Assembly: GCA_020692245.1 (NCBI GenBank)
Contig: JAIMKT010000021.1
Coordinates: 1-53,115 of the forward strand
DNA: 53,115 bases
Source: Microcoleus sp. GA_180221_E-2-1-MAG-45_12
GTDB taxonomy: Bacteria; Cyanobacteriota; Cyanobacteriia; Cyanobacteriales; JAAUUE01
Direction of reading: 5' to 3'
Shown: piece after piece, positions 1 through 53,115 of the stretch
Position numbering within the stretch: position 1 is the first letter of the stretch
How the letters are laid out: the number at the start of each line of letters is the position of its first letter
Program-made: the position numbers and the translations under genes
The notes under the pieces: model-generated
The model's input: the letters and a program-made list of their open reading frames with translations, nothing else
What the model was told of the DNA's origin: nothing
Database searches by the model: none

Positions 1-399
1 GGGCTTTATATCACTGACTTGATTGAAACTGAGAGATAGACTAGTCAAATTAATCAAACTAGCTAGAGGCTTCACATCACTGATTGGATTACCATCAAGG
101 TGTAGCTTAGTCAAATTAGTCAAACTAGCTAGAGGCTTCACATCACTGATTTGACTGTAAACAAGAGTGAGTTCTTCAAGATTATTAAGCAGTAAGTCGG
201 CTGCTTTACAATCTTCTGTACCTGCTTCTTGTAGCAATACTTCCACCGTCTTTTTTGTTTCTGCGGGAAGTGTATCTTTTTGCTCACACCATTGTTCAAA
301 ACTCTGGATGCTGGGAGTAGTTACTTGCGCCCTAACGCTGGCAGCAGAGACGAGAATTGTAGCAACGGAGAAGACCACCAGAGAAGATTTGATTTTCAT
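1..399 (-). CDS. Secreted leucine-rich-repeat protein (3' part off the window)
   Basis: Reading the minus strand from the ATG at 397-399 gives an open frame to the window edge (133 codons, no stop), so the C-terminus is missing. The first ~24 residues form a Sec signal peptide (a basic start, a hydrophobic core, then ASVRAQ). After a ~65-residue N-terminal stretch with two cysteines come 22-residue leucine-rich repeats of the form ISDVKPLASLTNLTKLHLDG. The repeats are near-identical at DNA level in 66-bp units. Internalin-type LRRs of this kind normally mediate protein binding at or outside the cell surface; the partner here cannot be told. The next gene on this strand lies more than 200 bp away, so it is probably transcribed alone. 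Confidence 0.8.
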   Translation of the reverse strand, partial: MKIKSSLVVFSVATILVSAASVRAQVTTPSIQSFEQWCEQKDTLPAETKKTVEVLLQEAGTEDCKAADLLLNNLEELTLVYSQISDVKPLASLTNLTKLHLDGNPISDVKPLASLINLTSLSLSFNQVSDIKP

Positions 400-613
400 T
401 TTTTTGTAGCAATCAACAAACCAAATATTACTTTTGAATTTTAGTATATTTTGCTATTCTACCCCTCTGTGGAAAGTGGCTTTATCTCTAATGACTACTT
501 GTCTGGGTGGCAATTTAGGGATTAAGTATTAACCCACTTAAAAGGACGATCGCTCACTGGTTCCAATGCTCGATCGCCCAAAGTAATTATTTTTTTAAGT
601 TATCTAGATTGAT

Positions 614-922
614 CTAATCGATCGAGACAGCGTTAACTTCTACTGTTTCATCAGAGTTAGTTACTGGAGAATTAACCCCATCATTGGCAACTTTTCCTTG
701 ACGGCGTTTGACCGACTCTACTACTACTTGAGAAACTTCAGATACAAGAAGAGTCATCAAAAGGACATCATCGATCTGTCCCACTACGGGGATAAAATCT
801 GGAGCAATATCAAAGGGGCTGAGGACATAGACGATCGTGCCGAGAATTACCCACCAGCGATATTTGGGGTTACGGATGATGTTGCGATACCAGTTGTAGA
901 CAGATTGGATGGAGAAAGACAT
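614..922 (-). CDS. YkvA-like small membrane protein (DUF1232)
   Basis: A 102-residue protein matching the YkvA/DUF1232 family: an amphipathic N-terminus, then a hydrophobic hairpin around residues 22-60 with the family core YVLSPFDIAPDFIPVVGQID. The polar C-terminal tail (residues ~75-102) is variable in the family. Members are small inner-membrane proteins of unknown function. The gene lies 157 bp downstream of the ABC ATPase gene on the same strand, where export permeases would usually be expected, but it is not a permease. An antisense frame over the same bases (698-997, plus) has no family resemblance and was discarded. Confidence 0.85.
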   Translation of the reverse strand: MSFSIQSVYNWYRNIIRNPKYRWWVILGTIVYVLSPFDIAPDFIPVVGQIDDVLLMTLLVSEVSQVVVESVKRRQGKVANDGVNSPVTNSDETVEVNAVSID

Positions 923-1079
923 AGTTTTTTAGGGGGTGAATTTAGAGGTGAATGGGGAGTGAACTGGGTGAGCTTGGGGCTTTGTTCATATTTCTAATAT
1001 GCCAAATCCTGTGAAGTTGGTTAAGTGCGGATACCCGCTAGAATCTGCGTGTAAACACTAGGACAAACTGGCACATTAC

Positions 1080-3110
1080 CTATGATTGTGTTCTCTGGAC
1101 AATGCTAATGAAAGCATCTTCTAGGGAAAAAGGGATAGGACGGAAGGAATTGATGGGGATTTTGGCAGTTTTCAGGAGGGCTTGAATTTGGGCAATATCT
1201 CGATCAGGTGTGTCGAGGACAAGGTGGAGGCGATCGCCAAAAATTGAGATCCGCCACGGGTCTAGGTGTTGTTTCAATAAATTTGAGACGGCTTGGGACT
1301 GGTTAGTCACTAATTCCATCAACTGCCCCGGCTGGGCGGCTTTAATCTCCGTGGGTGAACCCTGAGCCACCACTTCCCCCGCCACCATAAACCCCAAACG
1401 ATGACACTGCTCTGCCTCTTTTAGGTAATGGGTTGTCACTAAAATAGCAGTTCCCTGCTGGGCAAAATCATTAATTAAGCGCCAAAACTGCCTCCGGGCT
1501 AGGGGATCAACTCCAGAAGTTGGCTCATCAAGAAAGAGAATTTCTGGCTCGTGCATCACCGAGGCTCCAAAGGCAACTCGTTGCTTCCAGCCCCCCGGTA
1601 ACTGCCCCGTCAGCATATTTTCCTGTCCTAGTAAGCCACAAATTGTCAGTACCCAATTAATTTTCTGGGGGCGTTGCGATCGAGGAACTTGGTAGACCCC
1701 GCAGTAAAATTCGAGGTTTTGTTGAATTGTTAAATCATCGTAGAGGGTGAAGCGTTGGCTCATGTAGCCGAGTTTTTGGCGGACGGCACTGCTGCGGAGA
1801 TTGTGGCGCTGCCCAGCTAAGGACATTCTACCTCTACTAGGTTCTAGTAAACCACAGAGCATCTTAATCATCGTCGTTTTTCCCGCCCCGTTGGCTCCCA
1901 GTAGCCCGTAAACTTCGCCGTAGTGAATTGTTAAATCTACCTGTTTCACCGCCACAAAATCCCCAAAAACCTTACGTAAACTCTGGGCTTCGATCGCCAC
2001 TCTCGGATCTAACTGAGCATTGCTCCCGATTAGTTTATTTACTTCCGGCTCAGGTTTAACGGTGCGATTTAAGTTTGGGGAAGAATCACGGGGAAAAGGA
2101 ATAAATTCTGGTTCTTTTCCGGTAGCTCGCAGGTGATTAACAAAGACATTTTCTAGGGTTGCCTCCGTTGACTGCATCTCGGCGATGACAATCTTTTTGC
2201 TACTTAAAATATGGTTAACTTGCTCCCGTCCCAAGGATTCATCTTTAACTAAGACATCAAGGCGATCGCCAAAGGTCTGGACATCCATAATCACACTCTG
2301 GACTTGCTTCTTGGTCGATACTGAGTCTTCTTGAAGAGTAAACCCTGGGCGGAGTCGGAGTGTAGCGATGAGGGCTTGTTCGGCAGCAATTATTGTCCCA
2401 ATTCCCTGGGCAGAATTTTTTAAGCGGACTTCGAGACGATGTAGCCCCAGATGCTGCCGGAGTTGGCTGAGAGTGCCGATTTCTTGGATTGTCCCCGTGG
2501 ACATGAGGGCAATGCGGTGACAGCGTTCTGCCTCATCTAGGTAGGGAGTTGCCACCACGATCGTCACCCCCTGACTCGCCACAGTAGCCAGAATATCCCA
2601 AAATTCCCGGCGGGAGATGGGGTCTACCCCGGTAGTTGGTTCATCTAACAAAAGAACTTTCGGCTCCGAAATCAAGGCACAACAGAGGGCTAATTTTTGT
2701 TTCATGCCTCCAGACAGCTGCCCGGCGAGACGATCGTGAAAATCCTCTAAACCCATCAACCGGAGATAGTGCGATCGACGTTGCAAAAACTCTAACCGGG
2801 GAACTCGGCGCAACCCGGCACTATAGCGAAGATTTTCCTCCACACTCAAGTCTAGATATAGAGACATTTGTTGCGTCACATAGCCGATCGATAACCTCGC
2901 CTCCCTAGGGAGTTTACCTAATACTCGGACTTCCCCAGAAGTAGCCGCCATTACCCCAGCCAAAATATGAAAAGTGCTAGTTTTCCCAGCACCATCAGGC
3001 CCAATTAAACCAAATATTTCCCCCAAGCCCACGGTAAAATCTACACCCTGAACTGCAACCAACTTACCGTAACGGTGATAGAGATTATTTACCTGAATTA
3101 CTTGATCCAT
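1080..3110 (-). CDS. Double-NBD ABC transporter ATPase (YbhF/RbbA-like)
   Basis: 676 residues with two fused ABC ATPase domains. NBD1 (residues ~5-225) has Walker A GPDGAGKTS, signature LSGGMKQ and Walker B LLLDEPTTGVDP. NBD2 (~370-590) has Walker A GANGAGKTT, signature LPGGWKQ and Walker B LFLDEPTSGVDP. The H-loop is asymmetric: NBD1 reads VVATPYLDEA, with no switch histidine, while NBD2 reads LVTTHYLKEA and keeps it, so one ATP site is probably degenerate. It begins 15 bp after the HlyD gene, so the two are co-transcribed. The order membrane-fusion protein then double ATPase matches the ybhGFSR-type drug or peptide exporters. Those exporters also need two ABC-2 permeases, which do not follow here. 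Substrate unknown. Confidence 0.92.
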   Translation of the reverse strand: MDQVIQVNNLYHRYGKLVAVQGVDFTVGLGEIFGLIGPDGAGKTSTFHILAGVMAATSGEVRVLGKLPREARLSIGYVTQQMSLYLDLSVEENLRYSAGLRRVPRLEFLQRRSHYLRLMGLEDFHDRLAGQLSGGMKQKLALCCALISEPKVLLLDEPTTGVDPISRREFWDILATVASQGVTIVVATPYLDEAERCHRIALMSTGTIQEIGTLSQLRQHLGLHRLEVRLKNSAQGIGTIIAAEQALIATLRLRPGFTLQEDSVSTKKQVQSVIMDVQTFGDRLDVLVKDESLGREQVNHILSSKKIVIAEMQSTEATLENVFVNHLRATGKEPEFIPFPRDSSPNLNRTVKPEPEVNKLIGSNAQLDPRVAIEAQSLRKVFGDFVAVKQVDLTIHYGEVYGLLGANGAGKTTMIKMLCGLLEPSRGRMSLAGQRHNLRSSAVRQKLGYMSQRFTLYDDLTIQQNLEFYCGVYQVPRSQRPQKINWVLTICGLLGQENMLTGQLPGGWKQRVAFGASVMHEPEILFLDEPTSGVDPLARRQFWRLINDFAQQGTAILVTTHYLKEAEQCHRLGFMVAGEVVAQGSPTEIKAAQPGQLMELVTNQSQAVSNLLKQHLDPWRISIFGDRLHLVLDTPDRDIAQIQALLKTAKIPINSFRPIPFSLEDAFISIVQRTQS

Positions 3111-3125
3111 GGCTTTAGTTCCCTA

Positions 3126-4394
3126 TCAACTGCCGGGAACGGGGACAATTTCTGCCTCGGCGGGCATTCCCGGCTTGGCATAGCCCTCTAGATTGTCTAG
3201 ACTAACTCTAATGCCAAATACTTGACGAACTCGGTCTTCTTTGAAATAAATATTTTCGGGAGTAAAGGAGGCTTGGGGATCGATCGCTGTCACCCGACCC
3301 AAGAGGGGTTGATCAGGACGAGAATCCAAAAATATCCGCACATCCTGCCCCACTCGTACCCCCACGATCTCCCCCTCTGGAATATAGCCCCGTAGATATA
3401 ACTGCTGGGGATTGATTAACGTGAGTAAAGTTCTACCCATAGTGACAACGGCGCCCGGTTCCACATTGCGAGAAATCACTACCCCATCCATGGGACTGAC
3501 AATATTTTGATTCTCTACCTTTGCTTGGATTTCCTGTTGAGCAGCTCTAGCACTTGCCACTGCTGCCCCTGCTGCTGCTATTTTGAGGCGAGATTGTGCA
3601 AGTTGGGTACGCAGTCCTTGAACTTGCAGATTGCCAATATTGGGATTGAGTCCCGTTGTTCTGGTTTGGGTAAGTTGTCCTTGGGCAGCAGTGACGAGGC
3701 GTTGGAAGGCAAGGACAGAGGCTTGACGAGATTCGAGGTTGGCTTGGGCAGTTTCGAGGACATTAACCGCTTGGTCGTACTGTTGTTGGCTAATTACGCC
3801 TTGGGCGAGGAGTTGGGAGGCTCGATCGAGGTCTTTTTGGGCTAGGGTCAAAGCTGATTCAGCCTGTTGTTCTTGGGCTTGGGCTTCGCTGAGTTGGGCT
3901 TCACTGGCGGCAAGATTGGACTCGGCTTGCAAAATCCGCCCCGAAGAATCTCCTTGAGATTGAGTGACTCCTAATTCTGCTTCCCGAATTTGATTCTCAA
4001 TGAGGTCAATTTCTAATCTAGCTTGGAGTTCCTCTTGCTGGGCAGCATTCAGCCGGGCGATCGCCCCTTGGAGTTGGGCATTAGTTTCTGCATCATCGAG
4101 CCGGACGAGGAGTTGCCCTTGGCTGACTTGTTCTCCTTCCCGCACTGCAACAGAAATAATCTTACCTGCAACCTTAGTACCGACATCAGTTTCGTAGCCT
4201 TCGATGCGCCCACTCAACCGCAGATTCTCGACTCGATTTACCCATAGATACCAAGTTGCTGAAATCCCCACACCCACAAGGAGGAGAGTTGTGATTAAGA
4301 TAAAAGGCGATCGCTTTCTCTTGCCCAAGAGGTCAAAAATTTCCGGCTGCTTCTCCGGTTGTTTATCTGTATCCCCCAAGGTCGATGGAGCCAT
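3126..4394 (-). CDS. HlyD-family membrane fusion protein
   Basis: 422 residues. After a polar N-terminus there is one transmembrane anchor (~31-52, FILITTLLLVGVGISATWYL), a biotinyl-lipoyl-like half (GTKVAGKIISVAVREGEQV), and a long Ala/Gln/Glu-rich coiled coil (~105-290). The second lipoyl half (VSPMDGVVISRNVEPGAVV) and a beta-barrel follow. This is the periplasmic adaptor of an ABC or RND-type exporter, bridging inner-membrane parts to an outer-membrane channel. It is the first gene of a two-gene operon with the double ATPase 15 bp downstream. The closest named arrangement is YbhG-YbhF of Escherichia coli. Several plus-strand frames inside it are low-complexity shadows of the coiled coil. 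Confidence 0.92.
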   Translation of the reverse strand: MAPSTLGDTDKQPEKQPEIFDLLGKRKRSPFILITTLLLVGVGISATWYLWVNRVENLRLSGRIEGYETDVGTKVAGKIISVAVREGEQVSQGQLLVRLDDAETNAQLQGAIARLNAAQQEELQARLEIDLIENQIREAELGVTQSQGDSSGRILQAESNLAASEAQLSEAQAQEQQAESALTLAQKDLDRASQLLAQGVISQQQYDQAVNVLETAQANLESRQASVLAFQRLVTAAQGQLTQTRTTGLNPNIGNLQVQGLRTQLAQSRLKIAAAGAAVASARAAQQEIQAKVENQNIVSPMDGVVISRNVEPGAVVTMGRTLLTLINPQQLYLRGYIPEGEIVGVRVGQDVRIFLDSRPDQPLLGRVTAIDPQASFTPENIYFKEDRVRQVFGIRVSLDNLEGYAKPGMPAEAEIVPVPGS

Positions 4395-4502
4395 AATCCT
4401 GTTTCCGAATTTTCTGCGAGTTATTTAACTAACTATTTTTGCCTACTTAAATATAACGGAAATAGGGCAAATTACGAAAATCAAGAAACCTTTCAAAAAA
4501 CT

Positions 4503-4895
4503 TTAAGGAACTTCTGAACTTTCCCAATCAGGACAATGCTGCGTTTCCCAGCCGTAGGGATGCATTCCACAGATCAATAAGTTACCACTATAGGACTGTC
4601 CATGATAGTGACGGCAACCAATACAAGCAGGATTATTTTGAGCATTAGGCTCTACGGTGTAAGTAAACCCAAGTTCATTACCGATCGCTAGTTGCTCTAG
4701 TTCGAGATAAAGGTCGGCGATCGGTTCAAAAATTTCTTGGAGGCACTGGTCAATATCCCCAGTAATTACCTGTTGGATTTCCTCTGTCATGATATCTACC
4801 ACCTCATTTACCCCAGTGAAAAACTCATCCACGATCGAGTTCACTGTATCCAAAACTTCTGTTAAATTTTTTGACCAATCTGACCAATCTTCCAT
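4503..4895 (-). CDS. Conserved hypothetical protein with a cysteine cluster
   Basis: 130 residues with no signal peptide or membrane segment. The first ~70 residues are acidic and helical. The C-terminal third carries four cysteines in the arrangement CIGCRHYHG ... LLICGMHPYG ... HCPDWES, which looks like a small zinc or other metal site. I do not recognise a named family, but the Cys/His pattern and acidic helix suggest a real protein, and the frame has cyanobacterial codon use. It lies 32 bp downstream of the phasin-like gene on the same strand, so the two may be co-transcribed. Function unknown. Confidence 0.7.
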   Translation of the reverse strand: MEDWSDWSKNLTEVLDTVNSIVDEFFTGVNEVVDIMTEEIQQVITGDIDQCLQEIFEPIADLYLELEQLAIGNELGFTYTVEPNAQNNPACIGCRHYHGQSYSGNLLICGMHPYGWETQHCPDWESSEVP

Positions 4896-4926
4896 TAAGT
4901 TCCTTTGATTTCCTAATTACACTTTT

Positions 4927-5298
4927 CTAGTTACGTTGCAAACGGCGGAGTTCTTCTTGCATGGCTTTGACTTTCTGCTCCATGCTATCAATATCCTTAG
5001 CCTCTGAGCTAGTTTCCGGCTCATCATCATTAAGAATCTCAATCCGCCGTGGTTCGTTGGGCGGTGTAGGGGGGGCAGGATTCTGCACTTCTGGTTTTTG
5101 GGCTTGTTGGACTAGTTCATCTACGAGTTTTCTAGCTTCCTCAGCAGTCATTTCTCCCCGCTCTACTAGTTCTTCTGCGAGCTTCTGAGCTTGGAGGCGG
5201 AGTTCACCTATGCTCGTCCCAGCTTTCTCACTGGCTACGGAGGCAAGACCAATTCCTAGATAAAAGGCTTTCTGGACGATACTCCCAAAGTTTGGCAT
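4927..5298 (-). CDS. Phasin-like small helical protein
   Basis: 123 residues. The N-terminal part (~5-65) has a short apolar helix (IVQKAFYLGIGLASVASEKA) followed by charged amphipathic helices (LRLQAQKLAEELVERGEMTA). A Pro-rich linker and a C-terminal coiled coil (MEQKVKAMQEELRRLQRN) follow. This resembles small cyanobacterial proteins annotated as phasin-like or poly-granule associated, which coat granules or act as helical scaffolds. The assignment rests on pattern only. It precedes the cysteine-cluster gene by 32 bp on the same strand. Confidence 0.65.
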   Translation of the reverse strand: MPNFGSIVQKAFYLGIGLASVASEKAGTSIGELRLQAQKLAEELVERGEMTAEEARKLVDELVQQAQKPEVQNPAPPTPPNEPRRIEILNDDEPETSSEAKDIDSMEQKVKAMQEELRRLQRN

Positions 5299-5515
5299 AG
5301 TAATAGTTCTCAGAGTTATTAAAGATTATTGGAGTTAAAAGGTCGTGAGGGTTGTTAGAAGTTTATTGAAAATTCTTTAAGGATTATTTTGGGGCTTTCC
5401 TTGGTCGAAAGATTTTCTAGGCTGACAATGTTGCGTTGGGTTGATTAACCTAGTTTAGCTTGATATTTTTAGCCTTGTGCTTTTAGCTTTATACTTTTAA
5501 CTTTATATTTCTAGA

Positions 5516-5611
5516 GGTGACCCGGAGTTTACGCCTATCTCAAGCATCCCTTATTGCTGCGCGGTCAAGCCTGACAAGGTTCGGGCGTTGCGATCGCATA
5601 AATCCGGATCA
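5516..5611 (-). ncRNA. ffs: Signal recognition particle RNA (small bacterial, 4.5S type)
   Basis: On the minus strand the sequence reads GAACCTTGTCAGG, an apical segment, then CAGCAATAAGGGATGCTT and GAGATAGGCGTAAACTCC, close to the conserved SRP RNA core. The ends pair: ATCCGGA (5') with TCCGGGT (3'), and TTTATGC with GCGTAAA, giving the long closing helix. The RNA binds Ffh in co-translational targeting. The apical loop is unusual: the familiar GGAA tetraloop between CAGG and CAGC is replaced by CTTGACCGCG. Ends are approximate. The rest of the gap between genes (5299-5515 and 5612-5895) shows nothing I can name beyond AT-rich sequence. Confidence 0.82.
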
Positions 5612-5895
5612 TTCTTAATATAACACAACTGGGACAGAGGCAAACAAACTAATTTCTTGCTAATTTCCGTAGAGAGTCAATTTTGGGGATGTATACCTCG
5701 CTCTACCTTTTTAGGTTCCAAAATAATTTATGTATTTACTTCAAATTTTAATGCTATTATTTCTCATTAGTGAACAAGACTATTTGTAGTCATCAAATAA
5801 ACAATATCTTTCTATGAGCTTCTAGAAAGGCATTTTGGGCTGCAATTAATTTGGGAAATGCAAGCTAACTATTAAGAATATTTTGGAGTAAAAGT

Positions 5896-6705
5896 ATGAG
5901 TTTAGGAAAAGTAAAAATCTGGGTAGGTGTGGGAGCTTATCTTCTGGCGACGGCAACAGCGATCGGGATGCCAGCAACAGCCTTAGATACTGAACAACTA
6001 AACCAGTCAACTCTGGCAAGAGAAACTACAGAAGAAAGTAATCGCTCTCTTACCCCAACTATGAATATTGCCCAAGCTGGAGAAGCGGGAGAAGGTGGGA
6101 CTCCCCCTAGTAGTTATGGTGGTGGAGAAGGAGGCGAGGGAGAAGCTCCTGAATTTGTGAATAAACTCACTGGGGCAACCCTTGTGAATAGTCTCCGCCA
6201 AGGTGGTTACGTCATTTTCTTCCGGCACGGGCAAACCGAGGCAGATTATGCGGATCAAGTATTTGCCAATCCCATGTTTTGTAGTACCCAAAGAACTTTG
6301 AGTGAGGAAGGCTGGCAACAAGCAAGGTCGATCGGGCGAGCTTTCCAAGAACTAAGGATTCCCATCGGGGATGTGGTTGCTAGTCAGTATTGCCGGGCTT
6401 GGCAAACAGCAGATTTAGCTTTTGGTCGCTATCGGCGCGAGGCAGCCCTGAATTTTGCCCCAGCGGAGGAATATACAGAGGCTCAAACAGCCCAGATGCG
6501 ATCGGCAATTATGCCTTACCTGACTGCTGTCCCCGCTAGTGGGGCAAATACTATCTTGGTGGGGCATGATGATGTATTTGATGCCGCTACCGGAATTTAC
6601 CCAGAGCCTCAAGGTGTAGCATTTATTCTTAAACCTGATGGCAGGGGTGGTTTTGAGATTTTGGCAAAGGTTTCAGCAAATGAGTGGGCGCAGTTACCTA
6701 GATAA
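5896..6705 (+). CDS. Secreted histidine phosphatase superfamily protein
   Basis: 269 residues. A signal peptide (~1-30) is followed by a Gly/Glu-rich linker (~60-86) and a histidine phosphatase domain. The catalytic RHG is in VIFFRHGQTEADYAD (~residue 110), the second arginine in ASQYCRAWQTA, and the second catalytic histidine in ILVGHDD (~222). The family transfers phosphate through a phospho-histidine; substrates range from small phosphoesters to phosphoproteins. The start has GGAG at 5885-5888, 7 nt before the ATG. The dioxygenase gene follows after 24 bp and may be co-transcribed. Being exported, it could scavenge phosphate, but no Pho box was seen. Confidence 0.85.
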   Translation: MSLGKVKIWVGVGAYLLATATAIGMPATALDTEQLNQSTLARETTEESNRSLTPTMNIAQAGEAGEGGTPPSSYGGGEGGEGEAPEFVNKLTGATLVNSLRQGGYVIFFRHGQTEADYADQVFANPMFCSTQRTLSEEGWQQARSIGRAFQELRIPIGDVVASQYCRAWQTADLAFGRYRREAALNFAPAEEYTEAQTAQMRSAIMPYLTAVPASGANTILVGHDDVFDAATGIYPEPQGVAFILKPDGRGGFEILAKVSANEWAQLPR

Positions 6706-6729
6706 ATATTTGCATTGAGGACGATCGCG

Positions 6730-7398
6730 ATGATTTTGTGCATTGGAGAAATTCTGACCCCCACGGAACTACAAACCATTACCACGAAGCTAGAAATGGC
6801 TAAATTTGTGGATGGCAAACTGACAGCGGGTTGGCAAGCTCGTTTGGTGAAGCATAATACTCAGCTACCGAGGGAATCTCCGGCTCTAGCGATCGTCCGG
6901 GAGCTAATTAATACAGCCCTGCAACGCCATAATTTATTTCAAATTGCCACCCGTCCTAAGCTGGTTAGACCCGTAACCATTAGTCGCTATGAGGTGGGCA
7001 TGAGCTACGGAACTCATACAGATAATGCGGTGATGCAGGAGCCATTAATGCGATCGGATATCTCCATGACTTTGTTTCTGAGCGATCCTGATACCTATAC
7101 AGGCGGAGAATTAGTCATCGAAAGCACCCAAGGAGAAACTGCCTTCAAATTACCCGCCGGAGCCGCAGTTATCTACCCTTCTTCAACTCTCCACCGGGTG
7201 GAAACTGTCACCGCCGGGATACGTCTAGCTGCCGTCACTTGGATTCAGAGCTTAGTGCGAGATCCAAACCAGCGAGAAATTTTATTTGACCTAGATACCG
7301 TCCGCCAATCTTTATTTGAAGCTTCAGGACAAAGCACCATTCTAGATTTAGTATCTAAAACTCAGGCTAATTTGTTGCGGCAGTGGGTGGAAGTGTAG
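6730..7398 (+). CDS. PiuC/YbiX-type Fe(II)/2-oxoglutarate dioxygenase
   Basis: 222 residues from the ATG at 6730; GAGG at 6717-6720 fits that start better than the upstream TTG at 6715. It matches PKHD-type hydroxylases: the prolyl-hydroxylase-like core has the metal motif HTD (GMSYGTHTDNAVM), a strand SDISMTLFLSD, the GGELV turn, the distal His in PSSTLHRVETV and the 2-oxoglutarate-binding Arg in TAGIRLAAVTW. Family length is ~225. Relatives in other bacteria often sit with TonB-dependent iron uptake genes; the substrate is not established. It lies 24 bp after the histidine phosphatase gene. Its tail is followed by a purine-rich stretch (7399-7465) with repeated AGGTAAA units. Confidence 0.9.
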   Translation: MILCIGEILTPTELQTITTKLEMAKFVDGKLTAGWQARLVKHNTQLPRESPALAIVRELINTALQRHNLFQIATRPKLVRPVTISRYEVGMSYGTHTDNAVMQEPLMRSDISMTLFLSDPDTYTGGELVIESTQGETAFKLPAGAAVIYPSSTLHRVETVTAGIRLAAVTWIQSLVRDPNQREILFDLDTVRQSLFEASGQSTILDLVSKTQANLLRQWVEV

Positions 7399-7657
7399 AA
7401 GAAGGAGGTAAAGGGAGGTAAAGAAGGTAAAAGAGGTAAAAGAAAAAGGTAAAAGAGGTAGGGGTATTCTGAGGGGCGCGATGGGGAGCGATCGCTTCTT
7501 GGTTATTTGGGTGAGTTTTAGAAAATAATAGAAAATAAAGTAAATACACTACTGCTGGTGTTTTTTTAAGGAAAATTCTATATTTCCCACTAATCAGACT
7601 TTGCCACTAAAATGAGTGAATTCAGAAAATATCAATACCTACAGATACCGATAGATT

Positions 7658-10600
7658 ATGGTCTCGCAAATAAATAGTCCGTACACAAATAAACAGGAAG
7701 CTAAACAGGAAGCAAATTCCACCTTCCCCGCTACAGCCCCCGCCGCAAATCCAGTATTTTTTCGTACCTACAGCCGCCGGGATGCTCAGGGAAAAAGAGA
7801 AAGTTGGGAACAGGTGGGCGATCGTACCCTCAAGGGGTTAATTAACCTAGGAAAACTCTCCCTAGCAGAAATTGATCTCATCAAAAAAATGCAAGCCGGG
7901 CTAAAAACTCTCACCTCTGGGCGTTGGCTCTGGGTCGGTGGCACGCACTGGGTAGAGCAGCCCCAAAACTTCTCTGGAGCCTATAACTGTACTTCAACGA
8001 ATATTGATGACTGGCGATCGTTCGGCTTGCTGATGGATCTAGCGATGATGGGTTCTGGTACTGGAGCTGTGTTGGAACCGAAGTATATTAATCAACTCCC
8101 GCCGATCCGCAATCAACTCCAAGTAGAAATCGTGGGGGCGATCGGCACAACTCCCAAACCCGAAAGAAGGGAAGAAACTGAGGTTATTTTTCAGGGAAAT
8201 CAAGTAACAATTCACGTCGGCGACAGTCGCCAAGGTTGGGTCAAATCCTATCAAGCTCTTTTGGAACTTTCTACAGATCCAAGATTTACAGATCCAGTCC
8301 AAGTCCGGGTAGATATTAATGATGTCCGCCCCGCCGGGGAATCTCTTCAAGGCTTTGGGGGTGTGGCTAACCCGGTGAAGTTACCAGAACTTTATAACAA
8401 CTGTGCCAACATTCTTAATAAAGCTCTAGGCAGACAATTAAACTCTGTGGAATGCTGTTTATTAATTGATCAAGGCGCAGTCACGATCGTTGCTGGCAAT
8501 ATTCGACGCTGCTTACCTGCTGGAGCATTGGTACATACGCAACAGGGTTTAGTTCCTATTGAGAAAATTAGGGTTGGCGATCGTGTCTTAACGAGTAAAG
8601 GATTTTATCCTGTTACAAATTTCTTTGATCAGGGTATGCAATCTCTTTGTCGGATTAAAACTCAAGATAGTTATTTTGAATGTACTCCCGATCATAAAGT
8701 TGCTGTCCTAGAAGATGTCTATGGCAAATATCGAATGGTCAAGGCGAAAGACCTTCAAGAAGATGATCGATTGATATTTGTACCCCAAGCAATTCCCGGT
8801 AGTGCAACTGAGTTGCCAGAATTTAAAGGCGATTTGGCTCCTCAATCTAAACGAATCACTATTCCTGCACTAACATCTGATATCGCTTACTTTATCGGCT
8901 ATTTACATGGCGATGGCTCAGTTGCCAGTGATGGTTGGCGAGTAAGATTTCGGATATCTGAAGACCAGCAACAAATTACCGATAAACTCATCAATGTTGG
9001 TGCTTTGTTTGGTTTAGAAACCTATACATTGAGAACACCGGAGCAATGCCAAACTAAGGCTTTTGAACTGCAATTCAACTCTAGTGCTTTAAATCAGTAT
9101 CTATCACAATTTAAAAAAGCCTTCACTTCGATTAATATCCCCGACTGCATCCTATTGGCAACCACTAATATCCGTGAAGCATATTTAGCTGGATTAGCTG
9201 ATGCTGATGGTTGTTTTAGTCAAGGTGTGCTAGTTGCCTCAGTTCATCCAGACTTTTTACGGCAGGTTCAATCTATCTACGCTTCCTTAGGAATTACTAC
9301 TCGTTTATGCCATTCTACCCGTAAGCGCACAGGTAAATGGGAAGGTGAACTAGTCACAGTCGGTGAATCAGCTTTTGAGAAATCATCTGAATTATTCGCT
9401 AATTATTCGTTGCGCTTTGCTGACAGTCAAAGGAATCGTCCTAAGTCATTTAAGGATCATGGATTTCCTAAAGCAATGGTCAGACCGCTTGTAAATACCT
9501 ACAAATATCATTGGAGTGGTGCGCAAAAACAAATGATTGCTCCTACTGTAAAAAAACACATTTCTGAATCTACGGATTTAATTCCTATCAAAGTGGAATC
9601 AGTAGAAATGGATGTAAGAATTGCTCATACCTATGACATTGAGGTTGCGTCTATTCATGAATTTGTTTGTGAAGGTATCCTCGTTTCAAATAGCGCCGGA
9701 ATGCGGCAATTCAGTTCAGAGGATGAGTTAGGAGCTACGGCTAAGGATAATTTGTGGAGTCAGGATGAGCAGGGGAACTGGAGAATTGATCCAGAAAAAG
9801 ATGCTCTGAGAATGGCGAACCATACCCGTGTTTTTCATAGTAAACCTACGGAAGAAGAGTGCATTAATGCAGTGCGGAAGCAGTTTTATTCTGGGGAAGG
9901 AGCAATTCAATGGGCAGGGGAAGCGATTGCCCGTGCCAATATTGACCTAGTTAAAACTCCTGAACTAAAACGTGAATTCGTAGCTGCCTATGCTCAAGGA
10001 AAAGCAGAGAATTGGTTCCAAGAAAATCATCCAAATATCCCTAAGGAAGAACTAGATCATCGGTTAGCTCGTTTGGGTTTGAACCCCTGTGGGGAAATAA
10101 TTGGTTCAACTTTTCACTGTAATTTATCAGAGATTCACCTTAACCAAATTGATCCCAAAAACTTTAAGGAACAGGAAGAGGCTTTCCGGGCTGGAGCTTT
10201 GTCTGTGGCGGTGCTGTTGCATCATCAATTCCAAGAACCCCGCTATCAAACTAGTCGGCAACTAGACCCGATCGTGGGCGTATCCTTCACAGGGTTGTTT
10301 GACTTCTTTGTCCATGCCTTTGGAGCCGAGTGGTTGCAGTGGTGGGAAGCGGGCAGACCGGATACCATCAAGGGTTTGGAGTTTAAGCAACAAGAGCAGG
10401 AATATCTAAGTCGGTGGCGAGAAATTGTTCATCAACAGGTCTGGGAATATTGCGATCGCCATGGCTTGAAACGTCCAAATAGATGTACTACTGTGCAGCC
10501 AGCCGGAACCAAATCATTACTTACTGGTTCTTCTCCCGGTTGGCATCCCCCCAAAGCCCAGCGCTTTATCCGCCGGATTACCTTTAGGAAAAATGATGCG

Positions 10601-11176
10601 GTGGCTCTAGCTTGTATGGACTATGGGTATACCGTGATTCCTTCCCAAACTGACAAAGATGAAAAGGGGAATCTGCTCAATGATCCCTTTGATCCCCGTT
10701 GTACAGAATGGCTGGTGGAAATTCCCGTGGCAGTATCTTGGGCAGATTTACCGGGAGCCGACTCGATCGAGATCAGCAAATTTTCCGCCCTTGCCCAGAT
10801 GGATTTCTATATGCAGGTGCAAAAATTCTATACTCGCCATAACACCAGTGCCACGATCGAACTCCGGGAACCTGAGATTGAAGCTTTGGGTAAGCGTATT
10901 TACGAAGCCATTCGGGATGATGAAGGTTATATTTCTGCCGCTTTGTTGGCAAGATTTGACGACCACCAGACTTTCCCTCGCCTGCCCTTTGAACCCATTG
11001 ATAAGGAAACCTACGATGAGTTGATGCAGGGAGTGGTCGATCGACGGCGAACGGAGGATTTTTATGCTGCGCTCATGACCCACGACCTCGGTGCTCCAGT
11101 TAATGACATGGGAGAAGTGGGCCCGGCAGGCTGTGATTCTGATAAATGTTTGCTGCCAGAAAAACAACCAAGCTAG
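7658..11176 (+). CDS. nrdJ: Adenosylcobalamin-dependent (class II) ribonucleotide reductase with intein
   Basis: 1172 residues as translated. After removal of the 394-residue intein (residues 285-678) the mature enzyme is 778 residues, normal for the monomeric class II reductase. It makes deoxyribonucleotides using a thiyl radical generated from coenzyme B12, without oxygen. Visible motifs: YNCTSTNIDDW and MMGSGTGAVLE near the active site, LNPCGEIIGS with the radical cysteine, PAGTKSLLTGSSPG in the phosphate-binding loop, and a C-terminal Cys pair in CDSDKC for re-reduction. It stands alone; no B12 riboswitch was recognised in the 259 bp upstream. A weak NrdR-box-like palindrome at 7546-7561 is discussed under findings. 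Confidence 0.96.
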   Translation: MVSQINSPYTNKQEAKQEANSTFPATAPAANPVFFRTYSRRDAQGKRESWEQVGDRTLKGLINLGKLSLAEIDLIKKMQAGLKTLTSGRWLWVGGTHWVEQPQNFSGAYNCTSTNIDDWRSFGLLMDLAMMGSGTGAVLEPKYINQLPPIRNQLQVEIVGAIGTTPKPERREETEVIFQGNQVTIHVGDSRQGWVKSYQALLELSTDPRFTDPVQVRVDINDVRPAGESLQGFGGVANPVKLPELYNNCANILNKALGRQLNSVECCLLIDQGAVTIVAGNIRRCLPAGALVHTQQGLVPIEKIRVGDRVLTSKGFYPVTNFFDQGMQSLCRIKTQDSYFECTPDHKVAVLEDVYGKYRMVKAKDLQEDDRLIFVPQAIPGSATELPEFKGDLAPQSKRITIPALTSDIAYFIGYLHGDGSVASDGWRVRFRISEDQQQITDKLINVGALFGLETYTLRTPEQCQTKAFELQFNSSALNQYLSQFKKAFTSINIPDCILLATTNIREAYLAGLADADGCFSQGVLVASVHPDFLRQVQSIYASLGITTRLCHSTRKRTGKWEGELVTVGESAFEKSSELFANYSLRFADSQRNRPKSFKDHGFPKAMVRPLVNTYKYHWSGAQKQMIAPTVKKHISESTDLIPIKVESVEMDVRIAHTYDIEVASIHEFVCEGILVSNSAGMRQFSSEDELGATAKDNLWSQDEQGNWRIDPEKDALRMANHTRVFHSKPTEEECINAVRKQFYSGEGAIQWAGEAIARANIDLVKTPELKREFVAAYAQGKAENWFQENHPNIPKEELDHRLARLGLNPCGEIIGSTFHCNLSEIHLNQIDPKNFKEQEEAFRAGALSVAVLLHHQFQEPRYQTSRQLDPIVGVSFTGLFDFFVHAFGAEWLQWWEAGRPDTIKGLEFKQQEQEYLSRWREIVHQQVWEYCDRHGLKRPNRCTTVQPAGTKSLLTGSSPGWHPPKAQRFIRRITFRKNDAVALACMDYGYTVIPSQTDKDEKGNLLNDPFDPRCTEWLVEIPVAVSWADLPGADSIEISKFSALAQMDFYMQVQKFYTRHNTSATIELREPEIEALGKRIYEAIRDDEGYISAALLARFDDHQTFPRLPFEPIDKETYDELMQGVVDRRRTEDFYAALMTHDLGAPVNDMGEVGPAGCDSDKCLLPEKQPS
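8510..9691 (+). mobile_element. Intein with LAGLIDADG homing endonuclease, inside nrdJ
   Basis: In-frame insertion of 394 residues splitting the conserved extein run GNIRR | SAGMRQF. It begins with Cys1 (CLPAGALVHTQQGLVPIE, splicing block A), carries the block B TxxH motif in CTPDHKV, and ends with block F/G residues TYDIEVASIHEF and ILVSN before Ser+1. The two dodecapeptide motifs of a LAGLIDADG endonuclease are present: FIGYLHGDGSV (about residues 411-421) and LAGLADADGCF (about 508-518). The acidic catalytic residues appear intact, so homing may still work. The penultimate residue is Ser, not the usual His. The insertion point lies next to the active-site region, as for many RNR inteins. 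Confidence 0.95.
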
Positions 11177-11266
11177 TTTAGGGCTGTGGGGATGATCTAA
11201 ATTCACAACAGAAAATAGAACATCCCCAGCTCAAGATAAAATTAAGGAAACAATCACGGAGGTTCC

Positions 11267-11848
11267 ATGGTTACAACTCCAATTTCCCCCCAGATTTTTA
11301 CTCTTGAAACATATCTAGCCTACGATGATGGCACAGATACTCGCTATGAATTAGAAGATGGAATATTAGTAGAAATGCCTACAGAAAGTCCTGAGAATAT
11401 TAATATCGCTAGACGATTGCTATTGGAATTTATTAAATACGTAGCGGCAGAATTGGTAGTTTGGGGAACAGAGGTTGAGGTTTCGGGGAGACAGGCAAAG
11501 GTGAGAATCCCTGATCTTTTGGTGCATTCTCCAGCATCTTTGGCAGCCTTAGCCGGAGCCACTCGATCGACCCTTACCCATGCCATGCCGCCCCCAGCCC
11601 TTGTAGTGGAAGTAGTTTCTCCCGGTGAGCAGAATCGGAATCGAGATTATCGCTATAAACATACAGAATATGCCGCTAGGGAAATTGCTGAGTATTGGAT
11701 TGTAGACCCAGAACTGCAACAAATTACTGTGTGTAGATGGATCGAAGGAAAGTATGAAGATACGATCGCTACTGGAGAGGAAATTATCTCTTCAGCAATT
11801 ATTCCTAACTGGCAGTTAACAGTTAATCAAGTTTTCCAAAAGCCCTAA
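11267..11848 (+). CDS. Uma2 family putative restriction endonuclease (DUF820)
   Basis: 193 residues of the Uma2/DUF820 family, a PD-(D/E)XK nuclease fold greatly expanded in cyanobacteria. Visible features: N-terminal YLAYDDGTDTRYELEDG with VEMPTES, core strands VRIPDLLV and PPALVVEVVSPGEQ (the D and ExV catalytic positions), and the C-terminal YRYKHTEYAAREIAEYWIVD. Strong RBS GGAGG at 11258-11262. It converges on bioY with 17 bp between stops. Biological role unsettled; many copies per genome are typical. An N-terminally truncated, stop-interrupted relative lies at 43263-43613. Confidence 0.92.
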   Translation: MVTTPISPQIFTLETYLAYDDGTDTRYELEDGILVEMPTESPENINIARRLLLEFIKYVAAELVVWGTEVEVSGRQAKVRIPDLLVHSPASLAALAGATRSTLTHAMPPPALVVEVVSPGEQNRNRDYRYKHTEYAAREIAEYWIVDPELQQITVCRWIEGKYEDTIATGEEIISSAIIPNWQLTVNQVFQKP

Positions 11849-11865
11849 AAAATTACTTTCAAAAA

Positions 11866-12483
11866 CTAATAAAACATCAGCCTCCGCAGAAAAAATGAGA
11901 GTACTGCCACGGCGCAAACGATCGCCAACTGTCCCGGGAGTGGATAGAGGGAGTAGCGTAGCAGAGCCTCACTCAGAGAAATTGCTTTAGAGTCAATAAT
12001 TTGGACAGTTTTGGTATAGTGAAAAATCAACAGGTAGGCGATACCGTAGAAATGCACGGTTAATAAGCCACAGAGGGAGCTAAAAGCAAGGGATTCGAGG
12101 CGGGGAACTACTCGAAACGCTAGCCAGCCACAAACCCAAGCCCCCGGTACAAATCCCAAAATATAGCCAAATCCGGGGTTTTTTACGTAATCCCAGCCGC
12201 CGCCTTGGTTGAATACTGGTAGCCAAGTTAAACCCACGACAATGTAGGCAATTTGGGACAAAACTCCTGCTTTTGCACCCCCCAAACATCCAGTAATTAG
12301 CACTGCTCCAATTTGGTAGGTAACGCCTAGAGATACAGCTTTCAGCCCCTGACCAGTCCAAGCCCAAGGTGGATTCATGGCAAAGGCTTCGAGGAAGTTG
12401 CCCCCGATCGTCAACAGTAAGCCAACTAAAGCCCAGAGAATCTGGATGGGTGGGGAAACAGGTTTGGGCATTTTCTTGAGCAA
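11866..12483 (-). CDS. bioY: Biotin transporter BioY
   Basis: 205 residues, six hydrophobic segments, with BioY family signatures: ALVGLLLTIGGNF near the start, GVTYQIGAVLITGCLGGAKAG, YIVVGLTWLPVFNQGGGWDY and GFGYILGFVPGAWVCGWLAF. BioY is the substrate-binding membrane unit of the biotin ECF transporter and can act with EcfA/T or alone. A TTG start at 12483 is favoured because GGAGG (minus strand, 12497-12493) lies 9 nt upstream; the ATG at 12471 would be 21 nt away. It is divergent from pstS, with 149 bp between. No BirA-type operator was recognised. Confidence 0.93.
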   Translation of the reverse strand: MLKKMPKPVSPPIQILWALVGLLLTIGGNFLEAFAMNPPWAWTGQGLKAVSLGVTYQIGAVLITGCLGGAKAGVLSQIAYIVVGLTWLPVFNQGGGWDYVKNPGFGYILGFVPGAWVCGWLAFRVVPRLESLAFSSLCGLLTVHFYGIAYLLIFHYTKTVQIIDSKAISLSEALLRYSLYPLPGQLAIVCAVAVLSFFLRRLMFY

Positions 12484-12556
12484 TTTCTATGACCTCCGAT
12501 GGATTTTACAGGAATTTACAGCTTTTTGAGGATATTTTGCGACTTTTTAGGGGTTT

Positions 12557-12589
12557 GTTAAACTTCTCTTTACTTTGGGTGTGTAGTAT
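12557..12589 (+). promoter_or_regulatory. Putative Pho box and -10 element of the pst operon
   Basis: Two octamers spaced 11 bp start to start, GTTAAACT (12557-12564) and CTTTACTT (12568-12575), resemble the cyanobacterial PhoB/SphR repeat CTTAACCT. A -10-like TAGTAT follows at 12584-12589, 8 bp downstream, the usual geometry for a PhoB-activated promoter with no -35. No good third repeat is visible. Seen by eye only. Confidence 0.45.
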
Positions 12590-12632
12590 CACTAACAAAC
12601 ACATGCAAGAGAAATAACAACTCATAAAGTTT

Positions 12633-13790
12633 ATGGTATTACACATCAATTTTGTCCAAGCAAAACGTATCGGAGCTTCCGTTTCCCTTGTGGCTCTCGC
12701 TGCTAGCCTAGCCGCCTGTGGTGGTGGCACCCCTACAGCTACTTCTTCCCCCACCGATGCTGGTGCTTCTCCCGCCGCTTCTGCTACTGGCGACTCTCCA
12801 TTTACTGAAAGCGTTGCTGTGACTGGGGCAGGGGCGAGTTTTCCTGCTCCTTTGTACCAACGTTGGTTCCAAGATTTGAGTGGCAAAATTCCCCAACTCC
12901 AAGTTAACTACCAATCTGTGGGTAGTGGGGCTGGGATTGAACAGTTTACGAAGGGAACTGTAGATTTTGGAGCTAGTGATACAGCGATGAAGGATGACGC
13001 GATCGCTAAAGTTCCTGCTGATAAAGGTGTAACTTTACTGCCGATGACTGCTGGTAGCATCGTTTTTGCCTATAACGTGGAAGGAGTCCAAACTGGTCTA
13101 AAACTAACTAGAGAAGTTTATGTTGGCATCGCTAGTGGAGAAATCACCAAGTGGAATGACCCCAAAATTGTTGCTGCCAACCCCGGTGTGACTCTCCCAG
13201 ATTTGGCGATTACTTTTGTGCATCGTTCTGATGGGAGCGGTACCACTGGTGTATTCACTAAGCATCTAGCAGCGATTAGCCCAGAATGGAAATCAACAAT
13301 CGGTGAAGGTAACACCGTGCAATGGCCTGCTGGTGCTTTTGTTGGAGCCAAGGGCAATGAAGGCGTAACTGCCCAGATTCAACAAACCCCCGGTGCGATC
13401 GGCTACATTGAGTATGGCTATGCTAAGACTAATAAATTGAACTTTGCACAACTAGAAAACAAAGCTGGGGAATTTGTTGAAGCTAATGATGAAAGTGTTG
13501 GCAAAACTCTTGCTTCTGTAAACCTACCTGAAAACTTGATCGCCTTTATCTCCGACCCAGAAGGTCCCGGTGTTTACCCGATCGCTTCCTACACTTGGCT
13601 ACTCATGCCAACAAAGGTCGCAGACCCCACCAAGGCAAAGGCTTTAGAAGTATTGGTTGAATACGGGCTAAATGAAGGTCAGGAAGTTGCCAGTGAACTC
13701 GGCTATATTCCTTTGCCGAAGAGCGTCCGGGAAAAAGTAGTTGCCGCAGCAGATAAAATTTCTGCCGATTACACAATTACTCTCAAGTAG
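12633..13790 (+). CDS. pstS: Phosphate ABC transporter, substrate-binding lipoprotein
   Basis: 385 residues. The N-terminal signal ends in a lipobox LAAC (SLAACGGG), followed by a Thr/Ser/Pro/Ala-rich linker, so it is a lipid-anchored periplasmic protein. The PstS fold starts at VTGAGASFPAPLYQRWF. Phosphate-contact motifs include VNYQSVGSGAG, VDFGASDTAM and HRSDGSGTTGVF. It captures inorganic phosphate and hands it to PstCA. First gene of pstSCAB; a hairpin separates it from pstC, as often when the binding protein must be made in excess. The ATG at 12633 has only a weak RBS. Confidence 0.97.
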   Translation: MVLHINFVQAKRIGASVSLVALAASLAACGGGTPTATSSPTDAGASPAASATGDSPFTESVAVTGAGASFPAPLYQRWFQDLSGKIPQLQVNYQSVGSGAGIEQFTKGTVDFGASDTAMKDDAIAKVPADKGVTLLPMTAGSIVFAYNVEGVQTGLKLTREVYVGIASGEITKWNDPKIVAANPGVTLPDLAITFVHRSDGSGTTGVFTKHLAAISPEWKSTIGEGNTVQWPAGAFVGAKGNEGVTAQIQQTPGAIGYIEYGYAKTNKLNFAQLENKAGEFVEANDESVGKTLASVNLPENLIAFISDPEGPGVYPIASYTWLLMPTKVADPTKAKALEVLVEYGLNEGQEVASELGYIPLPKSVREKVVAAADKISADYTITLK

Positions 13791-13810
13791 TCACCGTTTT
13801 TTACTAATCT

Positions 13811-13838
13811 AGTTAGGGGTTATCGACAGCCCCTAGCT
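13811..13838 (+). terminator. Intercistronic hairpin between pstS and pstC
   Basis: AGTTAGGGG (13811-13819) pairs with CCCCTAGCT (13830-13838) over nine base pairs with one G-U, around a 10-nt loop, followed by only a short T-rich run (GTTATTT). Its place between the binding protein and the permease genes suggests partial termination or 3'-end protection of the pstS message. Confidence 0.6.
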
Positions 13839-13854
13839 GTTATTTAGGATGTGT

Positions 13855-14814
13855 ATGGTTTTAGATATTCAAGAGCAAAATAATGTAATTCTGCCTTCTC
13901 GATCGGATTTTGAAAGAATCTTTGATAAATTCTTTCGGGGGCTAACTTTTGCCCTCTCGGTAGGATTAATTTTGGTGCTGGGGTCGATCGCCCTCACAGT
14001 GGGTTTTCGAGCAATTCCAGCAATCCAAGCTAGTGGTTTGGGGTTCTTGTTTGGTAGTGGTTGGAACCCAGTTAATGACACCTACGGGGTGTTCCCCATG
14101 ATCTACGGAACTATGGTCAGTTCCCTGATTGCTTTGTTAATTGCAGTACCTCTGGGAGTGGGGACGGCGATCTTTTTGAGTGAAGATTTCCTGCCCTTAG
14201 CTGTTCGCACACCACTAACTTTTTTGGTGGAGTTGATCGCAGCGATCCCTAGTGTGGTCTATGGATTGTGGGGAATTTTTGTGATTATTCCCATCACGAA
14301 TCAGTTGGGTGGTTTCCTGCACAGAAGTTTCGGCTGGTTTCCCCTGTTTAGCACGCCCCCCAGTGGTCCTTCCATGCTCCCCGCCGGAATTGTCCTGTCT
14401 ATTATGATCCTGCCCATTATTACGGCAGTGGCTCGTGACTCTTTTGCTTCCCTTCCAGCAGACCTCCGGCAGGCTTCCCTTGGTTTGGGGGCAACTCGCT
14501 GGGAAACTATTTTCCGAGTTTTGCTACCCGCAGCTTTTTCTGGCGTAGTTGGTGGGGTGATGTTGGGCATGGGACGAGCGATGGGAGAAACCATGGCAGC
14601 AACCATGATTATTGGTAATGCCAACCGTCTGAGTGTTTCCCTACTGGCTCCGGCAAATACGATCGCTTCCCTTTTGGCTAACCAATTTGCAGAAGCATCA
14701 GGTTTGCAGGTGGCTGCTCTGATGTATGCCGGGTTTGTCTTATTTGTCCTAACCTTGATTGTCAATATCATTGCCGAGATGATTGTTTCCCGTGTCGGCG
14801 CAAAATATCGTTAA
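13855..14814 (+). CDS. pstC: Phosphate ABC transporter permease PstC
   Basis: 319 residues from ATG 13855; TAGGA at 13845-13849 fits this start, while the ATG at 13849 overlaps the RBS. It has six hydrophobic segments. The binding-protein-dependent permease signature is seen in the EAA loop (PADLRQASLGLGATRWETIF) before LLPAAFSGVVGG, with RAMGETMAATMIIG after it. With PstA it forms the membrane channel. The loop IPSVVYGLWGIFVI is typical of PstC. It lies 64 bp after pstS and 59 bp before pstA. Confidence 0.96.
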   Translation: MVLDIQEQNNVILPSRSDFERIFDKFFRGLTFALSVGLILVLGSIALTVGFRAIPAIQASGLGFLFGSGWNPVNDTYGVFPMIYGTMVSSLIALLIAVPLGVGTAIFLSEDFLPLAVRTPLTFLVELIAAIPSVVYGLWGIFVIIPITNQLGGFLHRSFGWFPLFSTPPSGPSMLPAGIVLSIMILPIITAVARDSFASLPADLRQASLGLGATRWETIFRVLLPAAFSGVVGGVMLGMGRAMGETMAATMIIGNANRLSVSLLAPANTIASLLANQFAEASGLQVAALMYAGFVLFVLTLIVNIIAEMIVSRVGAKYR

Positions 14815-14873
14815 CTATCTAAAAATCATCATCTAGAAAAAATCAATATACCGAAAGCCAATACCCAGAAGTA

Positions 14874-15734
14874 ATGGATACAAATACTCTCAATAAATCT
14901 AAAAGTAACCCCAGATATCTATTCGGCACAGCCATGACTGCCCTTGCCGGGCTGTTTTTGATCATCACCCTCACACCTCTATTTACCGTTCTTTTTTATG
15001 TGATCAGCCAAGGCTTTGGGCGCTTAAATCTTGATTTGTTCACCAAGTCACCTCCTGCTCCCGGTTTAGCTGGCGGGGGGATTGCCAATGCAATTCAGGG
15101 AACGATCGTCACTGTCGGGATTGGGGCAGCGATCGCTATTCCCTTTGGGGTGATGGTAGCTATCTACATTTCTGAATTTAGTGATGGCAATAAATTGGGT
15201 CAGACCGTTAGATTTGCCAGTGATGTCTTGAGCGGTGTGCCGTCTATTATTGCCGGGATCTTTGCCTACGGGATTTTGGTGGCAACCACAGGAACTTTCT
15301 CGGCGGTGGCCGGGGGAACAGCACTAGCGGTTTTGATGCTGCCCACGATCGTCCGCACGACTCTAGAAGCTTTGAAAATTGTCCCCCAAGATGTCCGCTG
15401 GGCTTCTGTAGGGATTGGAGCCTCCAACTATCAAACAGTCCTTAAGGTGGTAGTTCCGGCGGCGCTTCCTGCTATTCTCACTGGCGTAACTCTCGCAGTA
15501 GCTAGGGCTTCTGGAGAAACTGCACCCTTGATATTTACCGCCCTCAACTCTCCCTTCTGGTTCAAAGGGCTTTGGGAACCTATCCCCACCTTGTCGGTAC
15601 TGGTGTACAACTTTGCCCTAGTCCCCTTCCCCGCCCTCAAGGAATTAGCTTGGGCAGGAGCCTTAGTCTTGGTACTTATGGTGCTGACAACAAATATTTT
15701 GGCTCGGTTAGCAACCCGTCAGAAGGTCTATTAA
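14874..15734 (+). CDS. pstA: Phosphate ABC transporter permease PstA
   Basis: 286 residues, six hydrophobic segments. Typical PstA motifs are SGVPSIIAGIFAYGILV, the EAA loop VPQDVRWASVGIGASNYQ, and ARASGETAPLIFTAL. It pairs with PstC to move phosphate across the inner membrane. It starts 59 bp after pstC and is followed by pstB after about 70 bp. Length is normal for the family. Confidence 0.96.
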   Translation: MDTNTLNKSKSNPRYLFGTAMTALAGLFLIITLTPLFTVLFYVISQGFGRLNLDLFTKSPPAPGLAGGGIANAIQGTIVTVGIGAAIAIPFGVMVAIYISEFSDGNKLGQTVRFASDVLSGVPSIIAGIFAYGILVATTGTFSAVAGGTALAVLMLPTIVRTTLEALKIVPQDVRWASVGIGASNYQTVLKVVVPAALPAILTGVTLAVARASGETAPLIFTALNSPFWFKGLWEPIPTLSVLVYNFALVPFPALKELAWAGALVLVLMVLTTNILARLATRQKVY

Positions 15735-15803
15735 ACCTGAATGTAAGTTCTAATAGATGCTACTTTTTAAGTTTTAATTTTGAAAAAATGGAGAAATAAT
15801 CTC

Positions 15804-16607
15804 ATGACATCAGCACTCAATCACCACGGCAAAGAAGTAATCCTCAGCGTAGAAGATGCCAATATCTACTATGGGGATTTCCTTGCTGTCCGGGGTGTCC
15901 ATATGGAAATTCTTAAGAATAAGGTTACTGCTTTTATTGGGCCATCGGGCTGTGGCAAAAGTACCCTGCTCAGATGTTTTAACCGCCTCAATGATTTGAT
16001 CAACTCTTTTCATTTGAAGGGTAAAATCCTCTACCACGGGCAGAATATTTATGGGGGACAAATTGACCCAGTAGAAGTCCGCCGCCGGATTGGGATGGTC
16101 TTCCAAAAACCAAATCCCTTTCCCAAGTCCATCTACGACAACATCGCCTACGGAGCCAGAATCAATAACTACAAGGGCGATATGGATGAATTGGTAGAAA
16201 AATCCCTCCGCCAAGCCTTTCTCTGGGATGAAGTGAAGGACAAATTAAAATCTAGTGGTTTTTCTCTTTCTGGGGGGCAGCAACAACGGCTATGTATTGC
16301 TAGAGCGATCTCGATTCAACCAGATGTGGTGTTGATGGATGAACCCTGTGCGTCTCTGGACCCAATTTCGACCCTAAAGATTGAAGAACTCCTCCATGAG
16401 CTGAAGGAAAACTACACGATTATTATCGTTACCCACAACATGCAGCAGGCTTCGAGGGTTTCGGATATGACTGGGTTCTTTAATGCGGAAGCAACAGAGA
16501 AGGGTTCTCGGTTTGGTTTTTTGGTGGAGTACGATCGCACTGAGATGATCTTCCATGAACCGAAGGAAAAGGCAACCCAAGAATATGTCAGTGGTCGATT
16601 TGGTTAA
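15804..16607 (+). CDS. pstB: Phosphate ABC transporter ATPase PstB
   Basis: 267 residues from ATG 15804, supported by GGAG at 15790-15793; the TTG frame extension to 15780 lacks an RBS. Walker A is GPSGCGKST, the Q-loop [19 protein letters not shown] is diagnostic for PstB, the signature is [14 protein letters not shown], Walker B is [13 protein letters not shown] and the H-loop is [10 protein letters not shown]. It powers phosphate import by PstCA. Last gene of the pst operon; no phoU follows. Confidence 0.97.
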
Positions 16608-16629
16608 AACTTGAGTAAAAGGCAGCTTC

Positions 16630-16658
16630 TTGACAAGTATTCTCATTAAGACTAGGCT
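16630..16658 (+). promoter_or_regulatory. Putative sigma70-type promoter of the Crp-family gene
   Basis: TTGACA at 16630-16635, a 17-bp spacer and TAGGCT at 16653-16658. The ATG at 16688 lies 30 bp downstream, with GAGG at 16676-16679. It implies that the regulator gene has its own promoter after pstB. Confidence 0.5.
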
Positions 16659-16687
16659 AGTGTTATCAATGACACGAGGTGAAGTTT

Positions 16688-17254
16688 ATGCTGATAGCTG
16701 TAGATTCAGAATTGAGACCCCGAACTTTTAGCCGGAGGGAAGTTATTCCTTTGACTGCGGATGTGCTGTGGTTGATCGATCGAGGTGTAGTCCGCACAAC
16801 TACTTGGAATGATGATGGGGCGATGATTACCCTCGGCTACTGGGGAACTAAGGATATTGTGGGTCAGAGTCTCTCCCGGCTTTCGCCCTACCAAGTCGAG
16901 TGCCTCACCAGTGTGGAAGCCCTACCCTTTCCTCGTAGTCGATGGCATCAATTGACGGATTCCCTGATTGCGTCTACCTACCAACGGGAAGAACTCCTGA
17001 GTATCACCCGCTCTGGCAAAGTCCGTCAGCGCCTAGTCCAACTCCTGCAATGGTTAGCTGCAAAATTTGGACGGACGGTAGATTTGGGCTGTCTCATTGA
17101 TCTCCGCCTGACTCACCAAGAACTAGCAGAGGCGATCGGCACCACTAGAGTCACGGTAACTCGCCTCCTAAAGGAATTTGAGCAGGAAGAAAGTATTAAC
17201 CGCATCCGAGGGCATATTGTGATCCGTCCGGGCTTGGAAACTACCGCTTTTTGA
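16688..17254 (+). CDS. Crp/Fnr-family transcriptional regulator
   Basis: 188 residues from ATG 16688 (GAGG 8 nt upstream); a GTG at 16679 overlaps that RBS. The N-terminal half is a short cupin-like sensor region (ITLGYWGTKDIVGQS, PYQVECLTSVEALPF). The C-terminal half is a Crp-type winged helix with LRLTHQELAEAIGTTRVTVT and LLKEFEQE, the recognition helix being the TTRVTVTRLL segment. The classic cyclic-nucleotide pocket residues are not evident, so the ligand is unknown. It is shorter than NtcA (~223) and lacks its exact recognition helix. Its place behind pstSCAB could mean a role in nutrient regulation, but it has its own promoter. Confidence 0.85.
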   Translation: MLIAVDSELRPRTFSRREVIPLTADVLWLIDRGVVRTTTWNDDGAMITLGYWGTKDIVGQSLSRLSPYQVECLTSVEALPFPRSRWHQLTDSLIASTYQREELLSITRSGKVRQRLVQLLQWLAAKFGRTVDLGCLIDLRLTHQELAEAIGTTRVTVTRLLKEFEQEESINRIRGHIVIRPGLETTAF

Positions 17255-17301
17255 ATTAAAATCCTTTGAAATTTTTGAAATTTACGCTTAAGATTTATTG
17301 C

Positions 17302-18750
17302 CTAGTTTAAGCCTAGTTTTTCTGCAACCTCAAACAGATCGTGAACAGGACTTGGAGATTGATCGCTGGTGTTTTCTGTTTGCACAGTTAGGCGATACAG
17401 TCCGGGGTTTAAGTTGTCGATCGCCAGTATCCAATCCCGTTCTTGTTGCTCGAAGTTAAGATTGAGGGCGGGGCGATCGTCAGATACAGAGGTAATTTGT
17501 GCTTGCAGTTTGGCAAAGGAGAAAGTACCAGTTACTCTTGCCCGAATGGTGACAAGTTCTTGGGGTAAATACAAATCATCCAAACTAAGCCCGATCGCGG
17601 CGGGGGAAGCTCTGACTCCTCCTAGGTCAAATTGACTCAACTCCAGACAGTTTCGTAGATTTTCTAGAACTTGCGGTTGGTTTTGCAGCGCGCCGTGTTG
17701 TTCGGCAATGAAGAAGTTATCAAAGTTTTTGGAGCGCTCGATGGGGATGGCAGAGACTTGAGGAACTGTCCCGTCACCACCACCCAAGTCAGGTCGATCG
17801 TGTAAAACAGCAGGCAGTTCTTCACTCGCCGTTAGTTTGCCATTTTTGAGGAGGGCAGATTGTAGGGTGGGTTGTTGCACCCCAGCGATCGGGACGACGG
17901 CAAAGGATTGGCAATATTCTTCAAGCTTGAGGTGTTGTTCTACGGCAGCTTCGATTTCTCGATGGAATGCTAAGGCATCCTGCGCCCTGAGTTTATCGAT
18001 ATTAGGCAATCCATCAGCCTCGGCAATCCGCTTGTAGGTTTCACCAATTTTGACTACTTCGTAAATGGGCAGCAATTGATAGATCGAGGTGAGCGATCGC
18101 ATCACTGCCGTTAAATCTAGAAAGCATTTTTTGTAGCCATTTGCTAAAAAGTTGACTGCGTTGAGCGACCCCCGATAGGGTGTACCAAAGGTGAACAAGG
18201 CTCGGCAATCCCGCCATCCTTCTAGAACTTCTAGATAGTAGCGAGAGACTAATCCCCCCATACTGTGAGCCATCAAAATTACTTTTGCATCCGCAGCCCC
18301 GCTTCTTTTGCGCCAGTATTGCAGTCGCTGGTCGATCAGCTTTTTCAAAATTCGGGCATTAGCTCGGTTATCCCGCCGCCAGTCGTAGGGGAATTGATAA
18401 AAGTTGGCATATCTATAGTCTGGGTCGTTGTAGATATCGCCGGGAGTAACATCGAAATTATCAGTGATCAATTGGGCTGTTTGGGTATAGCCATCAATTT
18501 TCCAAAATCCGGGGATCAGATGGGCATCTTGAATCAGCGCTGTAGCTCGAATCCCGTCTCCTAAGTTTTCAGCTTCTGGGTCATCTTGAGAGAGGGCGAG
18601 GTTGTGCATCAGGTCGCTAGAGTTGGTCAAAACCTGCCAAGTTGACTGTCCAGAAACGTTCCACAGGTCTTTGCCATCTTTCTGTAATACGCTTCCCAAA
18701 ATGCCGGGAAGAATTACAATCATATCTTTCATAGGGGCTTTATTAGACAT
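17302..18750 (-). CDS. LCAT-family lipase/acyltransferase (alpha/beta hydrolase)
   Basis: 482 residues, matching the lecithin:cholesterol acyltransferase-like fold: IVILPGILGSVLQKDGKDLW at the start, nucleophile elbow AHSMGGL (Ser ~161), DYRYANFYQFPYDWRRDN before it, the Asp in GGGDGTVPQVSA (~325) and the His in IAEQHGAL (~351). The remaining ~110 residues form a beta-rich C-terminal domain. Members hydrolyse or transfer acyl chains of phospholipids and other esters. No signal peptide is evident. It lies 133 bp downstream of the membrane-anchored caspase gene on the same strand; whether it belongs to that operon is uncertain. Confidence 0.85.
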   Translation of the reverse strand: MSNKAPMKDMIVILPGILGSVLQKDGKDLWNVSGQSTWQVLTNSSDLMHNLALSQDDPEAENLGDGIRATALIQDAHLIPGFWKIDGYTQTAQLITDNFDVTPGDIYNDPDYRYANFYQFPYDWRRDNRANARILKKLIDQRLQYWRKRSGAADAKVILMAHSMGGLVSRYYLEVLEGWRDCRALFTFGTPYRGSLNAVNFLANGYKKCFLDLTAVMRSLTSIYQLLPIYEVVKIGETYKRIAEADGLPNIDKLRAQDALAFHREIEAAVEQHLKLEEYCQSFAVVPIAGVQQPTLQSALLKNGKLTASEELPAVLHDRPDLGGGDGTVPQVSAIPIERSKNFDNFFIAEQHGALQNQPQVLENLRNCLELSQFDLGGVRASPAAIGLSLDDLYLPQELVTIRARVTGTFSFAKLQAQITSVSDDRPALNLNFEQQERDWILAIDNLNPGLYRLTVQTENTSDQSPSPVHDLFEVAEKLGLN

Positions 18751-18883
18751 TGTTTTTTCCTGATTTTTCTTGCTAAATACTCTTTTGAAAACTCTTCTAA
18801 TGAGGATAGACTTTGAAATTATTTATACTATTTCTTACATTTTTGATAGATATTTGTTTATGTCTTGATAGATTGTATTATCA

Positions 18884-20692
18884 TCATGGTCCCAGAAAAA
18901 TCGAGACATATTTTCCTTGCTGACTGCCAATAGGTAAGGTGTTAAATTTATCAGAGGTAAATTTTGTTTTAAGGACTTCTTTCAAGTAGTTTGCTCCATC
19001 AATATTTATTGCTGTATGACGAATCTCATTTGCAGGTGTTGTAATACTTGTATTTGGATAACCATATGTTGTAAAAAACTCATCATCTTTAGGAGGAATA
19101 ATCGGGATATTACTCTGTACAAATTTAGAGCTAAACATATTTTTGATATCTCTTGCTTTCGCCTCTAAATCAGGTCTATTAGAGTGATAGTAAATACGAA
19201 TCTCATATTCTTTTAGCACCCTACTCCTCATCTCAGCAAGTAAATCTTCAGGACTTCCCCAAGAATATTTTATAGTAATATCTGTATAAATAAGTTTCAA
19301 GATTTGCTGCTTCTGTTCATCACTTGTAGCTTTAGTATAGTCTTGAATTTTTTCTTTTGTAAGTAAATTAGTGTAGATGTCATAAACTGAGTTACAGGAT
19401 TGACATAATTCTTCAGCGTAGATAAGATACTGTTTTGCTTTCACTAAGTCCCCATCTAATAAAGCTTTAAATCCTTCCTTTTCATTCTCAAGTGCCGTTG
19501 CCAGCCGAGTCATTTTTACTTGTTCTGTCGATATTGGAGTAGGTGTTGTTTCAACTCCCTGATTATTGCCCGGAGAATAAAACTGATTTATTGAAAATAA
19601 TATGACAATAATAATTCCTCCAGCAGAAGCTAGAGACAAGAGAATTCTCTTATTTAATAAGGGAGTAGGGATTGGATTGTTTATGGGAGTACGGATTGAA
19701 TCTGATCTGGGAGTAGAGATGGGATTAGGAGATATTTCTGTGTTTTGATTAGATGGAAAGGTGATGGCTAGAGGTAATTCACGATCGTAGGGATTAGTGC
19801 CAATAGAGGGATGTTGTCTATATTCAGTGTCTTCCTGTACCTTTGCACGCACGTATTCAAATAGCTCCCCGATCGTTACAAAACCATTTTGATTGAGGTC
19901 TGCTTCCCCTTGCATTCCTCTTAGTAGGTAATGAGTAAAAACACCATGTCCTCCGCCCCATCTGGCATCTTCAAAGGACACCTCGGCGGCTTCGGCTGAA
20001 GTAAGTAAGGCAATGCCGCCCCTTGTTGTGCTTACTTCTTTCAAATAGCGATTTACCAAGGCAGTACTGTTCGTTGTGCCTCTACGACCTATCCCGCCGC
20101 CAATGGCTGCACTATGGCAAGTATCAGCCAAAATAACGACCCGTTCAGATAATAAATTTTCTCGCAGAGATAGGTCAATTTCCCGCATCGGTAGAGCAGT
20201 TCCGGCAATATCATTGGGGTCGGTATCATGAGTTAGTAAATAAACATTTCCGGGTCTATCAAAATCAGGAGATCCATGACAGGCAAAGTAGATAATCACT
20301 AAATCTTCTCGACCCGGTTTTTTAAGAAAACTCCGCAGAGCCTTTGTAACATTCGCTGTTGTGGCTTCATGGTTGATGAGCTTAACAATATGGTCAGGTT
20401 TGAAGTTTCCTCCTATGGGGCTAAGCATGAGATTATAAAATGCTTCTGCATCCCGATCGGCATACTTCAAATTCAAGCTCTCATTCTTATACTTTGACAC
20501 TCCAATCATAATTGCCCAGCGATCGACATAGGTATCATAGGAATCTGGAAGTTCGACACTGAATCCTCGATTTTGAGCGTGATCAGATGGGTTTATATTT
20601 TCCTCTTCTGTCATTTCGATGTCCTCAACTAAAGCGAATTTATCACTAATGGCTTTCAAAATCTGAGTATATCTAGAGAGCATGAAAGCCAT
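18884..20692 (-). CDS. Caspase-family protease (orthocaspase) with C-terminal membrane anchor and extra domain
   Basis: 602 residues. The peptidase C14/p20 domain occupies ~55-310 and opens with DRWAIMIGVSKYKNESLNLK. The catalytic His is in FACHGSPDF (~137) and the Cys in LADTCHSAAIGGG (~189). DLNQNGFVTIGEL (~267) resembles an EF-hand loop and could bind calcium, which activates many metacaspases. A Pro/Ser/Thr linker leads to one transmembrane helix (~345-365). The C-terminal ~230 residues hold a helical part and an alpha/beta stretch starting EIRIYYHSNRPDLEAKARDI, reminiscent of SPOR/LytR_C-like folds (weak). It starts 30 bp after the second caspase gene. Expected to cleave after Arg/Lys. 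Role unknown. Confidence 0.88.
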   Translation of the reverse strand: MAFMLSRYTQILKAISDKFALVEDIEMTEEENINPSDHAQNRGFSVELPDSYDTYVDRWAIMIGVSKYKNESLNLKYADRDAEAFYNLMLSPIGGNFKPDHIVKLINHEATTANVTKALRSFLKKPGREDLVIIYFACHGSPDFDRPGNVYLLTHDTDPNDIAGTALPMREIDLSLRENLLSERVVILADTCHSAAIGGGIGRRGTTNSTALVNRYLKEVSTTRGGIALLTSAEAAEVSFEDARWGGGHGVFTHYLLRGMQGEADLNQNGFVTIGELFEYVRAKVQEDTEYRQHPSIGTNPYDRELPLAITFPSNQNTEISPNPISTPRSDSIRTPINNPIPTPLLNKRILLSLASAGGIIIVILFSINQFYSPGNNQGVETTPTPISTEQVKMTRLATALENEKEGFKALLDGDLVKAKQYLIYAEELCQSCNSVYDIYTNLLTKEKIQDYTKATSDEQKQQILKLIYTDITIKYSWGSPEDLLAEMRSRVLKEYEIRIYYHSNRPDLEAKARDIKNMFSSKFVQSNIPIIPPKDDEFFTTYGYPNTSITTPANEIRHTAINIDGANYLKEVLKTKFTSDKFNTLPIGSQQGKYVSIFLGP

Positions 20693-20722
20693 ATCGTTAC
20701 TTAAATATCCTTGCCATAATCC

Positions 20723-22798
20723 CTAATTAGATGCTTTAACAATCGTCATTATTAACTGCTTGGTTGTCCATTCAGTACTAGGAGATGCGGCAACTGTTAA
20801 ACTGCGATTTATAGGTTGTTCATCATCGATCGCCCCCAATAGTGCCGCCAAGGGATTACCCCCACCCCTTCCACCCCGCCCAGATGGTAAAGGTTCATCT
20901 AGAGAAGGTAGTTCTAAAACTCGGTAGTTGGCAGCATCTAAAGTCCCAAAAACTTTGACAGTATTTTCTCCAGAATCATCTTTTTCATCTAGGATGGGCT
21001 TTAACGGCAGAATTTTCTCTCGCCCTGCTTCTAAGGTGATAAAGAACTCATTTTTATTTGATGGCAGAATCTGTTCGATCGCCCACTCCGCATCTAAATT
21101 TAAAACAGCAATATTAAGGGTCTGGATAGAATCATTGCGAATAGATAGAAAAACATACTCGCCAACTTTTACCGTTGGTTTATTAGGGTCTACAAATTTG
21201 GTTAATTTCTCTTTTTTAGGAATCGGATCGCCCGTATCATAGGTATCTGATGTCCCTAGCCATGCAACTGCCAGCTTGCCAGAAAGTGGCGAATCAGTAT
21301 CTACATTGTCAATCTCTAAAGTAGCTTTATACTTGGCAAGATGGACAAGCCGTTTGATAACTTTGGCTGGAGCCTGAGGATCAGTAATTTTCGCTGGGGG
21401 ACTAATATTTTTGAGGAGTCGATCGCCACTATCGCAAATTTCATACTCACCCTTATCATTAATACTGACTATGTAGTCAATTCCTGCACCATCTGCGGAT
21501 ACCTCTACCCAGCCATTACCCGGCAAAGCCTTGGCGATCGCGAGTAACGCCGGATCATTTGGAGGAATTAAGGATACTGTTCTTACTAAATTGATAGAGG
21601 CGGAAATTTGTACAGCTCGATCGCCTTGTTCCACTTGCCGAGTTTTGCCTGCAATCGGTTGGAGTCTACACAGTGATTGAGAGCCGCCACGCTGTATGAT
21701 AGTCGCGATCGCAATCCGATCCTCTTTTTTGGTCAAATCAGTGGTTCCAAGGGGATAAATAGCAAATTCAGCTCCCTTAGACACCCCATTTGCCTGCCCG
21801 ATCGCCAGCCATGCTTGAGGCTCACCCTTCTCATTGGATTCCACCTTCATCACGTCAACAGCAAAGACTATCTCGCCATAATCAGCTCCAAAAATCTTGC
21901 GATTGCCCTCACCCAAAAGTACGGGAGTTTGAGAGGGAAATTGGCTGTGAATTTTGGCATTAAGGCGATCGAACAGATCCTTATAGGTTTGACCAGAAAA
22001 AGGTTGTTTCAATGTATCCAGAATCCAATAGGTCAAGGCTCCGTTTTTTTCTTTGGTTGCCCGATTGAAGGGAAATTCAAAGGCAAATTCATTCTGACGA
22101 CAGGCTGCCAAAAGTACATAATCGTTGGATTCTGGGACTCCTCCTGCCTTGAGTCCACGAGATTCCCCTTCTGTTAAGGAATGCCAGAGCTTCACCAAAA
22201 CCTCTGGTTCGGCAACAGGTTGAAAGCTAGCCTGAAGAGGTTTATTATCCTCCACATTCATGCCCCTGATTTCAGCCTCGCCCCTTGTCTCCCCACCAGC
22301 ATGACAACAATCTAGAACTAGAGTGATCACCAGTTTTTTGGCGACTAACTCCTGCAAAAGTTGGGCAAGCTCTAGATCACGGAGATACTGCCCTTCTGAA
22401 GTCCCAATATCAGTGGGAACTAACCCTTCATCAATTTCATTAGTGCCTTTAATATCAGGAAATACCGTCTTTGCTCGTCCTCCATGTCCAGAGTAGTGAA
22501 TGTAAACCAAGGAATTCTCTGGAGCCATTTCACCCAACTTCCTGAAGGCAGCAATCATGTTGGTACGAGTAGGCAGTTTATTAGGTGATTCTAGAGGGAT
22601 TTTCTCATTCTCTGGGCTAGGAGAAGCGGTTAATTTCAAAATCCGGTTTTCTGGAACTTTTGGAAAATCCTTGAGAAAGGCTTCTACATGATTAATATCC
22701 CGCACGCACCCACTCAAATTTTTATAGTAGCTACCATCAGGAAGGCTATTTGGCATGTAGCAATCAACACCTATGAGTAATGCATATAAATCTGCCAT
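20723..22798 (-). CDS. Caspase-family protease (orthocaspase) with C-terminal beta domain
   Basis: 691 residues. The C14 caspase domain (~1-305) starts with YALLIGVDCYMPNSLPDG; the catalytic His is in IHYSGHGGRA (~104) and the Cys in LVLDCCHAGG (~164). A middle part (~310-460) is beta-rich. The C-terminal part resembles DUF4384-like domains (YVFLSIRNDSIQTLNIAVLN, then AEWAIEQILPSNKNEFFITL), often found on bacterial caspases, with a Gly-rich loop near residue 645. No signal or membrane segment. It follows the M15 peptidase gene by 127 bp and precedes the membrane caspase by 30 bp. Substrate unknown; orthocaspases are linked to stress and cell death in cyanobacteria. Confidence 0.88.
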   Translation of the reverse strand: MADLYALLIGVDCYMPNSLPDGSYYKNLSGCVRDINHVEAFLKDFPKVPENRILKLTASPSPENEKIPLESPNKLPTRTNMIAAFRKLGEMAPENSLVYIHYSGHGGRAKTVFPDIKGTNEIDEGLVPTDIGTSEGQYLRDLELAQLLQELVAKKLVITLVLDCCHAGGETRGEAEIRGMNVEDNKPLQASFQPVAEPEVLVKLWHSLTEGESRGLKAGGVPESNDYVLLAACRQNEFAFEFPFNRATKEKNGALTYWILDTLKQPFSGQTYKDLFDRLNAKIHSQFPSQTPVLLGEGNRKIFGADYGEIVFAVDVMKVESNEKGEPQAWLAIGQANGVSKGAEFAIYPLGTTDLTKKEDRIAIATIIQRGGSQSLCRLQPIAGKTRQVEQGDRAVQISASINLVRTVSLIPPNDPALLAIAKALPGNGWVEVSADGAGIDYIVSINDKGEYEICDSGDRLLKNISPPAKITDPQAPAKVIKRLVHLAKYKATLEIDNVDTDSPLSGKLAVAWLGTSDTYDTGDPIPKKEKLTKFVDPNKPTVKVGEYVFLSIRNDSIQTLNIAVLNLDAEWAIEQILPSNKNEFFITLEAGREKILPLKPILDEKDDSGENTVKVFGTLDAANYRVLELPSLDEPLPSGRGGRGGGNPLAALLGAIDDEQPINRSLTVAASPSTEWTTKQLIMTIVKASN

Positions 22799-22925
22799 TG
22801 AATTAGTCCCCTCAGCTATTTAGTTGTTATTGATTTGATTGATTAGGAAAAAATTGCATCTCTAGAACAGCTACTAAAGATGCAAAGATCAGTAACTATT
22901 TTTCTTGACAAATATCGACAAATAT

Positions 22926-23834
22926 TTAAGCTAATTGCCCAAGGGTTTTCGGCCCGACAATCCCATCAGGGGTCAAATTTTTCCGCTTTTGAAACTCTTT
23001 AACAGCTTTATCTGTTTCCGGACCAAATTCCCCATCGGCAGCAACAATAATCTCCGCCTTTTTCAGTGCTTCCTGAAGCCGGACTACATCAGAGCCTTCC
23101 ATTCTGGGTTGACTGAGTTTTAGGACTCTGGGCTTATTATCCCAAGGAGCCTTAGCAAAACCAAAGGCAGGCGATCGATTCAGCGCATCCTCTGTTTCCC
23201 CACCTTCAGTAAAAATACCATCCTCATCAATTTTTTCGTCTGGATGATTAATATTCCAAAGTTGTTGGAAAGCCCTAATCGAATCTTGGCGAATATCCCT
23301 TGTTTCGCTACCGACATAATCAAAGTGTGGTGGATCTCCCGGCAAAGGCTCCCAACCATGGGGAATCAAGAAAGAGTCCCAACCCCTAGGGTCTTCAACA
23401 TCGATCGCCAACCCCGTTTGATGGTTACTCCGTCCGGGAGGGGCAACAGGATAAGAATTATTGAACCGATCGTTAAATAACAGCATTTGCTGAGCGATGG
23501 TGCGATAGGAAGAATTCACCAGCAGCTTTATGCCCCGGGCTTGAATGGCTCTTTGCAAAGCCTGTTTACCGGGAGCTTGGACATAGGGAAAAGCCGCATC
23601 CCCCAGATCCACATTTAAATCGTCATAACTTACAAAAACACCGGGGAGCATGAGTTGCAACTGGTAAATTAACTGCTGCGACAATCCATTAACTACAGCA
23701 GTAGCTCCAAAGGGGGCATCTTTTAGTAATCCATGAAAACTGCCCTTACTTTCGATCGCATCCCGTTCATTGATATCTAAACACGTTTCCACGATTATTG
23801 ATTGATTAGAAATATCGTCAATTGAATAGCTCAT
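22926..23834 (-). CDS. M15-type peptidoglycan peptidase with peptidoglycan-binding domain
   Basis: 302 residues from ATG 23834 (GGAG on the minus strand at 23844-23841, 6 nt upstream; the TTG at 23846 overlaps it). The M15/VanY-like zinc domain (~100-195) shows NSSYRTIAQQ, zinc ligands in SNHQTGLAIDVED and PPHFDYVG, and Asp rather than Glu three residues before the last His, as in the L-Ala-D-Glu endopeptidase branch that includes phage endolysins and CwlK. A C-terminal PG_binding_1 repeat follows (~235-302, GSDVVRLQEALKKAEI, TLGQLA). No signal peptide is visible, so release to the wall would need lysis or another route. It lies 55 bp after the lysozyme gene. Confidence 0.88.
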   Translation of the reverse strand: MSYSIDDISNQSIIVETCLDINERDAIESKGSFHGLLKDAPFGATAVVNGLSQQLIYQLQLMLPGVFVSYDDLNVDLGDAAFPYVQAPGKQALQRAIQARGIKLLVNSSYRTIAQQMLLFNDRFNNSYPVAPPGRSNHQTGLAIDVEDPRGWDSFLIPHGWEPLPGDPPHFDYVGSETRDIRQDSIRAFQQLWNINHPDEKIDEDGIFTEGGETEDALNRSPAFGFAKAPWDNKPRVLKLSQPRMEGSDVVRLQEALKKAEIIVAADGEFGPETDKAVKEFQKRKNLTPDGIVGPKTLGQLA

Positions 23835-23889
23835 GATGATCTCCAAAATTTCTAAGTTTTCTATTTCTAAATTTTCTAAAAGAAAATAA

Positions 23890-24762
23890 TTACACCCCTA
23901 AACTGCTTCGAGTCCCAGCGCCGACCACTCCATCTACTACTAGTCCTTTTTTTTGCTGAAACTGACGAACGGCTCGATCGGTATCTTTGCCAAAGCAGCC
24001 ATCGGCTTCAATCTCAATCCCCGCTTGTTTCAGAGCATTTTGCACCTGACGCACATCATCGCCCGTCATCAAGGGATCGACTAGTTTTAGTACCCTGACT
24101 GTCACCTCTTGAAAATTTGAGAAAGATTCCCAAGGCTGACTCAAAAACAAGGCTTGTTCAGCTTTCCGTCTGCGGGTCAAACCTAATAAAGGTTGTCCTC
24201 CCGCCTTATTCCATTTAGGAAATTCGTTAGCAGCCATCTGAATATCCCCTGCATTCAAAAGTCGCAACAGGGTTGATTCTGCAAGAGCTTGGGGGCCAAC
24301 ATTAAAACTAAAAGCTACTAGCGCAGAAAATTGATCGGAGTTGATGGGGACTTGAACAAGTTCTTCTACAACTGTCTCAAATTTTTCTAAATCCTCTCTG
24401 AGAAAGCTTTCTGCTTCAGTTTGAGTAATACTCATTCCTTCAAAAACACCTTTCGTGTGTCCATAGCCAATCGTCAATACACCAACTCCATCGTCATAGC
24501 ATATTAGTTCGCAACCTTCAAAAAATGTAATCAGCTTTAATCCAGAAGGGTTAATGTGTCGATCGCCCCGACGTTGCTCTCCATCCTCTACTTCTGGGGG
24601 AACTTTCCCGGAAGGCGCAATCCTAAAAGTCTTAGCTTGCGTGAAATTTAGAATTCTACGCAATTTTCTCACTTCACCACCTGTCTCAATTAATCGAATT
24701 GCTCGATCGTCATCTAGTTCATAAACACGACCGTCGTCAAAAAACTCAAGAGACTTGTCCAT
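23890..24762 (-). CDS. GH24 (T4-type) lysozyme with peptidoglycan-binding domain
   Basis: 290 residues from ATG 24762; a GTG at 24774 is an alternative start. After a ~75-residue acidic N-terminal region of no recognised family comes a GH24 lysozyme (~78-210). The catalytic triad spacing E-x8-D-x5-T is satisfied in FEGCELICYDDGVGVLTIGY, and QFSALVAFSFNVG and GLTRRRKAE are typical. A PG_binding_1 domain (~225-290) closes the protein. It cuts the glycan strands of peptidoglycan. There is no signal peptide, as in phage endolysins, but no phage genes surround it. First gene of the run lysozyme, M15 peptidase, caspase, caspase. Confidence 0.9.
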   Translation of the reverse strand: MDKSLEFFDDGRVYELDDDRAIRLIETGGEVRKLRRILNFTQAKTFRIAPSGKVPPEVEDGEQRRGDRHINPSGLKLITFFEGCELICYDDGVGVLTIGYGHTKGVFEGMSITQTEAESFLREDLEKFETVVEELVQVPINSDQFSALVAFSFNVGPQALAESTLLRLLNAGDIQMAANEFPKWNKAGGQPLLGLTRRRKAEQALFLSQPWESFSNFQEVTVRVLKLVDPLMTGDDVRQVQNALKQAGIEIEADGCFGKDTDRAVRQFQQKKGLVVDGVVGAGTRSSLGV

Positions 24763-24819
24763 GACTTTTCTCACTAAAAATGTCTATTTTATTGTTTGTT
24801 TCAAAATTCTATTAAGGTC

Positions 24820-24915
24820 ATTACAGCTTACAAAATCCTCAGGCTACTTGTCTCCCTTCTGCATTCAAGGGAGGGATTTGAGGGGAGGAAAATTAGACTT
24901 CACATAAGCTGTAAT
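24820..24915. repeat. Inverted-repeat element upstream of the lysozyme gene
   Basis: ATTACAGCTTA (24820-24830) and TAAGCTGTAAT (24905-24915) are perfect 11-bp inverted repeats enclosing 74 bp. Inside is a second stem, CTCCCTT (24852-24858) with AAGGGAG (24867-24873). The whole could fold into a branched hairpin or be a MITE-like element. It lies in the 322-bp gap between the epimerase and lysozyme genes, which otherwise shows only AT-rich sequence. Confidence 0.7.
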
Positions 24916-25084
24916 CTTTTACTCTTGGTATTATCTTAAGCTAGTAGCTATGTAAGTTACTAAAATATTTAAATAAATTTATATTGATCAAGATTTACCA
25001 AAAATAGGGATGGTTCTAATCATCGGGACTGGGCTTTCACCTTTCCTACTTATCCCGAACTGACGTTATTTAATTAGATTTGAT

Positions 25085-26161
25085 CTATTTTCTAGTGACC
25101 CCTAGCCCCGGTGCTGAGGTCGGGATCAATTTTCCTTCGTTCAATTCAGCCCCTTGAAAGGGATCGTCTACTAGGTTGAGATGACTATCGAGGTCAAGAT
25201 AATCGGCTAGGGGAGATAGTTGCGCCATGGCGGTGTTGGCAAGAACGCTATCAGAATAACAACCAAACATAATTTGTAAGCCCAGACTTCTGGCGGTATG
25301 GATCATTTGCCAAACTTCTCGCAGCCCTCCCGCCTTCATGAGTTTGATATTGATGCCGTGGACTCGATCGCTCAGGGGCAGAATATCTTGGCTAGTCCAA
25401 CAACTTTCGTCGGCAAAAATCGGCAGGGGCGATCGAGCAAATAACTGGGGTAAATCTTTTTCCTGTCCCCTGGGGAGGGGTTGTTCAATATATAAAACTC
25501 CTTGATTTGCCAGCCAATCCCCCATAAATAGGGCATCCGTTAAGCTCCAACCCCCGTTGGCATCAACCATGAGCGTAGATTCTGGAGCCGCCTGCCGAAT
25601 TGCTCGGAGCATTTCTTGATCTGCCTTGATCCCTTGGGGACTGCCCAATTTCACCTTAAGCATTTTCCCCCCGGTAATGGGTAGCCAGTTTTGAAATCTT
25701 TCCACCGCCGCCGTTGGCGTGTTCAGACCGATCGTGGCGGAGATGGGGACAATTTTCTCTAGGTCTAAACCCCACAACTGCCAGAGGGGAACTCCCAGAG
25801 CCTTACCTAGCCAATCGTGGAGGGCGGTATCAAGGGCGGCTTTAGCAGGATTGCTTAAGGTATTGTTTAAGGGATTACTTGATAAAGTATTATCTAAGGG
25901 TTGAGCTAGGGCTTCCTGAAGGGCTTGGTGTTGCCAAGGAGTAAAATTGTGGAGCAGGGGAGCGATCGAGGTCAACTCTGCTTGTAAGCTCTCTGCCGTG
26001 TATTTCACCCCATCCATCCCAAAGGGTGAAGCCTCTCCCCAGCCCGTAATTCCCTCATGGTGCAACTTTAGCCAGAGGTTGGTCGTCTGTTTGGTTGTAC
26101 CTCGACTAATGGTGAGGGGAAAACGCTTATTTACGGTAAAAGTCTGTAACTCAATGTTCAT
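25085..26161 (-). CDS. L-Ala-D/L-Glu (dipeptide) epimerase, enolase superfamily
   Basis: 358 residues of the muconate-lactonizing/mandelate-racemase-like subgroup. Visible are the KxK catalytic lysine (MLKVKLGSP), metal ligands in MVDANGGW, YIEQPL and FADESCW, the second lysine in INIKLMKAGG, and the dipeptide-binding DxD in YLDLDSHL, which favours L-Ala-D/L-Glu epimerase over o-succinylbenzoate synthase. It recycles murein peptides. A short internal repeat (NTLSSNPLNNTLSNP, near residue 90) is an odd expansion. It is on the same strand as and upstream of the lysozyme/M15 genes, with 322 bp between, so probably a separate transcript. Confidence 0.88.
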   Translation of the reverse strand: MNIELQTFTVNKRFPLTISRGTTKQTTNLWLKLHHEGITGWGEASPFGMDGVKYTAESLQAELTSIAPLLHNFTPWQHQALQEALAQPLDNTLSSNPLNNTLSNPAKAALDTALHDWLGKALGVPLWQLWGLDLEKIVPISATIGLNTPTAAVERFQNWLPITGGKMLKVKLGSPQGIKADQEMLRAIRQAAPESTLMVDANGGWSLTDALFMGDWLANQGVLYIEQPLPRGQEKDLPQLFARSPLPIFADESCWTSQDILPLSDRVHGINIKLMKAGGLREVWQMIHTARSLGLQIMFGCYSDSVLANTAMAQLSPLADYLDLDSHLNLVDDPFQGAELNEGKLIPTSAPGLGVTRK

Positions 26162-26826
26162 AAAATTATAATTAATTTGTAAAACTTATAGATTTGATTA
26201 TAAGTATTGTTTTTACAAATATGATATTTGGGTTATGCTGTTATTTAGGTTAGAAAGCAGTTAACAAGTGGTTACTAAGCAGTTAGCAAGTTTCACCCCA
26301 AAACTTCACAACTAAGTAGTGACTTCGCTCACCAGTCAAGGAGGCAATCGTTGTCAAGATCAAAAGTATAACTTATTAAAATAAAACTCTTCTGACACAG
26401 GAGGTAATAAGTTTAGAATTGAATACTTGGGACTTCATCAGTGTTGGCTCGATCGTCGCCCAGAAGCAAAAACTAAAATGATCATCCACCATGAGGTTTA
26501 GTGTTATTGGCTACACAGTATTAATTTAATTTCAGTTATGATTTTAAGTTGAGTTAGATGGAAAGAAAGCTAGATGCGGATACAGGTAATTTGGGAGAAC
26601 GTAGCCTCCTCAGTTAGACCAACACAAATCACTTTAGGTCAAAAACAACCAGAAACTAACCTGTAACGCAACAAGTAATTTGCAACAAGTAATTAATTTC
26701 TAAGTATTTGCAAGTAATTAACCCACGGTTTACAAGCACTTTACACGTAGTTTATATTTGCTTTGCAATGAGGCTGCAATTAGTTACTTTGTCTAGTTTT
26801 CCTAACTACAAATCACGAGGATAATT
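26162..26826. other. 665-bp gene-free region
   Basis: No credible gene. Short AT-rich direct repeats are visible: variants of GTTAACAAG/GTTAGCAAG near 26260-26290 and three copies of CAAGTAATT at 26672, 26686 and 26711. A short open stretch around 26385-26500 (plus strand) lacks a start codon and was not called. The promoter of the Mo-nitrogenase C-terminus gene should lie at the right end. Confidence 0.5.
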
Positions 26827-27225
26827 ATGGTGAAAGTATCACAGAATACAACAAAGCAAGTGAACATTTCCAGTTGGATTTGGTTAGAAGAATCACAAAC
26901 CCAAAGCTCATCTAAAAGCCCCTCTAAGCCCCCTACTCCATATCAACAACTCCTTGCTAAGCTCCGAAAAATTGATCCCCTGCAACCCATCAAACAGTGG
27001 CTAGATAGCCTAGAAGTCAAGAATTCCCGTATTGCCCATCAAATTTGTAAAGTGATCCCGTCTCAATGCCCCTTTGAGAGAGATGTTAAACTTTTTGGCA
27101 GGACTCTGATGCATATCCCCCCCCTGTGTAAGTTAAATCCCATTTATGACCAACTGGTGGGTTTGAGGTTCCGAGCCTTGTGCTATCTCTCTGATCAGAG
27201 TGAAGATATCTCTGCCTACTGTTAA
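26827..27225 (+). CDS. Mo-dependent nitrogenase C-terminus family protein
   Basis: 132 residues. The C-terminal ~90 residues match the domain found at the end of some cyanobacterial nitrogenase-associated proteins and as stand-alone copies: IKQWLDSLEV, IAHQICKVIPSQCPFERD, IPPLCKLNPIYDQLVGLRFR and a final YC. The N-terminal 40 residues are low-complexity (Ser/Gln/Pro). Despite the family name, stand-alone copies are common in non-fixing strains and their function is unknown. No nif gene is in the window. It appears to be a single-gene transcript with a long upstream region. Confidence 0.85.
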   Translation: MVKVSQNTTKQVNISSWIWLEESQTQSSSKSPSKPPTPYQQLLAKLRKIDPLQPIKQWLDSLEVKNSRIAHQICKVIPSQCPFERDVKLFGRTLMHIPPLCKLNPIYDQLVGLRFRALCYLSDQSEDISAYC

Positions 27226-27410
27226 GGAAAGACTACTTTTGAGTGCAGAGGTTTGGCGATCGCCGGCTAGTTGATTTTTAAGTTTGATTGATTTTCGATT
27301 GATTTTCGATTAACACTTAAATTTGATCTTCTAGTTTTGGCGATCGCTCCTTGGTATTTACCCTAGATCATTACCCTTGAGTAACAGATTGAGCAATAGA
27401 CAAATAAATT

Positions 27411-27785
27411 TCACCTCAAGCCGGGAAAGGAAGTCACAAACTTGATGGTGATATCTGGGAAGCTAGAGACGTATTTAACTTTGAGATCAGGAAATGATTC
27501 GACAAGCTGCCACTGCCCACAGTTATTGGGGAAGGAATTAACTAGCTGGACGTTGAGATCAGGAAAAGAACTGGTTTCCTTGATTGTGAGGTCGGGAAAA
27601 CTATCTACTACTAAAATTTTGCCGTAGAGCTTTTTTCCGTTGTAGGTACAGGTTTCTCGATCGAGATTATCGTTGCCCCACGCTGGGGAAATTATCAACA
27701 TACTAGCTAGACAAGCTAAAAATATGAGGCTGTAGATCACCCAACGCCTAGAAATATATTTTAGATAACGAGGATTTTGTCTCAT
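27411..27785 (-). CDS. Secreted SFPD-repeat beta protein
   Basis: 124 residues. The N-terminal hydrophobic segment (~15-37, VIYSLIFLACLASMLIISPA) is a signal peptide or anchor. The mature part has seven short repeats centred on SFPD or SFPN (VVDSFPDLTI, ETSSFPDLNV, LVNSFPNN, LVESFPDLKV, YVSSFPDITI, FVTSFPGLR), plus two cysteines. It resembles the small repeat beta proteins grouped as 7(1) septoil-knot/DUF6150-like, but I assign that from memory of the repeat only. Its start overlaps the stop of the upstream pentapeptide gene by 4 bp (ATGA), so the two are translationally coupled. Confidence 0.75.
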   Translation of the reverse strand: MRQNPRYLKYISRRWVIYSLIFLACLASMLIISPAWGNDNLDRETCTYNGKKLYGKILVVDSFPDLTIKETSSFPDLNVQLVNSFPNNCGQWQLVESFPDLKVKYVSSFPDITIKFVTSFPGLR

Positions 27786-28306
27786 CTTACCCCCCGTGCT
27801 TCGGCTAGATTAGTGCCAGTAAAATCGGTGTTAAAGAGTTGAGCATTGGTAAAATCCGCCCCTGTTAGGTTTGAGTTTTGGAAATTGGTATTATTTAGGC
27901 GAGCAAAGGTCAGATTTGTCGATCGTAAGTTAGCCCCAGATAAATTAGCATTGCTAAGATTACTAAACCGGAGGGAAGCATTGGTTAAATTTGCCTCTCG
28001 AAAATTTGTATCCCTCAAATCCGCAGCGTAGAGGTTGGCATTGGAGAGATCGGCTTTACTTAGATTTGCCCCCCGGAGATTAGCCCGCAACAAGTTCACC
28101 TCTCTGAGATCTAGTTCTCGCAGATCCGCATTCCGCAGGTCACAACCTAGGCATTGCTTTGTTTCAATTAATCTTTGAATAGTTTGTTGCTGTACCGTTG
28201 GTGAAGTTGCAGCCAGCACTGGGTTAGTCGTGGAGGCTGAAATCTCTATAATTTTGAGAACCCAAACAAGATTAAAAAGAACGGCAGGTAAGATGGGTAT
28301 TCGCAT
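27782..28306 (-). CDS. Secreted pentapeptide-repeat protein
   Basis: 174 residues with a signal peptide (~1-33) and then the segment RLIETKQCLGCDLRNADLRE, leading into about 20 pentapeptide repeats A(D/N)LxX (NLRGANLSKADLSNANLYAA). Such repeats form a right-handed quadrilateral beta helix. The CxxCDL cap before the helix recurs in the lipoprotein at 36940-37497 (TRSCGGCDLQG). Overlaps the SFPD-repeat gene by 4 bp. Function unknown; an extracytoplasmic structural or binding role is likely. Confidence 0.88.
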   Translation of the reverse strand: MRIPILPAVLFNLVWVLKIIEISASTTNPVLAATSPTVQQQTIQRLIETKQCLGCDLRNADLRELDLREVNLLRANLRGANLSKADLSNANLYAADLRDTNFREANLTNASLRFSNLSNANLSGANLRSTNLTFARLNNTNFQNSNLTGADFTNAQLFNTDFTGTNLAEARGVR

Positions 28307-28316
28307 AGTAGGATTC

Positions 28317-30149
28317 TTAGGGGCTAGGACTAGGGCTGGGGACAGGGATTCCCGATCGCTTCAGTTTCAACTCATGATGAGCCTTGAGGACTTGGGCAAC
28401 CATGGGGCCAGCAACACTACCACCACCACCACCAGAATGTTCGGCAAAAGCCACCACAACAATCTCTGGATTGTCCGCAGGGGAGTAGGCTCCAAACCAA
28501 GCATGGGAATCTCCCGGTGGAGCCTCGGCTGTACCACTCTTACCAGCAATGGCAAAGGGAGCATCGTTTAGAGCCTGTCCTGTACCAGAAGTGACTACAC
28601 CCCGGAGACCCTGACGGAGAGTCTCGATCGTTGATGGCTTCAAGTTTAGAGATTCTCGCCAAGTTTTTAAATCTTGGTCATCCTTGAGGAGGTGGGGTTT
28701 GATGCGATCGCCACCATTGGCAGGAACCGCAAACATCACCGCAACTTGGAGGGGAGTTCCTTGGGTAAAACCCTGACCGATGGACATATTCACCGTATCC
28801 CCATCAGTCCATTCCCAATTGTAGTTTTGCAACTTCCAATCATTATCTGCCACTAAACCGGGAGCCTCTTCCACTGCTAATTCAATCCCTGTTTTCTGAC
28901 CAAAACCAAACTTGCGAGTCCAAGAAATTAAGCTTGGGCCTCCAATACCTCTAGCAACCTGCCCAAAAAAGGTATTACTACTCCAAGTCAAAGCCCCCAC
29001 CACATCCAGAGGACCAAAGCCTGCTTTATTCCATTCTCCTAGCTCAGAGCCACCTAAATTTAGGGCAGCGTAGGTAGGGAGGACGGTTTCGGGAGGATAT
29101 TTGCCACTTTCCATCCCGGCAGCGGCGGTGACAATCTTGAAAGTACTGGCGGGGGGAAAGCCTTGTAAAGCTCGGTTCACAAAGGGATTACCCTTACTCT
29201 GGAGTTGTTGCCAAGTTTCTTCGGTAATCCGGCTAGAGAAAATGTTGGGATCAAAGGTTGGACGGCTGACCATCGCCAAAACTTCGCCATTTCTGGGGTC
29301 GATCGCCACGATCGCGCCCTGTCGATCGCCGAGAGCCTTTTCTGCTGCCCTTTGGATTTCGATATCAATGGTAAGTTGGACATTACTTCCTGCTTCGGCT
29401 TGTTTCTGCCCCAAAATCTTCAGGACTTGGTTTGCTCCATCCACCTCTACTTGCTGCCCGCCCCATTCGCCCCGGAGCTTAGATTCAAAGGAATACTCGA
29501 CCCCCATTTGTCCAGTGATATCCCCCATCCGATAGCCTTGGGATTTCATTTTGGCAAGTTCTTCCTCGCTCATTTCTCCTGTATAACCGAGGATATGGGC
29601 GGCTAAATCGCCATTGGGATAATTGCGGACAGCTTCGATGTCTACTTCTACCCCTTCCATTTGGGAGCCATACTCTGCCAAGGCAGTAATTTGGGTAGGG
29701 CTGATCCCTCTGGCAATTCTGATCAGGGATGGAGAGGTGGGGCCTTCTTTTTCGAGACGGGTTTGAATTTCTGCTTCGGGAATATTCAGAATTTGGGCAA
29801 TCCGCCGTCTAGTTTCTGGCCACTGGGTTTGTCTGAGGGCGATCGGCCATAGGTAAACAGCATGAGAGAGGCGACTACTCGCTAGAATCTTGCCATTGCG
29901 ATCGAAAATATTACCCCGGATAGGAGCTTTGGGAATTAACCGAATCCGATTATTGTCAGCAAGTTGTTGGTTGCGATCGCCTTGGACAAGCTGGAGAAAA
30001 GTCAGCCGAGGAATAATTCCGCCCCCCAATAATAAAGTCACAATTAACATCACCAGCAAGGACTGGAAATTCCGCCCCACCGTGCGACTAGTCTTATTAT
30101 TTCTATACTGGGCTTGATTCCGGGTATTATTTTTGGAGATCGCAGTCAT
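28317..30149 (-). CDS. mrdA: Penicillin-binding protein 2 (peptidoglycan transpeptidase)
   Basis: 610 residues. A short cytoplasmic N-terminus precedes one transmembrane helix (~28-50), the PBP dimerisation domain, and the transpeptidase. The active-site motifs are S-x-x-K in PPASTFKIVTA, S-x-N in TWSSNTFFGQ and K-S/T-G in IAGKSGTAEAPP. It cross-links peptidoglycan during cell elongation together with RodA. It ends in a Pro/Ser tail after a Gly-rich stretch (GGGGGS). The pentapeptide gene begins 10 bp downstream on the same strand, so co-transcription is possible. No rodA is adjacent. Confidence 0.93.
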   Translation of the reverse strand: MTAISKNNTRNQAQYRNNKTSRTVGRNFQSLLVMLIVTLLLGGGIIPRLTFLQLVQGDRNQQLADNNRIRLIPKAPIRGNIFDRNGKILASSRLSHAVYLWPIALRQTQWPETRRRIAQILNIPEAEIQTRLEKEGPTSPSLIRIARGISPTQITALAEYGSQMEGVEVDIEAVRNYPNGDLAAHILGYTGEMSEEELAKMKSQGYRMGDITGQMGVEYSFESKLRGEWGGQQVEVDGANQVLKILGQKQAEAGSNVQLTIDIEIQRAAEKALGDRQGAIVAIDPRNGEVLAMVSRPTFDPNIFSSRITEETWQQLQSKGNPFVNRALQGFPPASTFKIVTAAAGMESGKYPPETVLPTYAALNLGGSELGEWNKAGFGPLDVVGALTWSSNTFFGQVARGIGGPSLISWTRKFGFGQKTGIELAVEEAPGLVADNDWKLQNYNWEWTDGDTVNMSIGQGFTQGTPLQVAVMFAVPANGGDRIKPHLLKDDQDLKTWRESLNLKPSTIETLRQGLRGVVTSGTGQALNDAPFAIAGKSGTAEAPPGDSHAWFGAYSPADNPEIVVVAFAEHSGGGGGSVAGPMVAQVLKAHHELKLKRSGIPVPSPSPSP

Positions 30150-30723
30150 AGGTATCTAGAAAGTAATTTTGAGTGCTGATTGAGTAGCTAGAAATCTTTT
30201 GAGTGCTTAAAACCAGCTTGTATATTGAACAGGCGTGATCGATTGATATCAGGAAATTAGTTAACTTTTTGATTGTGTCTCAAGATTATATCTCAAGTTA
30301 AATATAGCTCCAGAGTTAAGTGTAGCTCAAGAATGGTCGATCGACCCAGCTAAGATGGGGAAACAATTTACCGCAATGGGGACAGCTTGAAAAAACAGCC
30401 AGAACAAGGACAATTTCCAGCAGCTAAATTCTTGCCAAGAAACGAGAAAGAATCACTAGAGCATTTGTACTCTTGTCAATATTGGATATAGAATAGAAAG
30501 CAATCAAAATAAATCAAAATAAAGTATATCTTTACTACAGCAGATTTGATTCAGTCGATATTTGCCTAACATTGGCACATTGGCGACTAAAGTCGCAACT
30601 ACTTATTAGCTAACTGTTTACTATCAACTATTCGCCTCGCCGCTAACTCTTCACTGATGCTTCAACAAACTCAGTATAAGTAACTATTCACTGTCTACTG
30701 ATAACTGTCCACTGATAACTGTT
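30150..30723. other. 574-bp gene-free region with short repeats
   Basis: No gene. It holds a perfect palindrome GCGACT-AA-AGTCGC (30583-30596), a common interspersed cyanobacterial motif. Immediately before sbcC there are tandem copies of a short repeat of the form ACTGATAACTGT (about 30697-30722), a short tandemly repeated repetitive sequence. Both divergent promoters (mrdA to the left, sbcC to the right) must lie here but are not clear by eye. Confidence 0.55.
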
Positions 30724-33700
30724 ATGATTCCTCTCCACCTCAAACTCAAGAACTTTTTTAGCTATCAAGATGCAGCCATTGACTTCCGGGGCCTACATAC
30801 TGCTTGTATTTGTGGAGCCAATGGAGCCGGAAAATCTTCTTTACTGGAGGCAATTACTTGGGCGGTGTGGGGGAAAAGTCGGGCGGGATTGGAAGATGAA
30901 GTGATCCATTCGGGGGCGATCGATGTCCGGGTAGATTTTACTTTTAAGAGCAATCAACAAACCTATCGGATCATTCGGGGAAGGAGTCGGGGACAGGGGG
31001 GTAGTTTAGAATTTCAATTAGAAACCAATCAGGGATTTATTTCCCTCACAGGCAAGGGCTTAAAGGCAACCCAAGAAGTAATTATTAACTACTTAAAATT
31101 AGATTACGACACTTTTATTAATTCGGCTTATCTGCGCCAAGGACAGGCAGATAGTTTTATGTTGCGGAAACCAGCCGAGCGTAAACAAATTTTAGCAAGT
31201 TTGTTGAAACTAGACCAGTATGAAGAGTTGGCAGAGCAGGCGAAGACCGAAGCAAAACAATTTCAGGGGCAAGCAAAATATATAGAACAAAATCTCGAAA
31301 CCCTTGCTCGGACTCTAGAGCAACGGGAAAATTTTACGTTGGAACTAACAAGAATAGAAACAATTATTGCCGAACTACAGGCAGCAAAAAATCAAACTGA
31401 AACAGAGATATTTGCCCTCAAGGAACAGCAACAGCAACGCCAGAACTGGTCACAAAACCTAGATATTCGGCAACAACAATACCAAAGCCTCCAACAGGAG
31501 TGCGATCGCCATCAACAGGAAATCAACCAAGTTACTGATAGACAAAAACATCTCCAATCTCTCCTTGATCAAGCAGAGGAAATTACCCTCAAATATCGAG
31601 AGTTTCAACAACTCCAAACTACCCAAGATATTCTTGATCAAAAATTCCTGAGATTTCAAGAAATTCAACGTCAACGAGAGCAACTCCAGCAGCAATGGCA
31701 GCAGCAAATTAATGATCTAAAACTACAAATTGGGCAGACAAATCATGAACTTAGTTTATTAGAAACCAAAGAACTAGAAGTTCAGGAAATCCTCAGAACT
31801 AAACCCAAGGTGCTGGAGGAAATGGAAAAACTCCAACAACTGCGGCAACAACTCAAGGAATTAGATAATCTTAAATTCTCGGTATCTCCCTTACTCCAAA
31901 GACAACAGGAATTAGAAAAATCTATTGCCCTCGAAGTTGCTAAACATCAAGCTCAACTCCAACAATTTCAAGCTAATCAAACCCGACTCCAACAAAAATA
32001 TAGTGGGGCTGATACTTTGCGAGAACAATTTTTAGAACTGAGTAGTACAATTCAATCCTTAGATAAAAAGCGCATTTATCAACAGCGAGTTCAAGAGAAA
32101 ATTCAACGCCATCGGGATGCTTTAGTGGGCTATCAACAGGAAGCCAAAGGTTGCACCAGAAGGCAACAGGAATTATCGGTAAAACTTGCAACTCTCCTCG
32201 ATAATGCGGCGGTGTGTCCTCTGTGTGAAAGTGAGTTGAGTGAACATGATCATCAACGAGTAATTACTAAAACTCGCCAAGAAGAGACCCAGATTCAGGA
32301 ACAACTCTGGCATCTCCAAGAGCAGGAAACTGTGGCTCAAAGGGAATTACAAAATCTCCAACGGGAAGGAGAAACGCTACAAAAGGAGTTACAAACCTAT
32401 GAGCAGTTACTAGGAAAACAGGGGCAGCTAGAGGCAAACTTGGAGGCGATCGATGAATCCTATAGCCAACTCCAACAGGTAAGCAAAGAAATTATAGACT
32501 TAGAAAATACTCTTGCGACAAATAACTATGCTCTAGATTTACAACAGGAGCTAGTCCAGATTAATAGTCATATTACTAAGCTAAATTATGATGAACAAAC
32601 CCATGCTCTATTACGGGGTGAGGTTGACAAATTAAGAGTAGTAGAAAACCGATATTTTCGCTTAGAAGAAGCTGGTAAAGAGCAGGCAAAAGCCATGGCA
32701 AAGAAGCCACCTTTGTTAGATAAATTACTCCAACTAGAGACAACTTTTCAACACTGGACAGGTAAGGCTGGCAATTCTGGTAATTCTGGTAATAATTTAG
32801 ATCAATCAGATCATCCCCTAAGTCATCCCTTACAGCTAAAAATTTGCGAACTAGATCAACAAATTATCACCTTAGAGTACGATCGAGAAGCTCACAATCG
32901 CCTCAATCAAACCCTAAAAATTCAGCAAGTCTGGCTATTTCGCCATCAGGAACTTCAACGCTGTCAGCAGGAATATCCTCAAGTGCTCGATCGACTCCAG
33001 CAACTCCAAACATTACTAAATAATTACACGCAGCAACAACAATCTGTAGCCCAGCAAGTTCAAGAATTAAAAACTAAACTCACCGCAAATCCTGATCCCC
33101 AAGCTGCTATTCACAATCTCGATAAACAACTCCAAGCTCAGACGATCGAACTTCATCAACAGTTAGCTCTCCAAGGCGGTCAGCAACAACAGCTTAAATA
33201 TCTCGATCAAGCCCAAGAAAAGTTTACCCAAGGACAGGCAGAACTCAAGGAAATTCAGCAGCAGGTAAAAATCCATGAAGAGTTAGCAAAAGCTTTTGGG
33301 AAAAATGGAATTCAATTAATGATTATTGAAAATGTGCTGCCCCAACTAGAAGCTCATACTAATCAGATTCTCTCCCGACTCACCGCTAGTCAACTCAGTG
33401 TGCAAATTTTGACCCAAAAAGCCGGAGGGACAAAACGCAATACCAAAATGATTGATACCCTTGATATTATTATTGGGGATGTGAAGGGGACAAGACCCTA
33501 TGAAACATATTCTGGGGGGGAATCTTTTCGGATTAATTTTGCCATCCGTTTAGCCCTTGCCAAAATTCTGGCGCAACGGGCAGGAACTTCTCTACAAATG
33601 TTAATTGTTGATGAAGGTTTTGGAACTCAAGATAGTGATGGTTGTGATCATTTAATTGCCGCTATTAATGCGATCGCATCAGATTTTGCCTGTATTCTCA

Positions 33701-33795
33701 CTGTCACCCACATGCCCCAATTCAAAGAGGCTTTTCAAACTAGAATTGAAGTCCGCAAAACTAACCAAGGATCGCAGGTTTACATTGCTACTTAA
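30724..33795 (+). CDS. sbcC: SbcC-type nuclease ATPase (Rad50-like)
   Basis: 1023 residues with split ABC ATPase halves around a Gln-rich coiled coil. The N-terminal half begins IPLHLKLKNFFSYQDAAIDF and has Walker A CGANGAGKSSLLEAI. The zinc hook CPLC lies mid-protein (AAVCPLCESEL, ~498). The C-terminal half has the signature TYSGGESFRINFAIRLALA and Walker B MLIVDEGFGTQD. With SbcD it forms an ATP-dependent nuclease that opens hairpins and blocked DNA ends. sbcD is not adjacent, as is usual in many cyanobacteria. Length is normal. Confidence 0.94.
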   Translation: MIPLHLKLKNFFSYQDAAIDFRGLHTACICGANGAGKSSLLEAITWAVWGKSRAGLEDEVIHSGAIDVRVDFTFKSNQQTYRIIRGRSRGQGGSLEFQLETNQGFISLTGKGLKATQEVIINYLKLDYDTFINSAYLRQGQADSFMLRKPAERKQILASLLKLDQYEELAEQAKTEAKQFQGQAKYIEQNLETLARTLEQRENFTLELTRIETIIAELQAAKNQTETEIFALKEQQQQRQNWSQNLDIRQQQYQSLQQECDRHQQEINQVTDRQKHLQSLLDQAEEITLKYREFQQLQTTQDILDQKFLRFQEIQRQREQLQQQWQQQINDLKLQIGQTNHELSLLETKELEVQEILRTKPKVLEEMEKLQQLRQQLKELDNLKFSVSPLLQRQQELEKSIALEVAKHQAQLQQFQANQTRLQQKYSGADTLREQFLELSSTIQSLDKKRIYQQRVQEKIQRHRDALVGYQQEAKGCTRRQQELSVKLATLLDNAAVCPLCESELSEHDHQRVITKTRQEETQIQEQLWHLQEQETVAQRELQNLQREGETLQKELQTYEQLLGKQGQLEANLEAIDESYSQLQQVSKEIIDLENTLATNNYALDLQQELVQINSHITKLNYDEQTHALLRGEVDKLRVVENRYFRLEEAGKEQAKAMAKKPPLLDKLLQLETTFQHWTGKAGNSGNSGNNLDQSDHPLSHPLQLKICELDQQIITLEYDREAHNRLNQTLKIQQVWLFRHQELQRCQQEYPQVLDRLQQLQTLLNNYTQQQQSVAQQVQELKTKLTANPDPQAAIHNLDKQLQAQTIELHQQLALQGGQQQQLKYLDQAQEKFTQGQAELKEIQQQVKIHEELAKAFGKNGIQLMIIENVLPQLEAHTNQILSRLTASQLSVQILTQKAGGTKRNTKMIDTLDIIIGDVKGTRPYETYSGGESFRINFAIRLALAKILAQRAGTSLQMLIVDEGFGTQDSDGCDHLIAAINAIASDFACILTVTHMPQFKEAFQTRIEVRKTNQGSQVYIAT

Positions 33796-33830
33796 AAGAT
33801 AATATAGTAAGCTCCAAAAGGGTTGTCAAT

Positions 33831-33866
33831 ATTAGCAATTAATAAAATATTAGCAATTAATAAAAT
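33831..33866 (+). repeat. Perfect 18-bp tandem duplication before the SDR-dioxygenase gene
   Basis: The unit ATTAGCAATTAATAAAAT occurs twice head to tail, ending one base before the ATG at 33868. It fills the place where an RBS would be expected and no purine-rich RBS is seen. A recent slippage duplication is likely. Confidence 0.85.
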
Positions 33867-33867
33867 C

Positions 33868-35511
33868 ATGCAGGTTTGTATTGTGACGGGCGGTAATTCT
33901 GGGGTTGGTTTATCTACTGCTTTAGGCTTGGCAAAATTGGGATATCACGTTTTTATTGCCTGTCGTTCTCAGAAAAAAGCAATGGGCGCGATCGAGCATA
34001 TTTACCAAATTACTGGCAACCCAAAGGTAGAATATTTACCCCTCAATCTTGCTTCCCTAGAATCAGTCCGCCAGTGTGTGCAGATATTTAAATCTAGAAA
34101 TTTACCTCTACATATTTTAGTTAATAATGCCGGAATTTTTCACCATCGAGGTACTACCCAAGAAGGTTTTGAATTAATCTGGGGAACGAATTACCTAGGA
34201 CACTTTTTACTAACCTATTTATTATTAGACAAGCTCCAAGCCTCTGCTCCTAGCCGGATAGTGATGGTGTCCTCGGATTTAGCCCTAAAACCAAAAACCA
34301 TCAACTGGGATTTGTTTACTAAAAGCACGCAGCTAAATTTTCTAGAAGCCTATAATCAATCTAAATTTTGTTTACTCATCCTCACTAACTATTTAGCTCA
34401 TTATCTACAGCAATCTAAATCTATTAAGCAAGACAACCAAATTCAAGATAACCAAATTCAAGCTAATCAAGTAATTATTAACGCTGTTCATCCGGGATTT
34501 GTGCGATCAAATATCACGATCGGGCATCGTTTGAGTAGATATTTAGGATTAGGAATCAGCCCAGAGCAAGGGGCTTATAGCAGTTTGTTGTGTGCAACCT
34601 CTCCAGATTTCGCCTTAGTTACGGGTAAATTTATTGATCCCAAAGGGCAGGAAATTATGCTGCCTAGTTTGGTAGAGAATCAGGATTTAGGGCGAGAATT
34701 GTGGGAGAGGAGCTTAGATTGGACTGGGGAGAATCAAGATATAAAAAGTATTGAGAAACAGCGAATTATCTATGATGACACTGATGGTATTTGGGGACCT
34801 TATAATTTGAAATTCACTCCTGAAGCCATGGCAGAAATTTCTCACCATATTTTCCAAAAAATCCTGCCCTATCCCCCCCCAAAAACTCTCCTATTACAGG
34901 CTTTAAAATCCTTAATTCGGCTTCAATTTGGTTCAATAATCCTGCTAGTTATTCAATGCTACAAACGCCAATTTTATATGGAAAGGCATCTGGATTCTGA
35001 GGCAGTGTGGAAGATTTGTATTGATGCTGGTTTATTGCAGGTAGTTAAAGAGCATTTAGGCGAGGATTTACAATTGTGGCGATCGGAACTCTGGGTAAAC
35101 TATCCCTCTGGGCAATTAATTCCTTTTTGGCACAGAGATATCTATCCCCATCTCCTCCACGGCACAGGAAAAACTATTAATATTTATATTGCTTTAACTG
35201 AAGTTATGGCGACTAATGGCTTTGAATATATTCCAGTCGATCGAGTTGATAACTGTCGGGTGAAAATTATTGATCCCTTTAGTGGCAATCATTTTTTTCA
35301 AGTTCCTCAAGAGATCGAACAAACAGCAATCCCGGTAGTTCTCAAAGCTGGAGAATTTGTTTTATTTAATGATCAACTAGTGCATCGCTCTGTCTACAAT
35401 CGCAGTGGTAAAGTCCGCCTCTCTTTGACCTTACGAGTCGCCCCATCAACGATGAAATTCCTCCCCGGCTATACTTCCAATTACCAAAAACCAAAGCGTT
35501 TACCAATTTAG
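33868..35511 (+). CDS. Short-chain dehydrogenase fused to PhyH-type Fe/2OG dioxygenase
   Basis: 547 residues from ATG 33868; the upstream TTG extension only reads through the tandem repeat. Residues 1-300 are an SDR of the protochlorophyllide-reductase/retinol-dehydrogenase type: VTGGNSGVGLS, NNAG, catalytic Tyr and Lys in EAYNQSKF, and a Gln/Asn-rich insertion. Residues ~330-547 are a phytanoyl-CoA dioxygenase-like domain: metal HxD in WHRD (FWHRDIYPHL), distal His in NDQLVHRSVYN and the 2-oxoglutarate Arg in GKVRLSLTL. Fusion of the two is unusual; together they could act on one hydrophobic substrate (oxidation and hydroxylation). It lies 72 bp after sbcC; no functional link is apparent. 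Substrate unknown. Confidence 0.85.
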   Translation: MQVCIVTGGNSGVGLSTALGLAKLGYHVFIACRSQKKAMGAIEHIYQITGNPKVEYLPLNLASLESVRQCVQIFKSRNLPLHILVNNAGIFHHRGTTQEGFELIWGTNYLGHFLLTYLLLDKLQASAPSRIVMVSSDLALKPKTINWDLFTKSTQLNFLEAYNQSKFCLLILTNYLAHYLQQSKSIKQDNQIQDNQIQANQVIINAVHPGFVRSNITIGHRLSRYLGLGISPEQGAYSSLLCATSPDFALVTGKFIDPKGQEIMLPSLVENQDLGRELWERSLDWTGENQDIKSIEKQRIIYDDTDGIWGPYNLKFTPEAMAEISHHIFQKILPYPPPKTLLLQALKSLIRLQFGSIILLVIQCYKRQFYMERHLDSEAVWKICIDAGLLQVVKEHLGEDLQLWRSELWVNYPSGQLIPFWHRDIYPHLLHGTGKTINIYIALTEVMATNGFEYIPVDRVDNCRVKIIDPFSGNHFFQVPQEIEQTAIPVVLKAGEFVLFNDQLVHRSVYNRSGKVRLSLTLRVAPSTMKFLPGYTSNYQKPKRLPI

Positions 35512-35618
35512 TTTTAATTTTCAATCTTACGGAGGTCACAAAGCCTTACTGAGGGCGCAAAGCCTTGCACCCCTACAAAAATCTATTTGTATCAGATATT
35601 TAGGGACATGATATAAAA

Positions 35619-36713
35619 CTAGCTTTTGACTGCTTCTGGGGTGATGAACATGGCATCGCCAAAGGAATAAAAACGGTACTGCTCCTCGATCGCCTCCTGA
35701 TAGAGTTCTAAAAGTCTCGATCGACCAATCAGGGAAGCCACAAGGAGTAATAAGCTCGATCGGGGTAGGTGAAAATTAGTAATCATCCCATCCACCACCT
35801 GCCATTGATAGCCCGGATAAATGAACAGGTCAGTTTTTCCCATAAAAGGTTGCAACTCTCCCATGGCCGCCGCTCCTTCCAAGGTTCGCACTGAGGTAGT
35901 CCCCACCGCAATTACTCTGCCTCCATTCTGCTTAGTTTGCTGAATCTTTGCTACCGCTTCTGAAGAAATCTCAAACCATTCTCCGTGCATCTTGTGGGTT
36001 GTAATATCTTCAACCTCCAGAGGACGAAAAGTACCTACCCCAACATGGAGAGTGACAAAGGTAGTATTAATACCCTTGGCTTTGAGGGTAGCAAGTAATT
36101 CCTCGGTGAAATGGAGTCCGGCGGTGGGGGCGGCGGCAGAGCCGAGTTGCTGGGCATAGACAGTCTGGTACTGCTCTGGGACAGCCTCAGAATCATTAAT
36201 GTAGGGCGGCAAGGGGACATGACCAAATTCTTGGAGGAGATCGGCAAAATTTTGCTGGGAAGAAGTATTAAACTCTAGCCACCGACCTCCAGTAGCTTCA
36301 TCTCGCTCGATTACCGTGGCTCGAAAGGGTGAATCTTCTAGGTATTCTGTGGGGCTATGGCTAAATAAAATCTGCGATCCCAGTTTTAGGCGCTTCCCCG
36401 GCTTCACCAGAGCTAACCAATAATTAGGCTTTTTTTCTTCTAGCAACAATACTTCTACGGGCGCACCAGTGGTTTTGTATCCGTAGAGGCGGGCGGGTAA
36501 AACTTTAGTATTGTTCAGGACTAGTAAATCACCGGATTTTAAGTATTCTGGCAAGTCTTGGAATATACGATGTTCATGGCGATCGCCATCTTTTACCACC
36601 AGTAATTTTGATCTATCCCTTGGAATGACAGGAGTTTGGGCAATACGTTCTAGAGGCAATTCATAGCTGTAGCTAGATAGTAAGTAATCTGAGTTAGCAG
36701 TCATGGTCATCAT
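35619..36713 (-). CDS. queA: tRNA preQ1 S-adenosylmethionine ribosyltransferase-isomerase
   Basis: 364 residues, full length for QueA. Signature stretches are YELPLERIAQTPVIPRDRSK near the start, LLVLNNTKVLPARLYG, AAPTAGLHFT and VGVGTFRPLEVEDI, then GMITNFHLPRSSLLLLVAS. It transfers and rearranges the ribosyl group of SAM onto preQ1 in tRNA to give epoxyqueuosine. The start is ambiguous between three near ATGs (MMTMTANSDYLL); the family usually begins close to the YLL segment. It is a single gene convergent with the SDR-dioxygenase gene. Confidence 0.97.
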   Translation of the reverse strand: MMTMTANSDYLLSSYSYELPLERIAQTPVIPRDRSKLLVVKDGDRHEHRIFQDLPEYLKSGDLLVLNNTKVLPARLYGYKTTGAPVEVLLLEEKKPNYWLALVKPGKRLKLGSQILFSHSPTEYLEDSPFRATVIERDEATGGRWLEFNTSSQQNFADLLQEFGHVPLPPYINDSEAVPEQYQTVYAQQLGSAAAPTAGLHFTEELLATLKAKGINTTFVTLHVGVGTFRPLEVEDITTHKMHGEWFEISSEAVAKIQQTKQNGGRVIAVGTTSVRTLEGAAAMGELQPFMGKTDLFIYPGYQWQVVDGMITNFHLPRSSLLLLVASLIGRSRLLELYQEAIEEQYRFYSFGDAMFITPEAVKS

Positions 36714-36939
36714 ATTTCAGTTTTAGTCCCTAGCAGTATAGTGTATTTTATTTCCCAATGGATACCATAGAGTAAACTACACTCTAGATAATTGCTATTC
36801 CTAATATTTATTATAGAAATTAATAAAGGTTTGCTATGTCTAAATGTAGAGATTAGAAAGATAATGATTTACTAGAAATAGGTTATGATTTTTGATATAT
36901 ACATAAATGATAGCTAAGTAAATAGTCAAGTAATTTATT

Positions 36940-37497
36940 ATGGGAAATCTGCAAAAACAGTTAGCCACAGGGACGATCGCGTTTCTATCTTCGACTCTAT
37001 TATTTGGATGTGCTGGAACAGATCAAACTCAAGCAGTTAGCCCTGTCAACAACTCAATTCCGACAGCAACTCAGCCAGAGATTAGTCCTCAAGTAAGCCC
37101 TCAAAGTAATTCCAATAATACTCCCGGAAATAATTATAGTAATACTCCCCGTAATACTTTTGGTAACGATAATATTGATCGTCTCTTGTCTACTCGATCG
37201 TGTGGAGGTTGTGATCTACAAGGTTTGGAATTAGAAAGAGCTAATCTAAGTGGTGTTGATCTTAGTAATGCCAATTTAGCAAACACTGACTTGGCAGGAG
37301 CTGACTTAAGCATTGCCAATCTGAGCGGAGCTAATTTAACCAATGCTGATCTAGAAGACGTTAATTTCAGTGGAGCCAATCTCCGAGGAGCCAATTTCCA
37401 AGGGTCTGATTTAGAAGGGGCAAATTTTACCAATGCGAATGTCACAGGGGCAAACTTCCAAGGGGCTGATTTAGAAAACGTAATTGGTTTGAGGTAA
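36940..37497 (+). CDS. Pentapeptide-repeat lipoprotein
   Basis: 185 residues. The signal ends in a lipobox LFGC (STLLFGCAGTDQ), then a Ser/Asn/Pro-rich linker (~28-75), a cap DRLLSTRSCGGCDLQGLELE, and about 18 pentapeptide repeats (ANLSGVDLSNANLANTDLAG). It is anchored in a membrane from the periplasmic side. The cap sequence is shared with the secreted pentapeptide protein at 27782-28306, so the two are paralogues. Function unknown. Confidence 0.88.
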   Translation: MGNLQKQLATGTIAFLSSTLLFGCAGTDQTQAVSPVNNSIPTATQPEISPQVSPQSNSNNTPGNNYSNTPRNTFGNDNIDRLLSTRSCGGCDLQGLELERANLSGVDLSNANLANTDLAGADLSIANLSGANLTNADLEDVNFSGANLRGANFQGSDLEGANFTNANVTGANFQGADLENVIGLR

Positions 37498-37608
37498 TTT
37501 TTCTAACATTATTTTTTCTAATACTATAAAAAGTTGCTGAATCTAAGTTAGGGGCGAAAGGGAGGCGATCGAGGGTTATTTTTGGCACGTCCCTTTAGCA
37601 GAAATCTT

Positions 37609-38916
37609 CTATGGCTGTTCAGGAATAATCTCTGTAACTACCTGTCCCCCTACATTTTGAGTTCCAGTAACTACAATATTTTCGGTGTTGAGTTTGCCAG
37701 AAGCTTCGCTGCCGACTACTTTTAGGGTCGGGTTTACCTGTTGATAGATGACATTGCCCGTGGCTTGGAGGTCTTGGCTGTCGAGGTTCCATTGCATTTG
37801 ATTAGCAAAGATGACAGATTTTTGTCGATCGCTCGTCGCCTGCACGCCACCTGTTAGGTTTGCCATCTTGGTTTTGAGATTAAGAATTCCTTGATTCCCG
37901 GTTACAGTAATCTGGTCTTTTGCTTGGACAATTTTAATAGTTTCTGGGGAAGTAATAATTTCGTCTGCCACATTCCAAACCACGTTATTACTGACTGCTT
38001 GGGCGGGAGGTTCGATCGAGTTTAGTTGCACATTCTTTTTGAAAATAGCAATTTTAGTTTTTAAGTTATACTCTACTTCTTCAGCCTCTACTTGTTGAAT
38101 CAACTTCTGAGGAGTAGGGGGCAAATCTGGGAGTTCTGAACTTTCGATCACTGGTTGATTGCCAGAAGAATTAGGTGAAGAATTCGGGGATGAATTGGGT
38201 AAAGAGCTGGGCGAGGGACTTGGCTCCAGACTTAGAGGCTGATCCGATTTTTCGTAGTGGGCTACCCGGAGAGTGCGATCGCCCATCACCTTTTCTTGGG
38301 AAATGAACCATTGGAGATAGCGAGTTTGTATCCGTAGGGGCGGGTCTTTCACCGTGGCAACTACCTGCCCTTGGAGTTCCATCCTTTGCTCCTTGGTGTA
38401 GTAACGTCCAATTCTTGCCGAGGCTTGGAGTTGAGCATTGTTACCCCGGAGATTATCTTGGATTACCAAAATCGATTTTTCGGGATTCCATTCAACCTTG
38501 TTGCCTTTGAGGACAGCTTGGTTGCGGGGATCGATCGCCACAATATTGCCATCTAATAGCACCTGCCGGCCATCATCAAAAATCTGTCCTCGATCGGCTT
38601 CCACTTGCAAAACTACTCGACCTTCTTGGAATAAGTTGCCCTTGGGCTTCAAGACATTGGCGATTTTGTTGTCTTGGCTATAAACCACATTTTGGGCATT
38701 CACTTTCCAAAGAGGTTTACCATTATCATCAAATTTTTCTAGGGTCACTTCCCGAAAGGTCAGGCTAGATTGCCGACTGGGTTCTGGGGTTGGGGCTTGA
38801 TTGGCTCTGGGATCATCTCCACAAGCCGTGAGTATCCCTGTAGTTAGGACTAACAGAAATATCAAAAGGTAACGATAAAACCAGTAGTAAAAGTTTTGGG
38901 GGCGGCGATCGAACAT
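37609..38916 (-). CDS. lptC: LPS export periplasmic protein LptC (long cyanobacterial form)
   Basis: 435 residues from ATG 38916 (an in-frame TTG two codons earlier is less likely). An N-terminal hydrophobic segment ends in a lipobox-like LTAC. The LptC domain (~45-200) has SLTFREVTLEKFDDNGKPLW and NVVYSQDNKIANVL, and a Pro/Ser linker (~245-265) joins it to a second OstA/LptA-like beta-jellyroll (~270-430, VEYNLKTKIAIFKKNVQ). The long fused form is usual in cyanobacteria. It bridges LPS from the LptBFG complex toward the outer membrane. No other lpt gene is adjacent. Confidence 0.88.
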   Translation of the reverse strand: MFDRRPQNFYYWFYRYLLIFLLVLTTGILTACGDDPRANQAPTPEPSRQSSLTFREVTLEKFDDNGKPLWKVNAQNVVYSQDNKIANVLKPKGNLFQEGRVVLQVEADRGQIFDDGRQVLLDGNIVAIDPRNQAVLKGNKVEWNPEKSILVIQDNLRGNNAQLQASARIGRYYTKEQRMELQGQVVATVKDPPLRIQTRYLQWFISQEKVMGDRTLRVAHYEKSDQPLSLEPSPSPSSLPNSSPNSSPNSSGNQPVIESSELPDLPPTPQKLIQQVEAEEVEYNLKTKIAIFKKNVQLNSIEPPAQAVSNNVVWNVADEIITSPETIKIVQAKDQITVTGNQGILNLKTKMANLTGGVQATSDRQKSVIFANQMQWNLDSQDLQATGNVIYQQVNPTLKVVGSEASGKLNTENIVVTGTQNVGGQVVTEIIPEQP

Positions 38917-39031
38917 ACTCAAATTTTGCTCAAATTTTAGCGTGAAAATTTTGGAATGGTGACTATTCAGAGCATTAGATCCTCGGATCTAACGATATCA
39001 TGGATTGTATAGATCCTAATTTTGCCTATTC

Positions 39032-40639
39032 ATGACTAATCTAGTTACAAAATCCTTCCCAGATATTCAAGCGATCGCTGCCATTAGTCAGGTTATCTAT
39101 CAATCTATCTTACAAACTATCCAACATAATCCCAACTTAATCACCAGCAAGTACCAAACAACGCCTTGGCATGTGTCTCAGGTAGAGTCTGCTTTTGTAA
39201 ACAAAATGGTGACAGATTTGGGTAAATTCTCCACCTCGATCGACCTAGAACAAAGAATTCAGCAAATCCTCAAAATATTTTTTACCCCCGAATTTCTAGA
39301 AACTCCTTTTTTTCAACATCTACAAACTAAAATTCAATCCCTACTATCTGCGTCTACAATTGGCAATCATACTGACACAATTAGTCTAACTAAATCTCCT
39401 AATATTGTCTCTAAACCCAACTCCTTAATTACAGATAGCCCGCCAATATATAGCTATTTTCCTGAACATAGAAATGGCTATAGTTATCCCCATGTCAAAA
39501 CTGAAAATAATAGTATTCACCACAATCATAATCAAGGAATTACAATCCTATTATTAGATGTTGAAAATCTACAATTAGATATTGCGACCGAGAAATTTCT
39601 AGAGAATATTTGTCACTATCCAATTCAAATAAAAATCGCCTTTGCTAACTGGCGACATATGGGAAAACAGGATTTAGAATTTCATCAACGGGGTTATGAA
39701 CTCATCCATGTCCCCGCCGGAAAAGATAGTGCTGATGTGAAATTAGCTACCGTTGGTTCTTCAATTTTTATTCATTATCCCACCGCCAAAGAAGTCATCG
39801 TTTGCTCTTCTGACATGGTTTTGACTCATCTTTGTACTACACTACAAACCCACGGCTTGGCTGTTTATCTAGTCCGCAAACAAGGAGATAACCTCATTAC
39901 CTTAGATATGAAAACTGGTGAAACCTATACCAGAATGTTAAAAATAGCCCCAGAAATTAGCTCTGTTAATCATCTGATTTCCCAACTCCAGCAAATGATT
40001 CAAACAGAACAAAAAACAACTGGCAAAATTTGGATTAAGCTTTCATCTTTATCACAACTATTTCGGCGGAAGTACCATTTAACTATTAGCCAATTAGTCT
40101 CCATGTATTTACCAGGGAAAAAGGCTAGGGAAATTTTTCTAGAAAATCGCCAAATTTTTGTAGTACATCAACCCCAGCCAGAGGGAGAACTTTATGTAAC
40201 TCTGTTCGATCGAGCTTTAGAACCCCAACTTATTGCTAACTCATCGGCTACACCTTCTCCCCAAACCACTTCGTTTTCAACAACAAATATTACCTTTGAT
40301 CATCAAGAATTAGCCTTAACTATTAATAATCATCAGGAGACTAATGGCAATAATGGAGTGCAGGAAATTGCTGGCGTCGCCAATAAGATATCTTTCCATT
40401 CTCAAAAAGAACTAGAGGCTGCCCTTGTGAAAATCATTAACCAAATTACCCAAAATGATCAAACCAAAACAGTTTATGTTGGAGTTTTAGGTAATCAGTT
40501 TAGTAGACGCTATGGCTCTAAAGTGACTACGGTGATCAAATCCTTAAAATTAGCTAGTAGTTTTAGTAGTTTCTTAGAATCTTCTACGGTATTTAAGTTA
40601 ACTAAAGATGCACAACAAACTATAGTATCCTTAGCTTAG
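39032..40639 (+). CDS. NYN-domain (PIN-like) putative RNase with two OST-HTH/LOTUS domains
   Basis: 535 residues. The N-terminal ~165 residues are helical and unassigned. The NYN domain (~170-310) has the acidic site ILLLDVENLQLD, the segment KDSADVKLATVGSS, and VIVCSSDMVLTHL, the conserved Asp residues of the PIN-like nuclease fold. Two OST-HTH/LOTUS-like segments follow: ~332-395 (LSQLFRRKYHLTISQLVSMY) and ~458-535 (VYVGVLGNQFSRRYGSKVTT). This resembles eukaryotic MARF1 and bacterial LabA-like proteins, where LOTUS domains bind RNA. Likely an RNA-targeted nuclease or regulator. It precedes the response regulator by 54 bp on the same strand. Confidence 0.82.
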   Translation: MTNLVTKSFPDIQAIAAISQVIYQSILQTIQHNPNLITSKYQTTPWHVSQVESAFVNKMVTDLGKFSTSIDLEQRIQQILKIFFTPEFLETPFFQHLQTKIQSLLSASTIGNHTDTISLTKSPNIVSKPNSLITDSPPIYSYFPEHRNGYSYPHVKTENNSIHHNHNQGITILLLDVENLQLDIATEKFLENICHYPIQIKIAFANWRHMGKQDLEFHQRGYELIHVPAGKDSADVKLATVGSSIFIHYPTAKEVIVCSSDMVLTHLCTTLQTHGLAVYLVRKQGDNLITLDMKTGETYTRMLKIAPEISSVNHLISQLQQMIQTEQKTTGKIWIKLSSLSQLFRRKYHLTISQLVSMYLPGKKAREIFLENRQIFVVHQPQPEGELYVTLFDRALEPQLIANSSATPSPQTTSFSTTNITFDHQELALTINNHQETNGNNGVQEIAGVANKISFHSQKELEAALVKIINQITQNDQTKTVYVGVLGNQFSRRYGSKVTTVIKSLKLASSFSSFLESSTVFKLTKDAQQTIVSLA

Positions 40640-40693
40640 ATAAAGTTAAACTAGCAGGTTTATTAGGGTTTTATTAGGGTCTCTATATGTTCA

Positions 40694-41425
40694 ATGGATA
40701 TATTAATAGTTGAAGATGAATTAGAAATTGCCCAGCTTTTGGAAATGACCTTGAGCCGGGAAGGATTTAATTGTTTTGTGTGCCGGGATGGTTATAGTGC
40801 TTTGCAAAGTTTTGCCGAAAAACAACCGGATGCGATCGTGCTGGATTGGATGTTGCCGGGGCTAGATGGTTTGGAAGTGTGCGCCAGAATTAGGCAAAAA
40901 CCGGGGCAGAAGGATCCCTATATTTTGATGTTGACTGCGAAGGGCGAGGAGATCGATCGCATTATTGGTCTCTCCACAGGAGCCGATGATTATCTGGTCA
41001 AACCCTTCAGCCCCAAGGAATTAGTTGCCCGCATCCGAGCCTTACTCCGGCGCAGTCTCCGCCATGGGGGACAAAGTTTAGTCTATAAAACTCCCCATTT
41101 CACTGTAGATGTGGATCAACGCACTGCCGAGCGCTATGTTAACCCCATTTCTCCAATTTTAGAATCTGCCGAATCTTCTGGGGAATTACTAGATTTAACA
41201 ACTCTAGAATTTAATCTCCTTGCTACTTTTATTAGCCAGCCGGGGAGAGTTTGGAACCGCACACAATTAATTGATAAACTTTGGGGAGATAACTTTTTTG
41301 GGGACGAGCGAGTGGTGGATACCCATGTGGCAAGATTGCGGAAGAAAATTGAATTTGATGGCAGTAATCCCACTTTTATTAAAACAGTAATTGGAGTTGG
41401 TTATAAGTTTGAAGATGTGAATTAA
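40694..41425 (+). CDS. OmpR-family response regulator (orphan)
   Basis: 243 residues. The receiver domain (~1-118) has ILIVEDELEIA, phospho-acceptor Asp in IVLDWMLPGLDG (~51), Thr in LMLTAKGEE and Lys in YLVKPFSPKE. A winged-helix DNA-binding domain (~155-243) follows, with LTTLEFNLLATFISQPGRVW, VVDTHVARLRKKIE and IKTVIGVGYKFE. The 25-residue linker between them is long. No sensor kinase is adjacent, so the partner is encoded elsewhere. Its position 54 bp after the NYN protein gene allows co-transcription, though the functional link is unclear. Confidence 0.92.
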   Translation: MDILIVEDELEIAQLLEMTLSREGFNCFVCRDGYSALQSFAEKQPDAIVLDWMLPGLDGLEVCARIRQKPGQKDPYILMLTAKGEEIDRIIGLSTGADDYLVKPFSPKELVARIRALLRRSLRHGGQSLVYKTPHFTVDVDQRTAERYVNPISPILESAESSGELLDLTTLEFNLLATFISQPGRVWNRTQLIDKLWGDNFFGDERVVDTHVARLRKKIEFDGSNPTFIKTVIGVGYKFEDVN

Positions 41426-41442
41426 TAGGCGATAAACTAATC

Positions 41443-41478
41443 AATTAACAAGTAAATTAACAAGTAAATTAACAAGTA
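41443..41478 (+). repeat. Three tandem 12-bp repeats
   Basis: AATTAACAAGTA occurs three times head to tail in the spacer between the response regulator and endonuclease III genes, 24 bp before the nth start. Small AT-rich tandem repeat, probably slippage-derived; no function is evident. Confidence 0.85.
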
Positions 41479-41502
41479 AATAAATTATTAATAAAATACT
41501 CA

Positions 41503-42147
41503 ATGCCTAGAATTTCTCGAAAAAAACAAATTGCTCTAGAAGTGCTCGATCGCCTAAAAAATCTTTATCCTGATGCTACCTGTAGTCTCAACTATGAAAC
41601 CCCTGTCCAGCTATTAGTTGCTACGATTCTTTCAGCGCAGTGTACTGATGAACGAGTGAACCTTGTCACCCCAGAGTTGTTCCGGCAGTTTCCTGATGCT
41701 CCAGCTATGGGATCCGCCGCAATCGAGGAGTTGGAAAATCTGGTGCGATCGACGGGTTTCTATCACAACAAAGCCAAAAATATCCGGGGAGCCTGTGAAA
41801 AGATTGTCAAGGAGTTTAACGGAGTTGTCCCCCAAACCATGGCAGAACTGGTGACTCTCCCCGGTGTGGCTCGAAAAACTGCCAATGTTGTCCTCGCCCA
41901 TGCCTACGGGATCAATGCAGGGGTGACGGTAGATACTCACGTGAAGCGCTTGAGTGGCAGGCTGGGTTTAACTAAGCATACAGAACCAGTGGCGATCGAG
42001 CAGGATTTGATGAAGCTACTCCCCCAACCCGACTGGGAAAATTGGTCAATTCGTCTCATCTACCACGGCAGGGCAGTGTGTCAAGCCCGGAAGCCCAACT
42101 GCGGCGGTTGTCAGTTAGCAGATCTGTGTCCTAGTAATGATGTTTAA
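41503..42147 (+). CDS. nth: Endonuclease III
   Basis: 214 residues, full length. It has the catalytic Lys in the helix-hairpin-helix LPGVARKTANVVLAHAYG and the Asp in VDTHVKRLSGRLGL, with the [4Fe-4S] cluster ligands Cys-x6-Cys-x2-Cys-x5-Cys at the C-terminus (CQARKPNCGGCQLADLC). It removes oxidised pyrimidines from DNA in base-excision repair. Single gene; the accessory island starts beyond its stop, about 180 bp before the convergent SDR gene. Confidence 0.97.
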   Translation: MPRISRKKQIALEVLDRLKNLYPDATCSLNYETPVQLLVATILSAQCTDERVNLVTPELFRQFPDAPAMGSAAIEELENLVRSTGFYHNKAKNIRGACEKIVKEFNGVVPQTMAELVTLPGVARKTANVVLAHAYGINAGVTVDTHVKRLSGRLGLTKHTEPVAIEQDLMKLLPQPDWENWSIRLIYHGRAVCQARKPNCGGCQLADLCPSNDV

Positions 42148-42328
42148 TCTCATTCAAAATCTTATTAGGGTGAGTCTAAATTTCTACTTTCCACTGATCT
42201 CCACTAGGGCTTCACTTGACTGCAAAAATTCTAGTACCTATCGAACTACGAACTTCGGCATAACGGTGAATTGGCATAACCTTGGAACTCAACGGCGGCT
42301 CGGCAGGATTGTCTGATGGAGTGAGTTG

Positions 42329-43138
42329 TTAGGTATCCTCAGCACGAGGACTAGCAGAGGATCCCGCAAGGATTCCACCGTCGATGTTCAACTCTGTGCC
42401 TGTTATGTATGTAGCTTCGTCTGAAGCAAGCAGTACCGCTAACGCTGCCACCTCTTCCGGCAGCCCAAATCGACGTAAAGGAGTGTCGCTCACAAACTCC
42501 GCCATCCTCGCTTCACGGTCTGGGCCATTGCCTAGCATCGGTTCCCACATTGGGGTAAGAATTGCTGCTGGATGGATCGAGTTGCAGCGAATCTGAAGAC
42601 CCTGTTCTGCACAGTACAAGGCAACTGACTTGGTATGATTCCTAATAGCAGCCTTAGACGATGCGTAGGCAGCTGCCCCTGGAATCCCTACCAACCCCGA
42701 TCGAGAGGAGATGTTGATTATTGATCCAGCTTTTTGTGGGCGCATTGCCTTAATTGCGTACTTGCACCCAAGGAATACCCCATCGAGGTTTGTTTCATGG
42801 ACAGACCGCCATGCACTCAGGCTTGCATTTTCCGGGTCGTGGATTAAGTCTCCATCTTCAAAGCCAGTAATCCCCGCATTATTTACGACTATATCTAGTC
42901 TTCTGTACTCGCCAAGAAGGTAGCTTGTAGCTGAAGCCCAGTCCTGTTCTTTGCGAACATCTAGGTGGATGTACTCTGCCGAAGCTCCAAGCTGGGCGGC
43001 GGTTTCTGCTCCGAGCTTGTCGTTGATGTCGGAAAGGCAAACACGTGCGCCCTCATCTAGAAAACTGCGAGCGATCGCCTCTCCAATACCCCTTGCTGCT
43101 CCTGTAATAAGGGCAACTTTACCTTCTAACCTTTTCAT
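42329..43138 (-). CDS. SDR-family oxidoreductase (glucose/steroid dehydrogenase-like), possible integron cassette gene
   Basis: 269 residues. Cofactor motif [14 protein letters not shown], active site Ser (IINISSRSG) with Tyr and Lys in [14 protein letters not shown], and the C-terminal [10 protein letters not shown] are classical SDR. Asp in LSDINDK suggests NAD preference. GAGG lies 7 nt before the ATG. The stop codon lies inside ACCTAAC (minus strand, 42334-42328), a match to the integron core RYYYAAC. It is preceded by a strong promoter and a GTTAGGC core (43160-43227). Codon use is more GC-rich than the neighbouring cassette gene. Substrate cannot be told. Confidence 0.88.
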
Positions 43139-43159
43139 TGCGTCGCCTCTTTTCTTGAA

Positions 43160-43227
43160 GCCTAACTATGTATCAGACGGAAAATTTTTCTAGTTATTTA
43201 GTATAGGGCAGATAAGCTGAATGTCAA
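43160..43227 (-). promoter_or_regulatory. Promoter and integron-like core site module A (SDR gene)
   Basis: On the minus strand: TTGACA (43227-43222), a 16-bp spacer, TATACT (43205-43200), then about 33 bp to GTTAGGC (43166-43160), which fits the core GTTRRRY. The SDR ATG follows 21 bp later. The module belongs to a ~83-bp direct repeat (43163-43245) whose other copy is at 45354-45435. Confidence 0.75.
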
Positions 43228-43262
43228 GTTTTGGGCTAATCACCCAGCAATTCTCATTTTAG

Positions 43263-43613
43263 ATCGATCTGACTATTGATCCGCCTCCCGATTTAGCGAT
43301 CGAGGTTGATCACACTAGTAGTTCTATGAATCGGCTGGGAATCTAGGCGGCTTTGGGAGTGATGGAAATATGGCAGTACGATCGTGATAGCTTAGTGATC
43401 TGGAGTTTAGGAGACCAAGGATATCAACCCAGGGGCGTTTCCGTGGTTTTGCCAATGTTTGATGTTGTTGTGCTGAGGTCATTTTTGGAACTTAGTCAAA
43501 CTGTGGGAGAAACAAGTTTAATGCGCCATGTACGCCAATGGGTCAGTTACATAAATATACATGAGGTGCGTTACACTTCATTAACACACCCTACAAGATC
43601 GTCCTCATCGTAA
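43263..43613 (+). pseudogene. Truncated Uma2 (DUF820) endonuclease with in-frame stop
   Basis: Reading from 43263, the frame gives the second half of a Uma2 protein: DPPPDLAIEVD, SSSMNRLGI, a TAG stop (43344-43346) where the family has Tyr, then AALGVMEIWQYDRDSLVIWS and LELSQTVGETSLMRHVRQWV. The N-terminal ~100 residues are absent, and a stop codon precedes the similarity at 43260. The left break falls just beyond repeat A, which suggests that insertion or recombination removed the 5' half. Its tail runs into a small palindrome, GGTGCGTTA with TAACACACC (43565-43590). Non-functional. Confidence 0.8.
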
Positions 43614-43641
43614 TTTTCCAAAGCGTCTAGTATTCTAATCA

Positions 43642-43729
43642 ATCTAACGTTCTGCCTCACTCGCCTCTAGTAACCTATCGAACTCAATGAAAAGGCTCTA
43701 AACGGTCGGGTGCAGGCGGGTTGTTAGAC
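43642..43729 (-). other. attC-like integron recombination site
   Basis: Read on the minus strand, it starts with R'' GTCTAAC, a 3-nt spacer AAC and L'' CCGCCTGCACCCG, and ends with L' CGAGTGAGGCAG, a 3-nt spacer and R' GTTAGAT. R'' and R' pair over six bases. The L boxes pair except for one extra G in L'', the extrahelical base that sets polarity. This is the layout of the Vibrio cholerae repeat (TAAC, 3 nt, CGCCT plus one extra base). The polarity agrees with the minus-strand gene that stops 56 bp upstream. The 88-bp length is within the known range. Confidence 0.75.
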
Positions 43730-43785
43730 CTCATGCCAAAATTTATCTTTGTCAGGTGTTTGAAAGCAAATCCATCCTACCCCTA

Positions 43786-45273
43786 CTATAAGTTATTCAA
43801 ATCTCGACCAACAAATTCAGCCGATGACGCCCAAGCAGACTTAACCTCATTTGTATCAGGATCGCGATACCAAGCTGCTTCCCAAACATTATTCATATTC
43901 CACTCCCAAGACACAATTTTACCCTGTGTAAAATGTGTAAGAGTTGTCGGAAAAATACGAAATCCAACAAAAGCATCACCTGGATGTCTTCTTGTTTCAA
44001 GAATCACCCCTTTGACAGACTCATAAACACTTGTACAGTCTGGATTAGAATAGATCAAAATTCCTGGATAATGAACTATATGAACTTCGTGTGGAATTGA
44101 TTGAAGATTTCTTAAAAGAGACAAACCAATTTCTATTGCTGATGAAACATCATCTGAGTCCACCTCTAGTCCATGAACGCTTTTGTTGCGTATTGACCAG
44201 AAGTAATTAGCTTTTTCTAGTTCAGTAAAACCATACGGTTCCAAAAGCTTTACATCAGCCAAAAATCTACCTTGAGATTTTTCCAGCAATCCCATGCTAG
44301 CAATTAAGTATCGAAGCTCTCTCTCCATCTCAGATGCTAATAGTAGCAAATTACTTTTCGGGGATGACTGCAATAGTTCAATCCGAACTTGAACTTCTTC
44401 TTTCCTAACTTCTTCAATAACTTCTTTACTCGCTCCATATAAATCTAGAAAAGATGAAAATTTAAGTATGTGAAAAGATTGACCATCCGAGACACGACTA
44501 AATTCTTCAACAAGTTCAAAACGAGGATATAGGGGACGACCCTCACTCTGGCTCCACCAATCTGGTTTTTGATCTAAAGAAACAAAAATTACACTCTTTT
44601 TATGGATTCTCCCAAGTTCTAGAATCGTGAACCAAATAATTACATCACCCGCTCCATCATCTGGTTTCCTAGCATCTTTGTATCCTGGTGGAAGCTTATA
44701 CTCACAATCCTTCTCTATTCTTTGTCTTAACTGAGGTTCATCAATTTCGATATCATACACAACCCCTTGAGCAAAAAGAGAACTATACATAACACTGACA
44801 GGATCATTCCAATACCACTGACTAATATCGTCTAATATCTCACTTATGCATTTGTTGTATTCACGAATTTTGTCGTTAAATTTATCTTCGATCTCAATAG
44901 CTTTTTGATATGGCTCTAATCCTTCCAACAATGGATAATTTCCCAAGGATAAAGATGACTTTTTCCTTGAGATCTGCTGGTATAACTCTTTCAATTTTGT
45001 AACTCTGTGCTCAGCAAATTCGCGTGCAGCTTGTCCGGGAACAACTAAACGATTTCCATCAACCAGTAGTCTATATATTGTATTGATTTGCTCTAGACTT
45101 GCTTTACCTGTTGTATAGGGAACTAGCAACGAATTCGTGTCAACTACAATAAAACATTCATCTTTAATGTCCTCTACCAATTTAGGGCGAAAAGCAAATA
45201 TATTCTCAGCTTTAGGATATAAGGAATTGCGATAAAGCATTTCTCTCTTGGTTCTTTTTTCCTGATTCTCCAT
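43786..45273 (-). CDS. PIN-like domain plus HEPN-like (RNxxxH) protein, likely integron cassette gene
   Basis: 495 residues, no signal or membrane segment. The N-terminal PIN-like domain (~35-255) has ECFIVVDTNSLLVPYTTG, GYKDARKPDDGAGDVIIWFT and VIFVSLDQKPDWWSQSEGR, providing the acidic residues of a PIN-family ribonuclease. Residues ~305-400 look like a HEPN helical bundle, with the RNase motif RNKSVH (~362-367) in FWSIRNKSVHG. The last ~90 residues, rich in Trp and beta strands, are unassigned. The gene is AT-rich and poor in GCGATCGC sites, unlike its neighbours. It sits between core site 45351-45357 and the attC-like site. A toxin or abortive-infection effector is inferred. Confidence 0.82.
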   Translation of the reverse strand: MENQEKRTKREMLYRNSLYPKAENIFAFRPKLVEDIKDECFIVVDTNSLLVPYTTGKASLEQINTIYRLLVDGNRLVVPGQAAREFAEHRVTKLKELYQQISRKKSSLSLGNYPLLEGLEPYQKAIEIEDKFNDKIREYNKCISEILDDISQWYWNDPVSVMYSSLFAQGVVYDIEIDEPQLRQRIEKDCEYKLPPGYKDARKPDDGAGDVIIWFTILELGRIHKKSVIFVSLDQKPDWWSQSEGRPLYPRFELVEEFSRVSDGQSFHILKFSSFLDLYGASKEVIEEVRKEEVQVRIELLQSSPKSNLLLLASEMERELRYLIASMGLLEKSQGRFLADVKLLEPYGFTELEKANYFWSIRNKSVHGLEVDSDDVSSAIEIGLSLLRNLQSIPHEVHIVHYPGILIYSNPDCTSVYESVKGVILETRRHPGDAFVGFRIFPTTLTHFTQGKIVSWEWNMNNVWEAAWYRDPDTNEVKSAWASSAEFVGRDLNNL

Positions 45274-45350
45274 AAATATCGAAGTTGAAGCTGTTTTTAT
45301 GGTGATTGGTTACTGTATCAGTTGCAAATCAATACTTATTGATACAGGAG

Positions 45351-45435
45351 GTCTAACTATGTATTAAACGGAAAAATTCTGTCTAATGTCAGTATAGGGC
45401 AGATAGGCTGCATGTCAAGTTTAGGCTAATCACCC
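45351..45435 (-). promoter_or_regulatory. Promoter and integron-like core site module B (PIN-HEPN gene)
   Basis: On the minus strand: TTGACA (45418-45413), a 16-bp spacer, TATACT (45396-45391), then GTTAGAC (45357-45351), a match to the core GTTRRRY. The gene starts 77 bp further on, and the leader holds an inverted repeat TGTATCA/TGATACA (45314-45320 and 45340-45346). The block 45354-45435 is about 80-85% identical by eye to module A. No integrase gene is adjacent. Confidence 0.75.
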
Positions 45436-45504
45436 TATAAGGAGCGTGTTAACCCGATAACAGGCAATATTATTTGAGATTAATCACTTAATAACTTAAG
45501 ATAC

Positions 45505-47199
45505 TTACCTTTTTTTTGCAGTAGCCTTAGCCTTCTTGGCAGCAGCTTTGGCAGCTTGCTCGGCAGCGATCGCCTCCAATCTAGCCTGCTCCTTCTCCTC
45601 AGCAATCTTTTCTAAATAATAATGATAATCTCCTAGGTAAACTCGAAATTCTCCATCTCTGATTTCCACAATTTTATTAGCTACTTGAGAAATAAAGTAT
45701 CGATCGTGAGACACAATTAACGCTGTGCCGTCGTAATTTTGCAGGGCTTCCTCTAGGGTTTCCTTGGCGGGAATATCGAGGTGATTGGTCGGCTCATCGA
45801 GGATTAAGAGATTGGCTGGACGAAGCAACATTTTAGCGAGGGCTAATCTTGCCTTCTCACCACCACTCAAGGCTCCTACCGACTTAAAGGCTGTGTCACC
45901 ACTAAATAGGAACTTCCCTAACAAAGCCCGGACTTCCTCATCTTTCCAGTCGGGAACTTCATCGTGGATCGTGTCAATGACCTTTTTACTCAAGTCCAGA
46001 GCCTCTGCTTGATTCTGTTCAAAGTAACCGGGGATCACGTTATGGTTGCCTAGCTCCACACTGCCATCACTGGGGGCTTCCAAGCCCATGATTAAACGCA
46101 AAAGAGTAGATTTTCCGGCTCCGTTTGGCCCCAAGAAAGCAATGCGATCGCCCCGTTCGATTAATAAATCTGCCCCTAAAAACAGGATTCGATCGCCATA
46201 AGTATGAGCTAAATCTTTAATCCGCACCACTTCTAAACCACTGCGGGGAGCGGGGGGAAACCGGAAATGTAGCGTCCGCACACTGCCGATGGGAGCCTCG
46301 ACTCGATCGATCTTATCTAGTTGTTTTTCTCTGCTTTTTGCCTGAGTACTGCGGGTGGCACTGGCTCGGAAGCGATCGACAAAGGTTTGCTGCTTGTCAA
46401 TTTCCTTTTGCTGCCGTTCGTAGGCACTAAGTTGAGCCATTTGGCTTTCTGCCTTTTGCGCTAGATAGCTGGAATAATTACCTAGGTAGGTACTAGAGAC
46501 ACCGCGCTCGGTTTCCACAATTTGGGTACAGAGTCGATCGAGAAATTCCCGGTCATGGGAGACAATCACCATCGGCGTAGTTAAACCCCGCAGATAATTT
46601 TCCAGCCATTCAATAGTTTCCAAATCCAGATGGTTAGTCGGTTCATCCAACAGCAACACATCGGGGCGTTGGAGCATGATCTTCCCCAAACTCATCCGCA
46701 TCTGCCAACCGCCACTAAAAGAACTGACAAGGCGATCGGCATCCTCTTGATCAAAATCCAACTCTGGCATGAGTTTATCAATCTGCGCCTCCAAGTTATA
46801 GCCATCAAGCGCTTCAAACTGTCGCTGCCAGCGATCCATCTCATGAATCAACTCATCCAATTGCTCTGGATCCGCCGTTTCCATCAGCCGATGCACTTCC
46901 ATTAAAGATTGATGGACTTGGTTCGCCTCTGCAAAAGCCCGCCAAAATTCTTCCTTGACGGTGCGGGTGGTATCGATTTCAAATTCTTGGTTGAGGTAGG
47001 CAATATTTAAGCTGGCAGGGCGAATAATTTCCCCGGTAGTTGGCTCCATTTCTCCGGTGATGATCTTTAACTGGGTGGATTTTCCGGCTCCATTCACCCC
47101 CACCAAGCCAATGCGATCGCCCGGCTTCACTTCCCAGTTGACATCTTTTAATACTTCCCCGGTGGGATAAATCTTACTAATATGCTCTAATCTCAGCAT
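45505..47199 (-). CDS. ABC-F family ATPase (Uup/EttA type)
   Basis: 564 residues with two ABC domains and no membrane part. The first has Walker A GVNGAGKST, signature SSFSGGWQMR and LLLDEPTNHLD; the second has GPNGAGKSTLLRLIMG, GALSGGEKAR and LILDEPTNHLD. The inter-domain linker (~250-320) carries the charged helices of ABC-F proteins, and the C-terminus is a basic Lys/Ala tail. Members act on the ribosome as translation factors or antibiotic protection proteins; the exact subgroup is not fixed here. Single gene, divergent from purB. Confidence 0.93.
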   Translation of the reverse strand: MLRLEHISKIYPTGEVLKDVNWEVKPGDRIGLVGVNGAGKSTQLKIITGEMEPTTGEIIRPASLNIAYLNQEFEIDTTRTVKEEFWRAFAEANQVHQSLMEVHRLMETADPEQLDELIHEMDRWQRQFEALDGYNLEAQIDKLMPELDFDQEDADRLVSSFSGGWQMRMSLGKIMLQRPDVLLLDEPTNHLDLETIEWLENYLRGLTTPMVIVSHDREFLDRLCTQIVETERGVSSTYLGNYSSYLAQKAESQMAQLSAYERQQKEIDKQQTFVDRFRASATRSTQAKSREKQLDKIDRVEAPIGSVRTLHFRFPPAPRSGLEVVRIKDLAHTYGDRILFLGADLLIERGDRIAFLGPNGAGKSTLLRLIMGLEAPSDGSVELGNHNVIPGYFEQNQAEALDLSKKVIDTIHDEVPDWKDEEVRALLGKFLFSGDTAFKSVGALSGGEKARLALAKMLLRPANLLILDEPTNHLDIPAKETLEEALQNYDGTALIVSHDRYFISQVANKIVEIRDGEFRVYLGDYHYYLEKIAEEKEQARLEAIAAEQAAKAAAKKAKATAKKR

Positions 47200-47355
47200 T
47201 GCCTACTCCGTGAATTACCAGCCTAAAAATTACTAACCTAGAATTACCAATCTTTGTCCCGAACTATCTTAACAAAAATTCAAGATTTTTCACCAAAAAT
47301 TAAAGAGTAAAGACACTTTGCAGTAAAATAATTTGGTTGGATTCTAGGAAAGACA

Positions 47356-48651
47356 TTGATCGAGCGCTATACCCTGCCTGAGATGGGCAACCTGTGGACA
47401 GATAACTATAAATATCAGACGTGGCTACAAGTAGAGATTGCTGTGTGCGAGGCGCAGGCAGAATTGGGCTACATTCCCTTAGAAGCTGTAGAAGAGATTA
47501 AAGCTAAGGCAAAATTTGACCCCCAGCGCATCTTGGAAATCGAGGCAGAAGTCCGCCATGACATGATTGCTTTTTTGACCAATGTCAACGAGCATGTGGG
47601 GGATGCAGGGCGCTATATCCATGTAGGCATGACCAGTTCCGATGTGTTGGACACTGCCCTAGCGTTGCAAATGGTGGCGAGTTTAGAAGTGATCCTGCAA
47701 TGGGTAGAAGCCCTGAGTCAGGCAATCCGCTATCAAGCCCAGCAGCATCGCCATACTTTAATGATTGGTCGATCGCACGGTATCCACGCCGAACCAATCA
47801 CCTTTGGCTTTAAGTTAGCAGGTTGGTTAGCAGAAGTTTTCCGCCATCGCGATCGCCTCTGTCGGATTTCTCAAACTATTGCTGTAGGGAAAATTTCCGG
47901 AGCGGTGGGAACCTACGCCAATGTAGATCCCCGCATTGAAGAGCTGGCTTGTCAGAATTTAGGACTGCAACCAGACACAGCCTCGACTCAGGTGATCTCC
48001 CGCGATCGTCATGCAGATTTTATGAACGCCTTGGCTCTCTTGGCAGCCTCGATCGAGCGTTTCTCGGTAGAAATTCGCCACCTCCAACGCACCGAAGTTC
48101 TAGAAGTAGAGGAATACTTCGCCCCCGGACAAAAAGGCTCCTCCGCCATGCCCCACAAGCGCAACCCCATCCGCAGCGAGCGCCTAACCGGAATGGCAAG
48201 AATCATCCGAGCTAACGCTGGAGCTGCCATGGAAAATGTTGCCCTCTGGCACGAACGAGATATTTCCCACAGTTCCGTCGAGCGAGTGACTATGCCGGAT
48301 AGCTGTATCCTCACCCATTTTATGTTGGTGGAAATCACTGACTTAGTGAAAAATTTGCTAGTCTATCCCGAAAACATGCAGCGCAACCTGACAGTATACG
48401 GGGGTGTCACCTTCAGCCAACGGGTGATGCTGACTCTAGTGGAAAAGGGTATGAATCGGGAAACTGCTTATAAAATTGTCCAATCCTGCGCCCACCAAGC
48501 CTGGAACAAACCCGATGGCGACTTCCGAGCTTTAGTTAGCCAAGATGCCCAAGTCCAAGCCCAACTCACCCCCGAAGAACTAGCTCAATGCTTTGATCCC
48601 AATCATCATTTGCGAAATCTAGACACCATCTACCAGCGCTTAGGAATTTGA
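47356..48651 (+). CDS. purB: Adenylosuccinate lyase
   Basis: 431 residues. It begins MIERYTLPEMGNLW, the conserved PurB start, from a TTG codon at 47356 with AGGA at 47346-47349; no upstream ATG fits. Active-site motifs are VGMTSSDVLDTALAL, IGRSHGIHAEPITFG and the fumarase-superfamily signature GSSAMPHKRNP. It acts in purine synthesis, cleaving SAICAR and adenylosuccinate. Single gene between the ABC-F ATPase and a glycosyltransferase gene. Confidence 0.97.
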   Translation: MIERYTLPEMGNLWTDNYKYQTWLQVEIAVCEAQAELGYIPLEAVEEIKAKAKFDPQRILEIEAEVRHDMIAFLTNVNEHVGDAGRYIHVGMTSSDVLDTALALQMVASLEVILQWVEALSQAIRYQAQQHRHTLMIGRSHGIHAEPITFGFKLAGWLAEVFRHRDRLCRISQTIAVGKISGAVGTYANVDPRIEELACQNLGLQPDTASTQVISRDRHADFMNALALLAASIERFSVEIRHLQRTEVLEVEEYFAPGQKGSSAMPHKRNPIRSERLTGMARIIRANAGAAMENVALWHERDISHSSVERVTMPDSCILTHFMLVEITDLVKNLLVYPENMQRNLTVYGGVTFSQRVMLTLVEKGMNRETAYKIVQSCAHQAWNKPDGDFRALVSQDAQVQAQLTPEELAQCFDPNHHLRNLDTIYQRLGI

Positions 48652-48697
48652 ACCGGGGCTGATGTAGTTAGCAAAAACCAAAAATTACCACCGAATT

Positions 48698-50221
48698 ATG
48701 TCAGCAACCACAGATACTAATTTACAAGAAACTAATTCTTTATTACCTTTGGTTAGCATTGGTCTGCCAACTTTTAACGGGGCTAATACCATAGCTCAGG
48801 CAATTAAATCTGTCCTCAAACAAAGCTATAGAAATATTGAATTAGTGATTTCTGATAATGCCTCTGAGGATGAAACTGAGATTATTTGCCAGAGATTTTG
48901 TGAAGTGGACGATCGAGTCAAATATATTCGTCAACCCAAAAATGAAGGGGCAACTTTCAACTTTTCAACAGTGTTAGAAAAATCTTCTGGAACTTTCTTT
49001 ATGTGGTTGGGAGATGATGATTGGCTAGAAGAATCTTATATTTATGAATGTGTCAAGTTACTAATTAATAAGCCTGAATATATTATGGTTGGAGGTATCC
49101 CAAATTATTTTAGGGATGAACAGTTTTTGTTTCGAGGTGCGCAAATTAGACTAGAGGATGAATTAGGACAAGATCGAATTATTAATTACTACAGTCAAGT
49201 TACAGATAATGGTATTTTTTATAGCTTGATGCGACGTGAGCAAATTCTTAAAATATATAAATCCATTACAACTAATTCCAGAATAGGCGCAGAGTATTTT
49301 ATTATTTCAGCTCTGGCTTTTTTAGGTAAATCTCTAGCACTAGATTGTGTTGCAGTTAATCGTAACTGGAATTGGCATAACTGGGGAACTGAAGAGATGA
49401 TTCAGAGGGTAATAAGTGTTCATAAAGCCTCTAGGTTTCAGGCTATGAATTTTGAGCTATGTATTGCTTTTAGTTCTTTTCAGCACTTTACTTGGGAATC
49501 TCCTAGTTATAAAAACCTATCTACAATTATTCGTTTTAATTTGGGATGGGATGTTTTATTAGCTAGACTTAATTTTCGACAACTCAATATTCAAACTAAT
49601 TTGTTAGATACCTTTAGATTTATAGATCAAGGGCATGGGGGTCAAGAGACGGGGGAGGCGATCGCTGCTCTGCGTCAAGTACGTCTAGAATTGGCTAAAT
49701 ATTGGTTTAGTAAATCCCCTGAAGATGTGGCAAATAGTTATAGTGAAGATTATGCTAAAGTTCAGCAGATTTTGCCGATTACAGGAATTAAAGACGAACC
49801 CTTAACAGAAGATGAACAGTATTTTCTAGAAGGTATTGCCACTTGTGTCATGAATCGGGGATTTAATCATCCCGCCTTTATAGGTTATTTTTTAATCTTG
49901 ATGCTCTACTATTATCCCCATCAATTTCCTCAAGGGTGGTATGAAGGGGTGTCTATTCCTGAATGGTTTATGGATGAATTTCTCAAGTTTCTGTTAGTTA
50001 ATCCAACAAAATTTAGCGATGAGTATGATGCAGAAAATTATTATAATTATGTAATAGGTTTAGTAAATTATTTATATGGAAAAATAACTACTAATCAAAA
50101 TTCTAGTACATGGCAGTATATTCAGAAATTTGTAAGAGAGAATGCTAATTTTTATTTGTTAAATGATAGCGATCGAGATTTATCTTTAGTTCAACAACAA
50201 CTCCAAGAAATTTGTAACTAA
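48698..50221 (+). CDS. Family 2 glycosyltransferase
   Basis: 507 residues. The N-terminal GT-A domain (~15-235) reads VSIGLPTFNGANTIAQAIKS, VISDNASEDETE and MWLGDDDWLEE, where the DDD motif binds the metal and sugar nucleotide. The C-terminal ~270 residues are helical and unassigned. It probably transfers a sugar in surface polysaccharide or glycolipid synthesis. It stands 47 bp after purB with no other sugar genes nearby. AT-rich compared with purB, so possibly acquired. Confidence 0.88.
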   Translation: MSATTDTNLQETNSLLPLVSIGLPTFNGANTIAQAIKSVLKQSYRNIELVISDNASEDETEIICQRFCEVDDRVKYIRQPKNEGATFNFSTVLEKSSGTFFMWLGDDDWLEESYIYECVKLLINKPEYIMVGGIPNYFRDEQFLFRGAQIRLEDELGQDRIINYYSQVTDNGIFYSLMRREQILKIYKSITTNSRIGAEYFIISALAFLGKSLALDCVAVNRNWNWHNWGTEEMIQRVISVHKASRFQAMNFELCIAFSSFQHFTWESPSYKNLSTIIRFNLGWDVLLARLNFRQLNIQTNLLDTFRFIDQGHGGQETGEAIAALRQVRLELAKYWFSKSPEDVANSYSEDYAKVQQILPITGIKDEPLTEDEQYFLEGIATCVMNRGFNHPAFIGYFLILMLYYYPHQFPQGWYEGVSIPEWFMDEFLKFLLVNPTKFSDEYDAENYYNYVIGLVNYLYGKITTNQNSSTWQYIQKFVRENANFYLLNDSDRDLSLVQQQLQEICN

Positions 50222-50353
50222 TTAATTTAATATCTGTTCGATGATTGCAGAGGTTTCATAGAAGAATGGGTGCATGATCACCCTAATTTAGGTGGTTGTA
50301 TTGAGATTTTATATATAATTGTAGATGTACAACTATTTATTAGGAGATTGTCA

Positions 50354-51025
50354 GTGTCACAGATTAGCACTCGCCTTTATTGGGTGTTCCAGTCACTTAT
50401 TGCTTTCATGCCCTATCTGTTCGGGGGGCTAATTGCCGGGGCGATCGTCCTAGCGATGGGGGTTTTTCTGGCTCGCTTCCTCCTCTGGGACTGGTTGTTG
50501 CCTGTAGAAGAGTCATGTCTGTTAACTTTCAGGTCGTGGACTAATCCAACCCTTGACCGATACATGAATGCCCTAACTTTCTCTGCTCAGGGGCAGATAA
50601 CTATACCAATCCTGATAGCGATCGGGGGAGTTTTGATTTACCGCAGGGAGACGGTGGCGGCTCTAGTCTTAGCGATCGGGCTGGGTGGTTCATGGTTCCT
50701 TAATTGGATTTTCAAGTCTTTCTTTCGGCGCAAACGACCCGATCTATGGGCTTCTTCTAAACGCCCCATGGATTATAGTTATCCCAGTGGTCATTCCATG
50801 AGTGCAATTTCCTTTTATGGTTTATTGGCGGCAATCCTCACCCAGTCTTTGAGTATTCCTTTAATTATTACTGCCCCCTTGGTAGCTGGTCTAACTTTGG
50901 GAGTGGGCTTTAGTCGGGTGTATTTTGGTGTGCATTGGCCTACAGATGTTCTGAGTGGATGGGTTGCTGGGGGCATCTGGTTGGCTGCGTGTTTGTATGG
51001 ACTAGTTCAGATTGGCGGCATTTAA
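50354..51025 (+). CDS. PAP2-family membrane phosphatase
   Basis: 223 residues from GTG 50354 (AGGAG at 50342-50346, 7 nt upstream); a longer reading from 50270 has no RBS. Five or six hydrophobic segments. The three catalytic motifs of the type-2 phosphatidic acid phosphatase family are present: KSFFRRKRP, YPSGHSMSA and SRVYFGVHWPTDVL. It removes phosphate from lipid phosphates such as phosphatidic acid or undecaprenyl diphosphate. The diacylglycerol-kinase-like gene converges on it; the two could act in opposite directions on lipid phosphates. Confidence 0.9.
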   Translation: MSQISTRLYWVFQSLIAFMPYLFGGLIAGAIVLAMGVFLARFLLWDWLLPVEESCLLTFRSWTNPTLDRYMNALTFSAQGQITIPILIAIGGVLIYRRETVAALVLAIGLGGSWFLNWIFKSFFRRKRPDLWASSKRPMDYSYPSGHSMSAISFYGLLAAILTQSLSIPLIITAPLVAGLTLGVGFSRVYFGVHWPTDVLSGWVAGGIWLAACLYGLVQIGGI

Positions 51026-51107
51026 GGCAAGATTAAAAAGACAAAATTAATAAGCTAGGCACTGATGCACTGAGATTCATGGGCGATCGAGGAAAATAGT
51101 GGCAGAT

Positions 51108-52085
51108 CTAAGAGAAAAAAATGCTCTCAAGGGCTGGCGATTGCTCACTCAAAATCCTATTGTTGCTTTCCTCTAAAAACTTGTCGATTAGCTCCGGCGT
51201 AGGTACACAAATCCAAAGGGCTGCGGGAACTACTTCTACGGTAATTGGCGTAGTCCCCAAGCACTCTCCATCGGCATGAACTTCTAACTGTGGATGGCTT
51301 CTAATCTCAATCTTCTTAGCTCGATAATTATTGAGCCGATCGTGGGGCAGACGTTCCCCTCGCATCGCTCCAAAAAAGTGGCGCAGATGATCCCATTTGG
51401 AGGGGTTATCAATGTATATAACATCTAATTTGCCATCATTCATTTTTGCCTCAGGTGCTAGGGCAAAGTTGACCCCATAGCGAGAGCTATTGCAGATGTT
51501 GACTTGCAAGGTACGGAGACGACGCATCCGTTTGCCATCAAAACGTAAGACTAGACGGTGCTGTTTAAACTGTAAAAAAGTTTTGATCCCGGAGAAGAAA
51601 CTTGTGAAAGCATTCCAATAATTTTTTTTGATTCCTTCTTTAACTTCATCCCCACAAGGAAAAAGTGTAGCTTCTAAACCCACGCCCACCACTTCCATAA
51701 AGTAAAAATCTCCAGCTTTGCCCATATCAAACAAACTACGCTCTCCCTCTGCTAGGGTCTGGGCGGCTTGGGTTAAATCGACAGGAATATTCAAGCTAGC
51801 CGCAATGTTATTACGTGTGCCTAGGGGAATGATGCCGAGGACAGTTTGAGTATGCATTAATCCCCGGGCTACGGCTTCGATCGTGCCATCACCTCCTGCG
51901 ACAATTACCAGTTCAACACCCGCTTTGGCGGCTTCAGCAGCCAGCCCCTCTCCGTCTTCTTCGATTGTAGTCGTGCAGATTTCCGCTTGAATACCTTGAG
52001 TTTGCAAAGCATTGGCAATGTCATCTGACAAATCAGGTTTCTCCGCAGGACCGGCAGTGGGATTGATGATGAGTCGGGTATTCAT
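51108..52085 (-). CDS. Diacylglycerol/sphingosine kinase-like lipid kinase (YegS/BmrU type)
   Basis: 325 residues from ATG 52085, where the family begins (MNTRLIINPTAG); the reading to 52199 adds 38 residues with no homology. Catalytic motifs are INPTAG, VVAGGDGTIEAVARGL and IIPLGTRNNIAASL, with the C-terminal lobe VHADGECL. It phosphorylates a membrane lipid such as diacylglycerol or a related lipid, using ATP. Convergent with the PAP2 gene, stops 82 bp apart. Confidence 0.92.
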   Translation of the reverse strand: MNTRLIINPTAGPAEKPDLSDDIANALQTQGIQAEICTTTIEEDGEGLAAEAAKAGVELVIVAGGDGTIEAVARGLMHTQTVLGIIPLGTRNNIAASLNIPVDLTQAAQTLAEGERSLFDMGKAGDFYFMEVVGVGLEATLFPCGDEVKEGIKKNYWNAFTSFFSGIKTFLQFKQHRLVLRFDGKRMRRLRTLQVNICNSSRYGVNFALAPEAKMNDGKLDVIYIDNPSKWDHLRHFFGAMRGERLPHDRLNNYRAKKIEIRSHPQLEVHADGECLGTTPITVEVVPAALWICVPTPELIDKFLEESNNRILSEQSPALESIFFS

Positions 52086-52626
52086 CTTTGTAATTTTCCT
52101 ATGAGTTATAAAGTTGAAGATAGGGTGTATGGGGTGAAATTCTGCTCGTGTAGACTTACCTAGCAACAGATGTCCCTGCGGTTTGTCTAGTAGAAGCATC
52201 TAAAATAGGAGCGTCTAAAAAATGAGCTATAATATTCAATTCTTGAACTATTGCAGTTACTTTATGATGTAAGTCTAGATTTAGATTTAGACCTTCTCTT
52301 CTATACTATAACAATCCCCAAGATTTATGCGGATCGCCAAATCTGCTGCCATTGATTAGCTAGGACAATACCTTTAGTTGGAGAGCCAAACAGAATTAGT
52401 TTATTTAATTTTCTTAACTATCTAAATTCTCGAAGATATTGGTAAATTTTTCGGCAGAGAAGCTAGAAAATCATCCTTATTCTGGGCATTCTTGGAGTAT
52501 CATCAATTATGCTTCGATCGCAGAGATAATAACCCAGAAATAATATATATCTCCAAGATTGGGAACTAGTTGCAGATTAGTGGCAAAGCAATCAGAAGTA
52601 GCAGTAAGTAATAACAAGCAAGAGTT
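52086..52626. other. 541-bp gene-free region
   Basis: AT-rich spacer between the divergent lipid kinase and aspartate kinase genes. I see no gene, RNA or clear repeat. Both promoters should be here. The open frame to 52199 within it is the unsupported N-terminal extension of the kinase reading. Confidence 0.5.
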
Positions 52627-53115
52627 ATGGCGTTAGTTGTCCAAAAATATGGCGGTAGTTCCGTGGGTTCGGTAGAGCGGATTCAGGCAGTTGCCCAGCG
52701 AGTCCAGCAGACGGTACAGGCAGGAAATTCCCTTGTAGTCGTGGTGTCAGCCATGGGCAAAACTACCGATGGATTGGTGAGCCTTGCCAAGGAAATCTCT
52801 AGCAACCCCAGCCGCCGGGAAATGGATATGTTGCTGTCTACGGGGGAACAGGTCTCGATCGCCCTCCTAACGATGGCTTTACAAGAACTAGGACAGGATG
52901 CCATTTCTCTCACCGGGGCGCAGGTAGGGATTGTCACGGAAGCAGCCCACAGCAAAGCAAGAATTTTAGAAATTTCCCCCGATCGGCTCCAGCGACATCT
53001 TCAAGAAGGAAAAGCTATTGTCGTGGCTGGGTTTCAGGGGATTAGCAACACCAGCGAACTAGAGATTACGACCCTAGGACGGGGCGGCTCTGATACGTCA
53101 GCCGTGGCTCTAGCT
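52627..53115 (+). CDS. lysC: Aspartate kinase (3' part off the window)
   Basis: 163 residues visible of a usual ~600 in cyanobacteria; it runs off the right edge. The start [20 protein letters not shown] carries the KYGGSSV ATP/aspartate motif; [31 protein letters not shown] and the [15 protein letters not shown] active-site loop follow. First enzyme of the aspartate family (lysine, threonine, methionine). No attenuator or riboswitch was recognised in the upstream region. Confidence 0.96.

What the first reader, a model, noticed from the sequence alone, without database searches (positions are those of the whole stretch)
33831..35511. SDR fused to a PhyH dioxygenase, behind an 18-bp tandem duplication
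A reductase/dehydrogenase and an Fe/2OG hydroxylase in one chain suggests sequential chemistry on one lipid-like or isoprenoid substrate. The duplication replaces the expected RBS and could change expression.
Basis: partly seen in the sequence, partly recalled or inferred. Interest (0 to 1): 0.5.

Follow-up and report, generated by a model that had tools for sequence, protein, structure and literature searches.

The report
Conserved cyanobacterial reductase–hydroxylase fusion enzyme
This gene makes one protein that joins a reductase to an iron-dependent hydroxylase; the same joint enzyme recurs in a number of other cyanobacteria with both active sites intact, but its substrate is unknown and the small DNA repeat in front of it is ordinary for this genome.

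Summary
The fusion is real. One frame (ATG 33868 to stop 35511, 547 aa) carries an SDR domain and a PhyH-type Fe(II)/2OG oxygenase domain. It is no sequencing artefact: 49 of 388 sampled genomes of the same order (own genome included), in 11 families, hold a close relative of the hydroxylase half, and 44 of these read both halves in one frame. Nine tested cofactor and catalytic residues are identical in 44 of 44. Both halves are under purifying selection. Neither half of this family was met as an intact gene of its own. The SDR half is a separate branch beside LPOR and retinol-dehydrogenase-like SDRs and lacks LPOR's insertion loop. The PhyH half is nearest the SyrB2/CytC3 chlorinating enzymes but keeps the iron-binding Asp, so hydroxylation is expected. 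No consistently placed neighbour spans families, so the substrate is open; lipid or isoprenoid is unsupported. The 18-bp duplication is real, but a congener lacks it and also lacks a ribosome-binding site, as do most genes sampled here. Best reading: a conserved, patchily distributed bifunctional family for which no description was found.

The parts
33868..35511 (+). coding sequence of the SDR-PhyH fusion protein, 547 aa, ATG start
   Evidence: start supported by 11 of 43 homologues and the congener
33874..34413 (+). SDR domain as matched by PF00106 (residues 3-182); the homologous SDR half runs to about residue 287 (window 34728). Cofactor motif TGGNSGVG 7-14, R33, N108, S136, Y162, K166
   Evidence: conservation
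34408..34470 (+). about 20-residue insertion in the SDR half carrying an in-frame 15-bp tandem repeat (34429-34470); the longest at this place in alignment A1; the congener G001 has a still longer version
34729..34794 (+). inter-domain linker, residues 288-309, length 8-56 among 36 aligned proteins
34798..35487 (+). PhyH-type Fe(II)/2OG oxygenase half, about residues 311-540; Pfam match residues 376-517; iron ligands H422, D424, H506; 2OG-binding R517 (role of R517 recalled)
33828..33866 (+). 18-bp tandem duplication (2.2 copies) just upstream of the ATG
   Evidence: absent from congener L118
30724..33795 (+). upstream neighbour sbcC (exonuclease subunit), 72 bp before the ATG; same order in the congener with an 11-bp gap
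35619..36713 (-). downstream neighbour queA, convergent

Best explanation
The gene encodes a genuine two-headed enzyme. Shown: the N-terminal half is a complete SDR with the Asn-Ser-Tyr-Lys set, the C-terminal half is a PhyH-type oxygenase with a complete His-x-Asp...His iron site, and the two have been kept in one chain across 11 families of one cyanobacterial order. Inferred: the SDR half is an NADP(H)-dependent carbonyl reductase or alcohol dehydrogenase (invariant Arg after the second strand, recalled as an NADP sign). The oxygenase half hydroxylates an aliphatic carbon using O2 and 2-oxoglutarate. The two act one after the other on the same small molecule, for instance hydroxylation followed by oxidation of the new alcohol to a ketone, or reduction followed by hydroxylation nearby, with the fusion keeping the intermediate together. 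The substrate is unknown. The patchy distribution, a plasmid-borne copy, broken copies and a gene tree that mixes families suggest an accessory, horizontally exchanged function rather than core metabolism.
For: Domains. Conservation of the fusion: 49 strong relatives of the hydroxylase half among 388 genomes, own genome included; 44 read as one frame with both halves (window included). With the SDR half as query, 38 of 291 genomes hold the family at 48% identity or more, and the next best, standalone SDRs lie at 37-43%. R33, N108, S136, Y162, K166, H422, D424, H506, R517 identical in 44 of 44. dN/dS against the congener about 0.12 for the SDR half and 0.15 for the PhyH half. Identity of the two halves to the window protein is correlated over 35 homologues, r = 0.73. 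The 19 fused SDR halves put in the tree form one clade, 100/100. Patchiness: 13 of 386 genomes of the phylum panel hold the fusion, all in the same order; a copy lies on a 1.04-Mb plasmid of Nostoc sp. UHCC 0926.
Against: No activity, substrate, ligand or usable structure: the one model failed (mean pLDDT 36.9 from a 4-sequence alignment). No gene neighbour is shared at a consistent place across families (25 largest clusters seen), so nothing ties the two heads to one pathway; co-action on one substrate rests on the fusion alone. Five of the 49 strong relatives are not intact in one frame: G284, G304 and G313 broken, G055 truncated before the second iron His, G001 split by a contig end. One further remnant, G152, has eight stops in one piece. 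So the function can be lost.
Confidence: 0.6

Rival explanations
1. The two heads act on different substrates or different steps of one pathway that do not follow directly; the fusion only keeps their amounts equal or places them together.
For: A variable, poorly conserved linker (8-56 residues; median identity to the window protein 32% against 65% and 57% for the halves) fits two independent domains on a tether; no consistently placed neighbour across families.
Against: The halves were not met apart as intact genes of this family, which is more than needed for mere co-expression.
Confidence: 0.25
2. One head is catalytically silent and serves as a binding or dimerisation module.
For: Known in other fused enzymes (recalled); no activity shown here.
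Against: All nine tested residues of both active sites are identical in 44 of 44; similar low dN/dS in both halves.
Confidence: 0.07
3. The C-terminal half is a halogenase, as in its nearest named family.
For: Best NCBIfam match is TIGR01762 chlorinating enzyme (E 1.3e-11, 44.4 bits against a cut-off of 226.3); best solved relatives SyrB2 and CytC3; 10 of 13 plasmid records that match this half are annotated chlorinating enzyme.
Against: SyrB2 has Ala118 where hydroxylases have the iron-binding Asp (PMC2767507, passages seen); here Asp424, two residues after His422, is present in 44 of 44. The profile alignment to SyrB2 places a one-residue insertion at this spot, so the equivalence of Asp424 and Ala118 rests on spacing from the His.
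Confidence: 0.03
4. The SDR half is an LPOR-like photoenzyme acting on a chlorophyll precursor.
For: Closest solved chains are LPORs; fused and LPOR clades are sisters when FabG-like rows are included (98/85).
Against: LPOR's 25-30-residue insertion loop (PMC6761149, passages seen) is missing in the 19 fused rows compared; LPOR-invariant Thr145 and Cys224 (numbering of L002) are Ser in all 19 and Phe in 95%. NCBIfam scores PRK06197 (145 bits; calling it RDH-like is recalled) above LPOR (91.6 bits), both far below cut-off. Without FabG rows the fused, LPOR and RDH-like rows are three separate clades.
Confidence: 0.04
5. Two neighbouring genes merged by a sequencing or assembly error.
For: None found.
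Against: Same fusion in one frame in 44 genomes and in separately sequenced named records (Arthrospira, Anabaena, Planktothricoides, Nostoc).
Confidence: 0.01

Closest known systems
LPOR / retinol-dehydrogenase-like classical SDRs (TIGR01289; PRK06197 group)
   Same: Rossmann motif, Tyr-Lys pair, Arg after strand 2; about 29-46% identity over parts of the half
   Different: Own clade (100/100); no LPOR insertion loop; LPOR Thr145 and Cys224 not kept; fused to an oxygenase
PhyH / phytanoyl-CoA dioxygenase superfamily (PF05721)
   Same: Passes the Pfam cut-off (43.9 against 22 bits); His-x-Asp...His and Arg present
   Different: No evidence for an acyl-CoA substrate; met only attached to the SDR half when intact
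SyrB2/CytC3 chlorinating enzymes (TIGR01762)
   Same: Shared blocks RHLD, LG, WR-S/T-E, YP, WH in the profile alignment to SyrB2 (positions 88-251 of 260)
   Different: Far below the family cut-off; iron-binding Asp present instead of Ala, so hydroxylase type
SxtS/SxtU-type pairs of separate PhyH and SDR enzymes in a cyanobacterial pathway (recalled; not compared here)
   Same: The same two enzyme classes used in one pathway
   Different: Separate genes in a cluster; relation to this family untested

Membership tests
Classical SDR (PF00106) | TGxxxGxG cofactor motif | tested here: met
   TGGNSGVG in the window protein; Gly8, Gly12 and Gly14 in 35 of 36, the 36th lacking the stretch at a contig end
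Classical SDR (PF00106) | Asn-Ser-Tyr-Lys catalytic set | tested here: met
   N108, S136, Y162, K166 in 44 of 44
Classical SDR (PF00106) | NAD(P)(H)-dependent activity | not testable with these tools
   needs protein
LPOR (TIGR01289) | score above the curated cut-off | tested here: not met
   91.6 against 331.35 bits
LPOR (TIGR01289) | 25-30-residue LPOR insertion loop | tested here: not met
   loop columns gapped in the 19 fused rows compared; loop described in PMC6761149 (passages)
PhyH (PF05721) | score above the gathering cut-off | tested here: met
   43.9 against 22 bits
PhyH (PF05721) | 2-His-1-carboxylate iron site and 2OG-binding basic residue | tested here: met
   H422, D424, H506, R517 in 44 of 44; the role of R517 is recalled
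PhyH (PF05721) | 2OG and O2 dependent hydroxylation | not testable with these tools
   needs protein
Chlorinating enzyme (TIGR01762) | score above the curated cut-off | tested here: not met
   44.4 against 226.3 bits
Chlorinating enzyme (TIGR01762) | Ala in place of the iron-binding Asp, as in SyrB2 | tested here: not met
   Asp424 in 44 of 44; Ala118 of SyrB2 from PMC2767507 (passages)

The most novel reading that the evidence does not exclude
An undescribed bifunctional enzyme family of Cyanobacteriales in which a third branch of the LPOR/retinol-dehydrogenase SDR group hands its product directly to a SyrB2-like hydroxylase (or takes it from there), making a hydroxy-ketone or diol motif on an unknown, horizontally exchanged specialised metabolite or pigment-derived compound.
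Probability: 0.3. Interest if true: 0.6.

Novelty: new variant of a known kind. Interest (0 to 1): 0.4.

Why it matters
A fixed fusion is a hint that two reactions belong together. Here the hint is conserved across 11 families of one order, yet no paper found describes it and no gene cluster explains it. A single gene with two predicted chemistries is easy to express and assay, so an orphan step in cyanobacterial metabolism could be tested directly. The SDR half also seems to be a further branch beside LPOR, which bears on how the chlorophyll photoenzyme arose from ordinary SDRs.

Tried and rejected
RBS hypothesis for the duplication: rejected. TTG 33823 start coding through the repeat: possible on paper, but 11 of 43 homologues and the congener open exactly at the ATG and the congener lacks the repeat. 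Substrate from gene neighbours: ORFs of 50 fetched stretches (up to about 9 kb either side, less at contig ends) were clustered and the 25 largest clusters looked at. Consistent order is shared only within a genus or between two genera of one family: cbiD-guaA upstream in ten genomes of g53, a cytochrome-b561-like gene upstream in four of g2, two gene families downstream in six stretches of g83 and g112 (not identified), sbcC in the window's genus. Clusters that span families (WD40, ABC-transporter and kinase-like proteins) sit at varying distances and strands. These look like plain synteny or common gene families and were not used. Structure prediction with the sequences allowed (window, L038-L040) failed at pLDDT 36.9, so no fold search was run. 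The standalone SDRs of G414 that matched the profile are RDH-like SDRs with no PhyH-like ORF noticed beside them (by eye). Standalone PhyH relatives (eight matches in seven further genomes and G093, 34% identity or less; seven of eight also found by tblastn) are distant; one lies near glycosyltransferase- and sulfotransferase-like genes (names by eye) and was not pursued. Occurrence outside Cyanobacteria could be checked only in plasmids: of 366 records that match, one (Nostoc) is covered to 80% or more; the other 19 of the 20 rows listed match the SDR half only, one as far as residue 332; 13 records match the PhyH half. The other 346 records were not listed. Literature: searches gave no description of the fusion in their listings; two papers were opened, for passages only.

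Full report
Observation. The frame 33868-35511 on the + strand is open for 547 codons and carries an SDR domain (PF00106, residues 3-182) and a PhyH domain (PF05721, residues 376-517). Between sbcC (stop at 33795) and the ATG lie 72 bp, with an 18-bp unit repeated 2.2 times without mismatch at 33828-33866. The window lies in a 4.2-Mb genome.

The fusion is not an error. With residues 281-547 as query, 57 of 388 genomes of the same order match at E 1e-5 or better. By my reading of the table, 49 are strong (E 1.6e-44 or better, the window's own genome included), one holds a broken remnant (G152) and seven hold only distant standalone PhyH proteins. The 49 fall in 11 families (f1, f2, f3, f9, f10, f15, f21, f25, f26, f28, f33). 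I fetched the surroundings of the other 48 and of G152. In 44 of 49 a single ORF covers both halves; one of these, G212, is cut at its N-terminus by a contig end. The five others are G284, G304 and G313 (broken), G055 (ORF ends after the first iron ligands, tail seen) and G001 (residues 1-156 and 118-542 on two contigs). Named records with the fusion are Arthrospira sp. PCC 9108, Anabaena sp. FACHB-1237 and Planktothricoides sp. SR001 and plasmid pn1 of Nostoc sp. UHCC 0926.

Neither half was met alone. With the SDR half as query, 45 of 291 genomes match at E 1e-28 or better. Thirty-eight of them belong to this family, at 48% identity or more. The other seven (six of family f29, and G186) hold standalone SDRs at 37-43%. 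In a phylum-wide panel of 386 genomes, at E 1e-60 or better, the full profile found 13 fused genes, all in the same order, and one genome (G414) with standalone RDH-like SDRs. Among 72,556 plasmid records only the Nostoc plasmid is covered over 80% or more of the protein. How many of the 386 genomes lie outside the order was not listed, so the limit to this order is provisional.

Both active sites are intact. In an alignment of all 44 single-frame proteins, R33, N108, S136, Y162, K166 (SDR) and H422, D424, H506, R517 (oxygenase) are identical in 44 of 44 (a first count, on 36 of the 44, is). Nei-Gojobori dN/dS between the window gene and G001 is about 0.12 (0.059/0.476 and 0.083/0.676) for two stretches of the SDR half and 0.15 (0.075/0.497) for the PhyH half (the second stretch includes a contig edge where a few residues of G001 look wrong). 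Both halves are thus held by selection.

What the halves are. The SDR half scores best against PRK06197 (145 bits) and lower against LPOR (91.6 bits), both far below their cut-offs; LPORs are the nearest solved chains. In a tree of 46 SDRs the 19 fused halves are one clade (100/100) and sister to LPOR (98/85) when distant FabG-like rows are included. Without those rows and with six SDRs from plasmids of other bacteria, fused, LPOR and RDH-like rows are three clades. The tool warned of long branches in both trees, so the sister relation is tentative. LPOR's insertion and its Thr145 and Cys224 (numbering of L002) are not shared, while the canonical Ser is present; the half is therefore an ordinary-type SDR, not an LPOR. 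The PhyH half matches the chlorinating-enzyme family weakly, and a profile of 13 members aligns to SyrB2 over positions 88-251 of 260 (E 9.2e-10). SyrB2 has Ala118 where hydroxylases have Asp (PMC2767507, passages seen); here Asp424 is present in 44 of 44, so a hydroxylase is expected. That alignment puts a one-residue insertion at this spot, so the equivalence rests on spacing from the His; and the paper notes that the difference between the two classes goes beyond this one residue.

How it probably works. Inferred: an NADP(H)-dependent reductase/dehydrogenase and a 2OG-dependent hydroxylase act in turn on one small molecule. The order is not known. Nothing found points to a lipid or isoprenoid. 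No neighbour sits at a consistent place across families (25 largest clusters). The patchy occurrence, the plasmid copy, the broken copies and the grouping of an f33 protein (L080) with the window protein (f1; 90/83, 92/76; within a five-row clade of 100/99 in both) suggest an accessory, exchanged function.

The duplication. In congener G001 the same sbcC-fusion order holds with only 11 bp between stop and ATG, no repeat, and no GGAG/AGGA/GAGG there; so the repeat does not replace a lost RBS. In 313,578 bases of the genome (window plus stretches of 20 contigs) only 49 of 212 ORFs called by a simple rule have such a motif at -18 to -5. There are 357 tandem-array rows, 18 of them perfect with period 12 or more, including this one. 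Random sequences gave none as strong (0 in 20 of window length), so such repeats are real products of this genome's history, but common in it. A second in-frame repeat (15 bp, 34429-34470) makes an insertion in the SDR half that most aligned relatives lack.

Limits. The structure prediction failed (mean pLDDT 36.9). No paper describing the fusion appeared in the listings; the library lacks most subscription journals. Function is therefore inferred from sequence only.

Noticed in passing
window 18884-22798 (-): Two adjacent caspase-domain (Peptidase_C14) genes, 602 and 691 aa.
   Followed up: no
window 22926-24774 (-): A phage-lysozyme gene with a peptidoglycan-binding domain beside a second gene with the same binding domain.
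   Followed up: no
window 26827-27225 (+): A small Mo-nitro_C (Mo-dependent nitrogenase C-terminus) protein; a relative also lies 0.5-0.7 kb downstream of the fusion gene in six genomes of genus g53. May be chance.
   Followed up: partly
window 35526-35566: A 19-bp imperfect tandem repeat (2.2 copies) directly after the fusion gene, so the gene is bracketed by short tandem repeats.
   Followed up: no
window 7658-11176 (+): A 1172-aa ORF with no Pfam match at E 1e-15.
   Followed up: no
L018 and L032 (G020, G003): LPOR-like SDRs (323-324 aa) that branch beside LPOR but lack its conserved Thr145 and Cys224; a possible further LPOR-like group (long branches).
   Followed up: no
L114 9880-10200 (G284): A decayed copy of the fusion gene whose middle is interrupted by a run of short CCCTATT/CCCTGTT-type repeats.
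   Followed up: partly

Follow-up and report, generated by a model that had tools for sequence, protein, structure and literature searches.

Sedentary chromosomal integrons are laid out as an integrase gene (intI), an attachment site attI, a promoter Pc and cassettes with attC sites, with attI normally adjoining intI and divergent from it. Two extrahelical bases are usual in attC sites, and the extrahelical bases on one L-box arm set the polarity of the site. Searches for integrons rely on intI and attC. Cyanobacterial integrons and their attC sites are already known (PMC8352920; PMC2426708; PMC9668308), with sedentary chromosomal integrons of cyanobacteria reported by Boucher et al., as far as cited in PMC2426708, and a Cyanobacteria-specific attC model provided by Ghaly et al. 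(2021; PMC8352920). Clusters of attC sites lacking an integron integrase, termed CALIN, are defined by attC only, and attI sites outside class 1 are poorly described and are not detected by IntegronFinder (IntegronFinder 2.0; PMC9024848). The attI1 site consists of an L box, a 5-nt spacer and an R box GTTRRRY; Delta-attI-type cassettes end in a truncated attI inside mobile integrons, and attG denotes cassettes at non-att genomic sites (PMC12901181).

Against this background, the locus described here lies in a stretch of 53,115 nt from a cyanobacterial contig, called the window. Positions 43642-43729 very probably represent the attC of a one-gene cassette inserted at a promoter-bearing attI (45351-45392), the locus being an integron without integrase and one of at least ten dispersed modules in this genome. 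The coordinates are collected in Table 1.

Results

Table 1. Integron-related features in the window (numbering from its first nucleotide)
Feature	Position	Strand	Evidence
attC of the PIN-gene cassette	43642..43729	minus	covariance model R1, finder score, homologues
R'' GTCTAAC of this attC	43729-43723	minus	
L'' of this attC	43719-43704	minus	
L' of this attC	43665-43652	minus	
R' GTTAGAT of this attC	43648-43642	minus	
Inserted gene cassette, 1709 bp	43648..45356	minus	attI core at one border, attC R' at the other
Cassette gene, 495 aa	43786..45273	minus	Pfam PIN_8, E 5e-32
attI-type site	45351..45392	minus	L box GTTTAAT, spacer ACATA, R box GTTAGAC (45357-45351); model R2, 36.3 bits
Pc-like promoter TTGACA-16-TATACT within the attI module	45391..45418	minus	11/12 consensus matches
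Second attI-Pc module, core GTTAGGC	43162..43241	minus	84% identical to family consensus; R2 20.5 bits, weak alone
Promoter TTGACA-16-TATACT of the second module	43227-43200	minus	sequence match
Short-chain dehydrogenase (SDR) gene	42329..43138	minus	Pfam adh_short_C2, E 8e-61
Possible degenerate attC behind the SDR gene (ACCTAACAACTCA...TTGAGTT...GTTATGC)	42274..42334	minus	R1 14.7 bits, E 0.42
Uma2-type gene remnant flanking the array	43263..43641	plus	87% DNA match to contig C58 of sister genome G001

On the minus strand the attC site reads GTCTAAC-AAC-CCGCCT-G-CACCCG-A-CC ... GG-CGAGTG-AGGCAG-AAC-GTTAGAT, its ends fit RYYYAAC (R'') and GTTRRRY (R'), and the crossover falls between G43648 and T43647. 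A first-pass annotation had described an attC-like site with GTCTAAC...GTTAGAT ends, symmetrical 3-nt spacers and complementary L boxes with exactly one extra G. Every element that it named is present on this strand, both spacers being AAC, and the L boxes (5' arm CCGCCT-G-CACCCG-A-CC, 3' arm GGCGAGTGAGGCAG) are complementary as described, but the extrahelical bases number two, G43713 and A43706, both on the 5' arm and at the same places in 22 sites of relatives. Its designation of the site as VCR-type holds for the extra-base logic and not for the sequence, which belongs to the cyanobacterial attC type, and the polarity agrees, as it had noted, with the gene in front, the PIN gene carrying the attC at its 3' end on the same strand.

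The covariance model R1 was trained on other cyanobacteria only, this genome contributing nothing. Its 22 attC sites came from DNA adjoining intI genes and from three more loci in relatives, which DNA similarity had first brought to light, and they were gathered by a structure-specific scan that reached at most 7.9 on 638 kb of shuffled DNA. The covariance-model search proposed by the annotation gave 64.9 bits for the site (E 8e-15 in a search of 147 kb and 2.4e-13 in one of the whole genome), and the pattern finder scored it at 11.6 against the null maximum of 7.9 in the shuffled sequence. Pairing is found in 90% of the cells of the 22-site alignment versus 72% in shuffles, and covariation amounts to 0.45 versus 0.13, statistics which lean towards structure since the sites were chosen partly for pairing. 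Homologues of the site in G033 (82% identity) and G058 (73%), genomes of other genera, show compensatory L-box changes together with the same two extrahelical bases, and near the intI genes of relatives this attC type is oriented as expected of cassettes. The energy of folding would on its own leave room for a chance inverted repeat in intergenic DNA, as it is only mildly low: the plus strand, which is the attC bottom strand, folds better, as anticipated (-11.3 kcal/mol, z -1.9), than the minus strand (-8.6 kcal/mol, z -1.1). The identity of the site follows from the covariance model and the homologous sites and not from folding energy, and in view of the E value from a model built without the site, the homologues in other genera with their compensatory changes and identical extrahelical bases, and a placement and orientation that fit both gene and attI, a chance repeat is of practically negligible probability. 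Judged from its sequence, 43642-43729 (minus) is a genuine attC. An Rfam search of the window gave no matches.

At the other end of the unit, and missed in the first-pass annotation, lies the attI-promoter module (45351-45431), a repeat found again at 43162-43241. At most of 20 intI loci of other genera, the terminal 37 bp of this repeat, ATTAGACAGAA.TTTTCCGTCTAATACATAGTTAGAC, are found again at a distance of 166-280 bp upstream of intI and divergent from it, which is the position of attI. The model R2, constructed from 14 intI-adjacent sites of other genera only and from no sequence of this genome, recovers besides the window copy those on contigs C128 (47.5 bits), C73 (42.6 bits), C93 (unit C93a, 34.4 bits) and C54 (29.1 bits), and more weakly C93b, C101 and the second module of the window. 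The layout of L box, 5-nt spacer and R box GTTRRRY is that of attI1, with the crossover between G45357 and T45356, and 45351-45392 is, as read from the DNA, an attI site, followed in the transcribed sense by a cassette into which TTGACA-16-TATACT, by its match to the consensus, is predicted to read as a promoter. The L box is overlapped by a 22-bp palindrome (TTAGACAGAA..TTCCGTCTAA), which does not covary and therefore counts as sequence symmetry and not as a demonstrated hairpin. The reading of the repeats at 45351 and 43162 as further attC sites was rejected, as their L-box pairing fails and they match the attI of intI loci.

The cassette sits exactly between the crossover points of attI and attC. 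Its protein combines the PIN_8 domain with an R-x4-H (RNKSVH) HEPN-like motif near residue 362, recognized by eye, and is predicted to be probably an RNase. The gene is 86% identical in Nostoc, the similarity extending from a GTTAGAC core to just before the attC, with differing flanks; the Nostoc homologues have no convincing attC and no attI match. The proposal that the segment 45357-43642 is or was a mobile cassette is borne out by its bounds at attI and attC (45356-43648), by the Nostoc gene with other flanks and by the different cassettes that the sister genome has at this attI. As cargo, the PIN_8 and HEPN-like protein seems to be of the RNase type and possibly related to defence, and the cassette of unit C93a encodes a RiboL-PSP-HEPN protein; PADLOC found no matches on those of the genome's cassette genes that were tested. 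The PIN_8 homologues in Nostoc and Desmonostoc (L170, L173, about 2900-2920) start behind a TTTTAAC-TTAGT-GTTAGAC-like motif, clearest in L173, which is an attI- or attG-like double core with no attC downstream.

Modules of attI and promoter are dispersed in the genome in at least ten copies. All ten lie directly ahead of a co-oriented ORF, nine retain TTGACA, and the cargo includes PIN_8, HEPN, CoiA-like, alpha/beta hydrolase and zinc-ribbon proteins. Half of the ten units have a clear attC (at least 26 bits with R1) behind the gene, namely C128 (74.5 bits), the window (64.9), C101 (39), C54 (37) and C93a (26); C93b has a weaker one (20 bits) between attI and the next ORF, no recognisable attC was found behind units C73, C14 and C93c, and that of some other units is degenerate. 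Nearly all attI copies are alike up to GTT and unrelated beyond, a pattern that the joining of foreign cassettes at G/TT would produce. Cores are broken in the attI of C101 and C93c, where they are lost, and in the attC of C93a. Further attC matches of 25-46 bits stand by themselves on C86, C16, C24, C75 and at C93:29210 (L175, L176, L179-L181, L183), with no attI within the 1.5 kb examined. Directly upstream of attI, units C128 (L012) and C93a (L015) have in common a stretch of about 300 bp (84% alike over 303 bp) that includes a MITE-like segment with the ends AACGTGAGTTCGA / TCGAACTCACGTT.

Ten dispersed, palindromic copies, 78-93% alike and of variable 5' extent, two of them with a common upstream stretch that includes a MITE-like segment, would also be the appearance of a MITE or small repeat that carries a promoter, has no relation to integrons and lies ahead of genes by chance. 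Such a repeat would, however, hardly have its 3' part in the place of attI beside the intI genes of other genera, recognized by a model without own sequence, nor attC behind several of the genes, nor a right end that is nearly always GTT with unrelated sequence beyond, and this explanation is very unlikely.

G001, a sister genome within the genus, retains ABC-F, attI and Uma2 and differs in what lies between the last two: there it has two attC-bearing cassettes (70 and 75 bits), with an HNH-type gene and an apparent toxin-antitoxin pair. Different cassettes at the orthologous attI bear out the expectation of exchangeable cassettes behind this site. G001 lacks unit C93a altogether, with Uma2 and phosphoribosyltransferase-like genes in its place, and the C14 unit is conserved at 94%. 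On contig C58 of G001 (L029; 7891, 8726, 9306 and 10090) the stretch GTTAGATTGATTAGAATRCTAGACGCTTTGGAAAATTAYGATGAGGACG stands after cassette-like units up to four times, twice directly after GTCTAACTAGAYCGTTAGAT-type double cores, and is also seen behind the window attC, possibly as an integron boundary of yet another kind.

The Uma2 gene beside the array is intact in G001 (219 aa), and a remnant of it remains in the window, which also holds, at 43564-43601, one copy of a short repeat (GGTGCGTTAC...TAACACACCC) that is dispersed in cyanobacteria and numerous in relatives. The SDR gene begins 22 bp behind the second attI module, and the element behind this gene is suggestive only as a degenerate attC. 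Elsewhere in the window, an intein-like insertion of about 394 aa (8510-9691), which starts with CLPAG and ends with VSN, lies inside an adenosylcobalamin-dependent ribonucleotide reductase (RTPR) gene (7658-11176), and two adjacent genes at 18884-22798 resemble, by eye, caspase-like (metacaspase-type) proteases.

That the locus is an integron remnant without a visible integrase, as first annotated, agrees with the whole-genome search for intI and attC suggested at the time, which gave 11 attC matches with E values no higher than 1, spread over nine contigs, and no integron integrase (TIGR02249) above the cutoff, the best match having 44 bits versus 265. This match, a 189-aa recombinase on contig C80, was discarded as an intI remnant as it fits Xer models better. 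Beside none of the ten attI copies is there an intI, which the homologous sites in relatives do adjoin, and tblastn detected no intI debris near them; in G001 no intI better than E 1e-50 was found. The assembly is a draft of 132 contigs, 95% complete, from which intI could be missing, so that its absence is likely and not proven.

Within the same order, 30 of 293 genomes encode an integron integrase above the curated cutoff, some relatives having several. Matches to attI number 42, in 21 of 40 genomes including this one; 17 are followed by a same-strand attC within 3 kb downstream and one by an attC on the opposite strand. In about half of the 40 genomes there are attI units that lack an intact intI, some of them beside intI debris. 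Short debris of this kind was looked for at 20 loci only, attI loci that have no intact intI and come from genomes with no strong intI match (threshold for relatives E 1e-50); it was present in the expected place at five of them and at none of the other 15, and more than half of the 20 have a same-strand attC downstream. Matches to attC occur in 42 of 60 genomes.

Discussion

In the most likely course of events, IntI, once resident or brought by another element, would act on a circular cassette and recombine its folded attC bottom strand with the double-stranded attI. The gene, which has no promoter of its own, would thereby come to lie about 35-50 bp downstream of the module promoter and be expressed from it, and the integrase genes would be lost later, a step seen directly in relatives as intI debris. 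We infer an insertion by IntI, expression of the cassettes from the module promoter and, as at least part of the cause of dispersal, the loss of intI from several integrons.

For the ten modules, repeated integron decay, duplication (C128/C93a) and movement of the module were considered as sources. The common MITE-like segment of C128 and C93a indicates that one module was probably copied together with this segment. Against decay as the source of the copies in this genome speaks the lack of intI debris near any of the ten, which is in line with dispersal by movement of the attI module itself, as a cassette-like unit or with another element, rather than by decay of several integrons; the partly common left end (...GCTAACACGC) combined with the GTT right end and the C128/C93a duplication including upstream sequence point the same way. 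The intI remnants at five of 20 attI loci without intact intI and the several intI genes of some relatives, on the other hand, show that integron decay does happen, and dispersal by module movement is a real possibility that still falls short of being probable.

Whether the modules are still active landing pads, served by an integrase in unassembled DNA, on a plasmid or from visiting elements, is a related question. The cassettes at the same attI differ between the sister genomes, the best attC sites are structurally intact and integrases exist in relatives of the same order, yet no intI was found in either genome of the genus and some cores are broken, so continued activity appears rather unlikely. 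Doubtful to a like degree, and put forward tentatively, is the idea of a distributed integron, in which scattered attI-promoter pads would each hold one exchangeable, expressed cassette, with the integrase mostly absent and arriving in trans; if true, cassette capture would depend neither on a resident integrase nor on a single array.

From intI loci it was possible to define an attI motif for cyanobacteria, which reveals modules that persist, several per genome, without a detectable intact integrase and that are predicted to read into acquired genes. If this is general, integrons have shaped cyanobacterial genomes far beyond what the number of integrases suggests, cassettes without integrase remain under an integron promoter, and it becomes directly testable whether such modules are relics or serve a visiting integrase as landing pads. 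No description of dispersed multicopy attI-promoter-cassette units in cyanobacteria was found in the open-access literature searched, and multicopy, dispersed units of attI, promoter and single cassette without integrase appear to be new.

With sedentary chromosomal integrons the locus has in common the attC architecture, the inverted L and R core boxes of attI, a predicted promoter ahead of the cassettes, one co-oriented gene per cassette and cassette turnover at a fixed locus, but it differs from them in the missing integrase and in the distribution over at least ten scattered, mostly single-cassette units instead of one array. As in CALIN, attC-bearing cassettes occur without intI; unlike in CALIN, attI and a predicted promoter are kept, and this locus has one strong attC, below the two-site threshold, the second candidate having 14.7 bits. 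The L box, the 5-nt spacer, the R box GTTRRRY, further upstream repeats and a nearby predicted promoter also have counterparts in attI1 of class 1 integrons, from which the present site is distinguished by the 22-bp palindrome overlapping the L box, by an otherwise unrelated sequence and by many copies per genome. Delta-attI-type cassettes and attG insertions equally place attI-like sites away from intI, whereas here attI-promoter modules precede genes at many places of the chromosome.
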